Shown here: positions 1 through 64,000 of the stretch, one piece after another
Layout: every line of letters starts with the position of its first letter
Position numbering within the stretch: position 1 is the first letter of the stretch
Origin: an uncultured Acetobacteraceae bacterium
Lineage (GTDB): Bacteria > Pseudomonadota > Alphaproteobacteria > Acetobacterales > Acetobacteraceae
Direction of reading: 5' to 3'
Length of the DNA: 64,000 nt
Assembly: GCA_903918315.1 (NCBI GenBank)
Contig: CAIXEA010000074.1
Span: 1 to 64,000, forward strand
Program-made: the position numbers and the translations under genes
Notes under the pieces: generated by a model
What the model saw: the letters and a program-made list of their open reading frames with translations, nothing else
Told to the model about the DNA's origin: nothing
The model's database searches: none

Positions 1-102
1 GCAGGGTTGGCCGGTCTGGCCGGCAAAGCTGGGCACCGCGGACGCGGGGCGGGCCCCGGCGAGCACAAGCATCGCCGCGAGGAGAATTCCAAAATACCTC
101 AT
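1..102 (-). CDS. N-terminus of a secreted protein, possibly a c-type cytochrome (truncated by window edge)
   Basis: Not in ORF track. Minus-strand ATG at 102..100 translates to MRYFGILLAAMLVLAGARPASAVPSFAGQTGQPC, a clear Sec signal peptide with ASA cleavage site; PSFAGQTGQPC resembles the run-up to a CxxCH heme site. Confidence 0.5.
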   Translation of the reverse strand, partial: MRYFGILLAAMLVLAGARPASAVPSFAGQTGQPC

Positions 103-298
103 ACTGTCCCCAATCGGCTGCATTTTTGACTGATCCAATGGACATCCCCGTCCCCGGACCGGCCAGTCATCCCGCCCTTTCACCAGACGCGGGCGCGGCC
201 GATTTATTCCAGTGCCATTGCATCCGCTGGCACTTTCAGTCCCTTGCGCATCGATCAACCGGGCTTAGAGTGGCGGCATTTGAGGCAGCCTGCGGGTT

Positions 299-1108
299 AT
301 GCTCATGCTTCCAAGGAACACCCGGCCCTTTGGCTTGGCTGCGATCGTCTGGTGGCTGGCCGCGGCCCTGCTGGTCCTGCCGAGGCTGGTGCTTGCCGGG
401 TGTGCGCCCATCGCATTGACACCACCAAAAATCTGGGTTGCCGCGACGGCAGACCCAGCGTTGGCGATCACATTTCTGGGCCACGCGAGTTTTCTGCTGG
501 AAACCCCAGCCGGCATTCGGGCCGTGACAGACTATAGCGGCGCATTTGCGCCAGCCGAACCGCCGGACCTCGTCACGATGAACCATGCCCATTCATCCCA
601 TTATACGATGGTCCCCGACGCAAGGATCCGATACGTGCTCCATGGCTGGCAGGAGGGACCACGCCCACCCGCCCATGACGTGCGTGTCGGTGACCTCCAT
701 GTGACGAATCTGCCGACGAATATCCGAGACTGGAACGGAGGCACCGAGGTCAACGGCAATTCTGTTTTTATCTTTGAAAGCGCCGGCTTATGCGTCGCGC
801 ATCTCGGTCACCTGCATCATTTGCTGGACGCAGCCGATCTGGACCTGTTGGGGCGGATCGATGTTTTGATGGTGGCGGTGGACGGGGGCTACACATTGAG
901 CCAGACCGACGCCCGGACGGTGATCGACCAGATCCATCCGCGGGTCGTCCTCCCCATGCATTTCTTCACCCGTGACCGGCTGTTGTCGTTCCTGGCGATG
1001 ATGCGCGATGGGTTCGAGGTGCAGGTGCAAGAATCGCCCATGGTGGTACTCTCCCGCGCGACGCTGCCCGAGCGGCCGACGGTGATCGTGCTGCCCGGAC
1101 CGCATTAG
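299..1108 (+). CDS. MBL-fold metallo-hydrolase (UlaG-like)
   Basis: ITFLGHASFLLETPAGIRAVTDY...; metallo-beta-lactamase-like motifs, N-terminal hydrophobic segment. Confidence 0.75.
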   Translation: MLMLPRNTRPFGLAAIVWWLAAALLVLPRLVLAGCAPIALTPPKIWVAATADPALAITFLGHASFLLETPAGIRAVTDYSGAFAPAEPPDLVTMNHAHSSHYTMVPDARIRYVLHGWQEGPRPPAHDVRVGDLHVTNLPTNIRDWNGGTEVNGNSVFIFESAGLCVAHLGHLHHLLDAADLDLLGRIDVLMVAVDGGYTLSQTDARTVIDQIHPRVVLPMHFFTRDRLLSFLAMMRDGFEVQVQESPMVVLSRATLPERPTVIVLPGPH

Positions 1109-1130
1109 AACGATAAACGAGGAAACCAAC

Positions 1131-2492
1131 ATGACCGTCGCGCGCCAATTGTCCGAATTCCTGACCGGGGTTTCGGTGAAAGACCTGCCGGACCAGGCCA
1201 TGGACCACGCGGCCATGGTGGTCGCCAGCACCCTCGCCAGCGCCGCCTTTGGCACCACGATTGAATCCGCGCAGATTATTCGCGACCTGACGAAGGAACA
1301 GGGCGGGCGCCCGGACGCCTCCATCTGGTTCGATGGCGGCGACAAGCTGCCGGTGGCGCAGGTCGCGCGGACGAATGCGATGCTGAGCGATGCCGCTGCG
1401 TCCGACGACAGTGATTTGCGAAATATCGTTCATGCCGGCACGCCGCTGACGGCGGTGTCCCTGGCGATGGCTGAGCGTCTGGGTGCGCGCGGTGAGGATG
1501 TGCTCGATGCCATCGTCATCGGGTATGAGGCCGCGGGACGCCTGAGCGAACCGATGACCCCCGGTTTCCGCAATCGCGGCTTCCATGGCTGCCTGGGCGC
1601 GGCAATGGCCGCCGCCGTGGCGGGCGCCCGGATGCTGAAGCTACCCGCCGAACAGATGGCGCAATCCATCGCCATCACCGCCGTGTCGATCGGGGGTCTG
1701 GCGACGGCCGCCGATACCAGCGTCGCGCGCGAATACCATGCCGGTCTGGCGGCGATGCACGGGGTCAACGCGGCTTTAGCGGCGCAGCGCGGTTACAAGG
1801 TGGAGGAACGCATCCTCGAAACCTACCAAGGTTTCTTCGAAGCCTTCGGCGGCGTCGATGGCGCGGCCGGAGCGGCGATCGCGCTGCGCGGGATGGGCGA
1901 AAGCTGGGATATCGTTACTGACATGGCGATCAAGCTCGTGCCCGGCGGGCACCCGTATCATTCCTTTGCCGAAGCCTCGGCCAAGGCGGTGCGGGCGGGC
2001 GGCTTCAAGGCGGCGGAGATTGAAAGCATCGAGGTCTCCCGCCCCGGCCTGACCAAGCTCAGCGGGCCGGCCCACCCGGTTGATCTGATCGACATGGCGC
2101 ACAGCCCCGCTTATTTTCTGGCGGCGGGGGCCGCGGACGGGACATTTGGCTGGGCCAATGCCTCCCCGGTGAAGATCGCTGATCCGGTCATTCATGGGCT
2201 GATTGATCGGGTGCGGGTGGGGCCGCAACCGGCGGAACATGGTTCTCTGTATCGGCAAGGCGCGACGGTGACGATCCGCGCTTTCGACGGACGGTTCGCC
2301 CGCAGTACGGTGTTCCTGCCATATGGATCGGGCGCGCTCGGGCTCGATTGGGCGGATATCGAGGCAAAATATCGCACGCTGGTTCCCGCTTCGGGTCTCA
2401 GTGTGACGGCGATCGAAGCAAGCCTGGCGGCCGCGCGCGGCCTGCGGCAGGCCGGGGATGTCGCAACACTGATCGGGTCGTTGCGCGGGTAG
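1131..2492 (+). CDS. MmgE/PrpD family protein
   Basis: 453 aa; family-typical GCLGAAMAAAVAGARMLKLPAEQMAQSIAI, VPGGHPYHSFAEA. Confidence 0.85.
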   Translation: MTVARQLSEFLTGVSVKDLPDQAMDHAAMVVASTLASAAFGTTIESAQIIRDLTKEQGGRPDASIWFDGGDKLPVAQVARTNAMLSDAAASDDSDLRNIVHAGTPLTAVSLAMAERLGARGEDVLDAIVIGYEAAGRLSEPMTPGFRNRGFHGCLGAAMAAAVAGARMLKLPAEQMAQSIAITAVSIGGLATAADTSVAREYHAGLAAMHGVNAALAAQRGYKVEERILETYQGFFEAFGGVDGAAGAAIALRGMGESWDIVTDMAIKLVPGGHPYHSFAEASAKAVRAGGFKAAEIESIEVSRPGLTKLSGPAHPVDLIDMAHSPAYFLAAGAADGTFGWANASPVKIADPVIHGLIDRVRVGPQPAEHGSLYRQGATVTIRAFDGRFARSTVFLPYGSGALGLDWADIEAKYRTLVPASGLSVTAIEASLAAARGLRQAGDVATLIGSLRG

Positions 2493-2506
2493 GCTGGACA
2501 TCTTTT

Positions 2507-2545
2507 GGGGCGCCTTCCTGGTTACCGCCCCAGGCAAGGCGCCCC
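2507..2545. terminator. Strong hairpin between convergent genes (candidate bidirectional terminator)
   Basis: GGGGCGCCTT (2507-2516) pairs with AAGGCGCCCC (2536-2545), with additional CTGG/CCAG inside; lies between convergent stops. No clear U-tract. Confidence 0.5.
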
Positions 2546-2552
2546 GATCGTG

Positions 2553-3446
2553 CTACCGGGTCTTGGGAATCTCAAACCCGGCGCCGCGTTCGACGTGTTT
2601 GACGATCGAGGTCAGGTCGTTCTTCTCCGCGCCCTCGAACATCGCGTGCTTGAACACCAGCCGCGCCGCCTGACAAACCCACATCGGGACGCCCAGCGAC
2701 TCCCCCTGCGCGATGGCGAGGTCGATGTCCTTCATCAGGATGTGCATCTCCGCCCCATAGGCGAAGCTGCGATCGAGCACCGAAACCGGGAACTTGCTCT
2801 CAACGGCGCTGTTGCGGCCACTGCCGGCGCTGATGGCGGCGACCATGACCTCCGGATCCAGACCGCCTTTGGCGCCCATCACGAAGGCTTCGGCGGTGGC
2901 CGCGAGCGCGACCGCGGACAGAATGTTGTTGGTGAGCTTCAGCACCTGTGCCGCACCGGGCTTGTCGCCCGCCACGGTGAGCGTGCGGCCCCATTGGGAG
3001 ATCATCGGGCGCACGCGCTCGATCGCGGCGGGATCGCCGGACACCATCACTGATAGTGTTCCCGCCCGCGCGCCAGGCGGGCCGCCGGAGATCGGGCAGT
3101 CAACGACGGTGACGCCTTGCGCGGCCATCGTATCTTCGATCTCTTTCACAAAGGGCACGCCGATGGTGCAGGTGTTGACCAGCAGCTTCATCGTCTTGCC
3201 GTTCACCAGCCCATCGGGACCAAAGGCCACCGCGCGGAAGGCGGCCAGCGTCGGCAGGGACACGAACACGATCTCACACTGGTCCGCCAGTTCGCGCGGG
3301 GAGTGGGCGCGCCGCGCCTGGCGTTCCAGCAACGGCTGCATCGCGGCTTCGCGAATGTCGTAGACAGTCAGCGTATGACCGGCATCCAGGAGGCGGTGCG
3401 CCATGGGCTGACCCATATTGCCGACGCCGAGATATCCAGCTTCCAT
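2553..3446 (-). CDS. NAD(P)-dependent oxidoreductase, 3-hydroxyisobutyrate dehydrogenase family
   Basis: MEAGYLGVGNMGQPMAHRLLDAGHTLTVYDI Rossmann motif; start trimmed to ATG at 3446. Confidence 0.85.
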   Translation of the reverse strand: MEAGYLGVGNMGQPMAHRLLDAGHTLTVYDIREAAMQPLLERQARRAHSPRELADQCEIVFVSLPTLAAFRAVAFGPDGLVNGKTMKLLVNTCTIGVPFVKEIEDTMAAQGVTVVDCPISGGPPGARAGTLSVMVSGDPAAIERVRPMISQWGRTLTVAGDKPGAAQVLKLTNNILSAVALAATAEAFVMGAKGGLDPEVMVAAISAGSGRNSAVESKFPVSVLDRSFAYGAEMHILMKDIDLAIAQGESLGVPMWVCQAARLVFKHAMFEGAEKNDLTSIVKHVERGAGFEIPKTR

Positions 3447-3516
3447 GGTTCGTTCTCCGATTTGATTTGGGTTTTGCCCTGCCCCTGTGCGCGAGGAGGC
3501 GCGCGCGTGTTGGTCC

Positions 3517-4707
3517 TTAGGACCCCGCCTGCAGCACCGTCTTGCGGGCCAAAAGCCCGGCAATCTCCTCCGCGCTCAACCCGTGTTCGGCCAGAATCGC
3601 CGTGCTGTGCTCGCCTTTCCCGGGGGATATCGTTCGCACCGCCCCATCCTCGAACGGCGGCATCCCAATAATGTTGGGCAACGGGATCGGCTGGTCCACA
3701 TGCGGATGCGACGTCCAGGCCACCGCGCCGCTGGCCGCGACATGTGGCTGGCGCAGGAAGTCGGTGTAGCTGTTCAGCGCCTCATGCATCACCCGCTGCT
3801 CACTCAGACGCGTGGACCAATACGCGGTCGGCTGGGATTCCAGCAGCGGCCGCAGAACGGCGTTGAGTTCGGCGATATGCGGTTCCCGGTCGATGGTGGT
3901 TTTGAAGCGCGGATCCTCGCCCAGGTCCGGGCGGCCGATGGCCCGGCAATAGGCGTCCCATTCGAACGGGCGCACCACGGTGACCTGCACCCAGCCATCG
4001 GCGGTCTTGTAGATACCCGTCGGCGGCACGATCGCCCGCGCCGCCCCGCCATCGAGGTAGGAGCCCATCATGCGCACCGCCTGCAAACCGGCGCCGCCCT
4101 GCATCAGGCTGGCCTCGATATGCCGGCCGCGGGGTTCATCCCGGCGGGCATGCAGCGCGGCGGCGACGGCGGTGAAGCTGTAAATCGCGGTGCTCATGTC
4201 GATGGAGATGATGGGAATGCGATGCGGGATGCCGTCCATACCGACATTTTCCGCCATCAGCCCGGTATAGGCCTGCAACACCGGGTCCATGGCCGGACGC
4301 TCCGCCAGCGGGCCCTTCAGGCCGAAGCCGGACACCGACACATAGAGGATGCGTGGTTCCTTCGCCGACACCGCCTCATAACCGAAACCCAGCCGATCGA
4401 TCACGCCGGGGCGGAAGCCTTGCAGGAACACGTCGGCGCCCGCGATCAGGCGCCAGAGCAGCGCCTTGCCTTCCTCACTTTTCAGATCGAGCGCGATGGA
4501 GCGTTTGCCGATATTGGCCGGGATCGAATAGACGGTGTGATCGCCATAGACCGTGCCCAGGCCGCGCGACCAGTCGCCGGTATCGGTCGGCTCGACCTTG
4601 ATCACGTCGGCGCCATACTGGGCCAGCATCATCGCGCAATAAGGGCCGGCGACGCCCTGGCTGAGATCGACCACCTTCAGGCCCTTATATGGCGTGTCGT
4701 AGCTCAT
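3517..4707 (-). CDS. CaiB/BaiF family (type III) CoA transferase
   Basis: YKGLKVVDLSQGVAGPYCAMMLAQYGADVIKVEP; start trimmed to ATG at 4707. Confidence 0.9.
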   Translation of the reverse strand: MSYDTPYKGLKVVDLSQGVAGPYCAMMLAQYGADVIKVEPTDTGDWSRGLGTVYGDHTVYSIPANIGKRSIALDLKSEEGKALLWRLIAGADVFLQGFRPGVIDRLGFGYEAVSAKEPRILYVSVSGFGLKGPLAERPAMDPVLQAYTGLMAENVGMDGIPHRIPIISIDMSTAIYSFTAVAAALHARRDEPRGRHIEASLMQGGAGLQAVRMMGSYLDGGAARAIVPPTGIYKTADGWVQVTVVRPFEWDAYCRAIGRPDLGEDPRFKTTIDREPHIAELNAVLRPLLESQPTAYWSTRLSEQRVMHEALNSYTDFLRQPHVAASGAVAWTSHPHVDQPIPLPNIIGMPPFEDGAVRTISPGKGEHSTAILAEHGLSAEEIAGLLARKTVLQAGS

Positions 4708-4827
4708 GGGTTCGCTTCCTCCGATCTTTGTCGCAATATAACGCCGGATCGCTGAGCGGGGGGCAACCCCGCGGCGGTACATCACCCTTCCGCGATCCAC
4801 GCGGAGGTCTTTTCAGGAGTAAACACC

Positions 4828-5130
4828 ATGATCCACGTCCTCGCTTTCATCACCGCCAAGCCGGGCATGCGCGGCGCCATCCTCGAAGCCTTCCATGCCA
4901 ATATCCCGGCCGTGCATGCCGAAGATGGCTGCATCGAATACGGCCCGGCGATCGACGCGGTGACCGGCACGCCGAACAAATATGGCGACGACACCTTCGT
5001 GGTGATCGAGAAATGGGCGAGCGCCGAGCATCTGAAGGCGCATGCCGCGTCCGCGCACATGGCGGCCTATGCGGCGAAGACCAAGGAGATGATCGCGTCC
5101 CGCGTCATACACCTCCTGTCGCCGGCATAA
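4828..5130 (+). CDS. Putative quinol monooxygenase (antibiotic biosynthesis monooxygenase domain)
   Basis: 100 aa; FITAKPGMRGAILEAFHANIPAVHAEDGCIEYG. Confidence 0.75.
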   Translation: MIHVLAFITAKPGMRGAILEAFHANIPAVHAEDGCIEYGPAIDAVTGTPNKYGDDTFVVIEKWASAEHLKAHAASAHMAAYAAKTKEMIASRVIHLLSPA

Positions 5131-5196
5131 CACTTCAGGGGCGGGCCCGCGCCCGCCCCACCCGCCGCGCTGGCGGGACGGGGGAGGAAACAAAAA

Positions 5197-6429
5197 ATGC
5201 CCAAAGCGGCAAAACTCGCACTTCTGTCTGGCTTTCTCGGGTGGATGTTCGACTCAATGGACCTCAATCTGTTCACGCTGGTCCTTGTACCCACCATTCG
5301 CGAACTCACCGGTGCCAAAACGCCCGCCGAGATCGCCCAGGCCGGCGGCCTGATCATTGCCCTGAAAATCTTCGGCTGGGGCCTCGGCGGAGTCCTGTTC
5401 GGGGTCGCGGCCGACAGGCTGGGGCGGTCGCGGACGCTGGTCTGGACGATCCTGATCTATGCCGTGTTCACCGCCGCCAGCGGCCTGGCCCAGAACTGGA
5501 CACAGCTCGCCATTTTGCAAACCCTCGCCGGCATCGGCATTGGCGGCGAATGGGCCGCCGGGGCAGCGCTGATCGCCGAGACCTGGCCGGAAAAATCCCG
5601 CGTCAAAGCCATGCAGACCATGCAGATGGCTTACGCCTTCGGCTTCTTCCTCGCCGCTGGGGTCAATATCCTGCTGGGACCCATCAGCTGGCGCTATGTG
5701 CTGGCGGCCGGCATCATCCCGGCGATCGCGACCCTCTTCATCCGCCGGTTCGTGCCTGAGCCCGAGCGCTGGCAACAGGTCCGCGCCAAAGCGGTGAATG
5801 AAACCGCGGCCTCCACTTTCGCCGCGATCTTCGCCCCCGACATCCGCCGCAACACCTTTGTCGGCGTCACCATTGCCCTGGCGATGATGGTGGGCAGCTG
5901 GGCCGCGCTGACGCTGCTGCCAGGCTGGATCAGCCAGTTGCTGGGGCCGAGCAATGCCAAACTCGCGGCCTGGACCATCAGCTGGAGCTTCATCCTGCTG
6001 AATATCGGTGCCGTCGCCGGCTACGTCACGCTGATCTTCGTGGCCGATATCGTGGGCCGCCGCCGCTGCTACTTCATCTTCTGCGTCGGCTCCCTGGCCT
6101 CGATCCTTTACACGTTCCAGCCTGGCACCACGCTGGAGCAGTTGCAGACCATGCTGCCGGTGCTCGGCTACTTCATCGTCGGCGGCTTCGGCACCTTCGC
6201 GGCCTATTTGCCGGAGCTGTTTCCCACCCGCATCCGCGGCACCGGCCAGGGATTCTGCTACAATATGTCCCGCATGCTGACCGCCCCCGGCCCGCTGATC
6301 GCCGGCACGCTGGTGGGCACGTTCGGGTCGATCCCCCAGGCCGCCTCGGCCGTGGCGCTGTTCCTGGTCGTGGGGATGGTGGTGATCTGGTTCGGGCCGG
6401 AGACCGCGGGACAACCCCTTCGCGATTGA
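5197..6429 (+). CDS. MFS transporter
   Basis: 410 aa multi-TM protein; GVAADRLGRSRTL loop motif, GIGIGGEWAAGAALIAE. Confidence 0.85.
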   Translation: MPKAAKLALLSGFLGWMFDSMDLNLFTLVLVPTIRELTGAKTPAEIAQAGGLIIALKIFGWGLGGVLFGVAADRLGRSRTLVWTILIYAVFTAASGLAQNWTQLAILQTLAGIGIGGEWAAGAALIAETWPEKSRVKAMQTMQMAYAFGFFLAAGVNILLGPISWRYVLAAGIIPAIATLFIRRFVPEPERWQQVRAKAVNETAASTFAAIFAPDIRRNTFVGVTIALAMMVGSWAALTLLPGWISQLLGPSNAKLAAWTISWSFILLNIGAVAGYVTLIFVADIVGRRRCYFIFCVGSLASILYTFQPGTTLEQLQTMLPVLGYFIVGGFGTFAAYLPELFPTRIRGTGQGFCYNMSRMLTAPGPLIAGTLVGTFGSIPQAASAVALFLVVGMVVIWFGPETAGQPLRD

Positions 6430-6451
6430 TTTGCAACAGGAGGCGCAAGCC

Positions 6452-7219
6452 ATGAAAGAACGCATCGTCGCCGTCCCCACCGCGGACGGGCAGATGGAAA
6501 CCTTCATCACCCATCCCGAGCAGGATGGGCCCTTCCCCGCTGTCGTCCTGTTCATGGACGTCTGGGGCATCAGGGAGGAGCTGTACGACATCGCGCGGCG
6601 TATCGGCACCGTCGGCTACTGCGCCGTGGTGCCGGACTTCTACTACCGCCAGGGCCGCGTGCGGCATGAGTTCCGCGATGCCAACCACCGCATGATCTCC
6701 CTGCATGCTTTGCCGGAAGCGGACCGCCAGAAGGTCACCGCCCCGCTGGCGAAGCTGAGCGACACGATGGTGGTCGCCGATACCGGGGCCTTGATCGGAT
6801 ATCTGGACGCCAACGCGCCGGTCAGGCCGGGCCCGATGGGTTCCGTCGGCTATTGCATGGGCGGGCGGCACGTCATGAGCGTCGCCGCGGCCTATCCGGA
6901 GCGGTTCCGCGCCTCCGCCGGGCTGCATCCAACCAGCCTGATCTCCGACCGCCCGGATTCCCCGCATCTGGCGGCCGATCGCCTGCGGGGGGAGTTCTAT
7001 TGCGGCTTCGCGGAGACGGATCCTTATGCGTCCCTGCCCATGATCGCCGAACTCGGCCGGATCTTGGATGGATGCGCCGTCGGCTACCATCGCGAAATCC
7101 ATGCGGGCGCCGTCCACGGTTATGCGCTGCCCGACCGCGACATCCACCACAAGGCTGGTGCCAACCGGGATTGGGAGCTGATTTTCGCGATGTACCGCCG
7201 GCAATTGGGGCCGGTCTGA
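6452..7219 (+). CDS. Dienelactone hydrolase family protein
   Basis: GSVGYCMGGRHVMSVAAAYPERFRA nucleophile elbow; C-terminal H in IHAGAVHGYALPD. Confidence 0.85.
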   Translation: MKERIVAVPTADGQMETFITHPEQDGPFPAVVLFMDVWGIREELYDIARRIGTVGYCAVVPDFYYRQGRVRHEFRDANHRMISLHALPEADRQKVTAPLAKLSDTMVVADTGALIGYLDANAPVRPGPMGSVGYCMGGRHVMSVAAAYPERFRASAGLHPTSLISDRPDSPHLAADRLRGEFYCGFAETDPYASLPMIAELGRILDGCAVGYHREIHAGAVHGYALPDRDIHHKAGANRDWELIFAMYRRQLGPV

Positions 7220-7306
7220 CGCCCCGACGCGGAATGTGACGATTTTCGGGTACAACCCCCTTGATGGGGGGGGCTGGTCTGGTTATAAGCCGCCTCCCGC
7301 GCCTGG

Positions 7307-7382
7307 GGGGTCATAGCTCAGTTGGGAGAGCGCCTGAATGGCATTCAGGAGGTCGGGGGTTCGATTCCCCCTGACTCCACCA
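7307..7382 (+). tRNA. tRNA-Ala (anticodon GGC)
   Basis: GGGGTCATAGCTCAGTTGGGAGAGCGCCTGAATGGCATTCAGGAGGTCGGGGGTTCGATTCCCCCTGACTCCACCA; acceptor stem, anticodon stem CCTGA/TCAGG, T-arm GGGGG-TTCGATT-CCCCC and encoded CCA. Confidence 0.97.
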
Positions 7383-7543
7383 CCCGGCGGCGGCATCAGC
7401 AATATAACTCAGAGAACCTTTCACCTGCTTCTCTTCCGCTGATATTTCTGACGTCCTTTCCCAATCGTCTATTTCATTGATTCATCGGCATTTTTCGATC
7501 ATTCGCGTCGGCGCGGTGTGCTCAATCTGACCCAGGCGGCGCC

Positions 7544-8215
7544 TTAAATGGCCCGGCGATAGGCGATGGCCGAACCATCGCGGCCGGTGGTGCGGAGCGC
7601 AACCCAGCTGTGCGCCTCATCGTACCAGTCATCCAGCGCCACGTCGCCGGTCAGCGAATAGCGGCGGGCCCGGATGGCGCGACCGTCTGCCAAAGACACC
7701 GACTCCTCCCCATGCTCAAGCACCTGGGGGCGGACCTGTTCCCCGGTCTGCGGATTGAACAGGGGGACGGACATACACAAATAATTCCAATGGGTCAGAG
7801 GAATCATGGCCGCCGACATCACGACGCGCTTGCCATTGCCCGTGCGCACGACAACCCCCTCTGGCGTCCGTTCGGCCCGCACATCGTGGATCGTGCCGTC
7901 ATCATTGGTATTGCTTTCCATGCGCTCAAACAGGCCATCGCGCCATTGCTCCCGCACGGTGTGCGTGTATCGGTACAGGGCAATGGGCCCCAAGGTAATG
8001 ACGAGCCGTACGTCGATTGATGCGAGCAGCACGGCACCGTCCCGCGTCAGGTTGATCACGTGCTGACCGATCAGGCTGTCATTGCGGAACACATCGAAGC
8101 GCAGCAGGCCTGGCGGTACCGACGTGACGGCGGCGGGGGCACCCCTTGGCGCCGCCCCAGCGGCCAGGGCGCCGCTCCCGACCATCACACGCCGGCGCGT
8201 CAGTACGGCAATCAT
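7544..8215 (-). CDS. DUF6134-like secreted protein
   Basis: TAT-like signal TRRRVMVGSGALAAGAAPRGAPA; start trimmed to 8215; last gene of the minus-strand amine oxidase/DUF1365/CFA unit. Confidence 0.6.
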   Translation of the reverse strand: MIAVLTRRRVMVGSGALAAGAAPRGAPAAVTSVPPGLLRFDVFRNDSLIGQHVINLTRDGAVLLASIDVRLVITLGPIALYRYTHTVREQWRDGLFERMESNTNDDGTIHDVRAERTPEGVVVRTGNGKRVVMSAAMIPLTHWNYLCMSVPLFNPQTGEQVRPQVLEHGEESVSLADGRAIRARRYSLTGDVALDDWYDEAHSWVALRTTGRDGSAIAYRRAI

Positions 8216-9456
8216 CGCGTGCTCCCCCCCGGTCGGCTGATGCGATACAGGCCGACATCGATGGCACCGGCCCGGAATCCGGCTTCGCAGTAAGCGAGGT
8301 AGTATTCCCATTTGCGCTTGAACGCCGCGTCGAAGCCTGACCGTTCCAGACGCGGCCAGGCGTGCTGGAAGCGGCGGCCCCATTCCGCCAGCGTCCGGGC
8401 GTAGCTGTCGCCGAAGGTGCGCACGCCCTCCAGCACCAGTCCGGCCGCGGCAACCTGGGCGCGCATCACGCTGTCGGAGGGCAGCATGCCGCCGGGGAAA
8501 ATATGGCGCTGGATGAAATCGGCGCCGCGTTCGTATGACGCGTAGCGATCTTCCGCCATCAGGATGACCTGCAAGGCGGCGATTCCCCCGGGGCGAAGCC
8601 GATCGTGGATGGTGGCAAAATAGTCCGACCAGTATTCGCGCCCGACCGCCTCCAGCATCTCGACGGAGACGATGCGGTCATACTGCCCCGCTGTGTCGCG
8701 ATAATCCTGTAACCGCAGTTCCACGGAACCCGGCGCACAACCATCGGCCAGGCGGTTGCCGGCCCCGTGCAACTGTGCGTGGGACAAGGTCAGCCCCACC
8801 ACGGCGCAACCACGCTCGCGGGCCAGCCGCTCCGCCAATCCGCCCCAGCCGCAGCCAATTTCCAACACGCGTTCCCCGCCAGACAGGGCCAGGGCGTCGA
8901 TCACCATGTCCTGCTTGGCGGCCTGCGCGTCCTCCAGCTTTTGCGTGGGATGGGTATAGAGCGCGGACGAATAGCTCATGCCCGCATCCAGCCAGGACGC
9001 GTAGAAATCATTGCCGAGATCATAATGCGCCGGGATGTTGCGCCGGCTCCCGGCGCGGCTGTTGCGGCGAAGCGCGTGCCGCAGCCGGTTCGCCCAGCGC
9101 GCCACGCGGGAGCCGTTGAGTGAGGCATCCATGCGTTCATAGTTACACGCCACCAACTCGATCAGGGCCGTCAGGCCCGGCGTGGACCAATCCCCGGCCA
9201 TGTAGGATTCAGCGAAGCCAATATCGCCGGCCACCAAAAGCCGTCGGACCGCGTGCCAGCGATGCAGCACCAGCACGCCGCTGGGGCCCGGATGCGGACC
9301 GGCGTGTTGGATCGCCTCGCCGCCCGGCGTGTGGATGAGCAGCTGCCCGTGCGTCACCTGCCGCGCCAGCCGCTCCAGAAACCGGCGGGACAGCGAGAGG
9401 CGAAACCAGGAAACGCGGATGCCGCCCGCGGGCAGGGTGTTGACGGGCTGGCTCAC
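8212..9456 (-). CDS. Cyclopropane-fatty-acyl-phospholipid synthase family SAM methyltransferase
   Basis: AHYDLGNDFYASWLDAGMSYSSALY, VLEIGCGWGGLAERLAR, FIQRHIFPGGMLPS. Start inferred as GTG at 9456 overlapping the TGA of the upstream gene. Confidence 0.9.
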   Translation of the reverse strand: MSQPVNTLPAGGIRVSWFRLSLSRRFLERLARQVTHGQLLIHTPGGEAIQHAGPHPGPSGVLVLHRWHAVRRLLVAGDIGFAESYMAGDWSTPGLTALIELVACNYERMDASLNGSRVARWANRLRHALRRNSRAGSRRNIPAHYDLGNDFYASWLDAGMSYSSALYTHPTQKLEDAQAAKQDMVIDALALSGGERVLEIGCGWGGLAERLARERGCAVVGLTLSHAQLHGAGNRLADGCAPGSVELRLQDYRDTAGQYDRIVSVEMLEAVGREYWSDYFATIHDRLRPGGIAALQVILMAEDRYASYERGADFIQRHIFPGGMLPSDSVMRAQVAAAGLVLEGVRTFGDSYARTLAEWGRRFQHAWPRLERSGFDAAFKRKWEYYLAYCEAGFRAGAIDVGLYRISRPGGSTR

Positions 9457-10256
9457 GCGATGGGTGCCTCCGACAGCGTTACGGGTGCGACAATGCTGAC
9501 GAGATGGTTCGGTGGCGCTGGTTTGCGATGGAATCGCATGCCTTTGCGCCATAGCCGCAGCGCCTCCCAATGGATTCCGACAATCACTGTCAGTGTCAGC
9601 AGCGGCGTACGCAGGAAGGCGCCGAGCAGCGCCGCATCCGTCAGGTCGCGCCGATCGGCTGCCAGCGCCGCGACGATGATGGGGCCGTCGGCGTCGGTGC
9701 CACGGATCACGATGCTCAATGCGGTGTCCGGCGCCCGGACGCGGAATTCGTAGCGCATGTCCATCGCCAGGAAGGGTGAGACATGGAATGCCTTGGCGCA
9801 ATCCTGGCGAATGGCGGTGGGTTCGTCCGGGTGAGCCACCGGGATCAGGTAAGTGTGGCGCTCACCGAAGGTGTTGTGCACCTGGTGCAGCAGCGCCAGC
9901 AGCCGCCCGTCGCGGTGGTAACAGAAATACACGCTCAGCGGATTGAAGCCGAAGCCGAGTATGCGTGGCATCGCCAGCAGGCGGATTGCGCCGCCTTCCA
10001 GGTCTATCCCGGCCGTCGCCAGCGATCCTTCCACCCAGCCGCGCAGCGGGGCTCCGGAACCGTCGGCATGGTCGCGCTCATCAAAGCCGAACACATTGAA
10101 GCGCCGGTGGGAGAACAGGCGCAACCGCGCGGCCAGGGCGGGAATCTCGTCCAGGTCCAGCAGGACGGAGAAGACGCGATATCGCAACCGATGGGGCTTC
10201 GGACGCAGCCGCCGGTGCGTTACGGCGCCAACATACAGGGCGGAGGCGATGCTCAT
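9453..10256 (-). CDS. DUF1365 domain-containing protein
   Basis: GAVTHRRLRPKPHRLRYRVFSVLLDLDEIP, LGFGFNPLSVYFCYHRDGRLLALLHQVHNTFGERHTYL. Confidence 0.9.
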   Translation of the reverse strand: MSIASALYVGAVTHRRLRPKPHRLRYRVFSVLLDLDEIPALAARLRLFSHRRFNVFGFDERDHADGSGAPLRGWVEGSLATAGIDLEGGAIRLLAMPRILGFGFNPLSVYFCYHRDGRLLALLHQVHNTFGERHTYLIPVAHPDEPTAIRQDCAKAFHVSPFLAMDMRYEFRVRAPDTALSIVIRGTDADGPIIVAALAADRRDLTDAALLGAFLRTPLLTLTVIVGIHWEALRLWRKGMRFHRKPAPPNHLVSIVAPVTLSEAPIA

Positions 10257-11623
10257 ACGCCGGCCGTCAACGCCACGCCACTGGGTTCGACCGGGCCAAG
10301 ATGGATGCGGCCGGATTCATTCGCCACCTGCCAGGGTCGCCGCACGCCGCCCAACTGCTCCGCCACCGCCAGCCCGGCCTGCAACCCATCCTCATGGAAC
10401 CCGGCGCCGAAATGCGCGCCGCAGAACCATACGCCACCCTGATCCTGTAAACCCCATAGCCGGCGCTGGGCACGGATGGCGGCGGCATCGAAGACCGGGT
10501 GTTCGTAGGACTCGCTACGCAGAAGACTGCCAGGGCGCGGCGCGTGCGGCGGATTCAGGGTGACAAAATAATCGGTCGCGCCCGGCAGGCCCTGCAGCCG
10601 GTTCATCCAATAGGATACGCAGGGCAACGCGGCCTCCGCGCCAGAGCGCCCGAGATAGTTCCAGCTTGCCCAAACTGCGCGGCGGTGCGGCATCAGCGTC
10701 TTGTCCGTATGCAGCACCGCCATGTTGCGGGTGTAGCGAAAGGCGCCCAGCACATCGCGCTCCCGCGGCGTCGCTTCGCCCCCCAGCAGGGCCAGCGCCT
10801 GGTCGGCATGGCATGCCAGCACGACATCGTCATACACATGCGCGCCCCCCTGGCTCCGCACCCTGACCCCCTCCTCCAATCGTTCCACCGCCAACGCCGA
10901 GCGGCCGGTGCGGATGCGGCTGGCAAAGCCTTCCGTCAGCTTTGCCAGGTATTCGCGGGAGCCGCCGATAACCGTTCGCCAGGCCGGGCGATCGGCTACC
11001 TGCAGCAAGCCATGATTGTCGCAGAAGCGAATGAAGGCGGCGGCCGGATGCAGCCGGGCATCCGCGGCCGGGCAGGACCAGATGGCGGCGGACATCGGCA
11101 GCAGATGATCCTCCTGCAACGCCGCACCGTAGCCACCCTCTCGCAGATAGTCGTCCAGGCTGCCCAGTTCCTGTTCCAGCCGCGCCAGATCGCGCGGCGC
11201 GGCGCGGTAGAAGCGCAGCAGGTCACGCAGCATGCCCCAGAAGCGCGGACGCAGCAGGTTGCGCGGCTGGGCGAACAGCCCGCGCAAATCGGTGCCGGCA
11301 TATTCCAGCCGGCCCTCGTCGATGGAGACGGCGAAGGACATATCCGATTGCCGCGTTGCGACGCCGAGGTGGCGGAACAGGGCCGTCAGATTTGGATAGG
11401 TGCGTTCGTTGTAGACGATGAAGCCGGTATCCACCGCCAGCAGCCCATCGGGCGTGGCCACGGAGGCGGTGTTCGCATGCCCGCCCACGCGGTCCAGCGC
11501 CTCATAGACCGTCACCCGATGGCGTCCGGACAACAGCCAGGCGCAGGCCAGGCCCGCGATCCCCGTGCCAATCACCGCGACGTCGCGCGGTGACCGCTTC
11601 TCGTGCGTCCCGATGGTCCGCAT
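10253..11623 (-). CDS. FAD-dependent amine oxidase family protein
   Basis: VAVIGTGIAGLACAWLLSGRHRVTVYEALDRVGGHANT dinucleotide-binding motif; start trimmed to ATG at 11623. Confidence 0.9.
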   Translation of the reverse strand: MRTIGTHEKRSPRDVAVIGTGIAGLACAWLLSGRHRVTVYEALDRVGGHANTASVATPDGLLAVDTGFIVYNERTYPNLTALFRHLGVATRQSDMSFAVSIDEGRLEYAGTDLRGLFAQPRNLLRPRFWGMLRDLLRFYRAAPRDLARLEQELGSLDDYLREGGYGAALQEDHLLPMSAAIWSCPAADARLHPAAAFIRFCDNHGLLQVADRPAWRTVIGGSREYLAKLTEGFASRIRTGRSALAVERLEEGVRVRSQGGAHVYDDVVLACHADQALALLGGEATPRERDVLGAFRYTRNMAVLHTDKTLMPHRRAVWASWNYLGRSGAEAALPCVSYWMNRLQGLPGATDYFVTLNPPHAPRPGSLLRSESYEHPVFDAAAIRAQRRLWGLQDQGGVWFCGAHFGAGFHEDGLQAGLAVAEQLGGVRRPWQVANESGRIHLGPVEPSGVALTAGV

Positions 11624-11700
11624 GGATCTCCTGTTACGTTGGGTGGGCTGGCCGCCGTTTCTGCTGAACCGGGGGTGGATGCTGACGCTATTATTAGCCA

Positions 11701-11730
11701 CCTTTACGCAGCAGGCACGCGATCGGATCA
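11701..11730 (-). promoter_or_regulatory. Putative sigma-E/ChrR-type promoter for the amine oxidase-DUF1365-CFA-DUF6134 unit
   Basis: Minus strand: TGATCC (11730-11725), 18-nt spacer, TAAAGG (11706-11701). Confidence 0.75.
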
Positions 11731-11755
11731 CCTGTCGCCAATGACGCGCGCCGGG

Positions 11756-11785
11756 TGATCCAATGCGCGCCCGGCCACGTAAAGG
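11756..11785 (+). promoter_or_regulatory. Putative autoregulatory sigma-E/ChrR-type promoter for the rpoE-chrR unit
   Basis: Plus strand: TGATCC (11756-11761), 18-nt spacer, TAAAGG (11780-11785). Confidence 0.75.
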
Positions 11786-11791
11786 AAATCG

Positions 11792-12472
11792 ATGAATGCA
11801 AAGCCCGATCACGCGAGCGAACCACCGGCGACATGGACGAGAGCGGATGAACCGTCTTCGCGCATGACCAGCGATGCCGCGCCGATCCAGGATACGGACT
11901 TGTTGCTGGCCATCGCGGTCAGGCGCGACCGACAGGCATTTTGTGTGCTGTTCGCGCGCTTCGCACCGCGCCTGAAATCCTGGTTGATGCGCGCCGGCAC
12001 CCCGGCGGACCGGGCGGAGGACCTGGCGCAAGAAACCATGCTGGCGGTTTGGCGGCGGGCTGAGAGCTTCGATCCCACCCGCGCGGGCGTCGCGAACTGG
12101 ATATTTACGATCGCCAGGAACCAGCGGATCGATGCCTTTCGCCGCCTCTCTCGCCCTGAGCCGGATGCCGATGACCCGTCCTTGGCGCCATCCCAGCCTC
12201 TCCCGCCGGACGCCGCCTTTGAAATGGCGGAGGACGAGACCCTGATCCGCGCGGCGCTTGCGACCTTGCCCGCCGAACAGGCGGAGGTCATTCGCCTCGC
12301 GTTTTTCGAGGACCGTCGACACGCGGAGATCGAGCGGACCCTGGGCATCCCCCTCGGCACCGTGAAATCACGCCTGCGCCTCGCCATGAGTCGCCTTCGC
12401 GCCCGATTGGCGGAACCCCAACCCGAGGGAGGCCAAACGCAAAGAGGCCAACCCAAAGGAAGCCAAACATGA
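11792..12472 (+). CDS. rpoE: ECF RNA polymerase sigma factor (RpoE/ChrR-partner type)
   Basis: Sigma-2 AEDLAQETMLAVWRRAESFDPTRAGVANWIFTIARNQRIDAFRR; sigma-4 LPAEQAEVIRLAFFEDRRHAEIERTLGIPLGTVKSRLRLAMSRLR; followed by chrR. Start uncertain (see findings). Confidence 0.9.
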   Translation: MNAKPDHASEPPATWTRADEPSSRMTSDAAPIQDTDLLLAIAVRRDRQAFCVLFARFAPRLKSWLMRAGTPADRAEDLAQETMLAVWRRAESFDPTRAGVANWIFTIARNQRIDAFRRLSRPEPDADDPSLAPSQPLPPDAAFEMAEDETLIRAALATLPAEQAEVIRLAFFEDRRHAEIERTLGIPLGTVKSRLRLAMSRLRARLAEPQPEGGQTQRGQPKGSQT

Positions 12473-13137
12473 CCCCTTCCCCCACCCACCATCCAGCCGA
12501 TGACACACTGCTGCGCCATGCCGCCGGGCGCCTGTCCGCTGGCGCGACGCTGGTCGTCGCCACGCATCTCGCCGGCTGCCCGCATTGCCAACTGGCAGCC
12601 CGGCTCGGGGAGGCCATCGGCGGTGTCCTGCTGGCCGATACCGCCCCCGCCGCCATGGCCACGGACGCTCTGGACCGCACCCTGGCCCGGCTGGACACCC
12701 CGGCCAGTATTGCCCGACCGCCCGCCAACGCGACGGACCCGGTGCCGGACCTGGCGCCGGGCGTGCCAATGCCCGCCCCGCTGCGTCATGTCGCACGCCG
12801 CCCCTGGCGCTGGGTGGCGCCGGGCATCAGCCGCATTCGGCTGGACCTTGCCGGCGCGGCGCCAGGGGAGCACGCCTATCTGCTGCGCGTCGCCCCCGGC
12901 GCCACCTTGGCGGAGCATGGCCATCGCGGCGAGGAAATCACCTGCGTCTTGTCCGGACAGTTCCGCGACTCCACCGGCTTATACGGCCCAGGAGACGTTG
13001 CCGAAATGGATGTCGGGCAGGACCACCAGCCCATCACCGAGCCCGGCGCGGTCTGCATCTGCCTGATCGCGACCCAGGGCCGCCTGCGCATGCGCGGCAC
13101 GCTGGCCCGCCTGCTGCAACCCCTCGTCGGCGTTTGA
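12469..13137 (+). CDS. chrR: ChrR-family zinc-binding anti-sigma factor with C-terminal cupin domain
   Basis: ATHLAGCPHC (HxxxCxxC) and cupin EHGHRGEEITCVLSGQF; 4-bp overlap with the sigma factor gene. Confidence 0.9.
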   Translation: MTPSPTHHPADDTLLRHAAGRLSAGATLVVATHLAGCPHCQLAARLGEAIGGVLLADTAPAAMATDALDRTLARLDTPASIARPPANATDPVPDLAPGVPMPAPLRHVARRPWRWVAPGISRIRLDLAGAAPGEHAYLLRVAPGATLAEHGHRGEEITCVLSGQFRDSTGLYGPGDVAEMDVGQDHQPITEPGAVCICLIATQGRLRMRGTLARLLQPLVGV

Positions 13138-13940
13138 TGATCCGCCTGATCCTGCCGCTTGCCGTCTTCCTGGCCGCCGCCATGGCGCTGGCCTGGGCCT
13201 GGCAGAAGCGCGCCAACAATGCCGGCTGGGTGGATGTCTTCTGGACCTTCGCGATCGGAGCCGCCGCGCTGATCGGCGCGCTGTGGCCTCTGGCCGGCGA
13301 TTCGGCGCAGCCAGCCCGCCAGTGCCTGGTCGCGGCGCTGGTCGCGCTCTGGTCACTGCGCCTCGGTTTGCATCTGCGCACCCGTGTTCGCACCCGGCCG
13401 GAGGATGCGCGCTACGCTGGATTTCGGCGTGACTGGGGCGCCCGCTTCCAGGTGCGACTGTTCTGGTTCCTGCAAATCCAGGCCTTTGCCGCCCTGCCGC
13501 TGGCGTTGGCGATGCTGCTTGCGGCCCGTACGCCGGCCCCATTTCCCCGGCTTGCGGATATCATCGCCCTGGCGTTGATCGCGATAGCCCTGGCAGGCAC
13601 TGCCCAGGCCGATCGGCAGCTCGCCCGCTTCGTCGCCCGCCCCGCCAATGCCGGCAAGGTCTGCGACCAGGGATTGTGGGCCTGGTCACGCCATCCGAAT
13701 TACTTCTTTGAATTCCTCGGATGGTGCGCCTGGCCGGTCTTTGCCCTTGATCCCGCCTGGGCGCCCGGCTGGGTTACGCTCGCCGCGCCAGCCCTGATGT
13801 ACTGGCTGCTGGTGCATGTCTCGGGCATTCCACCGTTAGAGCGCGTCATGCTCGCATCGCGTGGCGAGGCCTATCGCGCCTATCAGGCCCGTACCAGTGC
13901 CTTCTTCCCTTTACCGCCCCGCGTCGAGGATCCCGCATGA
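13137..13940 (+). CDS. DUF1295 membrane protein (steroid 5-alpha-reductase/isoprenylcysteine methyltransferase-like)
   Basis: GLWAWSRHPNYFFEFLGWCAWPVFAL; multi-TM; ATG overlaps the chrR stop. Confidence 0.85.
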   Translation: MIRLILPLAVFLAAAMALAWAWQKRANNAGWVDVFWTFAIGAAALIGALWPLAGDSAQPARQCLVAALVALWSLRLGLHLRTRVRTRPEDARYAGFRRDWGARFQVRLFWFLQIQAFAALPLALAMLLAARTPAPFPRLADIIALALIAIALAGTAQADRQLARFVARPANAGKVCDQGLWAWSRHPNYFFEFLGWCAWPVFALDPAWAPGWVTLAAPALMYWLLVHVSGIPPLERVMLASRGEAYRAYQARTSAFFPLPPRVEDPA

Positions 13941-14965
13941 GCCTGATCTCCACCAGCACCGGCCTGGTCGAGCGCCTGCCGATGCCCGACGCCCTCACAC
14001 GGTTTGGCATCGCCCAGCTTGTTGCCCGCACCCATCGCCGCATGGCAACGGCACAAGGCGATATCGACACCGCATTCGCCGCCGCCATGATCACGCACCC
14101 GATCGCAGAGCATACGGCTGATGCCAATGCGCAGCATTACGAGCTGCCCGAGGCGTTCTTCGGCCTCATCCTCGGCCCGCATCGCAAATATTCCAGCTGC
14201 CTCTACCGCACCGCCGAGGAGACGCTGGCCCAGGCCGAGGCCAACGCGCTGGAGGAGACCTGCGCGCATGCGGATGTGCAGGACAAGCAAGACATCCTGG
14301 AACTCGGTTGTGGTTGGGGTTCACTCTCCCTGTGGATGGCGGAGCATTATCCGCTTGCCCGTGTCACCGCCGTGTCCAACTCCCATTCCCAGCGTCTCTA
14401 CATCGAGGCCGCGGCACAGGCGCGCGGGCTCCACAATCTGCGGGTCATCACCGCTGACATGAACGATTTCGACCCGGGCGCGCGCTTTGACCGCATCGTC
14501 TCGGTGGAGATGTTCGAACACATGGCGAACTGGAACGCGCTGCTGACCCGCGCGCGGACCTGGCTGCGCCCGGACGGGCGGCTGTTCCTGCATGTATTCA
14601 CCCATGTGTCCGCGCCTTATCGGTTCGACACGGCCGACCCCGCGGACTGGATTGCCCGGCATTTCTTCACCGGCGGCATCATGCCGAGCCACAGTCTGAT
14701 CCGCAGCTTTCCGCATCTGTTCGAGGTGGAGCACGACTGGCGCTGGGACGGTCGGCAATACCAACGCACCGCGCGCGATTGGCTGGCGCGATACGATGCC
14801 AATATTAAACGGATCGATGACCTACTGGGCGGTGTGTACGGGACGCAGGCACCCCTTTGGCGCCGCCGCTGGCGCTTGTTCTTCCTGGCTGTCGAGGGAT
14901 TGTTCGGTCATGACGATGGGCGTGCCTGGGGGGTTTCCCACTACCGCCTGAAACCCGTCCTCTGA
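13937..14965 (+). CDS. Second cyclopropane-fatty-acid-synthase-like SAM methyltransferase
   Basis: HYELPEAFFGLILGPHRKYSSCLY, ILELGCGWGSLSLWMAEHYP, RHFFTGGIMPS; 4-bp overlap with upstream gene. Confidence 0.85.
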   Translation: MSLISTSTGLVERLPMPDALTRFGIAQLVARTHRRMATAQGDIDTAFAAAMITHPIAEHTADANAQHYELPEAFFGLILGPHRKYSSCLYRTAEETLAQAEANALEETCAHADVQDKQDILELGCGWGSLSLWMAEHYPLARVTAVSNSHSQRLYIEAAAQARGLHNLRVITADMNDFDPGARFDRIVSVEMFEHMANWNALLTRARTWLRPDGRLFLHVFTHVSAPYRFDTADPADWIARHFFTGGIMPSHSLIRSFPHLFEVEHDWRWDGRQYQRTARDWLARYDANIKRIDDLLGGVYGTQAPLWRRRWRLFFLAVEGLFGHDDGRAWGVSHYRLKPVL

Positions 14966-14967
14966 GC

Positions 14968-15573
14968 ATGCCCCTGCTCGCCGCCCTGCGCCGGTATATG
15001 GCGGCGGAGGATCCGGTGGTGGCCACCGCCAACCTGATCGCGATGGTGTTGGCGTGGAATACGCCGTTCTACCCGCTTTACGTGCTAGGCACCGCGGGCG
15101 CGGCGATGCATCCGGGGGCGTGGTTCACACTCCTCTCATTTCCTGTGTTTCTTGTGGTCCCGGCTGTCACCCGCCGCTTTTCGCTGGCCGGACGCGCGCT
15201 GCTCGCGGCGGCAGGCATCGCCAACACCGTCTATTGTACATGGCTGCTGGGAGAGGCGGCGGGAACACAACTGTTTCTGCTTCCCTGCATCGCACTGGCC
15301 CCCCTGCTATTCCGCCGGGCGGAGGGCCTGGCGTTGCTCACGTTCCTGTTCCTGCCGTTGTTCATTGGACTGGGTCTTCATGGGCGCTATCCCGCGTCGC
15401 CGTTCGGATGTGACGGCGAAACCTGCGCTGCGCTGCACTGGTTGAATGTCATCAGTGTAATCTGTCTGCTGGGTTTTCTTGGCCTGCTCGGTTTGCGCCG
15501 TATCATCCCGCCGACAACCCCGCCAGGCACCGCCGCTGCATCCACGCGCCAGCCGTCGCCGCCAATCCAGTAA
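14968..15573 (+). CDS. Hypothetical multi-pass membrane protein
   Basis: 201 aa with several predicted TM segments, 2 nt after the CFA-like gene. Confidence 0.65.
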   Translation: MPLLAALRRYMAAEDPVVATANLIAMVLAWNTPFYPLYVLGTAGAAMHPGAWFTLLSFPVFLVVPAVTRRFSLAGRALLAAAGIANTVYCTWLLGEAAGTQLFLLPCIALAPLLFRRAEGLALLTFLFLPLFIGLGLHGRYPASPFGCDGETCAALHWLNVISVICLLGFLGLLGLRRIIPPTTPPGTAAASTRQPSPPIQ

Positions 15574-15922
15574 CGACACCGCCCCAGGCCATATCGACCA
15601 GCGTCAACGGCCAGGTCCAAAACTTCATAACCGCCTGGCTCGTCAGATCGTATGTGCCATAGGTGCACAGACCGAACACCGCACCATACAGAAATGCGCT
15701 CAAGATGCCGCCACGCTGGTGCGCCACTGGCAAAACCAGCACCATGATGCCTGTGATATGCAGTAAATAGAACAACAGGGCGGGTGCGACGCGAAACCGC
15801 TCCGCCAGCAGCGGCCCGACCGTGGTCGCGTAGAGCGGCCCACCCACAAAGGCGAGCCACATCGCATCCAGAGCCAGAAACACCAGCAGCGTCACCCCAT
15901 AGACGCGCAGCCAGGCGGTCAT
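15503..15922 (-). CDS. DUF2177 family membrane protein
   Basis: [60 protein letters not shown]; start overlaps the folE stop. Confidence 0.85.
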
Positions 15923-16536
15923 CGCGCGCCGACCATGGCTAGCAATTCGCGTCGCGTTTCGGCGTTGTCTCGAAAGCTGCCCAACATGCGGCTGGTCACC
16001 ATGGTAACGCCCGGCTGGTGAACACCGCGCGTGGTCATGCATTGATGCGCTGCCTCGATGATCACCGCGACGCCCTTGGGCTGCAAAACCGACTGGATGG
16101 TATTGGCGATCTGTGCCGTCAGTTTCTCCTGAATCTGGAGCCGCTTGGCATAGGCTGCCACGACGCGGGCCAGCTTGGATATGCCGACCACGCGCCGGTG
16201 TGGCAGATAGGCGACATGGGCGCGGCCGATGATGGGCACCATGTGGTGTTCACAATGGCTCTCCAGGCGAATATCGCGCAGCAGCACGATCTCATCGTAG
16301 CCGTCGGTTTCCTCAAACGTGCGCTCCAGTAGAGCGATGGGGTCCACCTCATATCCTGCGAAAAATTCCTCATAGGCGCGGGCCACACGCGCGGGCGTGT
16401 CGATCAGGCCCTCGCGCGTGGGATCATCTCCGGCCCACTGTATCAGGGTCCGAATGGCTGTTTCCGCTTCCTCCCGGTCAGGGCGTGAATCGGAGGGAGG
16501 GTTGCGGGGTCCGCCAACCGGGGTCATCGAATTCAA
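15919..16536 (-). CDS. folE: GTP cyclohydrolase I
   Basis: [39 protein letters not shown] and [18 protein letters not shown] are diagnostic. Confidence 0.95.
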
Positions 16537-16619
16537 TGGTTCGGCTCCTTCCCAAGGCAGCAGGATACCGTCGCCCGATCACCATTGATGAGGCTTTTGA
16601 CGTTGCTGTTGGCTCAGAG

Positions 16620-16649
16620 CCTTTACGAAGCCCGGGTCGCTCTGGATCA
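16620..16649 (-). promoter_or_regulatory. Putative sigma-E/ChrR-type promoter for the folE-DUF2177 unit
   Basis: Minus strand: TGATCC (16649-16644), 18-nt spacer, TAAAGG (16625-16620); same hexamers and spacing as the two sites at 11.7 kb. Confidence 0.65.
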
Positions 16650-16733
16650 CCAGAGAGGCGGGGTCCCGCGACCAATCCAATCGCCAGGGCCGCCATCACG
16701 AACGTCGCCCCAACCGGGGGATTGTGTCTCGGC

Positions 16734-18332
16734 TCATTGATCCAGCCAGACATCCTCCATCCGCCACCCATTGTACTGACTGTTCACCATCACCGTCAGT
16801 CCCTTCACCCAAGGCTGCCAACACGTCGCCGCCCGCGCATGGTAAATGATCGGCCGCGCCAACTCCTCCTGCAAGGTTCGATCAATCTCCCAGACCAGGC
16901 GCTGCCGTTTACCCGCATCAATCTCCCTCGATTGGGCCTCAATCTTTGCATCCAGGCCCCTGTTGCAATGCCCGGTATAATTGCGGGGCGAGTCGCAGAC
17001 ATAATTCTGGTAAAAATTCGGATCCGGATCATCGACCGCCGCACCCAGCACGTTCACCGCGATCCGGTAATCCTTCTTGATCAGTTTCGGAACCCAGGTG
17101 GCGGTCTCGGTCGTGTCCAGTTCCCCATCAATGCCAATCTCTTTCAATTGGTCGATGAACAACGTCGCGGGGTCGCGGTAAACGGACAAATTGCGCACCG
17201 ATACCTTCACCGATAGCCGGTTATCCGGCCCATAGCCAAGCCGGCGCAGGATGGCACGCGCTTCCTCCCGATTCCTGCCGACATCGTCGCCATAGCCAGG
17301 CAGGCCAGCCAGTCTCTCCGCCGGCAGGCCCCACACGCCCTCCGGCGGCGCCAGCAGGGCACCGCCGAGCGAGCCCTGCCCCTGCGTCAGAATCTCAATG
17401 AAGGCCCGGCGATCCAGGGTTAACGCGATCGCGCGGCGCATATCGGCATTATCAAACGGTGGCGCCGTGCGATTGATCAGCAGCGCGACGGTCTCACTCG
17501 TCGGCGTTACCGCGCACACCACCTCCGGCGCCTGCCGCCGCAAATCCGCCAACAGCGGCACGGTGATCTCATTGGGGAACGTCATATCGAATTTGCCCGC
17601 CACGAAGGCCAGCATGGCCGTCGAGCGGTTGGGGATGATCGTGTATTCGACCCCGTCCAGATGCGGCAGGCCGGGCTTCCAGTAGTCGGGATTGCGGGCC
17701 AGCTTGATGCCCTGGTTGGGCTTGTATTCCACAAATCGGAATGGCCCGGTGCCGATGGGGGCCAGCCGCATGTCGCGCGGCGAGACATGGCAAGGGTACA
17801 TCGGGGTCTCCCCACTCGCCAGCAGCGACAACAAGGCCGGCTGCGGGCGCTTGAGGTGAATCGTCGCCTCCCGCTCCCCGTTTACCGTGGTGCCGGACAC
17901 GTTGACCCACCAACTGCCGCGATAGTTCAGCCTTAGCTTCTCTTTCCCGGCGTCGATCAGCAGGTCCATCGTGCACTTGACGTCCGCCGCCGTGAACGGC
18001 TTGCCATCATGCCACTTTACGCCATCCCGCAAGGTAAAACTCAGCGCCGTATGATCCGCGTTCCACCGCCAGGCCGTGGCCAGCTCCGGCCGGATCGAGG
18101 CCTCACTGTTCTGCGCCACGTGCTGGTCAAACAGCACGAGGTTGTTGAACACGCCCATCATCGGCATCACCACGCCGACGGTGCCCTCCTCGTGCATGGA
18201 CATGCTGGCGGGGCTGTCGCGATGATACACGCGCAGCACCCCGCCCTGCTTTTCCGCCCGGGCCGCGGTAGAGATCGCCGCGGTAGAGATCAAAGCCAGT
18301 AGCAGAGCCAACGTCCAGGCGATGGGCTTCAC
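16734..18332 (-). CDS. ABC transporter substrate-binding protein (peptide/SBP_bac_5 family)
   Basis: Signal peptide, RDGVKWHDGKPFTAADVKCTMD, PIGTGPFRFVEYKPNQGIKLARNPDYW. Confidence 0.9.
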   Translation of the reverse strand: MKPIAWTLALLLALISTAAISTAARAEKQGGVLRVYHRDSPASMSMHEEGTVGVVMPMMGVFNNLVLFDQHVAQNSEASIRPELATAWRWNADHTALSFTLRDGVKWHDGKPFTAADVKCTMDLLIDAGKEKLRLNYRGSWWVNVSGTTVNGEREATIHLKRPQPALLSLLASGETPMYPCHVSPRDMRLAPIGTGPFRFVEYKPNQGIKLARNPDYWKPGLPHLDGVEYTIIPNRSTAMLAFVAGKFDMTFPNEITVPLLADLRRQAPEVVCAVTPTSETVALLINRTAPPFDNADMRRAIALTLDRRAFIEILTQGQGSLGGALLAPPEGVWGLPAERLAGLPGYGDDVGRNREEARAILRRLGYGPDNRLSVKVSVRNLSVYRDPATLFIDQLKEIGIDGELDTTETATWVPKLIKKDYRIAVNVLGAAVDDPDPNFYQNYVCDSPRNYTGHCNRGLDAKIEAQSREIDAGKRQRLVWEIDRTLQEELARPIIYHARAATCWQPWVKGLTVMVNSQYNGWRMEDVWLDQ

Positions 18333-18357
18333 GGCACGTCTCCTCGCGGCGAGTGGG

Positions 18358-19395
18358 TCAATGAGGCGTGGTCAGACGCTCCTTGATGAACGGCAGCAGC
18401 GATGCGCCGCCCAGCTTCGGCCCATGCGCATGCAGGTGACAGGATGCGGTCCCGCCGCCCTGCACCGGCACGGCCGGTGGGGCTTCCTGGCTGCAAATCT
18501 CCATCGCGAAGGGGCAGCGGGTGCGGAAGCGGCAACCGCTCGGCGGGCTCATCGGGCTGGGCAGATCGCCGCGAAGGATGATGCGCGTGGCGGTGCGCTG
18601 ACGCTCCGGGTCCGGAAATGGCACAGCGGAGATCAGCGCCGCCGAATAGGGATGGGCCGGCGCATCATAGACCCGCCCGCTCGGCCCGGCCTCCACGATC
18701 TCCCCCAGATACATCACCGCGACATTGGGGCTCATGAGCCGCACCACCGCCAGGTCATGCGCGACCAGCAGGAAGCTGGTGCCGGATTTGGCCTGGATCG
18801 CCTTCAGCAGATTGAGGATCTGACTCTGCGTCGACACGTCCAGCGCGCTGACGGGCTCATCGAGCACCACCAGCTCCGGATGCAGGATCATCGCGCGCGC
18901 GATGGCGATGCGCTGGCGCTGGCCACCGGAGAATTCGTGCGGGTAGCGCACCGCGTAACCGGCGTGCAGACCCACCGCCTCCAGCATGGCGCCAACCATG
19001 GCGGAGCGCTCGGCCTTTGGCACGTCGCGATGGATAATGATCGGCTCTTCCAGCAACTGCGCCACGGTCATCGACGGGTTCAGGGAGGAATAAGGGTCCT
19101 GAAACACCATCTGCATCCGCCGCCGCAGCGCCCGCACATCCTTGCGGCTGACCCCCGTGACATCGGTACCGCCCAGCGTCACCTTGCCCGAATGCGGTTC
19201 AATCAGCCGCATGATGGACAGCCCGATGGTGGACTTGCCGCTGCCGGATTCCCCCACCAGGCCCAGCGTTTCCCCCGCCGCGATTTCGAAGGAGACGCCG
19301 TTGACCGCGTGCAGCCGCTTGCGCTTCCCGAACCCGGACGCGCCGAGGTCATACATCACGTGCAGGTCAGAGACCTTGAGGCACGGTTCGGTCAT
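18358..19395 (-). CDS. Oligopeptide-type ABC transporter ATP-binding protein (DppF-like)
   Basis: Walker A GESGSGKS, signature FSGGQRQRIAIARAM, Walker B LVVLDEP. Confidence 0.92.
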   Translation of the reverse strand: MTEPCLKVSDLHVMYDLGASGFGKRKRLHAVNGVSFEIAAGETLGLVGESGSGKSTIGLSIMRLIEPHSGKVTLGGTDVTGVSRKDVRALRRRMQMVFQDPYSSLNPSMTVAQLLEEPIIIHRDVPKAERSAMVGAMLEAVGLHAGYAVRYPHEFSGGQRQRIAIARAMILHPELVVLDEPVSALDVSTQSQILNLLKAIQAKSGTSFLLVAHDLAVVRLMSPNVAVMYLGEIVEAGPSGRVYDAPAHPYSAALISAVPFPDPERQRTATRIILRGDLPSPMSPPSGCRFRTRCPFAMEICSQEAPPAVPVQGGGTASCHLHAHGPKLGGASLLPFIKERLTTPH

Positions 19396-20417
19396 GGCGT
19401 CACGCCCCTCCGATCCAGGACCGGTCGCAAGGAATCGACCAGGGCACAGCGCACCAGACCTCGCCCCTCGATCGCCAGGGGTACCGGGACGGTGGTGCAG
19501 GGTCCGTCCTGCCGGTAAACACAGCGGGGATTGAAGCGGCAGCCCTTGGGCCAGGCATGCGCCTGCGCGACGGTGCCAGGGATGGCGATCGGATCGTGCC
19601 CGCGTTCCAGCGCCACCTGCGGCATCGCTTCCAGCAACCCGGCGGTATAGGGGTGGCGCGGGGCGGAGAAGAGTTGGTCAGACGGGGCGGCTTCGACCAC
19701 CTGCGCGCCATACATCACCACCACGCTGCGCGCGATCTCCGCCACCACGCCCAGGTCATGGGTGATGAACAGCACCGACATGCCGAGTTCACGCTGCAAT
19801 TCCTTCAGCACCTCCAGAATGCGGGCCTGGATGGTGACGTCCAGCGCGGTCGTGGGCTCATCGGCGATCAGCAATTTGGGGCCGCAGGCAATCGCCATCG
19901 CGATCATCACCCGCTGGCGCATCCCGCCGGAGAACTGATGCGGATAAGCATGCGCCCGGCTGGCGGCGGAGGCGATATGCACCCGGTCGAGCGATTCCAC
20001 CGCCCGCTTCCAGGCCTCGGTCCGCGACACACCGCGATGCCGGCGCACGACCTCCGCGATTTGCTCACCCACGGTGTAGGCGGGGTTCAGGCTCGACATC
20101 GGTTCCTGGAAGATGAAGCCTATGGCATCGCCGCGGATGCGATTAAGCACCCGGTTGGAGGCGCCAATCAGCTCCTGCCCATCAAACATCACGCTGCCAG
20201 CGGTGACACGGCCGCCTTTGGGTTGCACCAGCCCGACGGCGGCCTGGGTGGTGACGCTTTTGCCCGATCCGGATTCGCCGACGACGCAGACGATGTCGTT
20301 GCGGCCAACACTGAACGAAACATTGTCCACCACGGTCAACCAACCAGCGGGGGACGGGTACTGAACGGTCAATCCCTTGATGTCCAGCAATGGGGTTTCG
20401 GTCGTCATCGCGATCAA
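19392..20417 (-). CDS. Oligopeptide-type ABC transporter ATP-binding protein (DppD-like)
   Basis: [45 protein letters not shown]. Confidence 0.92.
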
Positions 20418-21298
20418 TCCCCCGCCCTGCGCATGCGTCCGACCGAATCGCGGATACCGTCACCGATCAGATTGAAGCACAGCACCGTCACCGAAATAAT
20501 CAGTCCCGCCGCGATCGTCGGCACCGGCGAGTCCGCCATATAGGGGAAGGCGGTGCCCAGAATAGCCCCCCAGCTCGCCTGCGGTGGTTGCACGCCCAGG
20601 CCGAGGAAGCTCAATCCCGCCTCCGCCAGCAAAGCCTGACCCATCAGCACGGTTGCCTGCACCACAAGCGGGCCGGTGACATTGGGCAGCACGTGCAGGG
20701 TAATGATGCGGGCGTCGCTGCACCCGGTCGCGCGGGCGGCGGTGATATAAACCTCCTCCCGCACCGACAGCGTGCTGCCGCGCACCACCCGCATGATGCG
20801 GGGCGCGTAGACCAGGCCGATCGCGGTCATGGCATTGGTCAGGCTCGGCCCGAGCATGCCGACGATAACCACGGCCAGGATCAGTGCCGGGAAGCTCATC
20901 AGCGCGTCGTTCAGGCGCATGATGATGGTATCGGTCCAGCCGCGCACATAGCCGCTGATCAGCCCCAGCGGCAACCCGATCACCAGCGCGATCACCACCG
21001 CCTGCACGCTGGCGATCAAAGAAAGACGAGACGCGAAAATCAGCCGGCTGAGCACGTCCCGTCCCAGGTCGTCCGTCCCCAGCGGATGCGCCCATGTCGG
21101 CGGCTTCAGAATATAGCGCAACGACGATTTGGCCGGATCATGCGGCGCCAGATACGGGGCGAACACGGCGACGATCACGATCGCCAGCAAAAGGATCGCC
21201 GAGACCAAAGCCGTCCGGTTGCGGCAAAAGCGCCCGAAAAAAGAGCTGCTCGGCGGCAGCGCGACCGCTTGCGCGGTGGGCAGGACGGTCGCGCTCAT
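20414..21298 (-). CDS. ABC transporter permease (DppC-like)
   Basis: HPLGTDDLGRDVLSRLIFASRLSL, EEVYITAARATGCSDARIITLHVLPNV. Confidence 0.92.
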   Translation of the reverse strand: MSATVLPTAQAVALPPSSSFFGRFCRNRTALVSAILLLAIVIVAVFAPYLAPHDPAKSSLRYILKPPTWAHPLGTDDLGRDVLSRLIFASRLSLIASVQAVVIALVIGLPLGLISGYVRGWTDTIIMRLNDALMSFPALILAVVIVGMLGPSLTNAMTAIGLVYAPRIMRVVRGSTLSVREEVYITAARATGCSDARIITLHVLPNVTGPLVVQATVLMGQALLAEAGLSFLGLGVQPPQASWGAILGTAFPYMADSPVPTIAAGLIISVTVLCFNLIGDGIRDSVGRMRRAGD

Positions 21299-22245
21299 GC
21301 GCTGCGCACCTTGGGATCGAAATAGCCGTAGGACATGTCCACCAACAGATTAACGAACAAAACCACCGTCGCCGTCGTCAGCGCCACGCCCAACAGCACC
21401 GGCAGATCGCGCAGGAACACCGCCCGCACCGCCAACGATCCGACGCCGTTCATGGCGAAGATCTGCTCCACGATCACCGCGCCACCCAGCAGCCGCCGGA
21501 TTTGCAGGCCCAGCACCGTCACCAGCGGGATCGCCGCGTTTTTCAGGGCGTGCTTGACGATGATCGACAGCGACGACAGGCCCTTGGCGCGCGCGGTCTG
21601 GATGTAATCACGCGACAGCACATCGATCATCGCACCACGCACCTGCCGCGCCAGCTCCGCCGCCAGACCGACGCCCAGGGTGAGTGAGGGCAATGTCAAT
21701 CGCGCCAGATATTCGACCGGATCCTCCGTGAACGGGATATACCCCGTCGCCGGCAGCCAGCCGAGATTCAGCGCCACCACCAGCACCAGCAGCAGCCCGA
21801 TGAAAAATTCCGGTGCCGCGATCCCCAGCGACGTGCCGAAAATCGTCAGGCGATCGAGATACGACCCCCGTTTGATCGCCGCGAACACACCCAGCGGCAC
21901 CGCCAGCCCAACCCCGATCAGCGTCGAACCCGCCGTCAGCGACAGCGTGATCGGCATCCGATCCAGAATCAGTTCGGTCACCGGACGACCACTGGTGAAG
22001 GAGGTTCCGAGATCACCCACCAGCACGGCGGAGAGCCAGTGCCAGAATTGCAACAGAAAGGGCTGATCGAGGCCGAGGCGATGACGGGCCGCCTCAATCG
22101 CTTCGGCCGAGGCATTCTCCCCCGCCACCACCGCCGCCGGATCGCCGGGGGTCAGATGGATCAATAGGAAGGTGATCAACCCGACCAAGATCAGGATCGG
22201 GATAGCCGCCGCGATCCGGCGGAAAAGATAGAGCAGCGTGTTCAT
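21295..22245 (-). CDS. ABC transporter permease (DppB-like)
   Basis: LTPGDPAAVVAGENASAE, SRDYIQTARAKGLSSLSIIVKHALKNAAIPLVTV. Confidence 0.92.
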   Translation of the reverse strand: MNTLLYLFRRIAAAIPILILVGLITFLLIHLTPGDPAAVVAGENASAEAIEAARHRLGLDQPFLLQFWHWLSAVLVGDLGTSFTSGRPVTELILDRMPITLSLTAGSTLIGVGLAVPLGVFAAIKRGSYLDRLTIFGTSLGIAAPEFFIGLLLVLVVALNLGWLPATGYIPFTEDPVEYLARLTLPSLTLGVGLAAELARQVRGAMIDVLSRDYIQTARAKGLSSLSIIVKHALKNAAIPLVTVLGLQIRRLLGGAVIVEQIFAMNGVGSLAVRAVFLRDLPVLLGVALTTATVVLFVNLLVDMSYGYFDPKVRSA

Positions 22246-23781
22246 TTACAGCCCGCGCTCACGTGCGTGTCATTGATACGGTCGTTTCCCGTGGGCAAAT
22301 AAGGCGGCAGATTGGTGATGCAACCCGGTTTATACGCATAGACATTTGATCGACTCATCAGCGTAATATGTCCCACTTGTTCGGTCGAAATGCGCGCGAT
22401 CCGGTGCAGCACCTCTGCCCGCTTTGGATCACCCGGCGCCATACCGCGGGCCTGGCCGATCAGGGTATCGATCTCCGGCACCACCGCGCCCCAGGGCAGG
22501 ATGTTTCCGCCGAGCCCTTCCTGGAAGGTCTGCAACGGATCCGAACGCCCACCCCAGCGCACCATCAGCACATCACCTCGTCCGGGCGGCGGACGGCGAA
22601 ACAGCGTGTATTGCGACACATCCACCACATCGAATTTTACCCGGATGCCGACATCACCCAGCATCGCCTGCATGGCTTCGGCGATCTGCTTGTATTCGTT
22701 GGTATTCAACAGCAACCAGGAGATATCGACCCCGTTGGGATAGCCGGCCTCCTTGACCAGTTGCTTCGCTTTTTCCGGGTCGAAGGGATAGAGATTTTCT
22801 AAGTCCGGAATGAACCACGGCGACGAGGACGCGAAATATTGCACGGTCGGCTTGCTTGCGCCGTAGCCCAGCGCATCCGCCAGCGCATGCCGATCGGTGG
22901 CATGCATGATGGCCTGGCGGATTTTGAGCTTGCCGGTGGCCTCGTGGCTGGTGTTCACCCCGATTTCCCAGGTGCTGTTCTTCTCATTCACCTGCACCGC
23001 GAAACCGGCCGCTTTGGCTTCCCCGATCTGGCGCGGCTCGATCAGCGCGACATTGGCCTGCCCGGATCGGAGCGCGTTCAATCGCGCCCGGGCATCTGCG
23101 GCAAAATGATGCTCGAACGCCGCCGGCCGGCCTGTCGTGCCCTCCCAATAGGTCTCGTTGCGCGTCGTGATGGTCTGCACGTTGGAATCGAACGATCGGA
23201 CTTTGTAGGGGCCGGTGCCAACCGGCCGCAGCGCCCCGCCAAACGCGTTATCAGCCAGCGCCGCAGACGCGATCATCATGCCGGCCTGGCCACCGAGCAA
23301 ATAAGGCAGCTGACCGCTCGGCGCTTTCAGTTTCAGACGCAGTTTGTGATCATCCAGAATGTCCACCGCGGCGATCTGACTCATGGTTTCAAACGTCGCA
23401 TTGCCGGCCCGGCTGCCAAGCGCGGCCGAACGTTCGAAATTCAATGCCACCCCCTTGGCGTCGAACGGCGACCCATCATGGAAGGTCACGTTCGGCCGTA
23501 ATGTCAGGGTGAACTCGGTCAGGTCCTGGTTGTAGGCCCAGGACAATGCCAGGCCCGGTGTTGGCTCCCCGGCAGGGTCCAGGCGGATCAGCGAATCATA
23601 GATCGCCATCAGCGTACCCTGGGCGAAACTGCTGTTATTCTGCGGCTCCCGCGGGTCCAGTGTCTGATTTGACACTGCATCATAATAAATCAGTGTCGCG
23701 TTTGGATCACCCGGGCGATCCGCGGCCATCGCGCCCCCCCCCCGCAAGCAGGGCAATCAGCGCGGCGGACGCCCGGTTCAT
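22242..23781 (-). CDS. ABC transporter substrate-binding protein, tandem paralog 3; apparent frameshift in signal peptide
   Basis: Mature domain ATLIYYDAVSNQTLDPREPQNNSSFAQ homologous to the two upstream ORFs. Expected ATG (23781-23779, overlapping the upstream stop) is out of frame because of a 10-G run (23743-23734). Confidence 0.8.
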
Positions 23782-25313
23782 TTGCACCCGGCCGCTATCT
23801 GTACGTCGTTGAACCGGTCGTCACCGATGGGCAAATATGGCACCAACCCGCGGATGCAGCCGGGCTTGAAGGCGTAGACGTTGGACCGCGTCATCAGCGG
23901 CATATTCGCCGCATGTTCCACACCGAGCCGCGCGATCTGGCGAATAATCGGCAAGCGGGCAGCATCATCGGGCAACAAGCCCCGTGCTTTCTCAATCAGC
24001 ACATCAATCTGGGGATCAGCGATTCCCACCGGATTATATGTCGCCCCTGTCGCGATCAATTCCTGAAATACCTGCAACGGATCGGCTCGCCCGCCCCAGC
24101 GCGCCATCAGATAATCACCGCGATAGGGGGGCTTGCGGAACAGATTGAACTGCGATGCATCAACCACATCGAATTTGATGCGGATATTGGATTCCGCCAG
24201 CATCGCCTGCAGCGCTTCACCCAATTGTTTGTACTCGGTGGTGTTGAGCAGCAAATGCGTCAGATCGACCCCGTCCTTGAAGCCCGCTTCCGCCAGCAGC
24301 GTTTTGGCCCTGGCTGGATCGTAAGGATAGATTTTTTCCAATTCCGGATCATAAGCCGGCGAACTCTGCGCGAAAAATTGCACCGTCGGCTTCGAACTGC
24401 CGAAGCTCAGCGCATCGGCCAGTGCCTGACGATCAACGGCGTGCATGAAAGCCTGACGGACTTTGAGATTGTTGAGGGGCGCGCGGCCCAGGTTCACATA
24501 AATATCCCAAACGCCATTTTTCTCGTTGATCTGCGTCGTGAGCCCGGCGCCCTTGGCTTCCGGGATTTGCCGCGGGTCGATCAGCACCACATTGGCCTGA
24601 CCGGAGCGCACCGCGTTCAGACGGGCGCGCCCATCGGGAACGTAATGATGCTCAAATCCAGCCGGTCTGCCAGCGGTACCAGCCCAATAGTCGTCATTGC
24701 GGACCATGACGGTTTTGACGTTGGACTCGAAAGATTTCAGCTTATACGGGCCCGAACCGACAGGCTTGAAATTGGTTCCAAACGCATCGCCCGTCACCGA
24801 GGCTTCGCTTGCGACCATCCCGGCGATGCCGCCAAAGATATAGGGAATTTGCCCGCTGGGGGTCTTCAGCAACAATTTGAATTCATGAGTCCCGGTCACC
24901 TCAACACTGGCGAACGCTTTCAACGAATCAACCATCGCACCGCTTGACCGCGAACCAAGCGCCAGGTTGCGGTCGATGTTCTTCTTGACGACCGCGGCGG
25001 TGACCTCGGTCCCGTCATGGAACTTCACGCCCTTGCGCAGCACGAAGGTGTACGAGGTCAGATCGGGGGCAGCCTGCCATGACTCCGCGAGTCCCGGCGT
25101 TGGCGTGCCGCCGGGGTCAAGCCGTACCAGTGTGTCGTAGAGTGCAAGCAGCACTTCTTGCGAGAAACTACTGCCACTTTGCGGTTCCGCTGGATCGAGC
25201 GTTTCGTTTCCCACAGCATCGTAATAGATCAGCGTCGCGGCGGTGTTGACATCCGCGGCGCATGCCGGCGCGGCCAGGCCCAGCGCCAAAGCCATAAAAA
25301 TCCAGCGCATCAT
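23778..25313 (-). CDS. ABC transporter substrate-binding protein, tandem paralog 2
   Basis: MMRWIFMALALGLAAPACAAD signal; TLIYYDAVGNETLDPAEPQSGSSFSQ; 4-bp overlaps on both sides. Confidence 0.9.
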   Translation of the reverse strand: MMRWIFMALALGLAAPACAADVNTAATLIYYDAVGNETLDPAEPQSGSSFSQEVLLALYDTLVRLDPGGTPTPGLAESWQAAPDLTSYTFVLRKGVKFHDGTEVTAAVVKKNIDRNLALGSRSSGAMVDSLKAFASVEVTGTHEFKLLLKTPSGQIPYIFGGIAGMVASEASVTGDAFGTNFKPVGSGPYKLKSFESNVKTVMVRNDDYWAGTAGRPAGFEHHYVPDGRARLNAVRSGQANVVLIDPRQIPEAKGAGLTTQINEKNGVWDIYVNLGRAPLNNLKVRQAFMHAVDRQALADALSFGSSKPTVQFFAQSSPAYDPELEKIYPYDPARAKTLLAEAGFKDGVDLTHLLLNTTEYKQLGEALQAMLAESNIRIKFDVVDASQFNLFRKPPYRGDYLMARWGGRADPLQVFQELIATGATYNPVGIADPQIDVLIEKARGLLPDDAARLPIIRQIARLGVEHAANMPLMTRSNVYAFKPGCIRGLVPYLPIGDDRFNDVQIAAGCK

Positions 25314-26869
25314 TTGCAGCCCGCCGCGATATGGACGTCGTTGAACCGATCGTCGCCCGAGGGAAGGTAAGGCTGCAGGTTCAAAATGCAGCCCGGCTTG
25401 GTGGCATAGACATTGGCACGCGAAATTATGGGCAGCGTCGCCGCCATTTCGGACACTTCCCGCGCCAGTTGCTGCATGACCTCGACCCGCTTCGGATCGC
25501 TTGCGGCCATACCGCGCACCTTGTTCAGCAGAGTGTCGATTTCCGGACTGGCCGCGCCCCCTGGCGCATAAGAACCACCCGTGCCCACCAGTTCATAGAC
25601 CGATTGGATCGGATCGCTGCGCCCGCCATAGCGCGCCATCAGAATGTCGCCACGGGGGGGTTGTTTGAAGAACAACGGGAATTGCGAAACATCAACGACA
25701 TCGAATTTGATCCGGATGCCGACTTCCGCGAGGTTGGCCTGCAGGGCTTCACCGACCTGACGATATTCACTGTTGTTGAGCAGAAGCTGCGTGAGCTCAA
25801 ACCCATCCTTATAACCCGCCTCAGCCATCAACCGCTTGGCCTTGGCCTGGTCGAACGGATAGCGGTTTTCGAGTTCCTTCACGTAAAAAGGCGACTTGTT
25901 CGACCAGATCTGCTGGGTCGGATGGGCACTGCCGAAAGTCAGAGCCTCGGCGATGGCTTCGCGATCGATGGCATGCATGATCGCCTGCCGGATGCGAACG
26001 TCACCCAAAGGGCCCTTTTTCAGGTTGGGGTAGATGTCCCACATGGCATTTTTCTCCACCACCTGAATGGTGAGACCGGCGCCTTTGGCTTCTGGGATCT
26101 GACGCGCATCGATCAACGCGATATTGGCCTGGCCGGATCGAAGCGCATTCAAACGGGCGCGCCCATCGGGCACGTAATGATGCTCGAACCCCGCCGGGCG
26201 GTCCTTGGTGCCGCCCCAATAGTCCTCATACCGGGTCATCAAGGTCGTCACATTCGCATCGAATTTCTTCAGCTTGTACGGGCCGGCACCGATCGCGGTC
26301 AGGCTGCCGCCGAACGCACCATCTTTCAGCGCCGCCGGGCTGATCATCATCCCCGCCGTGCCGCCAAACCAGTATTCGATCTGGCCATTCGGCGCTTTGA
26401 GCCTGATCTTGACCGTATCTTCGCCGACAGCTTCGAACGACGAAATCAGCGTGAAGGCATCGATCACCGTGCCACCCGCACGGCGGCCCAGCGCGGTGCT
26501 ACGGGCGAAATTCGCCACCACAGCCGCGGCGTTGACCGGAGTGCCATCGTGAAATTTCGCCCCCGGCCGCAGATGGAGCGTCATCTCCGTCAGATCGTCG
26601 TTCCGCGTCCAGGAATCCGCGAGGCCGGGGCCAGGCACCCCCGCATCGTCCAGCCGAATCAGCGGCTCATAGATCGCGAGCAGCGCTTCATGCGAATAGG
26701 TGCTGTTGTTCTGCGGTTCCGCCGGATCGAGCGTCTCATTGCCCGCCATGTCGTAATAAACAATCGACGCGTCAGTATTCACCGCGGCTGGCTGCGCACC
26801 CGCCTGTACCGGCACGGCAGCCACGAATGACCCCATGATAAATGCTATCGACAATGCCATTGACCGCAT
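25310..26869 (-). CDS. ABC transporter substrate-binding protein, tandem paralog 1
   Basis: SIVYYDMAGNETLDPAEPQNNSTYSH; homologous to paralogs 2 and 3; first gene of the unit. Confidence 0.9.
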   Translation of the reverse strand: MRSMALSIAFIMGSFVAAVPVQAGAQPAAVNTDASIVYYDMAGNETLDPAEPQNNSTYSHEALLAIYEPLIRLDDAGVPGPGLADSWTRNDDLTEMTLHLRPGAKFHDGTPVNAAAVVANFARSTALGRRAGGTVIDAFTLISSFEAVGEDTVKIRLKAPNGQIEYWFGGTAGMMISPAALKDGAFGGSLTAIGAGPYKLKKFDANVTTLMTRYEDYWGGTKDRPAGFEHHYVPDGRARLNALRSGQANIALIDARQIPEAKGAGLTIQVVEKNAMWDIYPNLKKGPLGDVRIRQAIMHAIDREAIAEALTFGSAHPTQQIWSNKSPFYVKELENRYPFDQAKAKRLMAEAGYKDGFELTQLLLNNSEYRQVGEALQANLAEVGIRIKFDVVDVSQFPLFFKQPPRGDILMARYGGRSDPIQSVYELVGTGGSYAPGGAASPEIDTLLNKVRGMAASDPKRVEVMQQLAREVSEMAATLPIISRANVYATKPGCILNLQPYLPSGDDRFNDVHIAAGCK

Positions 26870-26997
26870 TGATTCGTGCCTCCCTGGACGTGCTCAGCGG
26901 TGATGATCTGAGACGCTTTTTGTTGGAAACACTATGCAGGGTGGCGCGCGAGCGGTCCACTGTCGGTTCCGGACGCCAGGCAGTTTTGTCCGCACAG

Positions 26998-29685
26998 TTA
27001 ATGTTTATCGATTATCAATCGAAGCCGCGCGGTGACCTGACCCCCGCCTTGCACCTCGGATTCGAAACCGAATTCATCCAGGAGCTGTCGCATGAGCAGA
27101 TTGTCGCTGAGGACAGAGCTGACAAGCCTGCCGATCCCCCGCCCACGGGCATGGTCGATGATGGCGTGCATCATCAGCGTGCCCACACCGCGCCGGTGCC
27201 AATCGCTTCTGACCAGAATGGCCAGCTCCGCTTCGACATTGTCGGGGCCCGCGTTGGTCCGGACAACGCCAATCGGGACATCGTCTCCGGTCGCGAAGGC
27301 GATCAATGCCATTTCGCGGTCGTAGTCGATCTGGGTCAGCCTGACGAGCAAGGCGGGGACCAGGTCCTGAAGCACGCCATGATACCGCGCCCGAATATCT
27401 TCCGGCGCCAGCTTGCCATGCATCCGAACCAGATTGTCCGCATCGTCGGGCCGGATCGGGCGCAGCCGGATCGGTGTGCCGTCGCGCAGTCTGTCCGCAC
27501 GCTCCAATTCGTAGGGATAGGGCACGATCGCCGATGGAACGGCCCGGGCGGAGTCGCCAATCCGGATACGCGCATCAAGAGCGATGACACCCGCGGCATT
27601 CGCGAGGAATGGATTGATGTCCAGCTCCACGATTTCGCGATGGTCCAGCGCCAACCGCGCCACATTGACCAGCAAGCGGCTGATCGCGTCGAAATCCACA
27701 CTGGCCCGCCCCCGGAACCCGCGCAGCATGCGCGCCACCCGGGTCCGGTCAATCATCGTCCGGGCAAGTTCACCATCGAGCGGCGGCAAGGCCAGAATCG
27801 TGTCACCAATCACCTCAACCCCAACCCCGCCCTGGCCGAACAGGATGACGGGACCGAAGGTCGGATCGACGCTGACCCCGGCAATGAGCTCGAAAGCGTC
27901 GGGCCGGTGGATCATCTCCTCGACCACGAACCCTTCCAGCGGCGCCTCCGGCCGGGCCGCGGTGATTCGGGCATTCATCGCCTCCGCCGCCGCGCGGACG
28001 GACGCGGCGCCCGTCAGATTGAGCATCACCCCACCGATATCGGATTTGTGCAGAATCGCGCGCGATCGGATTTTCAGCACCACCGGCCCGCCAATCGACG
28101 CCGCGGCCGCCGCGGCTTCCTCCGCCGAGGCGACCACCAGACTGCGCACCGCCGGAATCCCGTACGCGCCAAGCACCGCCTTGACCGCCAATGGCTCCAG
28201 CCAATCCCACCCGGCGGCCAGGCCCGCGGCGAAGACCGCGCGGGCGGTGTCACGATCGGGTTCATCCTCTCCCGGACGGTGGCGCCCCGGCACCCGTACC
28301 AGATGGCGCTGATTGCGGGAGAATTCGGCCAGTTGCGCATATCCATCGACCGCCGCCGCGATGGTGTCGAACGCCGGGATGCCGGCCTGTGACAGACGGG
28401 TTCGCGCCGCGTCCGCGTCCTCCCCCCCCAGCCACGCAGCGAGAACCGCCGGCGCCGCCCCGGGGGGGCGGGCATTCCAGGCGCGGATCACACCCGCCGC
28501 CGTTTCGGGGGCCGACGACACCCCGGTCGGGCAATAGAGGGTGAGAACCGCGCTGACCGTGTCATCCGCCATCAGCGCGGACAGCGACGCCTCATATCGG
28601 GCGCCATTGGCATCGCCGATGATATCGATCGGATTGGCATGCGACCATGTCGGCGGCAGCACCTGATCCAGCGCGGCCCGGGTCGCGGGTGCGATCGCCG
28701 CGAGCGTGCCTCGGGCATCCAGCAAGGCATCAGCCGCCAGCACACCGAAGCCGCCGCCATTGGTCAGGATCGTAAGGGCCTCCCCGCGCAGGGGGCGCGT
28801 ATGCGCCAGTGTTTCCGCGGCCGCGAAGAGTTGCTCAAGACCATTGACCCGCAGCAGCCCGGCGCGGCGGAAGGCCGCGTCATAGACCGCATCCGATCCG
28901 GCCAAAGCGCCGGTATGGGACCTGGCGGCGGCCGCCGCCGCGGGATGGCGGCCGGATTTAACGACGATCACGGGCTTGTCGCGGGCTGCCGCGCGGGCGG
29001 CGGACATGAATTTCCGCGCAGATCCAATGCTCTCAACATAAAGCAGGATCGCCTTGGTCTCGGGGTCGGTGGCGACGAAATCCAGCATGTCGCCAAAATC
29101 CACATCCGCCGTCGCACCAAGGGACACCAGGTAGCGGAACCCAATCTCGTGCGCGGCCCCCCAATCCAGCAGCGCGGCCGCGACCGCCCCGGACTGGGTA
29201 AAGCAGGCGATGGGGCCGGGTCGGGCCTGTACGTGACTAAAGCTCGCATTCACCCCGGCGCCGGGCACGATCAGGCCCAGGCAGTTGGGTCCCACAATGC
29301 GCAGAAGCCCGGGGCGCGCCGCATCCAGCATCGCCTGGCTGCGGTGGGCGCCTTCCACATTGCCCCCCTCCCCAAACCCAGCGGTGATAACGACCGCGCC
29401 GGCGCAGCCACGCGCCGCCAACTGCCCGATCAGACCCGGAATAGTATCCGGCGGCGTGGCAATCACCGCCAGATCCGGCGACTCCGGCAACGAGGCGACA
29501 TCCGGCCAGACCGGGAGGCCATCGATCCGCCCCCCATGCGGATTGACCGGCATCAACATGCCACTGAAACCCGCCGCGCGCATATTGGACAGCAGCAGTT
29601 GCCCCACCGCGTGAGGCCGGGCGGAGGCCCCAATCACAGCCACTGAACGAGGGGCGAACATCCGTTCGAGATTGCGTGCCGTCAT
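26998..29685 (-). CDS. Acyl-CoA synthetase (NDP-forming)/GNAT fusion (protein acetyltransferase Pat-like)
   Basis: 895 aa: CoA-binding domain, ATP-grasp, C-terminal GNAT (SDWHRRGVGTLMMHAIIDHARGRGIG). Confidence 0.9.
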   Translation of the reverse strand: MTARNLERMFAPRSVAVIGASARPHAVGQLLLSNMRAAGFSGMLMPVNPHGGRIDGLPVWPDVASLPESPDLAVIATPPDTIPGLIGQLAARGCAGAVVITAGFGEGGNVEGAHRSQAMLDAARPGLLRIVGPNCLGLIVPGAGVNASFSHVQARPGPIACFTQSGAVAAALLDWGAAHEIGFRYLVSLGATADVDFGDMLDFVATDPETKAILLYVESIGSARKFMSAARAAARDKPVIVVKSGRHPAAAAAARSHTGALAGSDAVYDAAFRRAGLLRVNGLEQLFAAAETLAHTRPLRGEALTILTNGGGFGVLAADALLDARGTLAAIAPATRAALDQVLPPTWSHANPIDIIGDANGARYEASLSALMADDTVSAVLTLYCPTGVSSAPETAAGVIRAWNARPPGAAPAVLAAWLGGEDADAARTRLSQAGIPAFDTIAAAVDGYAQLAEFSRNQRHLVRVPGRHRPGEDEPDRDTARAVFAAGLAAGWDWLEPLAVKAVLGAYGIPAVRSLVVASAEEAAAAAASIGGPVVLKIRSRAILHKSDIGGVMLNLTGAASVRAAAEAMNARITAARPEAPLEGFVVEEMIHRPDAFELIAGVSVDPTFGPVILFGQGGVGVEVIGDTILALPPLDGELARTMIDRTRVARMLRGFRGRASVDFDAISRLLVNVARLALDHREIVELDINPFLANAAGVIALDARIRIGDSARAVPSAIVPYPYELERADRLRDGTPIRLRPIRPDDADNLVRMHGKLAPEDIRARYHGVLQDLVPALLVRLTQIDYDREMALIAFATGDDVPIGVVRTNAGPDNVEAELAILVRSDWHRRGVGTLMMHAIIDHARGRGIGRLVSSVLSDNLLMRQLLDEFGFESEVQGGGQVTARLRLIIDKH

Positions 29686-29828
29686 GTCGCGACCTTGGTC
29701 CCCACCCGCTGGTTTCGCAAGATACGATCAGGTGACGGCGCGCCGCATGCCCGATCCATACCCACCCTTGCACCCCAACCCGACCCAGGAGACGATGGTG
29801 GCCCCAAACCACGGAGGGAAACAAAGCC

Positions 29829-30401
29829 ATGACCGGTCGCGTCGCAATGGTCTCGCTGGAGCGAGCCGCCGAACTGGGCGCCGAAATCGGGCTGCCTGCG
29901 CCGATGGCCACGCGCTCGGCCTTTCGCACCCTCGCCAACAACCCGCCTTTGCTGAAAGCCGTGTTCGGCCAGCTGTCCACCCTGCTGCTGCACAACACCT
30001 TCGACACCCGCCTGCGCGAACTCATGATCATGCGCATCGGCTGGGTCACGGGCTCGGTCTACGAATGGACCCAGCATTGGCGGGTCGCCACCGTCGCCGG
30101 TATCCCCCCGGAAGACGTGCTGGCCGTGCGCGACTGGCAGAACTCCGACCGTCTGTCCGCCGCCGACAAAGCCATCCTGAGGGCAACCGATGAGTCGCTG
30201 GCCGGCAAAACCGTGTCCGACGCCACCTGGGCCGAGGTCACCCAGCACGTCACCGATCCCGCCCAGCAGGTCGAATTCATCGTCGCGATGGGCAACTGGA
30301 CCATGTTCTCCATCCTGTTGCGCAACCTGAAAATCCCGGTCGAAGACGGGGTCGCGATCTGGCCGCCCGACGGCGCCGTCCCCCCGAACGCGGAGGCTTA
30401 A
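29829..30401 (+). CDS. Carboxymuconolactone decarboxylase family protein
   Basis: HNTFDTRLRELMIMRIGWVTGSVYEWTQHWRVA. Confidence 0.85.
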   Translation: MTGRVAMVSLERAAELGAEIGLPAPMATRSAFRTLANNPPLLKAVFGQLSTLLLHNTFDTRLRELMIMRIGWVTGSVYEWTQHWRVATVAGIPPEDVLAVRDWQNSDRLSAADKAILRATDESLAGKTVSDATWAEVTQHVTDPAQQVEFIVAMGNWTMFSILLRNLKIPVEDGVAIWPPDGAVPPNAEA

Positions 30402-30404
30402 ATC

Positions 30405-31358
30405 ATGGCCCGCACCATCGCCGCCGGCATCGGCATCATGGAATATCCCTTCGACACCGCCAGCGGTTTCTGGAAATGGGTCGATCTGTGTGAGGCAGGC
30501 GGGATCGACTCCATCTGGCAAACCGACCGTCTGGTCAGCAAGCAACCTATCCTGGAATGCATGACCGCGCTGGCCGCGATCGCCGGGCGGACGCAGCGGA
30601 TCAAGTTCGGGGTCAACGTCGTCTCCGTCGCAATGCGGGAGCCGCTGTTGCTGGCCAAACAATGCGCCACGCTGGATTTCCTGTCCTCCGGCCGGTTGCT
30701 GCCAGGCTTCGGCATCGGCAGCCCACGCGGCCCAGAATGGACATCGATGCATCTGGATCCCAAGACCCGCGGACGCAAAACCGATGAGGCTCTGGAAATC
30801 ATCGCGCGCTTATGGACCGGGGAGAAACTGGATTACGCGGGCAAATATTTCCAACTGACCGGCGCCTCCATCGCCCCCCTGCCCGTCCAGTCCGATCTGC
30901 CCATGTGGATCGGCGGCTCGTCCGACGCGGCGGTGGCGCGGACGGCGAAATATGGCACCGGCTGGCAGTCCGGCGCGGAAACCCCGGAAACCGTCGGAAA
31001 GGTCATTGCCGCCATCAAAACCGCCCTGGTCGCAGCCGGACGCACAATCGACGAGGATCATTATGGCGCCGCTCTGGCCTATCGCTTTGGGCGTTGGGAT
31101 GACGCCGGCATGCCCAAACTCGCCGCCGCCTACGAAGCCCGCACCGGCCGCGACGCCCGCGAAGCCTTTGCCATCGGCGACGCGGACCTGATCATGAACC
31201 GGCTGGCGGAATATGTAGAGGCCGGGGCATGCAAGTTCATCCTCCGCCCGGTCGCGCAGGGTGATGCCGAGATGATCGATCAGACCAAACGGCTGGTGGA
31301 GGAGATCCTGCCGCGCATGGCTGCACGCTGGCCGAAACCGGCGAAACGGGCGGCGTAA
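30405..31358 (+). CDS. LLM-class flavin-dependent oxidoreductase
   Basis: IDSIWQTDRLVSKQPILECMTALAAIAGRTQRIKFGVNV; bacterial luciferase-like fold. Confidence 0.85.
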   Translation: MARTIAAGIGIMEYPFDTASGFWKWVDLCEAGGIDSIWQTDRLVSKQPILECMTALAAIAGRTQRIKFGVNVVSVAMREPLLLAKQCATLDFLSSGRLLPGFGIGSPRGPEWTSMHLDPKTRGRKTDEALEIIARLWTGEKLDYAGKYFQLTGASIAPLPVQSDLPMWIGGSSDAAVARTAKYGTGWQSGAETPETVGKVIAAIKTALVAAGRTIDEDHYGAALAYRFGRWDDAGMPKLAAAYEARTGRDAREAFAIGDADLIMNRLAEYVEAGACKFILRPVAQGDAEMIDQTKRLVEEILPRMAARWPKPAKRAA

Positions 31359-31379
31359 TCCCGCCCGTTGACGCGATCG

Positions 31380-32204
31380 CTATAACCCCTCGCCAGCCTT
31401 GGCGAAGCGTTCCACCGTCTGCAAATAGGTGTCGATATCGCGATCTTCCGGGGCGGCCATGACGTGCTGCACCCCGGCGTCGCGATACATCGCCAGCGCA
31501 TCCTTCATCTCGTCCACATTATTGGCATTAATGTTGACGCGCAGCGAAATCGTCCAGGCTTCATCCGGGCGGCCGGCGCGCAGGCGCTTGACCATGGACG
31601 CCGCGGCTTCGGGTTTTACGCGGCTGCCATGCCAGCCGTCATTGCGCAGAGCGCGGGCGATGGCGGCGTCGGAGGAACCACCGATCCAGATGGGGATCGG
31701 GGATTGGGGTTGCGGCTGGCTGCGCATGTCTTCGATGACGGCGGGAATGAATTTGGCCTCGAAGCTCACGGGATCTTCGGTCCAAACGGCGCGCATCATG
31801 GCGATGCCCTCATCCATGCGGCGGCCGCGTTCTTTGAATGGAACGCCGAGGGCGTCAAATTCCGCCTCCAGCCAGCCGACACCGCCGCCCAGGATCAAAC
31901 GGCCATTGGACAGGTTGTGCAGGGTGGCAAGCTCCTTCGCCAGAGGCAACGGATGGCGCAGCGGCAGCACCAGCACCGAGGTGCCCAACCGCACCCGGCT
32001 GGTGCAGGCAGCGGCCCAGGTCAGGGTCAGGATCGGATCCCAGAAATTGGGCGACGGCGGATAGCCGCCGGCTTTTGGTACGATGATGTGCTCACTGACC
32101 CAAACATCAGCCAGGCCGAGTGCCTCCGCCTGCATGGCGGCGCGGCGGATGGAGTCCGCGCCTGCCTTGCGGCCGATATGCGGTAGATGAATGCCGAGTT
32201 GCAT
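31380..32204 (-). CDS. LLM-class (TIGR03619-like) oxidoreductase
   Basis: MQLGIHLPHIGRKAG..., RVRLGTSVLVLPLRHPLPLAKELATLHNLSNGRLILGGGVGW. Confidence 0.88.
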   Translation of the reverse strand: MQLGIHLPHIGRKAGADSIRRAAMQAEALGLADVWVSEHIIVPKAGGYPPSPNFWDPILTLTWAAACTSRVRLGTSVLVLPLRHPLPLAKELATLHNLSNGRLILGGGVGWLEAEFDALGVPFKERGRRMDEGIAMMRAVWTEDPVSFEAKFIPAVIEDMRSQPQPQSPIPIWIGGSSDAAIARALRNDGWHGSRVKPEAAASMVKRLRAGRPDEAWTISLRVNINANNVDEMKDALAMYRDAGVQHVMAAPEDRDIDTYLQTVERFAKAGEGL

Positions 32205-32251
32205 GGTTGCCTCCGTTTGGTGATGCGCTGGCGGTCCCGATCAGCGCTCGC

Positions 32252-33512
32252 TTATGACAACAGCGAATCGAGCGCCATCCGATCCAATTTATGCGCCGTG
32301 CCGCCTTTCCAGATGCCGATGATCCGATTCCGATCCTGCAACACCCGCACATTTGCCACCGGATCCCCATCGACCAGCAGCAGATCGGCCAGGAACCCCT
32401 CTCGCACCAGACCCGCTTCGTCACCCAGGCCCATCAGTTCGGCCCCATAGCGGGTCGCGCATATCAGCGCCTCAGTGGGAGAATAACCGAGGTGATTCAC
32501 GAAATGCTCGATATCCCGCGCGTTCTGCCCCTGCGGTGTGCGGGCGAAGCCATAATCACCGCCGATGACGACGCGGATACCGCGCTTGTTCATCGCCCGA
32601 TAGGTGCGGCCAGCCGCTTCCAGGCCCAGGTCGAAGCCGCGCCTGACGCCCGGGTGAATCGTTCCGGGTTGCGCTTCATGCACCGCCGCGTGCAACAGGC
32701 CGATGGCGGGGCCGACGAAGACGCGGTCCTTCGCGGCTTCCAGCATGTCCAACGCCTCTTCATCGGCGTGTTCACAGTGATAGATCACGTCCACCCCAAT
32801 TCCGCACGGCGCGCTTGACGCTTTCCGCGGCGCGGCAGTGGGCGTTGACCATGCGCTGGAAGTCCCGTGCGACGGTGACGCCAGCGCGGATTTCCGCGTC
32901 GCTCATGACGGTGCGGGGCAGCGAGCCGGTCCGGGTATGATCGTCGCCGGAAATATTGAGCTTGATGCTGTCCACCCCTTCGCGCACGCACAGCCGGGCG
33001 AGTTTCGTAACCTCCACCGGCCCATCAGCCACAATGGCGAAACTGTCGCGGAACTGATGCGCCTGGCGTTCATCGCCAAGGCCGCCGGTCACGGTGATCT
33101 CCGGCCCGCAGGCCTTCAGGCGCGGTCCAGGCAGCAGCCCCGCCTCGATCGCATTGCGGATCACCACATCGATGCGCAGCTTGGCCGAAGCAGCGCTGTA
33201 GGCGCTGGTGAATCCGTGATCCAGCAGCAACGCGGCATTGCGGGCGGCTAGCAGCGTGTGCTCTTCCGGCGGGGTGTCGCCGAGGTCGGTGGCGCGGGCC
33301 CCATTGATGAAGGTGATATGGGCATGACCTTCGACCAGTCCGGGCATCAGGGTCATGCCCTTGGCGTCGATCGTATACGCGTCCGGCGCTTCGAACGCGC
33401 CTGGCGTGGCGACGGTGCGGATACGGTCGCCTTCGATCAATACATCCGCTGGAAAGGCGGCGCGACCGGTCCCGTCCCATACGCGGGTATTCTTCAGCAA
33501 GGTGCGGGACAT
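32252..33512 (-). pseudogene. Amidohydrolase family protein, split by an apparent 1-nt frameshift near 32798-32801
   Basis: N-terminal ORF (LIEGDRIRTVATPG...MPGLVEGHAHITF) and C-terminal ORF (VDVIYHCEHADEEAL...LVREGFLADLLLVDGDP) are consecutive parts of one amidohydrolase in different frames. Confidence 0.8.
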
Positions 33513-33580
33513 GGTTTCCTCCGGCCTTATGATCGCGCCCGGCCCCGATACTGAGCCGCGGCCACGCCGGGGCGCAACCC

Positions 33581-35218
33581 TCACCCCGCCTCGCGCTCCT
33601 CAGGCACCGCCGCGACCTTCAACCGCAGGAGCCATGCCCCGAAGCGAGGGTTCGCGGTCAGGACACAGAACGGGATGCCAGCCAGCAGCCCACCCGCCAG
33701 CGGCAAGGCCCATAGAACCGTCGCAAGTCCCGCGCGGGCGAAGCCGGTGAACACGAAGACTCCGACGGCCGTATGCAACCACAGCAGCCGCGCCGCCTCG
33801 GCCCAGGTCACGCCGCGGTCGGAGCGGTTCTGCGGCGTCCAGGCCGGGCGCATGCCCAACAGCAGCCGCACCGTCGTCTCGGTTTTGCTGATCACCGAGA
33901 GCGCATCCATCAGCAGGGTGAACACTGTCTCCGCCATGATCCCCACCAGCAGGGGGGCGGTACCGCCGTAGCGGGCGCGTTGGGCGGGTTTCAGAAGCAC
34001 CTCCAGATACCCCAGAAGCTTCGGCGCATAGATTGCCCCGGCCCAGGCCAGCATCACCGTCAGCACCGCCCCCGCCGGAAACGGGGACTGCCGATCGGCC
34101 GCTGCCGCGAAGGCCGCCGCGAACAGAAAGATCAAATAGAAGGGGGTACAGCCGAACAGAAGGATCGCCTGGATCAGCTGCCATCGACCCATCGGGCGCA
34201 GCCCCGGCATGCGCAGCAGGTGCCGATATTCCAGGTTGCCCGCCAGCCAGCGCAGTTCGCGACGCATGAATTCCGGCAAGGCCGGCGGGTTGGCTTCGAA
34301 CGAGCCATCCTCCTCGGGCAGAAGCCGGATGCCCCAACCGGCGCCCGCCAGCAACGCGGCCTCCACCTGGTCATGCGACAGGATGGGGCGGCCATCCGGC
34401 AGCAGCGGCAACCCGCCATGGGCGCGGAACGGCGCGATCCGCAGCACGGCATTGTGGCCCCAGTAGCAGCACTCGTCCCCCTGCCACCAGGCCAGCGCCG
34501 TCGCCCAGCTGCGCATGCCCGCGCGCATGCCGAACTGAAACAGCCGCGGAAACGCCGACGACGCCGGCAATCCCACCGTCAGATGCTGCACGATGCCGAG
34601 CCGGGGGTTGCCTTCCATCACATGGACCAGGCGCAGCACCGCGCGCGCCGACATCTGGGAGTCGGCGTCGAGGACCAGCATCAGCGCAAACCCCTCCGCA
34701 TGGTGTTCGAGGAAATCCATGATGTTGCCGGCCTTGAACCGCGCATTGTCGGTACGACGGCGATAGCGCACCCGCGCGGGGATGGGATCGGAGGCGCGAA
34801 AGGCGGCGACCGCCGCTTCCTCGGCTGCCGCGGCCGCATCGGTGCTGTCGGACAAAATGAACACCGCGAAGGCCTGCCCCACCCCAGCCGCGTCGAGTTC
34901 ATCCAGCAGCCGGCGGACATGTGGCAGGACAGCGGCCATATCCTCATCGCGCACGGTCAGGCCGATGGCGATACGCGACGATGGGGTCCAGGACGCGGGC
35001 GGCGCGGACGGCGGCGAAGCCCGCATCAGGATCGCGAAACCCGCGACCCCTTGCACGCAACAAAGCCCCACCCAGAGCGAAGCCAGGCCGAAACTCCCCA
35101 TCATCACCGCTTTCGCGACGGTCCAGCCGCCGGGCGCGAGGGCACGTGACATCAGCACGATCAACAGCCCCGCGACCGCAAGGCTGCACAAAGCGACGAT
35201 CAGGCGGCGGACGGCCAT
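33581..35218 (-). CDS. Glucans biosynthesis glucosyltransferase (MdoH/OpgH-like)
   Basis: GLTVRDEDMAAVLPHVRRLLDEL, LDADSQMSARAVLRLVHVME, FRAHGGLPLLPDGRPILSHDQVEAALL; multi-TM. Confidence 0.88.
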   Translation of the reverse strand: MAVRRLIVALCSLAVAGLLIVLMSRALAPGGWTVAKAVMMGSFGLASLWVGLCCVQGVAGFAILMRASPPSAPPASWTPSSRIAIGLTVRDEDMAAVLPHVRRLLDELDAAGVGQAFAVFILSDSTDAAAAAEEAAVAAFRASDPIPARVRYRRRTDNARFKAGNIMDFLEHHAEGFALMLVLDADSQMSARAVLRLVHVMEGNPRLGIVQHLTVGLPASSAFPRLFQFGMRAGMRSWATALAWWQGDECCYWGHNAVLRIAPFRAHGGLPLLPDGRPILSHDQVEAALLAGAGWGIRLLPEEDGSFEANPPALPEFMRRELRWLAGNLEYRHLLRMPGLRPMGRWQLIQAILLFGCTPFYLIFLFAAAFAAAADRQSPFPAGAVLTVMLAWAGAIYAPKLLGYLEVLLKPAQRARYGGTAPLLVGIMAETVFTLLMDALSVISKTETTVRLLLGMRPAWTPQNRSDRGVTWAEAARLLWLHTAVGVFVFTGFARAGLATVLWALPLAGGLLAGIPFCVLTANPRFGAWLLRLKVAAVPEEREAG

Positions 35219-35302
35219 TTTCTATCCAGTCACAGGGCGGGCTTGTCATCAGGCCCCGCCCAATCTGGCGGGTGCGCTGTGTCCTCTATATAGCCAATAC
35301 CA

Positions 35303-36412
35303 ATGCCCAGCACCGTCACACCCCTCGCCGCCGTCGTCCTGCCCCCACGGGAGGGGTTTGGTCCCAATCGATCCGGCGCCATCGGGCTGCTGGCGCGCCG
35401 GCTGACGGGAACACCGGGGTTCCGTACCCTCATTATCGGCGGACCGCAGGACGGGGCCACCTTCCCCGATGTTCCCTTCCAGGCGGTGCGACCCACACGC
35501 TGGTGGCTGGGCAGCACCAATATCCGCTACGCCGTCAGCGTCGCGGCCCGGCTGCGCCGTCTGAAACCGGCCATCATCGAGGTCCATAACCGCCCGGAAA
35601 TCGCCCTCGCTTTGGCCGCGCGGCTACCGAACACCGCTGTGACCTTGATCCTGAACAATGACCCGCAGGGCATGCGCGGCGCGGACACGCCCGCCGAGCG
35701 CGCCACGCTCCTGCGGACGCTGGCACTGGTGCTCACATCCTCCGTCTGGTTGCGTGATCGGCTGCTCGACGGCGTCCCGGCGCCACATCGCGCACCCGTC
35801 GTACTGCCCAACTGCCTGGACCTGCGGGAGCTGCCGCCCGCGGTGCCGAAAGAACCCTTGATCCTGTTCGCCGGCCGCATCGTCGCCGACAAAGGCCCGG
35901 ATGCGTTCGTGGCTGCCTGCGCCGCTGCGTTGCCGCGCCTCCCGGGCTGGCGAGCGGAAATGATCGGAGCCGATCGCTTCCGGCCGGATAGCCCGGATAC
36001 AGCGTTCGTGCAGCAGATCCGCGCTGCCGCGGCGGCGGCGGGTGTCGCCATGCTCGGCTATCGCGACCACCCCGCCGTGCTGGACGCCATGACCCGCGCC
36101 GCCATCGTCATCGTGCCCAGCCGCTGGCCCGAGCCATTCGGTCTGGTGGCGCTGGAGGCCATGGCGGCCGGCGCAGTGCTGATCAGCGCGCCGAATGGGG
36201 GGCTGCCGGAAGTCGGGGGGGATGTCGCCATCTACGCGAATCCCGACCAGCCAATGGACATCGCGGATGCCCTGATGGCCCTGGCCGCCGATGCGCCGAG
36301 GCGGCTGGCTCTGGCCCAGGCCGGGCGCACCCGCGCGGGCCAGTTCGATATGCCGATGATCGCGGCGCAACTCGCCGCGTTGCGGCAAACCGCGATCGAC
36401 GCCCAGGTTTGA
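35303..36412 (+). CDS. Glycosyltransferase family 4 protein
   Basis: LFAGRIVADKGPDAFVAACAAAL, VPSRWPEPFGLVALEAMAAGA. Confidence 0.88.
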   Translation: MPSTVTPLAAVVLPPREGFGPNRSGAIGLLARRLTGTPGFRTLIIGGPQDGATFPDVPFQAVRPTRWWLGSTNIRYAVSVAARLRRLKPAIIEVHNRPEIALALAARLPNTAVTLILNNDPQGMRGADTPAERATLLRTLALVLTSSVWLRDRLLDGVPAPHRAPVVLPNCLDLRELPPAVPKEPLILFAGRIVADKGPDAFVAACAAALPRLPGWRAEMIGADRFRPDSPDTAFVQQIRAAAAAAGVAMLGYRDHPAVLDAMTRAAIVIVPSRWPEPFGLVALEAMAAGAVLISAPNGGLPEVGGDVAIYANPDQPMDIADALMALAADAPRRLALAQAGRTRAGQFDMPMIAAQLAALRQTAIDAQV

Positions 36413-36507
36413 TCGCGCTTGTCCGACCGCACCCCTGCCCAGACTGGCCGATCACCCCGAACGCCCCTATATAGCCGCCCAACAGAACACGTTTCGGAGG
36501 TCCCATC

Positions 36508-37494
36508 ATGGCGGACAATAACGCGGCCGCGACCGATCTGGTGCCGGTGACGGTGCTGACCGGCTACCTCGGCGCCGGCAAGACCACTTTGCTCAATCGC
36601 ATCCTGACCGAACAGCACGGCCGCAAATACGCCGTCGTAATCAACGAATTCGGTGAACTCGGGGTGGACAACGACCTGGTCGTGGACACCGATGAGGAAG
36701 TGTTCGAAATGAACAACGGCTGCATCTGCTGCACCGTGCGCGGCGATCTGATCCGCATCGTCGGCGGGCTGATGAAGCGGCGCGACAAATTCGACGGCAT
36801 CATCATTGAGACCACCGGCCTCGCGAACCCCGCCCCGGTCGCCCAGACCTTCTTCGTCGATGAAGGCGTGAAGGCCAAAACCCGCCTCGATGCCATCGTC
36901 ACCGTGGTAGATGCCAAGAACCTCCCGGCCCGGCTGAAGGACAGCCATGAGGCCGAGGATCAGATCGCCTTCGCCGACGTCATCGTGCTGAACAAGACCG
37001 ACCTCGTCACGCCGGAGGAACTCGAAGCCGTCGAAGCCCAGATCCGCCAGATTAACCGCTTCGCCACCATCCATCGCACCCAGCGCTCGGCGGTGGCGAT
37101 CGACGCCGTGTTGAACCAGGGCGCTTTCGACCTGCAGCGCGTGCTGGCGTTCCAGCCCGACTTCCTGTCCGGCGACGACGATCACACCCATAACGAAGAC
37201 ATCGCGTCCATGAGCTTTGAGCTCGAAACCCCCATCGACCCCGAAAAATTCAACGCCTGGATCGGCGCGCTGCTCCAGGACAAGGGCCAGGACCTGCTGC
37301 GCACCAAGGGCATCCTGTCCTACGAAAACGAAGACCGCCGCTTCGCCTTCCAGGCCGTGCACATGATCGCCGACGGCGATTTCGTGGCCCCCTGGAAAGA
37401 GGGCGAACCGCGCGTCAGCCGCATCGTGTTCATCGGCCGCAACCTCAATCGTCCGCAGCTGCGTCGCGGCTTCCAGGGCTGCGCCGCGGCATGA
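36508..37494 (+). CDS. CobW/P47K-family GTP-binding protein (putative metallochaperone)
   Basis: TGYLGAGKTTLLNRIL, NNGCICCTVRGDL (CxCC), VVLNKTDL. Confidence 0.92.
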   Translation: MADNNAAATDLVPVTVLTGYLGAGKTTLLNRILTEQHGRKYAVVINEFGELGVDNDLVVDTDEEVFEMNNGCICCTVRGDLIRIVGGLMKRRDKFDGIIIETTGLANPAPVAQTFFVDEGVKAKTRLDAIVTVVDAKNLPARLKDSHEAEDQIAFADVIVLNKTDLVTPEELEAVEAQIRQINRFATIHRTQRSAVAIDAVLNQGAFDLQRVLAFQPDFLSGDDDHTHNEDIASMSFELETPIDPEKFNAWIGALLQDKGQDLLRTKGILSYENEDRRFAFQAVHMIADGDFVAPWKEGEPRVSRIVFIGRNLNRPQLRRGFQGCAAA

Positions 37495-38540
37495 GCCAGT
37501 CGAACAAGGCCCAGTTCCGGGTCGAAAGCCAGGGTATCGAGCGTGAACTCGGCGCCTTCGTCGTCAGCGCCACATTCTCCCGCGATGGGCGGATGCTCGC
37601 TTTCGCGCTGGGTGATGGCACGGTGCGGCTCGTCGCGATGGCCAATAGCGGCGACTGGTCAAAGGTCGAAGCGCATGACGGTGGCATCCTGGCGCTGGCG
37701 CCCGACGCGCAACCGTCGGGCTTCATCACCGGCGGGGACGACGGCAAGCTGCGGCGAATTGGCGCGGACGGCGCCATCACCGATATCGCGTCCTTCGGAA
37801 TGCGCTGGGTGGAGCAGGTTGCGACCCATGCCGAAGCCAAGGCCAAGGGCCTGATTGCCGCCGGTGTCGGCAAGGCCGTGCATCTGTTCGACCAGGCTGG
37901 CAAAAAATTGAAGGAGATGGTGCACCCATCGTCCGTCACCGGTCTGGCTTTCGACGCCAAGGGCAAGCGCATCGCAGCGTCCCACTATAATGGCGCGACG
38001 ATGTGGTTCGTCGCCGCCAAGGTGGACAGCCCCCGCAAGCTGGAATGGAAGGGCAGCCACACCGGCCTGGCGCTGCATCCGGACGGCGAAGCGGTGGTGA
38101 CCGCGATGCAGGAAAATGCCCTGCATGGCTGGCGCCTGCCGGAAGGCCAGCACATGCGCATGAGCGGCTATCCCGCCAAGACCGAGTCCCTGTCGTTCAC
38201 CCGCAACGGCAAATGGCTCGCCAGCAGCGGCGCGGATGCGATGGTGCTCTGGCCGTTCTTCGGCGGCGGGCCGATGGGCAAGGCACCGACCGAGCTGGCG
38301 GGTGGCGATGGCATCATCTGCAATCAGGTCGCCTGCCACCCGGTGAACGAGATCGTGGCCGGCGGCTTCGCGGATGGACTGGTCGTCGTGGCCGATATCG
38401 CGTCATCGCGCATCATTCCCGTGGTCCCACCCGATCACGGGCCGATCACGGCACTGGTCTGGAGCCCGGATGGCACGCGACTCGCCGTCGGGACGGAAAC
38501 AGGGTACGCCGCTATCGTGGATTTCGCCGCCCGGGGATGA
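37491..38540 (+). CDS. WD40-repeat beta-propeller protein
   Basis: Repeated blades (FSRDGRMLAFALGDGTVRLV..., WSPDGTRLAVGTETGYAAIVD); 4-bp overlap with the CobW gene. Confidence 0.82.
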   Translation: MSQSNKAQFRVESQGIERELGAFVVSATFSRDGRMLAFALGDGTVRLVAMANSGDWSKVEAHDGGILALAPDAQPSGFITGGDDGKLRRIGADGAITDIASFGMRWVEQVATHAEAKAKGLIAAGVGKAVHLFDQAGKKLKEMVHPSSVTGLAFDAKGKRIAASHYNGATMWFVAAKVDSPRKLEWKGSHTGLALHPDGEAVVTAMQENALHGWRLPEGQHMRMSGYPAKTESLSFTRNGKWLASSGADAMVLWPFFGGGPMGKAPTELAGGDGIICNQVACHPVNEIVAGGFADGLVVVADIASSRIIPVVPPDHGPITALVWSPDGTRLAVGTETGYAAIVDFAARG

Positions 38541-38565
38541 CCCCGCGCGGCTTGTAGACCGGAGG

Positions 38566-39417
38566 ATGACCTTGGCCCTGCAGATGGACACGCTTGCCGC
38601 CCTGCCGAAGGTGAACGGGCCGGTCGTCTACCTCGCGCGGATGGACGAAACGCCGCATTCCTATGCCTATCCGGTGCCACCCGAGATACCGGTGACGAAC
38701 ATCGTCACCGAAACCCGGACAGTGGACATCCACGACATGCGCCCGATTGCCGGCGCGCTGTCACTGGACCGGGAAGGGTTCGCACTGATCAATAGCCCGA
38801 CCGCGGTGCGCGATTTCTACGACGTCGATGAATTGACCCGCGTTTGCTACCCGGAGACCGAGCGCGCGATCATCGCGGCGACCGGTGCCACGCGCGCCAA
38901 GGTGTTCGACCATACGCATCGCCGCCGCAGTTGGGGCGCGCAGGATCATACCCCTGGCATTCCCCGGCTTCCGGTCGCGCGCATCCATGGCGACTACACC
39001 GAGGTGTCGGGCCCGCAGCGGGTGCGCGACATCATGGGCGAGGAGGCGGAGGCGTTGCTGACCCGCCGTTTCGCGATCATCAATCTGTGGCGCCCGATTA
39101 CCGCGCCCTTGCTGGATGCGCCGCTGGCGCTCTGCCACGCGCAAACCGTCGCGCCAGATGATCTGGTCACACATAATCTGATTTACCGTGATCGCGTCGG
39201 TGAGATTTTCGCGATGACGCACAACCCCGCGCATCGCTGGTTTTACGCCCCGGCGATGCGGATGGATGAGGCGCTGTTGCTGAAGTGCTATGACTCCGAG
39301 CGCGACGGCCGAGCTCGGTTCATGCCGCATACATCGTTTGAGGATCCGACCGCGCCGGCTGATCGCCTGCCGCGGGAGAGTATTGAGCTGCGCGTGCTGG
39401 TGTTTTTCGACCAGTAG
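38566..39417 (+). CDS. CmcJ/NvfI family oxidoreductase
   Basis: RRSWGAQDHTPGIPRLPVARIHGDYTEVSGPQRV..., INLWRPITAPLLDAPLALCHAQTV; start trimmed to 38566. Confidence 0.8.
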   Translation: MTLALQMDTLAALPKVNGPVVYLARMDETPHSYAYPVPPEIPVTNIVTETRTVDIHDMRPIAGALSLDREGFALINSPTAVRDFYDVDELTRVCYPETERAIIAATGATRAKVFDHTHRRRSWGAQDHTPGIPRLPVARIHGDYTEVSGPQRVRDIMGEEAEALLTRRFAIINLWRPITAPLLDAPLALCHAQTVAPDDLVTHNLIYRDRVGEIFAMTHNPAHRWFYAPAMRMDEALLLKCYDSERDGRARFMPHTSFEDPTAPADRLPRESIELRVLVFFDQ

Positions 39418-39432
39418 GGGCGCAGGGCGGCG

Positions 39433-40881
39433 TCAGGATTCCAGAAGCCGCCGCAGAAGCTCCACATCTTCCGCGAAGCTACCGTCCCGTTCCATCAGTT
39501 CATTCACCCGCGACACGGCGTGCATGACGGTGGTGTGGTCGCGGTTGCCGAATTTCCGGCCGATTTCCGGCAGGCTCCGGCTGGTGAGTTGTTTCGCGAG
39601 ATACATTGCCACCTGCCGCGGCCGCGCGACCTGACGAGCGCGGCGGGCGGACGACATATCGGTCAGCCGGATCGCGTAATGTTCCGCTACCCTCTTTTGA
39701 ATTTCCTCGATCGATATCCGCCGATCATGGGCTTTGAGAAGATCGTGGAGCACTTCGTGCGTGGCTTCGAGCGTGATCGGTCGACCAAACAAATTGGCAT
39801 GGGCAATCAAGCGATTTAACGCGCCTTCGAGTTCGCGCACGTTGGAGGTGATTTTATGCGCGAGATATTCCAAGACCTTCGTCGGCACGGGTATGCCGGC
39901 GCGTGCCGCCTTGGTTTCCAGGATCGAAATCCGCAGTTCGTACGTCGTCGTATGCAGGTCGGCTACCATTCCGCATCCGAGCCGTGTACGCAACCGATCT
40001 TCAAGCCCGTCCAGGGCAGAGGGGGATTTATCAGAAGATACAACGATCTGTTTACCGGCTTCGACCAGATAATTGAATGTATGGAAGAATTCTTCCTGGG
40101 TATTATCTTTCCCAATCAGGAATTGCAGGTCGTCGATCATCAGGACATCGACGCTGCGCAGCTGCTCCTTGAATTCCATGGTCGATTGCGTGCGGATCGC
40201 CGCGATAAACCGGTACATAAATTTTTCGGCGGACATATATGCAACCGAAACAAGGCGCTTGCCCGCGGCTTCATTGCGCGCTGCGAGTTCCCAGGCGATC
40301 GCATGCATCAGGTGGGTTTTACCAAGACCGACACCGCCATAGAGGAACAAGGGGTTGAAGCCCTGGCTGGCCGGTGCCTCCGCGACACGCCGGGCGCAGG
40401 CGTAGGCAAATTCGTTTGGTTTTCCAACCACAAAGGCATCGAATGTGAAGCGGGAGTCGAGCGCGGCAGCCAGATCCATTCTGGATTCGGGCCGATCATC
40501 GCTGTTGGGTTCGAAGACTGGCGTCGTCACCAGGTTCATCGGCTCTGGTTGCGCCGGCCGTGCGGGGGCTGCCTCAGCGGGCGTAGCAATCGGCGCCACG
40601 GTTCCGCCAACGCGAATATCGACCCGACGAATGCTCTCATTTTCGAGCTGCCAGAGGGCGTTCAGGCGGGTGCCATAGCGGCTGCTGACCCAATCGCGCA
40701 GGAACCGCGTTGGAAGGTGGACGGTGACCTCATCCCCTTCGACTCCAACCAGGGTCATCTGCCGCAGCCAGGTGCGGTACTCGACGTCCCCAACCTCATT
40801 CTGAAGGCGACCACGAATGCGCGCCCACTGGGCAGCGACCTGCGATGATTCCACGATCTCCCCCGGCTCGGTCGTGGACAT
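39433..40881 (-). CDS. dnaA: Chromosomal replication initiator protein DnaA
   Basis: NPLFLYGGVGLGKTHLMHAI, LMIDDLQFLIGKDNTQEEFFHTFN, GNRDHTTVMHAVSRVNEL. Confidence 0.97.
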   Translation of the reverse strand: MSTTEPGEIVESSQVAAQWARIRGRLQNEVGDVEYRTWLRQMTLVGVEGDEVTVHLPTRFLRDWVSSRYGTRLNALWQLENESIRRVDIRVGGTVAPIATPAEAAPARPAQPEPMNLVTTPVFEPNSDDRPESRMDLAAALDSRFTFDAFVVGKPNEFAYACARRVAEAPASQGFNPLFLYGGVGLGKTHLMHAIAWELAARNEAAGKRLVSVAYMSAEKFMYRFIAAIRTQSTMEFKEQLRSVDVLMIDDLQFLIGKDNTQEEFFHTFNYLVEAGKQIVVSSDKSPSALDGLEDRLRTRLGCGMVADLHTTTYELRISILETKAARAGIPVPTKVLEYLAHKITSNVRELEGALNRLIAHANLFGRPITLEATHEVLHDLLKAHDRRISIEEIQKRVAEHYAIRLTDMSSARRARQVARPRQVAMYLAKQLTSRSLPEIGRKFGNRDHTTVMHAVSRVNELMERDGSFAEDVELLRRLLES

Positions 40882-41250
40882 CCTCAGTCTCCCCACTTTC
40901 TGGTTATTGGACGCTTGTTCCCCGCATCGCCAAGCCCCGGTGTTGACCGGACAGTTTTTTACTTACATGGCCAAGCAAAGCCGGCCACGTAACCAGTCGA
41001 AAACTTGAAGAGCGAAACGCCCGAACGCTGCTGGCCCATAAGATAAGTCAATTAGCGGACGGACGCAAACACAAATTCGGTCGAACTGAATAGACCAAAA
41101 TAAAACGCAATGATATTGCGTCCCTTCCGAAATATGTACATGAATACGGCCGCCTCAATCTCTGGTAGAGATTAGAAACGACCGTGAAATCAAGATGGAA
41201 CCGTCAAACGACGATCCTTTTCTTGGCAGATCAGAATATGCACCGCGGAG

Positions 41251-41272
41251 CCAGCCCGGTCAACCGGGCTGG
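41251..41272 (-). terminator. GC-rich hairpin just downstream of rpsT
   Basis: CCAGCCCGG-TCAA-CCGGGCTGG: perfect 9-bp stem with 4-nt loop, 8 nt past the rpsT stop; no strong U-tract. Confidence 0.55.
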
Positions 41273-41280
41273 TGGCAGGA

Positions 41281-41550
41281 TCAGGCGGCAGCGATCGCCT
41301 TGATCCGGGCGGAAAGCCGGGACAGCTTGCGCGCGACGGTGTTCAGGTGGGTCACACCCTTGCCGGCCGCACGCTGCATTTCCGGCTGCGCTGCCTTCAG
41401 GGCATCAGCCGCCGCGGTCTTGTCGCCACTGGCAATCGCCAGCTCGACCTTCTTCACGAAGCTGCGCATGCGGGACTTGCGGGCCGTGTTGCGCTCAGTG
41501 CGCGTGGCGGTCTGACGAATGCGCTTCCGCGCGGATGCTGTGTTGGCCAT
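41281..41550 (-). CDS. rpsT: 30S ribosomal protein S20
   Basis: [36 protein letters not shown]... diagnostic for S20. Confidence 0.97.
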
Positions 41551-41772
41551 GGGCTCTGTAAATCGCCTGCTGTATGGGTCGCGTGTGGATCGCGCTGTCC
41601 CAACGAAGCGAGGCAGCAGCGGAAGGCGGGCGTTTTACGCACAGGATCGGCCAGAGTCAACAAAGGCGCGCGCAGATCCCTGCATTTGGTCCACACAAGC
41701 GCGGCCTATGCGGACTTTCGCCCGCACAACCACAACGGGCATAGTCCCATCACACTCACGGAGAGTTCAACC

Positions 41773-43791
41773 ATGCAAACCATCCGGACCGTATGCGCGC
41801 ATGATTGCCCGGATATGTGCTCGTTGATCGCCACCGTCGACAATGGCCGCGTCGTTCGCATCCAGGGCGATCCCGACCACCCCCTGACCGCGGGCTTCGC
41901 CTGCGGCAAGGTCAATCGCGATATGGAGCTCGTCCACTCCCCCGAACGCATCACCACGCCGCTCCGTCGCGTCGGTCCCAAAGGGAGCGGGCAGTTCGAG
42001 CCCATCAACTGGGACGACGCGCTGGATACCATCGTCGGGCGCTGGCAATCCATCATCGCGGCCGATGGCCCAACGTCCATCCTGGGCTATGCCTATAGTG
42101 CGCACCAGGGCCTGATGAATCGCGGGCTTCTGAATGGCCTCTTCCACGCCTTGGGCACCAGCCGCCTGCTCGGCGGCACGGTCTGTGACTCCTGTGCCGA
42201 GGCCGCCTGGGATGCCACCGTCGGACCAGGCACCGGCGGCGCAGACCCCTGCTCGGCGACCGAGGCGGATCTGATCGTGTCCTGGGGCTCCGACCTGCAC
42301 GCGACAAACGTCCATCTTTGGGCGAAAATCGAGCAGGCGCGAAAGAACGGCGCCAAGCTGATCGTCATCGACCCCCGCCGCACCCGGGCCGCCCAATCCG
42401 CCGACACCTACCTTCCCATCCGGATCGGCACTGACTCCGCGCTGGCGCTGGGCGTGATGCATATCCTGGTGCGTGACGGCAAGACCGACGAAGCCTATCT
42501 CGCAGCCCATACAATCGGCTTCGACCGCGTTCGTACTGAGGTCCTGCCACGCTTCACCCCCTCCTATACCGCCGGGATCACCGGCCTGGCGGAAGCCGAT
42601 ATCGAGCGTTTCGCGGCCCTGTACGGCGCGGCGAAGCGGTCATTTATCCGCATCGGATTCGGCATGAGCCGCTACACCCATGGCGGCCAGAACCTTCGCG
42701 CGGTGGCGCTGCTACCCGGCGTCACCGGGGCCTACGGGCGCTATGGCGGCGGCGCGCTGCTCGCCACGGCTGCGGCGTTCGACCTGAATTACAACGCGGT
42801 CCGCAAACCATCCGGCCCCACGGCCGCACGCACCATCAACCATCTGAAGCTGGGTGAGGCCCTGCTGGAGGCCAAGGACCCGCCGATCAAAGCGCTGTTC
42901 GTCGCCGCCAATAATCCGGCGGTGACCAACCCCGACACGGCAAAGATGCGCGCCGCCCTTGCGCGGGCGGACCTGTTCACCGTGGTTCACGATCCTTTCC
43001 TGTCCATGACGGCCCGCTACGCCGATATCGTGCTGCCAGCCACGACCTATCTGGAAACCGAGGATTTCTACCGCTCCTACGGCACGTACTATATGCAGTA
43101 CGGACATCAGGTGATCGCGCCACAGGGGCAAGCCTGGTCCAATATCCGGCTGGCCCAGACATTGGCCGGGCGCATGGGCCTGACCGATCCGGTGTTCAGC
43201 ATGGGTCAGCGCGAAATCCTCAAACAAATGTTCCAAGGCGCGGGCGGCGCGGCGGCGGCCTTCGATCCCGCCACCCTGCCAGACCAAGGCCCCGTGTCCA
43301 TCGCCAGCAAAGACGGACAGGTCTTCCGCACGCCGTCCGGCAAGCTGGAATTCGTATCCGAAACGCTCGCCGCCCAGGGGCTGCCCGCGATGCCCGATTG
43401 GGAACCGGATCCAGAGGCGATGCACCACGCGCGTTACCCGCTTCAGCTACTCACCACCCCAGGCTACTTCCAGAGCCATACCGCGTTCTCCGGCGTGGCG
43501 TTCCTGCGGGGGCGGGAAGGCGCCCCCTGCGCCGTGCTGCACCCCCAGGACGCCGCAGCACGCGGCCTGCGTGATGGACAGGCCGTGCGCCTCAGCAACC
43601 AGCGCGGGACCATCGGTCTGACCCTGCATGTGCGCGATGAGATACAGCCCGGCGTCGTGCTCGTGCCGGGCCAGCGTCCCGATGCCGAAGCCGTGGCCGG
43701 CACCGTCAACATGCTCTGCGCCGACAGTTTTACAGACATGGGGGAAGGCGCGACCTACCAAAGCACCTGGCTGGACGTCGCGGCCTGGTAG
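41773..43791 (+). CDS. Molybdopterin-dependent oxidoreductase
   Basis: TVCAHDCPDMCSLIATVDNGRVVRIQGDPDHPLTAGFACGKV; start trimmed to 41773. Confidence 0.9.
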   Translation: MQTIRTVCAHDCPDMCSLIATVDNGRVVRIQGDPDHPLTAGFACGKVNRDMELVHSPERITTPLRRVGPKGSGQFEPINWDDALDTIVGRWQSIIAADGPTSILGYAYSAHQGLMNRGLLNGLFHALGTSRLLGGTVCDSCAEAAWDATVGPGTGGADPCSATEADLIVSWGSDLHATNVHLWAKIEQARKNGAKLIVIDPRRTRAAQSADTYLPIRIGTDSALALGVMHILVRDGKTDEAYLAAHTIGFDRVRTEVLPRFTPSYTAGITGLAEADIERFAALYGAAKRSFIRIGFGMSRYTHGGQNLRAVALLPGVTGAYGRYGGGALLATAAAFDLNYNAVRKPSGPTAARTINHLKLGEALLEAKDPPIKALFVAANNPAVTNPDTAKMRAALARADLFTVVHDPFLSMTARYADIVLPATTYLETEDFYRSYGTYYMQYGHQVIAPQGQAWSNIRLAQTLAGRMGLTDPVFSMGQREILKQMFQGAGGAAAAFDPATLPDQGPVSIASKDGQVFRTPSGKLEFVSETLAAQGLPAMPDWEPDPEAMHHARYPLQLLTTPGYFQSHTAFSGVAFLRGREGAPCAVLHPQDAAARGLRDGQAVRLSNQRGTIGLTLHVRDEIQPGVVLVPGQRPDAEAVAGTVNMLCADSFTDMGEGATYQSTWLDVAAW

Positions 43792-43825
43792 CGCGACGAC
43801 GGCATGAGGCGTTCCGGCCAACGCC

Positions 43826-45025
43826 TCATGCCCGTCGCCCCGTCCACATCAGCACACCCTGCCCCGCGACCGAAGAGGCCAGCAGGATCACCGCCACCGG
43901 CAGGACTGTGCCAGGGCTCCAGCTCTCGACCACGATGGTGCAGAGCATGCCGTACCCCATCTGGATGAACCCATACAGGCCCGAGGCCGCACCGATGGCC
44001 TGGGGATTGGCACTGACCGAACCAGCCAGAGCAAAGGGGCTCGCCATGCCTGCCCCGATCATGAAGATCGCGACGGAGGCAACGACGGTGACGACTGAAA
44101 GATGGCCGGTCAGCTCGGCCAGCATGAAGCCGCTCGCCCCCACCATACCCATCGCATTGGCCAGCCGCAGCCCGGTCCGCAACGACACACGGCGCGACAA
44201 TCGGTTCGCCGCCACACCCCCCAGCCCCACGCCGGCCATGAGAATCAGGTAATAGACCCCGACTTCTTCCGTCGACCGGTGCAGCCGGTTCTCGAATATG
44301 AACGGCGAGGCCGCCATGAACCCGTAAAACGCGGTCGTCGTCAGCGCGCCGGTGAGCGCAAACCCCAGAAACACGCGGGACCGGAGCAATCGCGCGTAAC
44401 CGCGCCCGAACGATAACGGCGCGCGGCGGCTGGCGCTGTCGCGATTGGTCTCTGGCAGAACCAGCACCGCGGCCAGCAGCGTGACCGTACCGATGGCGAC
44501 GAGCAGGACATAGCTGGCCCGCCAATGAATGAATGCGGTGATATAGCCGCCCAAGGCCGGGGCGAGGGCGGGCACCACCGCCATCACGATCGTCAGTAAG
44601 GCCAGCTGACCAGCCGCCTTATCCGGCGTGGACCCGTCCCGCACGGCCGCCCGGCCCAGCACCAGCCCCGCGCATCCGCCGATCGATTGCAGCACCCGGG
44701 CGCCGATCAAGACGCCGGCATTGGGGGCAAAGGCGGTGACCGCGCTCGCGATGGTAAACAGCGTCATCCCCAGCAGCAGCACCGGCCGCCGGCCAAACCG
44801 GTCCGACAGCGGCCCATAAACCAGCTGCCCCGCGGCAAGGCCGACAAGATAGAGCGTGATGCTCAATTGCACCGTGCTGATGGAAATCCCGAGCGCCCGC
44901 GCAGTCGCCGGCAAGGCCGGGATGATCACGTGCATCCCCAGCGTCCCACAGGCCGTCAGCGCCACAAGCAGCAGGAACGGCGCCCGGTCACGCCCGCCCA
45001 GCAACGGGCTGGTCAATAATCGCAT
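43826..45025 (-). CDS. Bcr/CflA-type MFS drug efflux transporter
   Basis: IIPALPATARALGISISTVQLSITLYLVGLAAGQLVYGPLSDRFGRRPVLLLG. Confidence 0.9.
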   Translation of the reverse strand: MRLLTSPLLGGRDRAPFLLLVALTACGTLGMHVIIPALPATARALGISISTVQLSITLYLVGLAAGQLVYGPLSDRFGRRPVLLLGMTLFTIASAVTAFAPNAGVLIGARVLQSIGGCAGLVLGRAAVRDGSTPDKAAGQLALLTIVMAVVPALAPALGGYITAFIHWRASYVLLVAIGTVTLLAAVLVLPETNRDSASRRAPLSFGRGYARLLRSRVFLGFALTGALTTTAFYGFMAASPFIFENRLHRSTEEVGVYYLILMAGVGLGGVAANRLSRRVSLRTGLRLANAMGMVGASGFMLAELTGHLSVVTVVASVAIFMIGAGMASPFALAGSVSANPQAIGAASGLYGFIQMGYGMLCTIVVESWSPGTVLPVAVILLASSVAGQGVLMWTGRRA

Positions 45026-45129
45026 CGGATGCCTCAATGTCCCTGGAGCATGATCGCCTGAGGCGGACTCACACGCCAGCGTGAATCGTAAAATCAACTT
45101 TGCTTGCCGCACCATGGGAGGACAGCAAC

Positions 45130-45681
45130 ATGGACACCACCCGCATCCAGGACCGCATGGACATCGAGGCCTGCCTTCTCCGCTATGTGCGCGGTGTCGA
45201 TCGCCGCGACTGGGACCGCGTGCGATCCGCCTATCACACCGACGCTTACGACGATCACGGCAATTACAAAGGCGGGATCGACGGCTTCATCGCGTCCCTG
45301 ATCAAGCGGCACGCCACCATCGAGCAGTCGATGCACGTCGTCAGCAACATCGACATCACCTTCACCGGGCCCGACAGCGCGGTCATGGAGGCCTATTTCA
45401 TCACCCACCAGCGCCTGAGCCCCGCAGCCGGCGACGCGCGCCTGGCCTATCTGCGCGGGACGCCAATAGCAGCGGATCAGGCCGTGGAGACAGAGGTTAT
45501 CGGCCGCTACGTCGACCGCATGACCCGCAAGGACGGCGCCTGGCGTATCGCCCACCGGACGGTGGTGTTCGAGGTCCTGCGCGGCCAACCCGCCCCCGCG
45601 GGCGGCGGCCTGTCGGATCAGTGGGCCCTGTCCCGGCGTGACGGCAACGACCCGATCGAGGTCGCGCTGCGGGGCGGATGA
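45130..45681 (+). CDS. SnoaL-like (NTF2 superfamily) protein
   Basis: IQDRMDIEACLLRYVRGVDRRDWDRVRSAYHTDAYDDHG. Confidence 0.85.
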   Translation: MDTTRIQDRMDIEACLLRYVRGVDRRDWDRVRSAYHTDAYDDHGNYKGGIDGFIASLIKRHATIEQSMHVVSNIDITFTGPDSAVMEAYFITHQRLSPAAGDARLAYLRGTPIAADQAVETEVIGRYVDRMTRKDGAWRIAHRTVVFEVLRGQPAPAGGGLSDQWALSRRDGNDPIEVALRGG

Positions 45682-45724
45682 CCCGGTCGGCGCCCCACCC
45701 GTCCTCAGCCTAGAGCGTGATCGG

Positions 45725-45820
45725 CGGAGGTGGAATCACCGGAGCCGTGAATCACGCGATCAAACAATCGGTTAGTGCATGTCCGGTGCGCCTGAAAGCA
45801 CCGGACATGCACTAACCGCG
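45725..45820. repeat. Copy 1 of 96-bp dispersed palindromic repeat
   Basis: 90/96 identical to 57815-57910 by eye; ends in a perfect 21-bp inverted repeat CGGTTAGTGCATGTCCGGTGC (45769-45789) / GCACCGGACATGCACTAACCG (45798-45818). Confidence 0.95.
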
Positions 45821-46837
45821 TCCGCTCCGCGCGGTCACGGCCGCGCGCCGTGCCATCGCCAGCACGGTGTTGCGGCAGAGCGCGTCGTCCGGCCAACCCG
45901 TGCGCTTGCAGCCGCGCTCCGCCTCCGCCAGCCCCGCCAGAGCGGCATTCAACGCCGGCAGCGGCCATAGCATCAGGGAGCGAGCGAACGCGCTGGTCCG
46001 GCGGTAAAACACCGGCGGCCGCACGGTCTTCACCGCATCGGCCGCGGTCAGTCCCTGCTCCTCCATCGCCAGCCGCGCCCGGTGCAGCTTCTGGACATGC
46101 GCCAGCCCGACACGCAGCACCTGCACCGACGCGGCCCCTTCCGCCATCGCCAGTTCCAGCGCCCGGTCTGCTGTCGCGACATCACCGGTGGTCGCGGCAT
46201 ACATCGCGTCATCCAGCGACAGGCCCGCGAGGTCACCGACACAGGCCATCGCCGCGTCCAGATCCACCCGGCCGCCCGCACCAACATACAGCGCCAGCTT
46301 CTCCAGCTCCGAGCGGGTCGAGGCCCGATCGGCCCCAAGCTGGGCCGTCAACCATGACACCGCGTCCGGATCCGCCCGAACCCCAGCCTCGGTCAGCGTG
46401 GTTCGGATCGTCGTTTCCAGCGCGCGCCCTTCCTCGGGATAGCAGCCGATGGCGGCGCCGTCCGGCGCATCGTCCAACGCCGTCCGTAAGCGGGACCGTG
46501 TGGCCAGCCCGGCCCCTTCCAGCACCACCAAGGCCGGCGCCTTGCCCTTCAGGATCGTCTGGACATGCGCCGTGGCCGCATCGGTCGCGTCGCGCACACG
46601 CACCACCCGGCGGCCGCCGGTCAATGGCAGGGAGGCGGCTTCATCGGGCAGGGTGTTGATGTCGTCGCGCGACACCTCCGCGACCAGGAACGGGTCATCC
46701 AGGGACCCGGCAACGGCACGCACCAACGCCTCCGCCCGTTCGCGGATCATGCCAACATCGTCGCCATAGAGCAGCACCACGCGGCAGGGGCCGGGGTTCT
46801 TCAGAAAGCCCCCGACCTGCGCCGCGGCCAGCTTCAT
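45812..46837 (-). CDS. holA: DNA polymerase III subunit delta
   Basis: CRVVLLYGDDVGMIRERAEALVRAV, SLDDAMYAATTGDVATADRALEL; syntenic with lptE and leuS. Confidence 0.9.
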   Translation of the reverse strand: MKLAAAQVGGFLKNPGPCRVVLLYGDDVGMIRERAEALVRAVAGSLDDPFLVAEVSRDDINTLPDEAASLPLTGGRRVVRVRDATDAATAHVQTILKGKAPALVVLEGAGLATRSRLRTALDDAPDGAAIGCYPEEGRALETTIRTTLTEAGVRADPDAVSWLTAQLGADRASTRSELEKLALYVGAGGRVDLDAAMACVGDLAGLSLDDAMYAATTGDVATADRALELAMAEGAASVQVLRVGLAHVQKLHRARLAMEEQGLTAADAVKTVRPPVFYRRTSAFARSLMLWPLPALNAALAGLAEAERGCKRTGWPDDALCRNTVLAMARRAAVTARSGRG

Positions 46838-46841
46838 CGGG

Positions 46842-47378
46842 TCAGCCCACAGCCGGGTTGGCGCGTTTGCGGAACCAGATCGCGAGCTGCATCGCCACCT
46901 GATCCGCCACCGCCTCGGCGATGCGCTGCTCGACCTTCTCGGTTTCCAGGACGGTCGCGAAATACTGGGTATCGAATTGGTTGAACCCGTCCAACACCCG
47001 CGCGCTGCCGGAGGCCAAGGCGCTGCGAGTCGCATCGCGGGCGGTCAAGGTCCAGTTGGCGGTGCCGGTCAGCCGGACCCGCGACGCGGTCGTATCCGGC
47101 AGAATGCCGATGGACTCGCCTGCGATCCAGAAATCCACCTTCAGATCGTACCGATGCCGGGTATCGCCGTCGCTGGCGAACCGCTCCTGCAGCGCCTGGC
47201 GCAACAACTGCCCAGGCCGATCCTGGATCGGGTGCACATCCACCGCCGCCAGTTCCCGCGCCGCGACGCCGGGCTTGCCGGAAGCCGTGGGCATGTAAAC
47301 CGGCTGGAAACCACAGCCGGCCAACGCGCCCGCGGCCGCGATGCCGAACAGCCCGCGACGGGGGAGCCGGGCGCTCAT
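46842..47378 (-). CDS. lptE: LPS assembly lipoprotein LptE-like
   Basis: Lipobox [13 protein letters not shown]; between leuS and holA. Confidence 0.85.
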
Positions 47379-49990
47379 CCCGCGATCACGAAGTTGACGA
47401 TGCGGTTGGGGACGTGGATGCGCTTCACGATGCGTTTCCCATCGATCGCGCGCACGACATTGGCATCGGCCTCGGCCTGCGCGATCACCTGATCAGCCGG
47501 GGAGTCCGGCGGCATATGGATCGTGCCGCGCAGCTTGCCCATCACCTGAACCGCGATGGCGACGGTGTCGGCCACCAGCAGCGCCGGTTCGGCCTCCGGC
47601 CAGGGCAAATCGGCCACCAGCTGGCTGGTACCGGGATGCAGGCGGGCAAAGATCTCCTCCGCCAGATGCGGCATCGCGGGGGCGCAGAGGCGCGCCATCG
47701 ACTCCACCGCTTCCCGCCGGGCCCAACCCAGGCCGGGCTCATCGGGCGCGCGTTCGGCGTCGGTGATGGCATTGGCGAGTTCGTACATCCGCGCCACCGC
47801 GACGTTGAAGGCGAACGCTTCCCAGGCCTCGGTCACAGCGGCGATGGCTTTGTGCGTGGCGCGGCGCAGGGTGCGGCCGGCCGTGCCGAACGCGTCGGGC
47901 TTGTCGCCGGCTTGCGGCAGGGTCTCGGCCAAACGGAAAATGCGCTGGGTGAAGCGGTAGGCGCCGGCGGCGCCGGACTCCGTCCACTCCATGTCGCGCT
48001 CGGGCGGGTTGTCGGACAGGATGAACCAGCGGGCGGTGTCGGCGCCGTAGCGGGCGATGATGGCGCCGGGGTCGATGGTGTTGCGCTTGGACTTGCTCAT
48101 CGCCTCGATGCGGCCGACGGTGACCGGCAGGCCGGTTTCGCGATGCACGGCAGTGCCGTCGGCGCGCTTTTCGATTTCCTCCGGATAGAGCCAGGCGCCA
48201 TCGGCGGATTTGTAGGACTCGTGGTTCACCATGCCCTGGGTGAACAGGCCGGCGAAGGGCTCGTCCACCGAAAGATGCCCGGTTTCCTTCATCGCGCGGG
48301 TGAAGAAGCGGGAATAGAGCAGATGCAAAATCGCATGCTCGATGCCGCCGATATATTGATCGACCGGCATCCAGTGATCCACCGCCGCCCGCGCCGTCGG
48401 TTGCGTGGTGTCGGAGGCGCAGCAATACCGCGCGAAATACCAGGAGCTATCGACGAACGTGTCGAATGTGTCCGTTTCCCGCCGCGCCGGCTTGCCGCAG
48501 CTGGGGCAGTTGACGTGCTTCCAGGTCGGGTGGTGATCCAGCGGGTTGCCCGGGCGATCGAAGGTGACATCGTCGGGCAGCTTCACCGGCAATTCGGCGT
48601 CCGGCACACCGACCGCGCCGCACGCGTCGCAGTGAACGACCGGGATCGGGCAGCCCCAGTAGCGCTGGCGGGACACACCCCAATCGCGCAGGCGCCAGTT
48701 GGTGACCCCCTCGCCGACGCCCTTGGCGGCCAAGGCGTCGATCGCGGCGCGCTTGGCGGCATCGACCTCGAGACCATTCAGGAATGCGGAGTTGAACGCG
48801 GCGCCCGGCCCTGTGTACGCTTCCTTACCCACAGCAAAAGACGCCGGGTCGGCGCCCGGCGGCAAGACCACCGGGGTCACATCCAGACCGTATTTGCGGG
48901 CGAAATCGAGGTCGCGCTGATCATGCGCCGGGCAGCCGAAGATGGCGCCGGTGCCGTATTCCATCAGCACGAAATTGGCGATCCAGACCGGGAAGGTCGC
49001 ACCCTCGATGAAAGGGTGTTTCACCCGCAGGCCGGTGTCGTAGCCATGCTTCTCACCGGTTTCGATCACCGCCTCACTGGTGCCCTTGCTGCGGCATTCC
49101 GCCACGAAGGCCGCCGCTTTCGGGTCATGGGCGCTGACGGCCGTGGCCAGCGGATGCTCCGGCGCGATGGCCATGAAGGACATGCCGTACAGCGTGTCGG
49201 GCCGAGTCGTGTAGACCTCCACCCGTTCAATCCCGTCCACGGGCGCCGCCAGATCGAAGTGCAGGCGTGCGCCCTCACTGCGGCCGATCCAATTGGCCTG
49301 CATCAGGCGCACCCGTTCGGGCCAGCGGTCGAGCGTGTCGAGCGCGGACAGCAAATCCGGGGCGAATTTTGTGATCGCGAAGAACCACTGGCTGAGCTGC
49401 TTCTTTTCCACCAGCGCGCCGGAACGCCAGCCGCGGCCGTCAATGACCTGCTCGTTCGCGAGCACGGTGCCATCGACCGGATCCCAGTTGACCCAGCTTT
49501 CTTTGCGCTCGACCAGGCCGGCTTTCAGGAAATCCAGGAACAGCTTCTGCTGGTGGCGGTAATATTCGGGCTGGCAGGTCGCGAACTCCCGCTCCCAGTC
49601 CAACGACAGGCCCATGCGCTTGAGCTCGGTGCGCATGTTGGCGATGTTTTCATAGGTCCACTTGGCGGGATGCACGCCGCGTTCACGGGCGGCGTTCTCG
49701 GCGGGCAGGCCAAAGGCGTCCCAGCCCATGGGGTGCAACACCGAATGGCCGCGGGCCCGCTTATAGCGCGCCACCACGTCACCGAGGGTGTAGTTCCGCA
49801 CGTGACCCATGTGGATCTTGCCGCTGGGATACGGAAACATCTCCAGCACATAGTATTTCGGCCGGCCATCAGTGGGGACATCGTCCACCTGAAAGCAGCG
49901 TCGCTCCGCCCAGGCCTGCTGCCATTTGGGTTCGGCGGCCCGGAAATCATAGCGCGGCCCTTCGGCCGCTTGTATCGCACTGTCGCTCAT
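47375..49990 (-). CDS. leuS: Leucyl-tRNA synthetase
   Basis: [33 protein letters not shown]-like [12 protein letters not shown]. Confidence 0.98.
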
Positions 49991-50081
49991 GGATTGGATG
50001 TATCGGGCGGGCGGGCGCGGAGTGCAAGAGTGGGGACCGTTCTAACCGCTCCCCGCCCTGGAAACACGCATGGGGCGACGG

Positions 50082-50645
50082 TTAGCCGTTCCCCTGCGCC
50101 GCTTCCCGCAGCTTGCGGGCCTTGGCCAGCACCTTGTTTTCAATCTCACTGCTGGTCGACTCCGCGACCGGGGCATCGATCCATTGCCCGCCTTGCAGGA
50201 CCTGGCGGAACACCGCCACGCGCACGCCGTCACTGCGCAGCTCCTTCGTCAGGATATAGGCGGTGGCCTTGAACCGCTCCCCGCTGGTCGCCTGCGGCGT
50301 GTACCAGTCGGTGATGATCACCCCGCCGAACGGATCGGCCGAATTCAGCGGCATGAAGCCGAGCGTATCGAGTGCGCCACGCCACAGATAGGCGTTCACG
50401 CCGATACCGGTGCCGCCGCGACCCTGATCCTTGCCGCCGCGATCCTTGCCGACACCGAAGATGATCCCGCTGTCCTCCCCGCCGAGGCGGCCGACCGATG
50501 CGGCATCGCCGTCCGTGCCGGATCCCAGACCGCCATAATTGCCGGGGGTTGGATTCGGCTTGGCATAGGAACAGGCGGCCAAGGCCAAAGCGGAGGCCAG
50601 AAGCGCGGCCAGCGGCCGGATGGAGGACGGGTTGGAATGCGCCAT
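50082..50645 (-). CDS. DUF3576 domain-containing lipoprotein
   Basis: Lipobox ALAAC; IGVNAYLWRGALDTLGFMPLNSADPFGGVIITDWY. Confidence 0.85.
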   Translation of the reverse strand: MAHSNPSSIRPLAALLASALALAACSYAKPNPTPGNYGGLGSGTDGDAASVGRLGGEDSGIIFGVGKDRGGKDQGRGGTGIGVNAYLWRGALDTLGFMPLNSADPFGGVIITDWYTPQATSGERFKATAYILTKELRSDGVRVAVFRQVLQGGQWIDAPVAESTSSEIENKVLAKARKLREAAQGNG

Positions 50646-50717
50646 GGTTCACCTGGATAGGAAGCGTGGGCCGGAAGCGACTGCTTTAGCCCCCTGGCGC
50701 CGCGCCGCCAAGGGCAC

Positions 50718-50748
50718 AAAAAAAGACGGCGGGGTTGCCCCCGCCGTC
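50718..50748 (-). terminator. Rho-independent terminator of the porin gene
   Basis: Minus strand GACGGCGGGG-GCAA-CCCCGCCGTC (50748-50725) followed by T7 (50724-50718), 25 nt past the stop. Confidence 0.93.
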
Positions 50749-50772
50749 CTGTCTTGTCGTAACGGTAAGAAC

Positions 50773-52218
50773 TTACCAGGTCACGATGGTCGCGAACACG
50801 AGCGAGTTGCTCTTCACGTCGCGCGTGGTGCCCGGGGCGCCCGCCACGAAGTCGAAGCCACCCTGGTGACGTTCGGCGTGCATGAACTCACCGACGAACG
50901 CGAGGCCAGGAGCAGCCTTGTAGGTGCCACCGAACGCGATTTCGGTTTCATGACGCTGCGTGACCTTGGTCATGCGCGCATCGCCCTGCGTATCGACGAT
51001 GCCCACTTCGGCGCCGAGGATGAACGGACCATTCGCGTAGGTGATGCCGGTGACGACCGCGTTGGTCGGCGCGCCGCCGGTCGGACGCATCGCCAGCTGG
51101 CCGTTGACCGAACCACCGATGTAGTCGGCGGCAACCGTGATGCCCTTGTAGGACAGCGCGGCGGCAGCGGTGGCGAAGCTCAGGTTGTCATACCGATAGG
51201 TCGCGGGAACGGTGGAAGCATCACCCGGGCTCGGGGTGTTGTAAGTGCCGCTGAAGCTTTCCTTGCCGGCCGTCTCGTAAACCGCCATCGCCTTCACGTC
51301 GACGCCAGAGAACGAACCCTGGTAACGCGCGCCAACGGCGATCTGGTTGAACCAGCGGGTCGCATCGGTGCCGGTCGTCGTGCTGATGCAGTTCGCGCCA
51401 GCGGTCGAGCAGACGGCGGCCTGATACGGCGAGCCCGTGGACGAGTCAGAGAAGCGGTTGCCCATGCTCGGAGCATACTGGAAGCCGAAGTCGAAGCCGA
51501 AGAACTGCGGGGTCAGGTAAACGATCTTGGCGTTGTCATATTCCGCGCCAGCCTGCGACAGCCACACGAACGGAACGCCGACGCCATTGCCCGGGGACAG
51601 CGACTGGTTGGCGCCGCCATTGAAGTTGCCGATACCGGCATCCCAGGTCTGGGTCGTGAACACGCCGCCATCGAACAGGCCGATCACGCCGTCGCCGGTG
51701 CCGATACGCAGAATGCCCAGCTGATCGGTGCCGACATAGGTGAAGGCGCGACGCACGAACACGGTCTGAGCGGAGGAGTTGCCGCTCGGCGAAGCCGCGG
51801 TCACACCCGGAACGCCGGAGCTGAGCGAGTTGCCGCCCATGAAGTTCTGGCGGAGTTCGATGGCCGCACCGTAACGCATGCCGTTGGCGGCCATGCCGTC
51901 AACGCCCGGGTAGAGGCGCATGTAGCTGCCAACGCCAATCGGGTTGACCTTGAAGCCCGCAGCAACCGAGCGGTCAGCCGTCGTGAAGACAGCGCCGACA
52001 TCCGCTTCAACGCGACCGTTCAGGCGGATGACAACCGTGCCCGGGGTCGGGACAGCGTTGGCGCCAGGCTCGGCCTTGCCGAGCGAGTTGTTGTTGTTGT
52101 TGGCACCCGGGCCCGAGGCCCAAGGCTGCGCCGTCATGCCCTGCGAGGGCGCCTGCGCGAAGGCGAGACCGCCCGTCGCACCCATGATGGCCGCAGTGGC
52201 CAGAAGAAGTTTACGCAT
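50773..52218 (-). CDS. Outer membrane porin
   Basis: MRKLLLATAAIMGATGGLAFAQ signal; VVIRLNGRVEADVGAVF..., GILRIGTGDGVIGLFDGGVF; C-terminal aromatic ATIVTW. Confidence 0.85.
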   Translation of the reverse strand: MRKLLLATAAIMGATGGLAFAQAPSQGMTAQPWASGPGANNNNNSLGKAEPGANAVPTPGTVVIRLNGRVEADVGAVFTTADRSVAAGFKVNPIGVGSYMRLYPGVDGMAANGMRYGAAIELRQNFMGGNSLSSGVPGVTAASPSGNSSAQTVFVRRAFTYVGTDQLGILRIGTGDGVIGLFDGGVFTTQTWDAGIGNFNGGANQSLSPGNGVGVPFVWLSQAGAEYDNAKIVYLTPQFFGFDFGFQYAPSMGNRFSDSSTGSPYQAAVCSTAGANCISTTTGTDATRWFNQIAVGARYQGSFSGVDVKAMAVYETAGKESFSGTYNTPSPGDASTVPATYRYDNLSFATAAAALSYKGITVAADYIGGSVNGQLAMRPTGGAPTNAVVTGITYANGPFILGAEVGIVDTQGDARMTKVTQRHETEIAFGGTYKAAPGLAFVGEFMHAERHQGGFDFVAGAPGTTRDVKSNSLVFATIVTW

Positions 52219-52456
52219 GTGATCCTCCATTAGACACCGGGGCAACCCGGTGGGGATTTCCAGGCCCCGCCCCGATCACGTCGAGATGGGGCCGCCGAAC
52301 CTGAAAAGAGTATTGAACCGGCTTTTCCAAACCCGCAACCGTCTGGATGGCCGTCACATGGCATTTGCGAAACACTGTGGCGCCGGAGACACAGTGTGGG
52401 TAGTACGCATCCCAAGGAACCGTGGGTGCGGCCCATCCACCGCTGAGGGGACCCGT

Positions 52457-53059
52457 TCAGGCCAGGGCCCCGATCGCGCCGACGCCAGCGCAGCGGCGCG
52501 GAAGCCGCCGCACCGTCGCCCCGGCGATCCCACCCAGCGCCGCCACGGGCAGGCCGGCACCCGACGCGAGCGCCGCCCAGCGACAGGCACCCAAGGCAGG
52601 CTCTCCGGGATGGCTGGCGGTTGGAAAGGCCGGTGAGAGAAACACCAATGCGACTCCGTTGCCACGGGCCCGCCGCAAGGCCGGCACGGCGTGCGCCGAG
52701 CTGGTATTGAGCCCGCGGCTGCGCAACACCCCCGGCCATCGGCCCTCCCGCAGATGCACCCCCGCACCCAGCGCCGCCGCCAGCCTTACATCGCCCGCGA
52801 CCACCAGAGCCAGGCGGCGGGCGCGGCAAATACGGGCGAGGTCCCGCCCTAACGCCGCCCGCTCGGGATGATCGTCATGACGCAGCACCACCCCCGCCAG
52901 CCCACGCGGCAACCGGGACGCCGCCGCGCGCGGGTCCGCCAGGCGCTGGGTATCGGTAAAAAGCCAAAACACCGGGAGCCGCGTTCGCCGCGCGGCCGCC
53001 CGGCCCCACCGCAGGAGACCGGCATCCATCAGTGCGACCTCATCGCGCGCAGTCCGCAT
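52457..53059 (-). CDS. Thiamine phosphate synthase-like protein
   Basis: LPVFWLFTDTQRLADPR..., LVVAGDVRLAAALGAGVHLREGRWP, LVFLSPAFPTASHPG..., PVAALGGI; divergent TenI/ThiE fold. Confidence 0.7.
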   Translation of the reverse strand: MRTARDEVALMDAGLLRWGRAAARRTRLPVFWLFTDTQRLADPRAAASRLPRGLAGVVLRHDDHPERAALGRDLARICRARRLALVVAGDVRLAAALGAGVHLREGRWPGVLRSRGLNTSSAHAVPALRRARGNGVALVFLSPAFPTASHPGEPALGACRWAALASGAGLPVAALGGIAGATVRRLPRRCAGVGAIGALA

Positions 53060-53120
53060 GGCCGATACCGACCGGGCATGGCAAACTGATCCGACACACG
53101 TGCTGGAATCCTCACCGCCC

Positions 53121-54692
53121 ATGAGCAGCCGCTCCAAACAACTCGACGCGTATTTTCAGCAGGGGGAGCGGCTGCACGCCGCCGGCCGGCTGACCGAAGC
53201 CGCGCAGGTCTATCAGCAAATCCTGGCCGTGGCGCCCGATCACGCGGACTCCCTGCACATGCTGGGCGTGCTGGCCCTGCAACGGGGACAGCCGGCCGCG
53301 GCGCTGGACTGGCTGGATCGGGCGATTGGGTTGAAACCATTGGTGTCATCCTACCATATGCACCGCGCGCACGCATTGCTGGCCTTGAACCACCCGGCCG
53401 AGGCCATCGCCGCGTGCAAGATCGCGCTTCGCACCAAAAGCCAGAACGCCGAAGCGTATCAGGTGCTCGGCCATGCCCATACGGATGCCATGCAGCCGGC
53501 CGAAGCTCTGCGCGCCTATCGGGAGGCGGTTCGCCTGAAACCCGATCTGCCCGATCTGTTCAACAATCTCGGCACGGCCCTGCGCAATCTTGGCTGGCTG
53601 GAGGAAGCCGAACAGCGCCTGCGGGAAGCGATGCGCCGCGCCCCTGGCGACCTCGGCGTACAATTGAACCTCTCGAGCGTGCTGAAAGAACTGGGCAAAA
53701 TCCCGGAAGCGGAGGTCCTGCTGCGGGAGGCGCTGCGGAGGCAACCGGGTGACCCTGTACTGATGTATAACCTGGCCCTGCTCCTCCTGCTGACCGGGCG
53801 GGACCAGGACGCCTGGCCAGGTTGGGAACAGCGCTTCGCCGCCCGTGCCGTGCCCGCCCGCGGCGGAACCTTGCCGCAATGGGCCGGGGACCCGCTGAAT
53901 GGGCGCACCCTGTTGGTGCATGCGGAACAAGGCCTGGGCGACACGCTGCAATTCTGCCGGTTCCTGCCGCCGCTGGCCGCGACCGGCGCGACCATCGTCT
54001 TCGAAGCGCCGACGAGACTCCATCGCCTCTTGTCGAGTATGCCGGGCGTGCCGCCGATCGTGACGGGGGATCAGAGGGTCACGGCGGACGTGATCTGTCC
54101 GTTGATGAGTCTGCCCGCCCGTTTGGCGGGCGCGGCAACACCCGTCCCTCTGGCGGGCACCATGCCCTATCTGTTCGCCGAACCCGGGCGCATCGCCCAG
54201 TGGCGCAACCGCCTCGGGTCCAACGGCTTTCGGATCGGCATCGCCTGGCAGGGCAATCCGGGCCGGACCGAGGACCTCGGGCGGTCGATCCCGCTGCCGG
54301 AATTCCTGCCGCTCAGCCAGATTCCCGGCGTCAGGCTCATCAGCCTGCAAAAGAACGACGGGACCGATCAATTGCTGGCGGGGATGGCGGTCGAAACGCC
54401 GGGGCCCGATTTCGATGCCGGCCCCGATGGTTTCGTGGATACCGCGGCGGTGATGATGAACCTGGATCTGATCATCACCTCCGACACCTCGATCGCCCAT
54501 CTGGCGGGCGCCTTGGGCCGACCGGTCTGGGTGGCCCTGCGCCGTGTGCCGGATTGGCGTTGGCAGTTGGAACGCGCCGACAGCCCTTGGTACCCGACCA
54601 TGCGCCTGTTCCGTCAGACCGAGCGCGACGTGTGGGCGCCCGTGTTCAGCGCGATGGCCGAAGCCCTGACAGCGCTTATGCCGCCGGCCTGA
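53121..54692 (+). CDS. Tetratricopeptide repeat protein with glycosyltransferase-9-like C-terminal domain
   Basis: Multiple TPRs (AAQVYQQILAVAPDHADSLHMLGVLALQRGQ) then GIAWQGNPGRTEDLGRSIPL...; start could be 53058. Confidence 0.85.
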   Translation: MSSRSKQLDAYFQQGERLHAAGRLTEAAQVYQQILAVAPDHADSLHMLGVLALQRGQPAAALDWLDRAIGLKPLVSSYHMHRAHALLALNHPAEAIAACKIALRTKSQNAEAYQVLGHAHTDAMQPAEALRAYREAVRLKPDLPDLFNNLGTALRNLGWLEEAEQRLREAMRRAPGDLGVQLNLSSVLKELGKIPEAEVLLREALRRQPGDPVLMYNLALLLLLTGRDQDAWPGWEQRFAARAVPARGGTLPQWAGDPLNGRTLLVHAEQGLGDTLQFCRFLPPLAATGATIVFEAPTRLHRLLSSMPGVPPIVTGDQRVTADVICPLMSLPARLAGAATPVPLAGTMPYLFAEPGRIAQWRNRLGSNGFRIGIAWQGNPGRTEDLGRSIPLPEFLPLSQIPGVRLISLQKNDGTDQLLAGMAVETPGPDFDAGPDGFVDTAAVMMNLDLIITSDTSIAHLAGALGRPVWVALRRVPDWRWQLERADSPWYPTMRLFRQTERDVWAPVFSAMAEALTALMPPA

Positions 54693-55644
54693 CGCCCAGC
54701 ACATGCGCGATGGCATAGGTCAGGTCGGGCCGGTTCAGGGTGTAGATATGGAATTCGTCGACCCCATTGGCCTGCAACAACCGGACCTGCTCCGCCGCGA
54801 CGACCATCGCGATCATGCGCCGGGTTTCAGCATCGTCATCCACGCCTTCGAACATGTGGCCGAGCCAGGCGGGCACGCTGGTGCCGCACAGGCCGGAGAT
54901 GCGCACCGCCTGGGTGAAATTCGAAACCGGCAGGATCCCGGGCACGATCGGCGCCGTGATCCCCGCCGCGAGGCAGCGTTCGAGGAAGCGTAAATAGGTC
55001 TCGGTATCGAAGAAGAACTGCGTGATCGCGCGGGTCGCCCCGGCATCCAGCTTACGCTTGAGGTTATCGAGATCTGCCTCGGGGCTGAGCGCCGCGGGAT
55101 GAGTCTCGGGGTAGGCCGCGACCGAGATTTCAAAATCCGCCACGCGCTTCAAGCCCGCCACCAAATCGGCCGCGAAGGCGTACCCGCCGGGATGCGGGCT
55201 GTAGGTGGTGCCAGGCGCCGGGTCGCCGCGCAGAGCGACGATGTGGCGCACGCCGGCGTCCCAATACTGGCGCGCGACATCGTCCACTTCACCCCGGGTG
55301 GCGCCGACGCAGGTCAGATGCGCGGCGGGTTCCAGCGCGGTTTCGCGGGCCAGCCGGGCGACGGTGGCGTGCGTGCGCGCCTGCGTGCTGCCGCCGGCAC
55401 CATAAGTGACGGACACGAAGCGCGGCGCGAGCGGGGCCAGACGCTCAATGCAGGTCCAGAGCTGCTGTTCCAGCGCATCGGTCTTCGGGGGGAAGAACTC
55501 GAATGACAGCTTGGGCGGTGGCTGTTCCGCGCCGCGCATCGGCAAGCCGGCGAAGCGGGGACCGGTCAGCCAGCGTTGCAGGGCCGGGGCCTGCGAAACG
55601 AGGGCGTGGGAAGCAGGGGCATTGGGGGTGGGAGGAGCGCTCAT
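54676..55644 (-). CDS. metF: Methylenetetrahydrofolate reductase
   Basis: KLSFEFFPPKTDALEQQLW, FVSVTYGAGGSTQARTH, ALRGDP. Confidence 0.93.
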   Translation of the reverse strand: MSAPPTPNAPASHALVSQAPALQRWLTGPRFAGLPMRGAEQPPPKLSFEFFPPKTDALEQQLWTCIERLAPLAPRFVSVTYGAGGSTQARTHATVARLARETALEPAAHLTCVGATRGEVDDVARQYWDAGVRHIVALRGDPAPGTTYSPHPGGYAFAADLVAGLKRVADFEISVAAYPETHPAALSPEADLDNLKRKLDAGATRAITQFFFDTETYLRFLERCLAAGITAPIVPGILPVSNFTQAVRISGLCGTSVPAWLGHMFEGVDDDAETRRMIAMVVAAEQVRLLQANGVDEFHIYTLNRPDLTYAIAHVLGVRPAA

Positions 55645-55812
55645 GCCGGTCAATTCCCCGGAATCCGGCCGCGACGCAAGCCCGTTGTGCATGCTTGCCG
55701 TTTTCCACACGTTCCGTTGCACGGCGGCGCCCGCATGCTACAAGGGGCACCCAATCGATAGGCGGGCCGTGTCCAATCAAGGCATACGAGCCGCCTGGCC
55801 CAGAGACCTCCG

Positions 55813-56658
55813 ATGAACGCTGATTCTCCGACCACCCCCGCACCAACAGCGATCAACGTCGCCTGGGCGTTCCTGGCCCGGACCTGGCAGTATTGCATTT
55901 TCGCCGGTCTGCTGGCCGTGGTGCTGGCGGGCTGCGCGACCCCGCCACCGGCCGATGATCCCGAGGCGCTGGCGGATTTCAAACAGACCAATGACCCGTT
56001 GGAGCCCACCAATCGCGTATTCTATGCGGTCAATAACGGGCTGGATACCGTCATCCTCCGCCCGGCGGCGCAGGCCTATCGTTTCGTGCTGCCGGGGGGC
56101 GTGCGGACCGGCATTCACAATGCCCTGTCCAACCTGGGCACGCCCGTGCAGCTATCCAATGACGTGTTTCAGGGTCAGCCGCGGCGTGCGGGCGACACCA
56201 CCATGCGCTTCCTGATCAACTCGACCGTCGGCGTGCTCGGCGTGTTCGACGTTGCCACGGGGTGGGGCTACCCGAACCATGACACCGACTTTGGCCTGAC
56301 CCTGGCCAGTTGGGGGGTGCCGGACGGGCCGTTCCTGTTTCTGCCGGTGCTGGGCCCCAGCAGTCCGCGCGATGCCGCCGGATTCGGTGTGGACATGGCG
56401 CTCGACCCCTTCACCTGGGTCGGGAAGACCCCGGGCATGCAGGAATTCAACTGGGCCCGCTTCGGTCTGAATGCGCTCGACTCGCGGGAGCGTTATCTGG
56501 ATCCGATCGATCAGATCAAGAAAACCGCCCTCGATCCCTACGCGACGTTCCGCAGCCTCTACCGCCAGCACCGCCAGGGTGAGATCGAAGCGTTGGCCAA
56601 GGACGATCGCGCCACGGTGCCGGTATGGTTTCCTCAACCCTCGACTCCCGCTCGCTAA
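55813..56658 (+). CDS. mlaA: MlaA/VacJ family lipoprotein
   Basis: LAGC lipobox; DPLEPTNRVFYAVNNGLD, GVRTGIHNALSNLGTPVQLSNDVFQG. Confidence 0.93.
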   Translation: MNADSPTTPAPTAINVAWAFLARTWQYCIFAGLLAVVLAGCATPPPADDPEALADFKQTNDPLEPTNRVFYAVNNGLDTVILRPAAQAYRFVLPGGVRTGIHNALSNLGTPVQLSNDVFQGQPRRAGDTTMRFLINSTVGVLGVFDVATGWGYPNHDTDFGLTLASWGVPDGPFLFLPVLGPSSPRDAAGFGVDMALDPFTWVGKTPGMQEFNWARFGLNALDSRERYLDPIDQIKKTALDPYATFRSLYRQHRQGEIEALAKDDRATVPVWFPQPSTPAR

Positions 56659-56676
56659 CCGAGGTTCCGCAGTCCC

Positions 56677-57285
56677 ATGATCAATCGCCGCATGCTCCTT
56701 GCCCTGTCCGTGATCGCGCCGGCCGGCATGGTTCGGCCGGTCCATGCGCAATCAGACACCGACCGCGCCGCCGCGTTCGTGCGCGCGACGGGTGACAAAA
56801 TCGTCGCCGTCATGCGCGGCGCCGGGTCACCCGAGGAAAAGCGCCGCATCCTTGGTCCGATCATCGACGCGTCCATCGACGTGGACGGCGTGGCACGGTT
56901 CTGCCTGGGGCGCTTTTGGCGTTCGGCCACGCCTGACCAGCAAAAGCGCTACACCGAGCTGTTCCACAAAGTGCTTATCGGCAACATCGCATCCCGATTG
57001 GGCGAGTATCAGGACGTGCGGCTGACCATCGGCCGCAGCATGCCGCGCGACGACAACGATGTCGTGGCGACCACGCTGGAGCGGCCCAACAACCCCACCA
57101 CCACGGTCGAATGGGTCGTGGCCGACGCCGCCCGCAGCCCGAAGGTGATTGATGTCATCGCGGAGGGCACGTCACTCCGCCTCACCCAGCGCAGCGACTA
57201 CGCCGCCTACCTGACGCGTAACAACAACGATGTGGATGCGCTGATCAACGCCATGCACCAGCAGCTGGCCGAACCAAAGGGCTGA
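56677..57285 (+). CDS. mlaC: MlaC/Ttg2D family ABC transporter auxiliary protein
   Basis: ARFCLGRFWRSATPDQQKRYTELFHKVLI; follows mlaA. Confidence 0.88.
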   Translation: MINRRMLLALSVIAPAGMVRPVHAQSDTDRAAAFVRATGDKIVAVMRGAGSPEEKRRILGPIIDASIDVDGVARFCLGRFWRSATPDQQKRYTELFHKVLIGNIASRLGEYQDVRLTIGRSMPRDDNDVVATTLERPNNPTTTVEWVVADAARSPKVIDVIAEGTSLRLTQRSDYAAYLTRNNNDVDALINAMHQQLAEPKG

Positions 57286-57784
57286 TGCTCTCAAACATCA
57301 CCATCCGGTAGCCATTCTGGATGAAGCTGTCACACGCGGTCATGCCAATGGCGCCCAGCACGACACGGGAGCCACCATTGCTCTCCCGCGCCACGGCGAC
57401 AATGCGCCGCAGCGCCGCCTGATCATGACCGAAGCGGAGGGCGGCACCCGCCGCCTCCCGCGCTAAACCGCGGCCCTGCGCATCGGGGCTCAGTGCGAAA
57501 CGCAGCGCCACGCCACGCCCATCCGGGCGCGGTTCCAGCCCGGTCACACCCACGAAGCGCTGCCCCTGGGCTTCCCGGACCGCCCAGATTCCATAGCCAT
57601 TGGCACCCCAGGCGATCACATCACGGGCAAGCTCCTCCGCCGTATCAACGGCCGAACGCACGCCCCCCAGCATCACCGCGAACACCTGCGGATCTGCTTT
57701 GAAAGCCTGCAGGTCGGGCAGATCACGGCCACCGACCGGGGTCAGGACGAGACGGCCGGTCCGGAGGACCCAGGTGGGATTCAT
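57245..57784 (-). CDS. GNAT family N-acetyltransferase
   Basis: LRTGRLVLTPVGGRDLPDLQAF, FALSPDAQGRGLAREAAGAALRFG. Confidence 0.88.
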   Translation of the reverse strand: MNPTWVLRTGRLVLTPVGGRDLPDLQAFKADPQVFAVMLGGVRSAVDTAEELARDVIAWGANGYGIWAVREAQGQRFVGVTGLEPRPDGRGVALRFALSPDAQGRGLAREAAGAALRFGHDQAALRRIVAVARESNGGSRVVLGAIGMTACDSFIQNGYRMVMFESISPLVRPAAGAWR

Positions 57785-57814
57785 GGCATAGAGCTACTCG
57801 ATGAGCGGAATGAC

Positions 57815-57910
57815 CGGAGGTGGAATCACCGGAGCCGTGAATCACGCGATCAAACAATCGGTTAGAGCATGTCAGGTGCGCTTAAAAGCACCAGACATGC
57901 TCTAACCGCG
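57815..57910. repeat. Copy 2 of 96-bp dispersed palindromic repeat
   Basis: Same element as 45725-45820; 21-bp arms 57859-57879 / 57888-57908 with one mismatch. Confidence 0.95.
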
Positions 57911-58095
57911 AAAGCCCGGATCAATCCTATCCAGTATGCGCCGATACGCCGGCCGTTCTGCCGAGGCGCGCCTGTTGATCCAGGGTCCGGCTGGCTGCTC
58001 ACCGCGTCGTTCATCGTCTGGGTTTCCTCGCTCCGCTGGGCGGGGACGGTGTAACGCGGGGCGGGGGTGGCGGGCAAACGGGGCCGCGCAGCCCG

Positions 58096-59013
58096 TCACG
58101 CGAACAGCAAATCGGCCGCGTTCCCGTGCAAAATCCGGCGCAGATCTGAATCTGGCAACGCCAGTGCCCGCGCCGCATCCGTCGTGCGCTGCAAGTCCAG
58201 CAGCGGATAGTCGGATGCGAAGATCACCTTCTCGCTCCCCTTCGTGCCGTGCCAGCGCCCGCCCATGAAGGTCAGCAATTCTGTTGGATAGGCCTTAGGC
58301 GACCAGGCCGAGGTGCAGATGAAGTAATTCGGATGCCGCGCCGCCAGACGGATCGCCGTATCCGTCCAGGGGTCGCCGATATGGTGGGCTATGATCGTCA
58401 GATCGGGGAAGGCCAACGCCACATCCTCCAGATGCTTCGGATCGTTTGGTCCCATCGGCCAGAGCGGCCCGGGCATGCCGACATAGGTGAACAAGGCCAG
58501 TTTCAGTTCCGAGCATTTGGCATACAGCGGGTAGTACCACCGGTCGTTCGGCGCGAGGCCCCAGGGGGAGGGCGTGATATGCACCCCGGCGAGCCCCGGA
58601 TCGCCAGCCCATTCATCCACGATGCGCGGGTTCTGCATCAGATCCCAATATGACCCGGCACCATGCTCCGGCGGCATCACCGTCGCCGTCCATTTCAGAC
58701 GCCCGGACGCGGCCCGCGACAGCGCTGACAATTCCTGATGCAGCGACTGCAACCGATCGATGGTGGTCGGGTAATACACCTTGGCGGCGAGGACCCCGTG
58801 GGCGACGCCGGTTGCATCCATCGTTCCCAACACCTCCGTGAGAGGTTTACGTGGCACCTCCGCCCCGGGTTCCCCCCCGTGATGAAAGGTGTGCATGACC
58901 CGCCGCAGCCGCGGGTCGTCGGTCCAGGGCACGACATCGGCCCGCGTGATCGCGCCGGGCTCGCCGATCCACGGAGAATGCAGAAAGGCGTCAATGATGG
59001 GGCCGGTGTACAT
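58096..59013 (-). CDS. Amidohydrolase family (amidohydrolase_2-like) protein
   Basis: MYTGPIIDAFLHSPW..., FPDLTIIAHHIGDPWTD..., GSEKVIFASDYPLLDLQRT; start trimmed to 59013. Confidence 0.85.
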   Translation of the reverse strand: MYTGPIIDAFLHSPWIGEPGAITRADVVPWTDDPRLRRVMHTFHHGGEPGAEVPRKPLTEVLGTMDATGVAHGVLAAKVYYPTTIDRLQSLHQELSALSRAASGRLKWTATVMPPEHGAGSYWDLMQNPRIVDEWAGDPGLAGVHITPSPWGLAPNDRWYYPLYAKCSELKLALFTYVGMPGPLWPMGPNDPKHLEDVALAFPDLTIIAHHIGDPWTDTAIRLAARHPNYFICTSAWSPKAYPTELLTFMGGRWHGTKGSEKVIFASDYPLLDLQRTTDAARALALPDSDLRRILHGNAADLLFA

Positions 59014-59149
59014 GCGATCCTCCGGGGGTGTGTTGCCCCACCATAACGCGCGCCCTCCCCCGGCGGGAGAGGAGCGGCGCCCATGGGACTGGTTCACGGT
59101 CACCAGCCATGGCAAGTCCCCTCGTGGAAATGACCAAGGAGAGTCTCGC

Positions 59150-60205
59150 ATGAAAGTCTGGGCCGTTGTCGCGCATGGCGCACCGCTGGAATGTGTCGAA
59201 ATGCCGGACCCCGTCCCCACCGGCACCGAGATCGTCATCGATGTCACCCATTGCGGTGTCTGCCATTCCGACATCCACCTCTGGCACGGCGGCTACGACC
59301 TCGGCGGCGGCAAGTTCCTGGCGGTCAAGGATCGCGGCCTGATGCTGCCCGCCGCTCCAGGGCATGAGATCGTGGGCAAGGTGGCCCGGCTCGGTCCCGA
59401 TGCCACCGGCGTCTCCGTCGGCGACCCATTCGTCGTCTATCCCTGGATCGGCTGCGGCGACTGTGAACGCTGCGCGGCGGAGGAGGACAACCTCTGCCTC
59501 AACCAACGCAGCCTCGGCGCCATCATCAATGGCGGCTTCGCGCGTCAGGTGAAGGTGCCGCATGCCCGGTATCTGCTGCCGCTGGACGGGGTCGACCCGT
59601 CCCTGGCCGCGACCTATGCCTGCTCCGGCCTGACCGCCTATTCGGCGGCCCGCAAGATCCTGCCACTCGGCGCCGATAAGCCCGTGCTCGTGATCGGCGC
59701 CGGCGGCGTCGGCCTGGCTGGCATCGCGGTGTTGAAGGCCCTGGGGCACCGCAACATCGTCTCATTGGACACCAGCCCGGCGAAAGAGGGCGCGGCCCGC
59801 GCCGCCGGTGCCGCCCATTTCATCGCCGCCGCGGGCGATGCGGCAACCCAGCGCATCCTGGCCGCGGTCGGCCCCATCGCCGCGGCGCTGGATTTTGTCG
59901 GCGCGAACGGCACCGTCGCCACCGCCATGGCCTGCCTGACGAAAGGCGGCAAACTCGTGATGGTGGGGATCGGTGGCGGTGAGCTGACCCTGTCCGTGGC
60001 GGGTACGATCTTCCGCGCGCAGTCGGTGCAAGCGAGCCTGACAGGCTCGATCCCCGAACTGCGGGCCGTGCTGGCGCTGGCGCGGGCGGGCAAGCTGGTG
60101 CCCACCCCCATCGAGGAGGTGCCGAAGCATCTGGCCGATGACGCGATGCACCGGCTGGAGCGGGGCGCGGTCACCGGCCGGCTGGTTCTGACCGATCCCG
60201 CCTGA
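59150..60205 (+). CDS. Zinc-dependent alcohol dehydrogenase family protein
   Basis: THCGVCHSDIHLW, PGHEIVGKV, GCGDCERCAAEEDNLC, VIGAGGVGLAGIAVLKALG; start trimmed to 59150. Confidence 0.92.
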   Translation: MKVWAVVAHGAPLECVEMPDPVPTGTEIVIDVTHCGVCHSDIHLWHGGYDLGGGKFLAVKDRGLMLPAAPGHEIVGKVARLGPDATGVSVGDPFVVYPWIGCGDCERCAAEEDNLCLNQRSLGAIINGGFARQVKVPHARYLLPLDGVDPSLAATYACSGLTAYSAARKILPLGADKPVLVIGAGGVGLAGIAVLKALGHRNIVSLDTSPAKEGAARAAGAAHFIAAAGDAATQRILAAVGPIAAALDFVGANGTVATAMACLTKGGKLVMVGIGGGELTLSVAGTIFRAQSVQASLTGSIPELRAVLALARAGKLVPTPIEEVPKHLADDAMHRLERGAVTGRLVLTDPA

Positions 60206-60252
60206 GGGCCGCGACGATGGGGATGAGGCACCGAGCACCACACCCCACAGCG

Positions 60253-61560
60253 CTATCCGCGGCCAACCCCATAATAGGCGAAGCCCACCCCCCGCATCGC
60301 CGCGGGGTCGTAAACATTGCGTAAATCCACCAGCACGTCGCCGCGCATCGCGGCGCGCAGCCGGGACGGCGACAAAGCCCGGAATTCGTTCCATTCGGTG
60401 ATGAGCAGCAACGCGTCCGCGCCCGTCACCGCCTCCATCGTGTCCTTGCAGTAGGTCACGGCCGCCGGCAAGAGCGGCCGGGCCTGCTCCATCCCTTCCG
60501 GGTCATAGGCCCGAATGACAGCCCCGTCGCCCACGAGGCGCGACAGAATGGACAGAGACGGCGCATCGCGCATGTCATCCGTTTCCGGCTTGAAGGTCAG
60601 ACCCAGCACCGCGATGGTCTTGCCGCGGACCGAACCGCCGCAGGCCGCGATCACACGCATCGCCATGCTGGACTTGCGGGCGTCATTGACCGCCACCGTC
60701 GCCTCCACCAGGCGGGAGGGTGCGCCGTAATCCTGCGCCGTGCGAACCAGCGCCAGCGTGTCCTTGGGAAAACAGGATCCGCCATAACCCGGGCCAGGGT
60801 GGAGGAATTTGCGCCCGATGCGCCCATCCAATCCGATCCCGCGTGCCACATCATGCACGTCGGCGCCCACCTTCTCACACAGGTCGGCCATTTCATTGAT
60901 GAAGGTCACCTTCATCGCCAGGAAGGCGTTGGCCGCGTATTTGGTCAGCTCCGCCGTCTCAATCCCCGTGAACACGATCGGCGCTTCAATCAAATAAAGC
61001 GGGCGGTACAGGCGCTTCAAGATCTCCCGCGCTCGATCGGATTCGGCACCGATGACCACGCGGTCGGGGCGCATGAAGTCGCCGATCGCATTGCCTTCCC
61101 GGAGGAATTCGGGATTGGAAGCGACGTCGAAGTCCAGATCCGGCCGGGCCGCGCGCACGATCTCGGTAATGCGGCGGCCAGTGCCGACGGGGACGGTGGA
61201 TTTGGTCACGATCACGGCGTAGCCGGTCAGCGCCTTCGCCACCTGCTCGGCCGCCGCATAAACATAAGAGAGGTCCGCGTGACCATCACCCCGGCGGGTC
61301 GGGGTGCCGACGGCGATGAAGACGGCTTCGGTCCCGGCCAGAGCTTCTGTCAGATCGCCGGTGAATTTCAGGCGGCCGGCCGCGACGTTTTCGGCCACCA
61401 GCTTGTCCAATCCTGGCTCAAAGATGGGGATGCGGCCTTCATGCAGTGCCGCCAGCCTGCCGGGGTCGGTTTCCATGACCGTGACATCGGTCCCGAATTC
61501 CGCGAAGCAGGCACCGGACACCAGGCCGACGTAACCGCCGCCGATCATCGTGATTCGCAC
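60253..61560 (-). CDS. UDP-glucose/GDP-mannose dehydrogenase family protein
   Basis: VRITMIGGGYVGLVSGACFAEFGTDVTVMETD, HPGPGYGGSCFPKDTLALV; GTG start inferred at 61560. Confidence 0.93.
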   Translation of the reverse strand: MRITMIGGGYVGLVSGACFAEFGTDVTVMETDPGRLAALHEGRIPIFEPGLDKLVAENVAAGRLKFTGDLTEALAGTEAVFIAVGTPTRRGDGHADLSYVYAAAEQVAKALTGYAVIVTKSTVPVGTGRRITEIVRAARPDLDFDVASNPEFLREGNAIGDFMRPDRVVIGAESDRAREILKRLYRPLYLIEAPIVFTGIETAELTKYAANAFLAMKVTFINEMADLCEKVGADVHDVARGIGLDGRIGRKFLHPGPGYGGSCFPKDTLALVRTAQDYGAPSRLVEATVAVNDARKSSMAMRVIAACGGSVRGKTIAVLGLTFKPETDDMRDAPSLSILSRLVGDGAVIRAYDPEGMEQARPLLPAAVTYCKDTMEAVTGADALLLITEWNEFRALSPSRLRAAMRGDVLVDLRNVYDPAAMRGVGFAYYGVGRG

Positions 61561-61637
61561 TGTGTGGATCCCTTCGCGCGTGACAGAGGGGGATTCAGCA
61601 CAACCGCGCCGCGGTTTCCAGGGTGTGTTGATGTGGT

Positions 61638-62060
61638 TCACCGTTCCGTCATCCATTTCGTGACATTCGCCTCATCCAGCACCGCCTGTTCGCCCCGGGA
61701 TTCTCGGGCCGCCTGATCCGTCGCGCGCCGCAGGAGCAGATCCTGCACCGCTTGTTTGTTGCCCCGGCTGGCCGCCAACACCGCGCGCGCTTCGGCCGTT
61801 CGCGCCTCGGCCCGAGCCAGCGCGGCCTCCGCCACGGCGCGCTCATCGGTGGTTCGCCGCAGCCAGACGCCGAACGCGTCGACCGCCCGGTCGTCCGCGC
61901 CCGCGATGGCGGCTGACGTTTCCGCGGCGATCGCGGCATGCAGCGCCGCCAGGGCGCCGGCCGCTTCAGCCTCCGCGCGTAAGCATGTGGCCAACGCCTC
62001 TTTTGCCTCATCCAACGCCAATCGGCGCAACCGGGCCACGGTTTCGAGTGGATCAACCAT
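61638..62060 (-). CDS. fliJ: FliJ-like flagellar export protein
   Basis: 140-aa Ala-rich coiled-coil directly downstream of fliI and overlapping its stop; assignment mainly positional. Confidence 0.65.
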   Translation of the reverse strand: MVDPLETVARLRRLALDEAKEALATCLRAEAEAAGALAALHAAIAAETSAAIAGADDRAVDAFGVWLRRTTDERAVAEAALARAEARTAEARAVLAASRGNKQAVQDLLLRRATDQAARESRGEQAVLDEANVTKWMTER

Positions 62061-63407
62061 TGCTTGTCTCCAGGGCTGCACGAAGCTGGTCGAATGCCAG
62101 GGTCACTGGCGTGCGCTCGTGGTGTTCCTGGCGCAGGATCGCTTCGACACGTGGTGCCAGGGCCAAGGCCTCATCCGCCACCGCGTCATGTCCGCGCCGG
62201 TATGCGCCCAGGCGCACCAGGTCGGCGATATCGGCATGCACGGCCAGAATGCCGCGGGCCCGCCGGACCAAGGCCACGTCCTCCGCGCTCAGGCAGCCGG
62301 CCGCGGCACGCGACAATGAGCGCAGGACGTCGATCGGGGGATAACGACCCGCCTCCGCGATCCGTCGATCGAGCACGACATGGCCATCCAGAATACCGCG
62401 GACCGCGTCGGCGATGGGTTCGTTGTGATCATCGCCCTCCACCAACACGGTGAACAGCGCGGTGATCTGGCCGGTCGAGCCCTGGGGCCCGGGGCCGGCG
62501 CGTTCCAACAGACGCGGGAGCTCGGAGAAGACACTGGGCGGGTAGCCCCGCGTGGCCGGCGGCTCTCCGGCGGCGAGCCCGATCTCTCGCAAAGCGAGGC
62601 AATAGCGGGTCAGGCTATCCATCAAAAGCAGCACGCTTTTGCCCTGATCGCGGAAATATTCAGCCACCGTCATCGCGGTCAGACCGGCCTGGCGCCGTGC
62701 CAATGCCGGGGCATCCGAGGTTGCCACCACCACCACGGCACGCTCCCGCCCTTCCGGGCCGAGGTCGTCTTCAAGAAACTCCCTGACCTCCCGCCCGCGC
62801 TCACCCACCAAAGCCAGCACGGTCACATCACAGGCCGCTCCTTTGGCCAACATCGCGAGCAGGGTCGATTTGCCGATACCCGAGCCGGCGAACAGGCCCA
62901 GGCGCTGCCCCTCCCGGCAGGTGACGAAGCAGTCGAGCGCCCTGACCCCGAGGTCAAGCCGCGCGCCGAGACGGGCCCGGCCGGTTGCATCCGGTGGGCC
63001 GGCCCGCACCGCGCGCGCCTGCCGGCCCGGTGGCAGGCTGCCTTTGCCATCGGCTGGCCGGCCCAGAGGATCAATGACGCGCCCATCCAACCGTCGGAAA
63101 CCGCCAATGCGCCGCCGGCGGCCGCGGCCAGCTGCGCCGCATGTCCCTGTCCCAGCCCATCGATCGGGGCGAAGGGCAGAACCTGGACACAACCTGAACG
63201 CAGCCCGACGACCTCTGCCGGGACCACCTGGTGACCGCGGGGGTGCAACATAAGCCGATCACCGACGGCGAGATGGCCGGCGAAGCCGTCGACTTCGATG
63301 GCGGAGCCTGAAACGGCGGTCACCCGCCCTTCAATCGTGATGGCCCGGATTTGGCGCATCGCGGCCGCCGCATCGCCTGCGCGCCGCGATAGATTTGTGC
63401 TTTTCAT
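62053..63407 (-). pseudogene. fliI: Flagellum-specific ATP synthase FliI, split by an apparent 1-nt deletion near 63082-63085
   Basis: C-terminal frame: GLFAGSGIGKSTLLAMLAKGAACDVTVLALVGERGREVREFLEDDL, LLLMDSLTRYCLALREIGLAAGEPPATRGYPPSVFSELPRLLERAG. N-terminal frame: RQIRAITIEGRVTAVSGSAIEVDGF...AVSDGWMG. Confidence 0.88.
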
Positions 63408-63567
63408 CTCATCTTTCCACTTCTTTCGGGTACATGTTCTTCCTATGTTCGAAAAAACCGTCCCGAGAAGACGCTATTTTATGGAATATACTCGTTATTA
63501 GCGAAAATGACATGGCCAAATGCACGCAAAGGTAGTATTTCAACATCGTCAACCACCCGGGGGCCCC

Positions 63568-64000
63568 ATGCGCGTCCTGTTAGTCGAAGACGATCTGATC
63601 GCCGCTCGGGGCATATCCCTGATGCTCAAGGCCGCTGGGGCAGTCGTGGATCACGCCTCCGCGGGCGAAGAAGCCATGGAGCTGACCCGCCATTATGAGT
63701 ACGACATCATCCTGTTGGACCTGATGTTGCCGGATATCGAGGGATACGAGGTGGTGCGGCGCCTGCGTATCGCCCGCGACGACACGCCAATCCTGATCCT
63801 GTCAGGGCTGGTCCGCTCCCCGGCGAAGGTGAAGGCGCTCGGCCTCGGGGCGGACGATTTCATCACCAAACCCTTCGACAATGCCGAGTTGCTGGCGCGC
63901 ATGCAGGCTGTGGTGCGTCGCTGCAAAGGCTTTAGCCAACCCACCTTGCGGGTTGGCGCGGTCGAGCTGAACCTCGATAGCCGTGAGGTCTTCGTCGATG
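63568..64000 (+). CDS. OmpR/CtrA-like response regulator (truncated by window edge)
   Basis: Open to the window end, so absent from ORF track: MRVLLVEDDLIAARGISLMLKAAGAVVDHASAGEEAMELTRHYEYDIILLDLMLPDIEGYEVVRRLRIARDDTPILILSGLVRSPAKVKALGLGADDFITKPFDNAELLARMQAVVRRCKG. Confidence 0.9.
   Translation, partial: MRVLLVEDDLIAARGISLMLKAAGAVVDHASAGEEAMELTRHYEYDIILLDLMLPDIEGYEVVRRLRIARDDTPILILSGLVRSPAKVKALGLGADDFITKPFDNAELLARMQAVVRRCKGFSQPTLRVGAVELNLDSREVFVD

Follow-up and report, generated by a model that had tools for sequence, protein, structure and literature searches.

Candidate back-to-back ECF11-type promoters between a sigma factor-ChrR operon and a predicted furan fatty acid operon in an uncultured Acetobacteraceae bacterium

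Gene content of the divergent operons and the folE unit

In the current study, we have analysed a stretch of 64,000 nucleotides (hereafter the window) of the uncultured Acetobacteraceae assembly GCA_903918315.1 (~5.04 Mb), in which two operons diverge from a common intergenic region. The leftward operon, on the minus strand, starts with a gene for an amine-oxidase-family flavoprotein (10253-11623; PF01593), assigned as UfaD/RSP_1091-like from the literature context, and an AGGAG precedes its ATG at 11623. It is followed by a DUF1365 protein (9453-10256; PF07103), UfaO/RSP_1090-like by family and gene order, a UfaM-like methyltransferase of the CMAS type (8212-9408, provisional start; PF02353, 265 bits) and, as the last gene, a DUF6134 protein (7544-8272, provisional start; PF19630). 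Genes of PF01593, PF07103 and PF02353 are found on the same strand within one operon. The UfaD-UfaO-UfaM set makes furan fatty acids in Rhodobacter sphaeroides and Rhodopseudomonas palustris (PMC7380195), and, judged by family and context, the leftward operon would match this set, with furan fatty acid synthesis as its predicted function. Such a membrane-lipid operon is thought to protect against reactive oxygen made by light.

The rightward operon, on the plus strand, begins with the gene of an RpoE-like ECF sigma factor of the ECF11 type (11792-12472), identified with Pfam/NCBIfam models and by its closest match among solved structures, the RpoE of R. sphaeroides (2q1z_A, E 6e-43; runner-up 3e-19). 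Two conserved candidate starts are present in this gene, ATG 11792 and ATG 11864 (Met25), the latter methionine being kept in five compared sequences. The next gene, which overlaps the stop of the sigma gene, encodes a ChrR anti-sigma factor with a zinc-finger-like N-terminus and a cupin-like C-terminus (12469-13137; PF12973), matching TIGR02451 with 186.6 bits (cut-off 124.5) and the solved structure 2z2s_B with an E of 3e-33; it is the single full-length ChrR of the genome. Glu147 and His177 of R. sphaeroides ChrR, which are required for its response (PMC6852236), align with Glu156 and His186 of the window protein, so both are kept. The operon continues with a DUF1295 protein, whose gene overlaps the chrR stop (13137-13940; PF06966), a second CMAS-type methyltransferase (13937-14965; PF02353) that is 28% identical to the UfaM-type protein of the window, and an unannotated protein as its last gene (14968-15573), with only a sub-threshold match to MASE7. 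From sequence comparison, the second methyltransferase may be FufM-like, i.e., a furan fatty acid methylase.

Further along the window, on the minus strand, lies the second genome copy of folE, encoding GTP cyclohydrolase I (15919-16536; above the TIGR00063 cut-off), with a gene for a DUF2177 membrane protein on its 3' side (15503-15922; PF09945, 127.6 bits). The other, housekeeping folE is found on contig C57 of the same genome (G000:C57:5342-5950) and is about 84-85% identical to the window copy. Two folE copies are also present in the ChrR-bearing relatives G422 and G458. A phototrophic host was considered, but the search of the genome for a photosynthetic reaction-centre gene gave no match.

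Promoter elements and the position of the -10 box

The initial annotation had described a 168-bp intergenic region holding two divergent TGATCC-N18-TAAAGG promoters with the same hexamers and spacing. This length is correct with ATG 11623 as the start codon of the amine-oxidase gene and ATG 11792 as that of the sigma gene. Both elements were recovered as exact matches in our pattern search of the window, at 11701-11730 on the minus strand and at 11756-11785 on the plus strand. The same search returned a third match upstream of folE, at 16620-16649 on the minus strand; this third promoter on the second folE copy, missed by the initial annotation, is new here. Both divergent promoters have an exact TGATCC hexamer as their -35 box, at 11725-11730 (minus strand) in the leftward, lipid operon promoter and at 11756-11761 (plus strand) in the rightward, sigma operon promoter. 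These boxes are conserved upstream of ufaD orthologues and of sigma orthologues, respectively, and are separated by 25 bp.

The chance expectation for TGATCC-N15-20-TAAAGG in the window is 0.04, while the complete genome of 5,040,268 bases contains only three matches, all of them in the window, and the reversed pattern used as control gave none over the same 5,040,268 bases. The identity of the hexamers and of the adjoining AAGG tail at three sites could also point to a copied repeat, the pair then being a duplicated, non-functional stretch or a product of chance. However, the spacers of the divergent pair agree at just 6 of 16 positions, which simple copying of one stretch does not account for, and the pair is conserved in other genera. 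Together with the low expectation, this makes chance or repeat copying a practically negligible explanation, and we conclude that the sites are real and beyond chance.

All three sites of the window also parse as TGATCC-N16-CGTA-AAGG, and the distribution of these two parsings in relatives bears on where the -10 box is placed. Among 68 distinct stretches upstream of sigma orthologues in other genomes, TGATCC-N16-CGTA was found in 53, whereas a spacer of 15 occurred in 2, and spacers of 13, 14 and 17-19 in none; the 15 stretches without an exact N16 site include the two with N15. Upstream of amine-oxidase orthologues, N16 was found in 36 of 55 stretches and other spacings in 0/55. The counts in both sets are not independent events, many of the source genomes being related, and first-order Markov shuffles used as control gave 0 to 0.05 matches per spacing. 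In a profile of 101 distinct sites, for which the search pattern fixed TGATC and CGTA but left the remaining positions free, the base 3' of TGATCC is a purine in 100 sites and the base 5' of it a G in 74, while the four positions 3' of CGTA carry ~0.1 bit each.

Recognition of TGATCC-N18-TAAAGG by the sigma factor, the -10 then being TAAAGG, would agree with the presence of this hexamer at all three sites of the genome itself and at a few Pseudacidovorax sigma sites. Nevertheless, TGATCC-N18-TAAAGG was found in only 5 of the 68 sigma stretches and in none of the 55 amine-oxidase stretches, and these counts, together with the ~0.1 bit after CGTA, rule out TAAAGG as the conserved -10. The published consensus also terminates in CGTA: the RpoE promoter of R. 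sphaeroides has been reported as TGATCC-N15-GCGTA (PMC5036791) and the RpoE-type promoter of Pseudomonas syringae as TGATCC-N16-CGTA (PMC5507510), two notations that describe an identical spacing. We thus regard recognition through TAAAGG as very unlikely. Since relatives conserve CGTA at spacer 16 and not AAGG, the -10 proposed initially was misphased, being off by two bases and taking in unconserved letters, and the conserved unit is TGATCC-N16-CGTA. The likeness of the -35 to the TGATC-type promoter of R. sphaeroides RpoE, on the other hand, was rightly recognised, as the box equals the published RpoE (ECF11) element.

With this correction, the -10 boxes CGTA lie at 11705-11708 (minus strand) for the leftward promoter and at 11778-11781 (plus strand) for the rightward one, each 16 nt from its -35, and the third promoter spans 16624-16649 (minus strand). 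With ATG 11792 as the start of the sigma gene, the leader would count only a few bases, giving an almost leaderless transcript. An AAGG tail follows CGTA at all three sites of the window (11701-11704, 11782-11785 and 16620-16623) and is not conserved in most relatives; the plus-strand tail may contribute to a ribosome-binding site.

Distribution of the element in the genome and in relatives

The corrected element also has consequences for the search of further regulon members. The genome scan proposed initially gave three matches when run as TGATCC-N15-20-TAAAGG, although a pattern built on TAAAGG (N17-19) would misdefine the regulon. Besides the three promoters, the genome contains eight exact TGATCC-N16-CGTA sites, six of which have a T right after TGATCC, the position held by a purine in nearly all sites of relatives. 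One of them, at 11106-11131 (plus strand), is taken as chance on account of this disfavoured T and its position within the coding sequence of the amine-oxidase gene, while a seventh site, on contig C201 and not among these six, lies within a long reading frame. The eighth site (G000:C193:8573-8598, plus strand; L021:1501-1526) is found 176 bp upstream of uvrA in the correct orientation. No N16 site was detected upstream of uvrA in 29 relatives, some of them with ChrR, and this site is therefore either lineage-specific or due to chance, leaving uvrA as a weak candidate for the regulon. Sites with one mismatch number 346 in the genome. Photolyase was rejected as a regulon member here, the one PF03441 gene of the genome having no site better than chance.

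The back-to-back arrangement extends well beyond this genome. Many relatives, among them Acetobacteraceae, Rhizobiales and others, have kept one site per strand in the region that separates the sigma gene from ufaD. Among 385 genomes of the class, 16, the genome of the window included, have two outward-facing sites at most 30 bp apart, and the reversed pattern in the same paired-site search of the 385 genomes gave no match. In 10 of the 15 other genomes with paired sites, sigma/chrR lies on one flank and ufaD on the other.

A similar association with the island was observed for folE. The folE genes of relatives that lie inside the ChrR island carry the promoter site (one as TGATCT), whereas no site was found upstream of the relatives' folE genes outside the island, the one exception being a TGATCT variant in a congeneric genome that bears ChrR. 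No site was found upstream of the C57 copy either. This distribution is difficult to reconcile with the alternative of functional sites that chiefly serve another ECF sigma factor of the genome: the element tracks the sigma/chrR locus across many genera, it equals the published ECF11 promoter and, that single variant aside, it is missing upstream of folE genes outside the island. Use by another sigma factor is accordingly considered extremely unlikely.

The assignment of the sigma factor to ECF11 is based on its closest relative being RpoE, on the adjacent cupin-type ChrR, on the equivalents of Glu147 and His177, and on the promoter with a spacer of 16 at 11756-11781 (plus strand). We propose, with a probability of roughly 0.93, that the pair represents ECF11 (RpoE/sigma-E, ChrR-controlled) promoters of the form TGATCC-N16-CGTA, set back to back and serving the sigma and the furan fatty acid operons, with a third one on folE-DUF2177; this proposal is drawn from the comparison of sequences.

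Regulatory model and comparison with known systems

In the model suggested by these promoters, ChrR, encoded right after the sigma gene, would keep the sigma factor inactive until singlet oxygen or an organic hydroperoxide leads to the loss of ChrR, as in its orthologues. The freed sigma factor would then activate, to the right, its own operon (sigma, chrR, DUF1295, the second methylase and one further gene) and, to the left, the furan fatty acid operon (UfaD-, UfaO- and UfaM-type genes and DUF6134), while the third promoter, of the same kind, would drive the second folE copy and DUF2177. By analogy with orthologous systems, the furan fatty acids would shield membranes and aid ChrR turnover (PMC6852236). 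The signal, the turnover of ChrR, furan fatty acid synthesis, the feedback through the lipid genes and transcription from the sites are all predicted here by analogy. Within these bounds, the comparison supports the original proposal of autoregulation and co-activation of the divergent lipid operon by an RpoE/ChrR-type system akin to the singlet-oxygen system of R. sphaeroides. Overall, the first reading was correct in outline, with its -10 now corrected, and the finding is an ordinary one.

The arrangement of two neighbouring operons with RpoE promoters is not new and is known in related bacteria, since in R. sphaeroides rpoE-chrR and the lipid operon lie side by side, both carry an RpoE promoter, and a positive loop runs via the lipid genes (PMC3818230). 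As in the window, the sigma-anti-sigma operon of that species adjoins an operon of the amine-oxidase/DUF1365 type (RSP_1091-1087), with the same promoter type (PMC3818230, PMC5036791). On the other hand, ufaM of R. sphaeroides (RSP_2144) lies elsewhere and its lipid operon has RSP_1089-1087, whereas the operon of the window includes a UfaM-type gene and DUF6134. The sigma operon of the window also differs from that of R. sphaeroides in holding DUF1295 and the second methylase, and its host has no reaction-centre gene. The PSPTO_1043 regulon of P. syringae has the promoter consensus TGATCC-N16-CGTA, as in the window, and an autoregulated sigma-chrR operon, and it includes an amine oxidase and cfa (PMC5507510); its lipid genes are grouped with photolyase at a locus of their own, while those of the window are divergent from the sigma gene. 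UfaD, UfaO and UfaM are together in R. palustris (RPA2571-2569), as in the window, and both have a second, distant CMAS methylase, fufM (RPA0924) being 26% identical to UfaM in R. palustris and the window protein 28% to its UfaM-type counterpart (PMC7380195).

A GTP cyclohydrolase is not a new function for this regulon, because the folE2 of Rhodobacter is already known to be RpoE-dependent and induced by singlet oxygen (PMC7074977). Unlike this folE2, the gene of the window is a folE (TIGR00063) in the sigma island, and the other copy, on C57, lacks the site. Relative to known systems, the new aspects are the promoter on a folE copy, the host without a reaction centre, and a second methylase in the sigma operon that may be FufM-like.

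These results indicate that the wiring of the sigma-E/furan fatty acid circuit is alike in a bacterium that lacks a photosynthetic reaction centre. CGTA at spacer 16 is the promoter definition needed for finding the members of its regulon. If 13937-14965 encodes FufM, the dimethyl-furan-fatty-acid pathway would span both divergent operons. We tentatively suggest, as a possibility of somewhat less than even odds, that in this genome most of the direct sigma-E regulon is gathered in a single ~9-kb island. Three like promoters would there serve the sigma pair, a pathway for dimethyl furan fatty acids distributed over the divergent operons (UfaM-UfaD-UfaO to the left, FufM-like to the right) and a duplicated, stress-dedicated folE, the housekeeping folE being outside the regulon. 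The folE copies inside and outside the island would provide a simple natural test of the purpose that GTP cyclohydrolase serves in the regulon.
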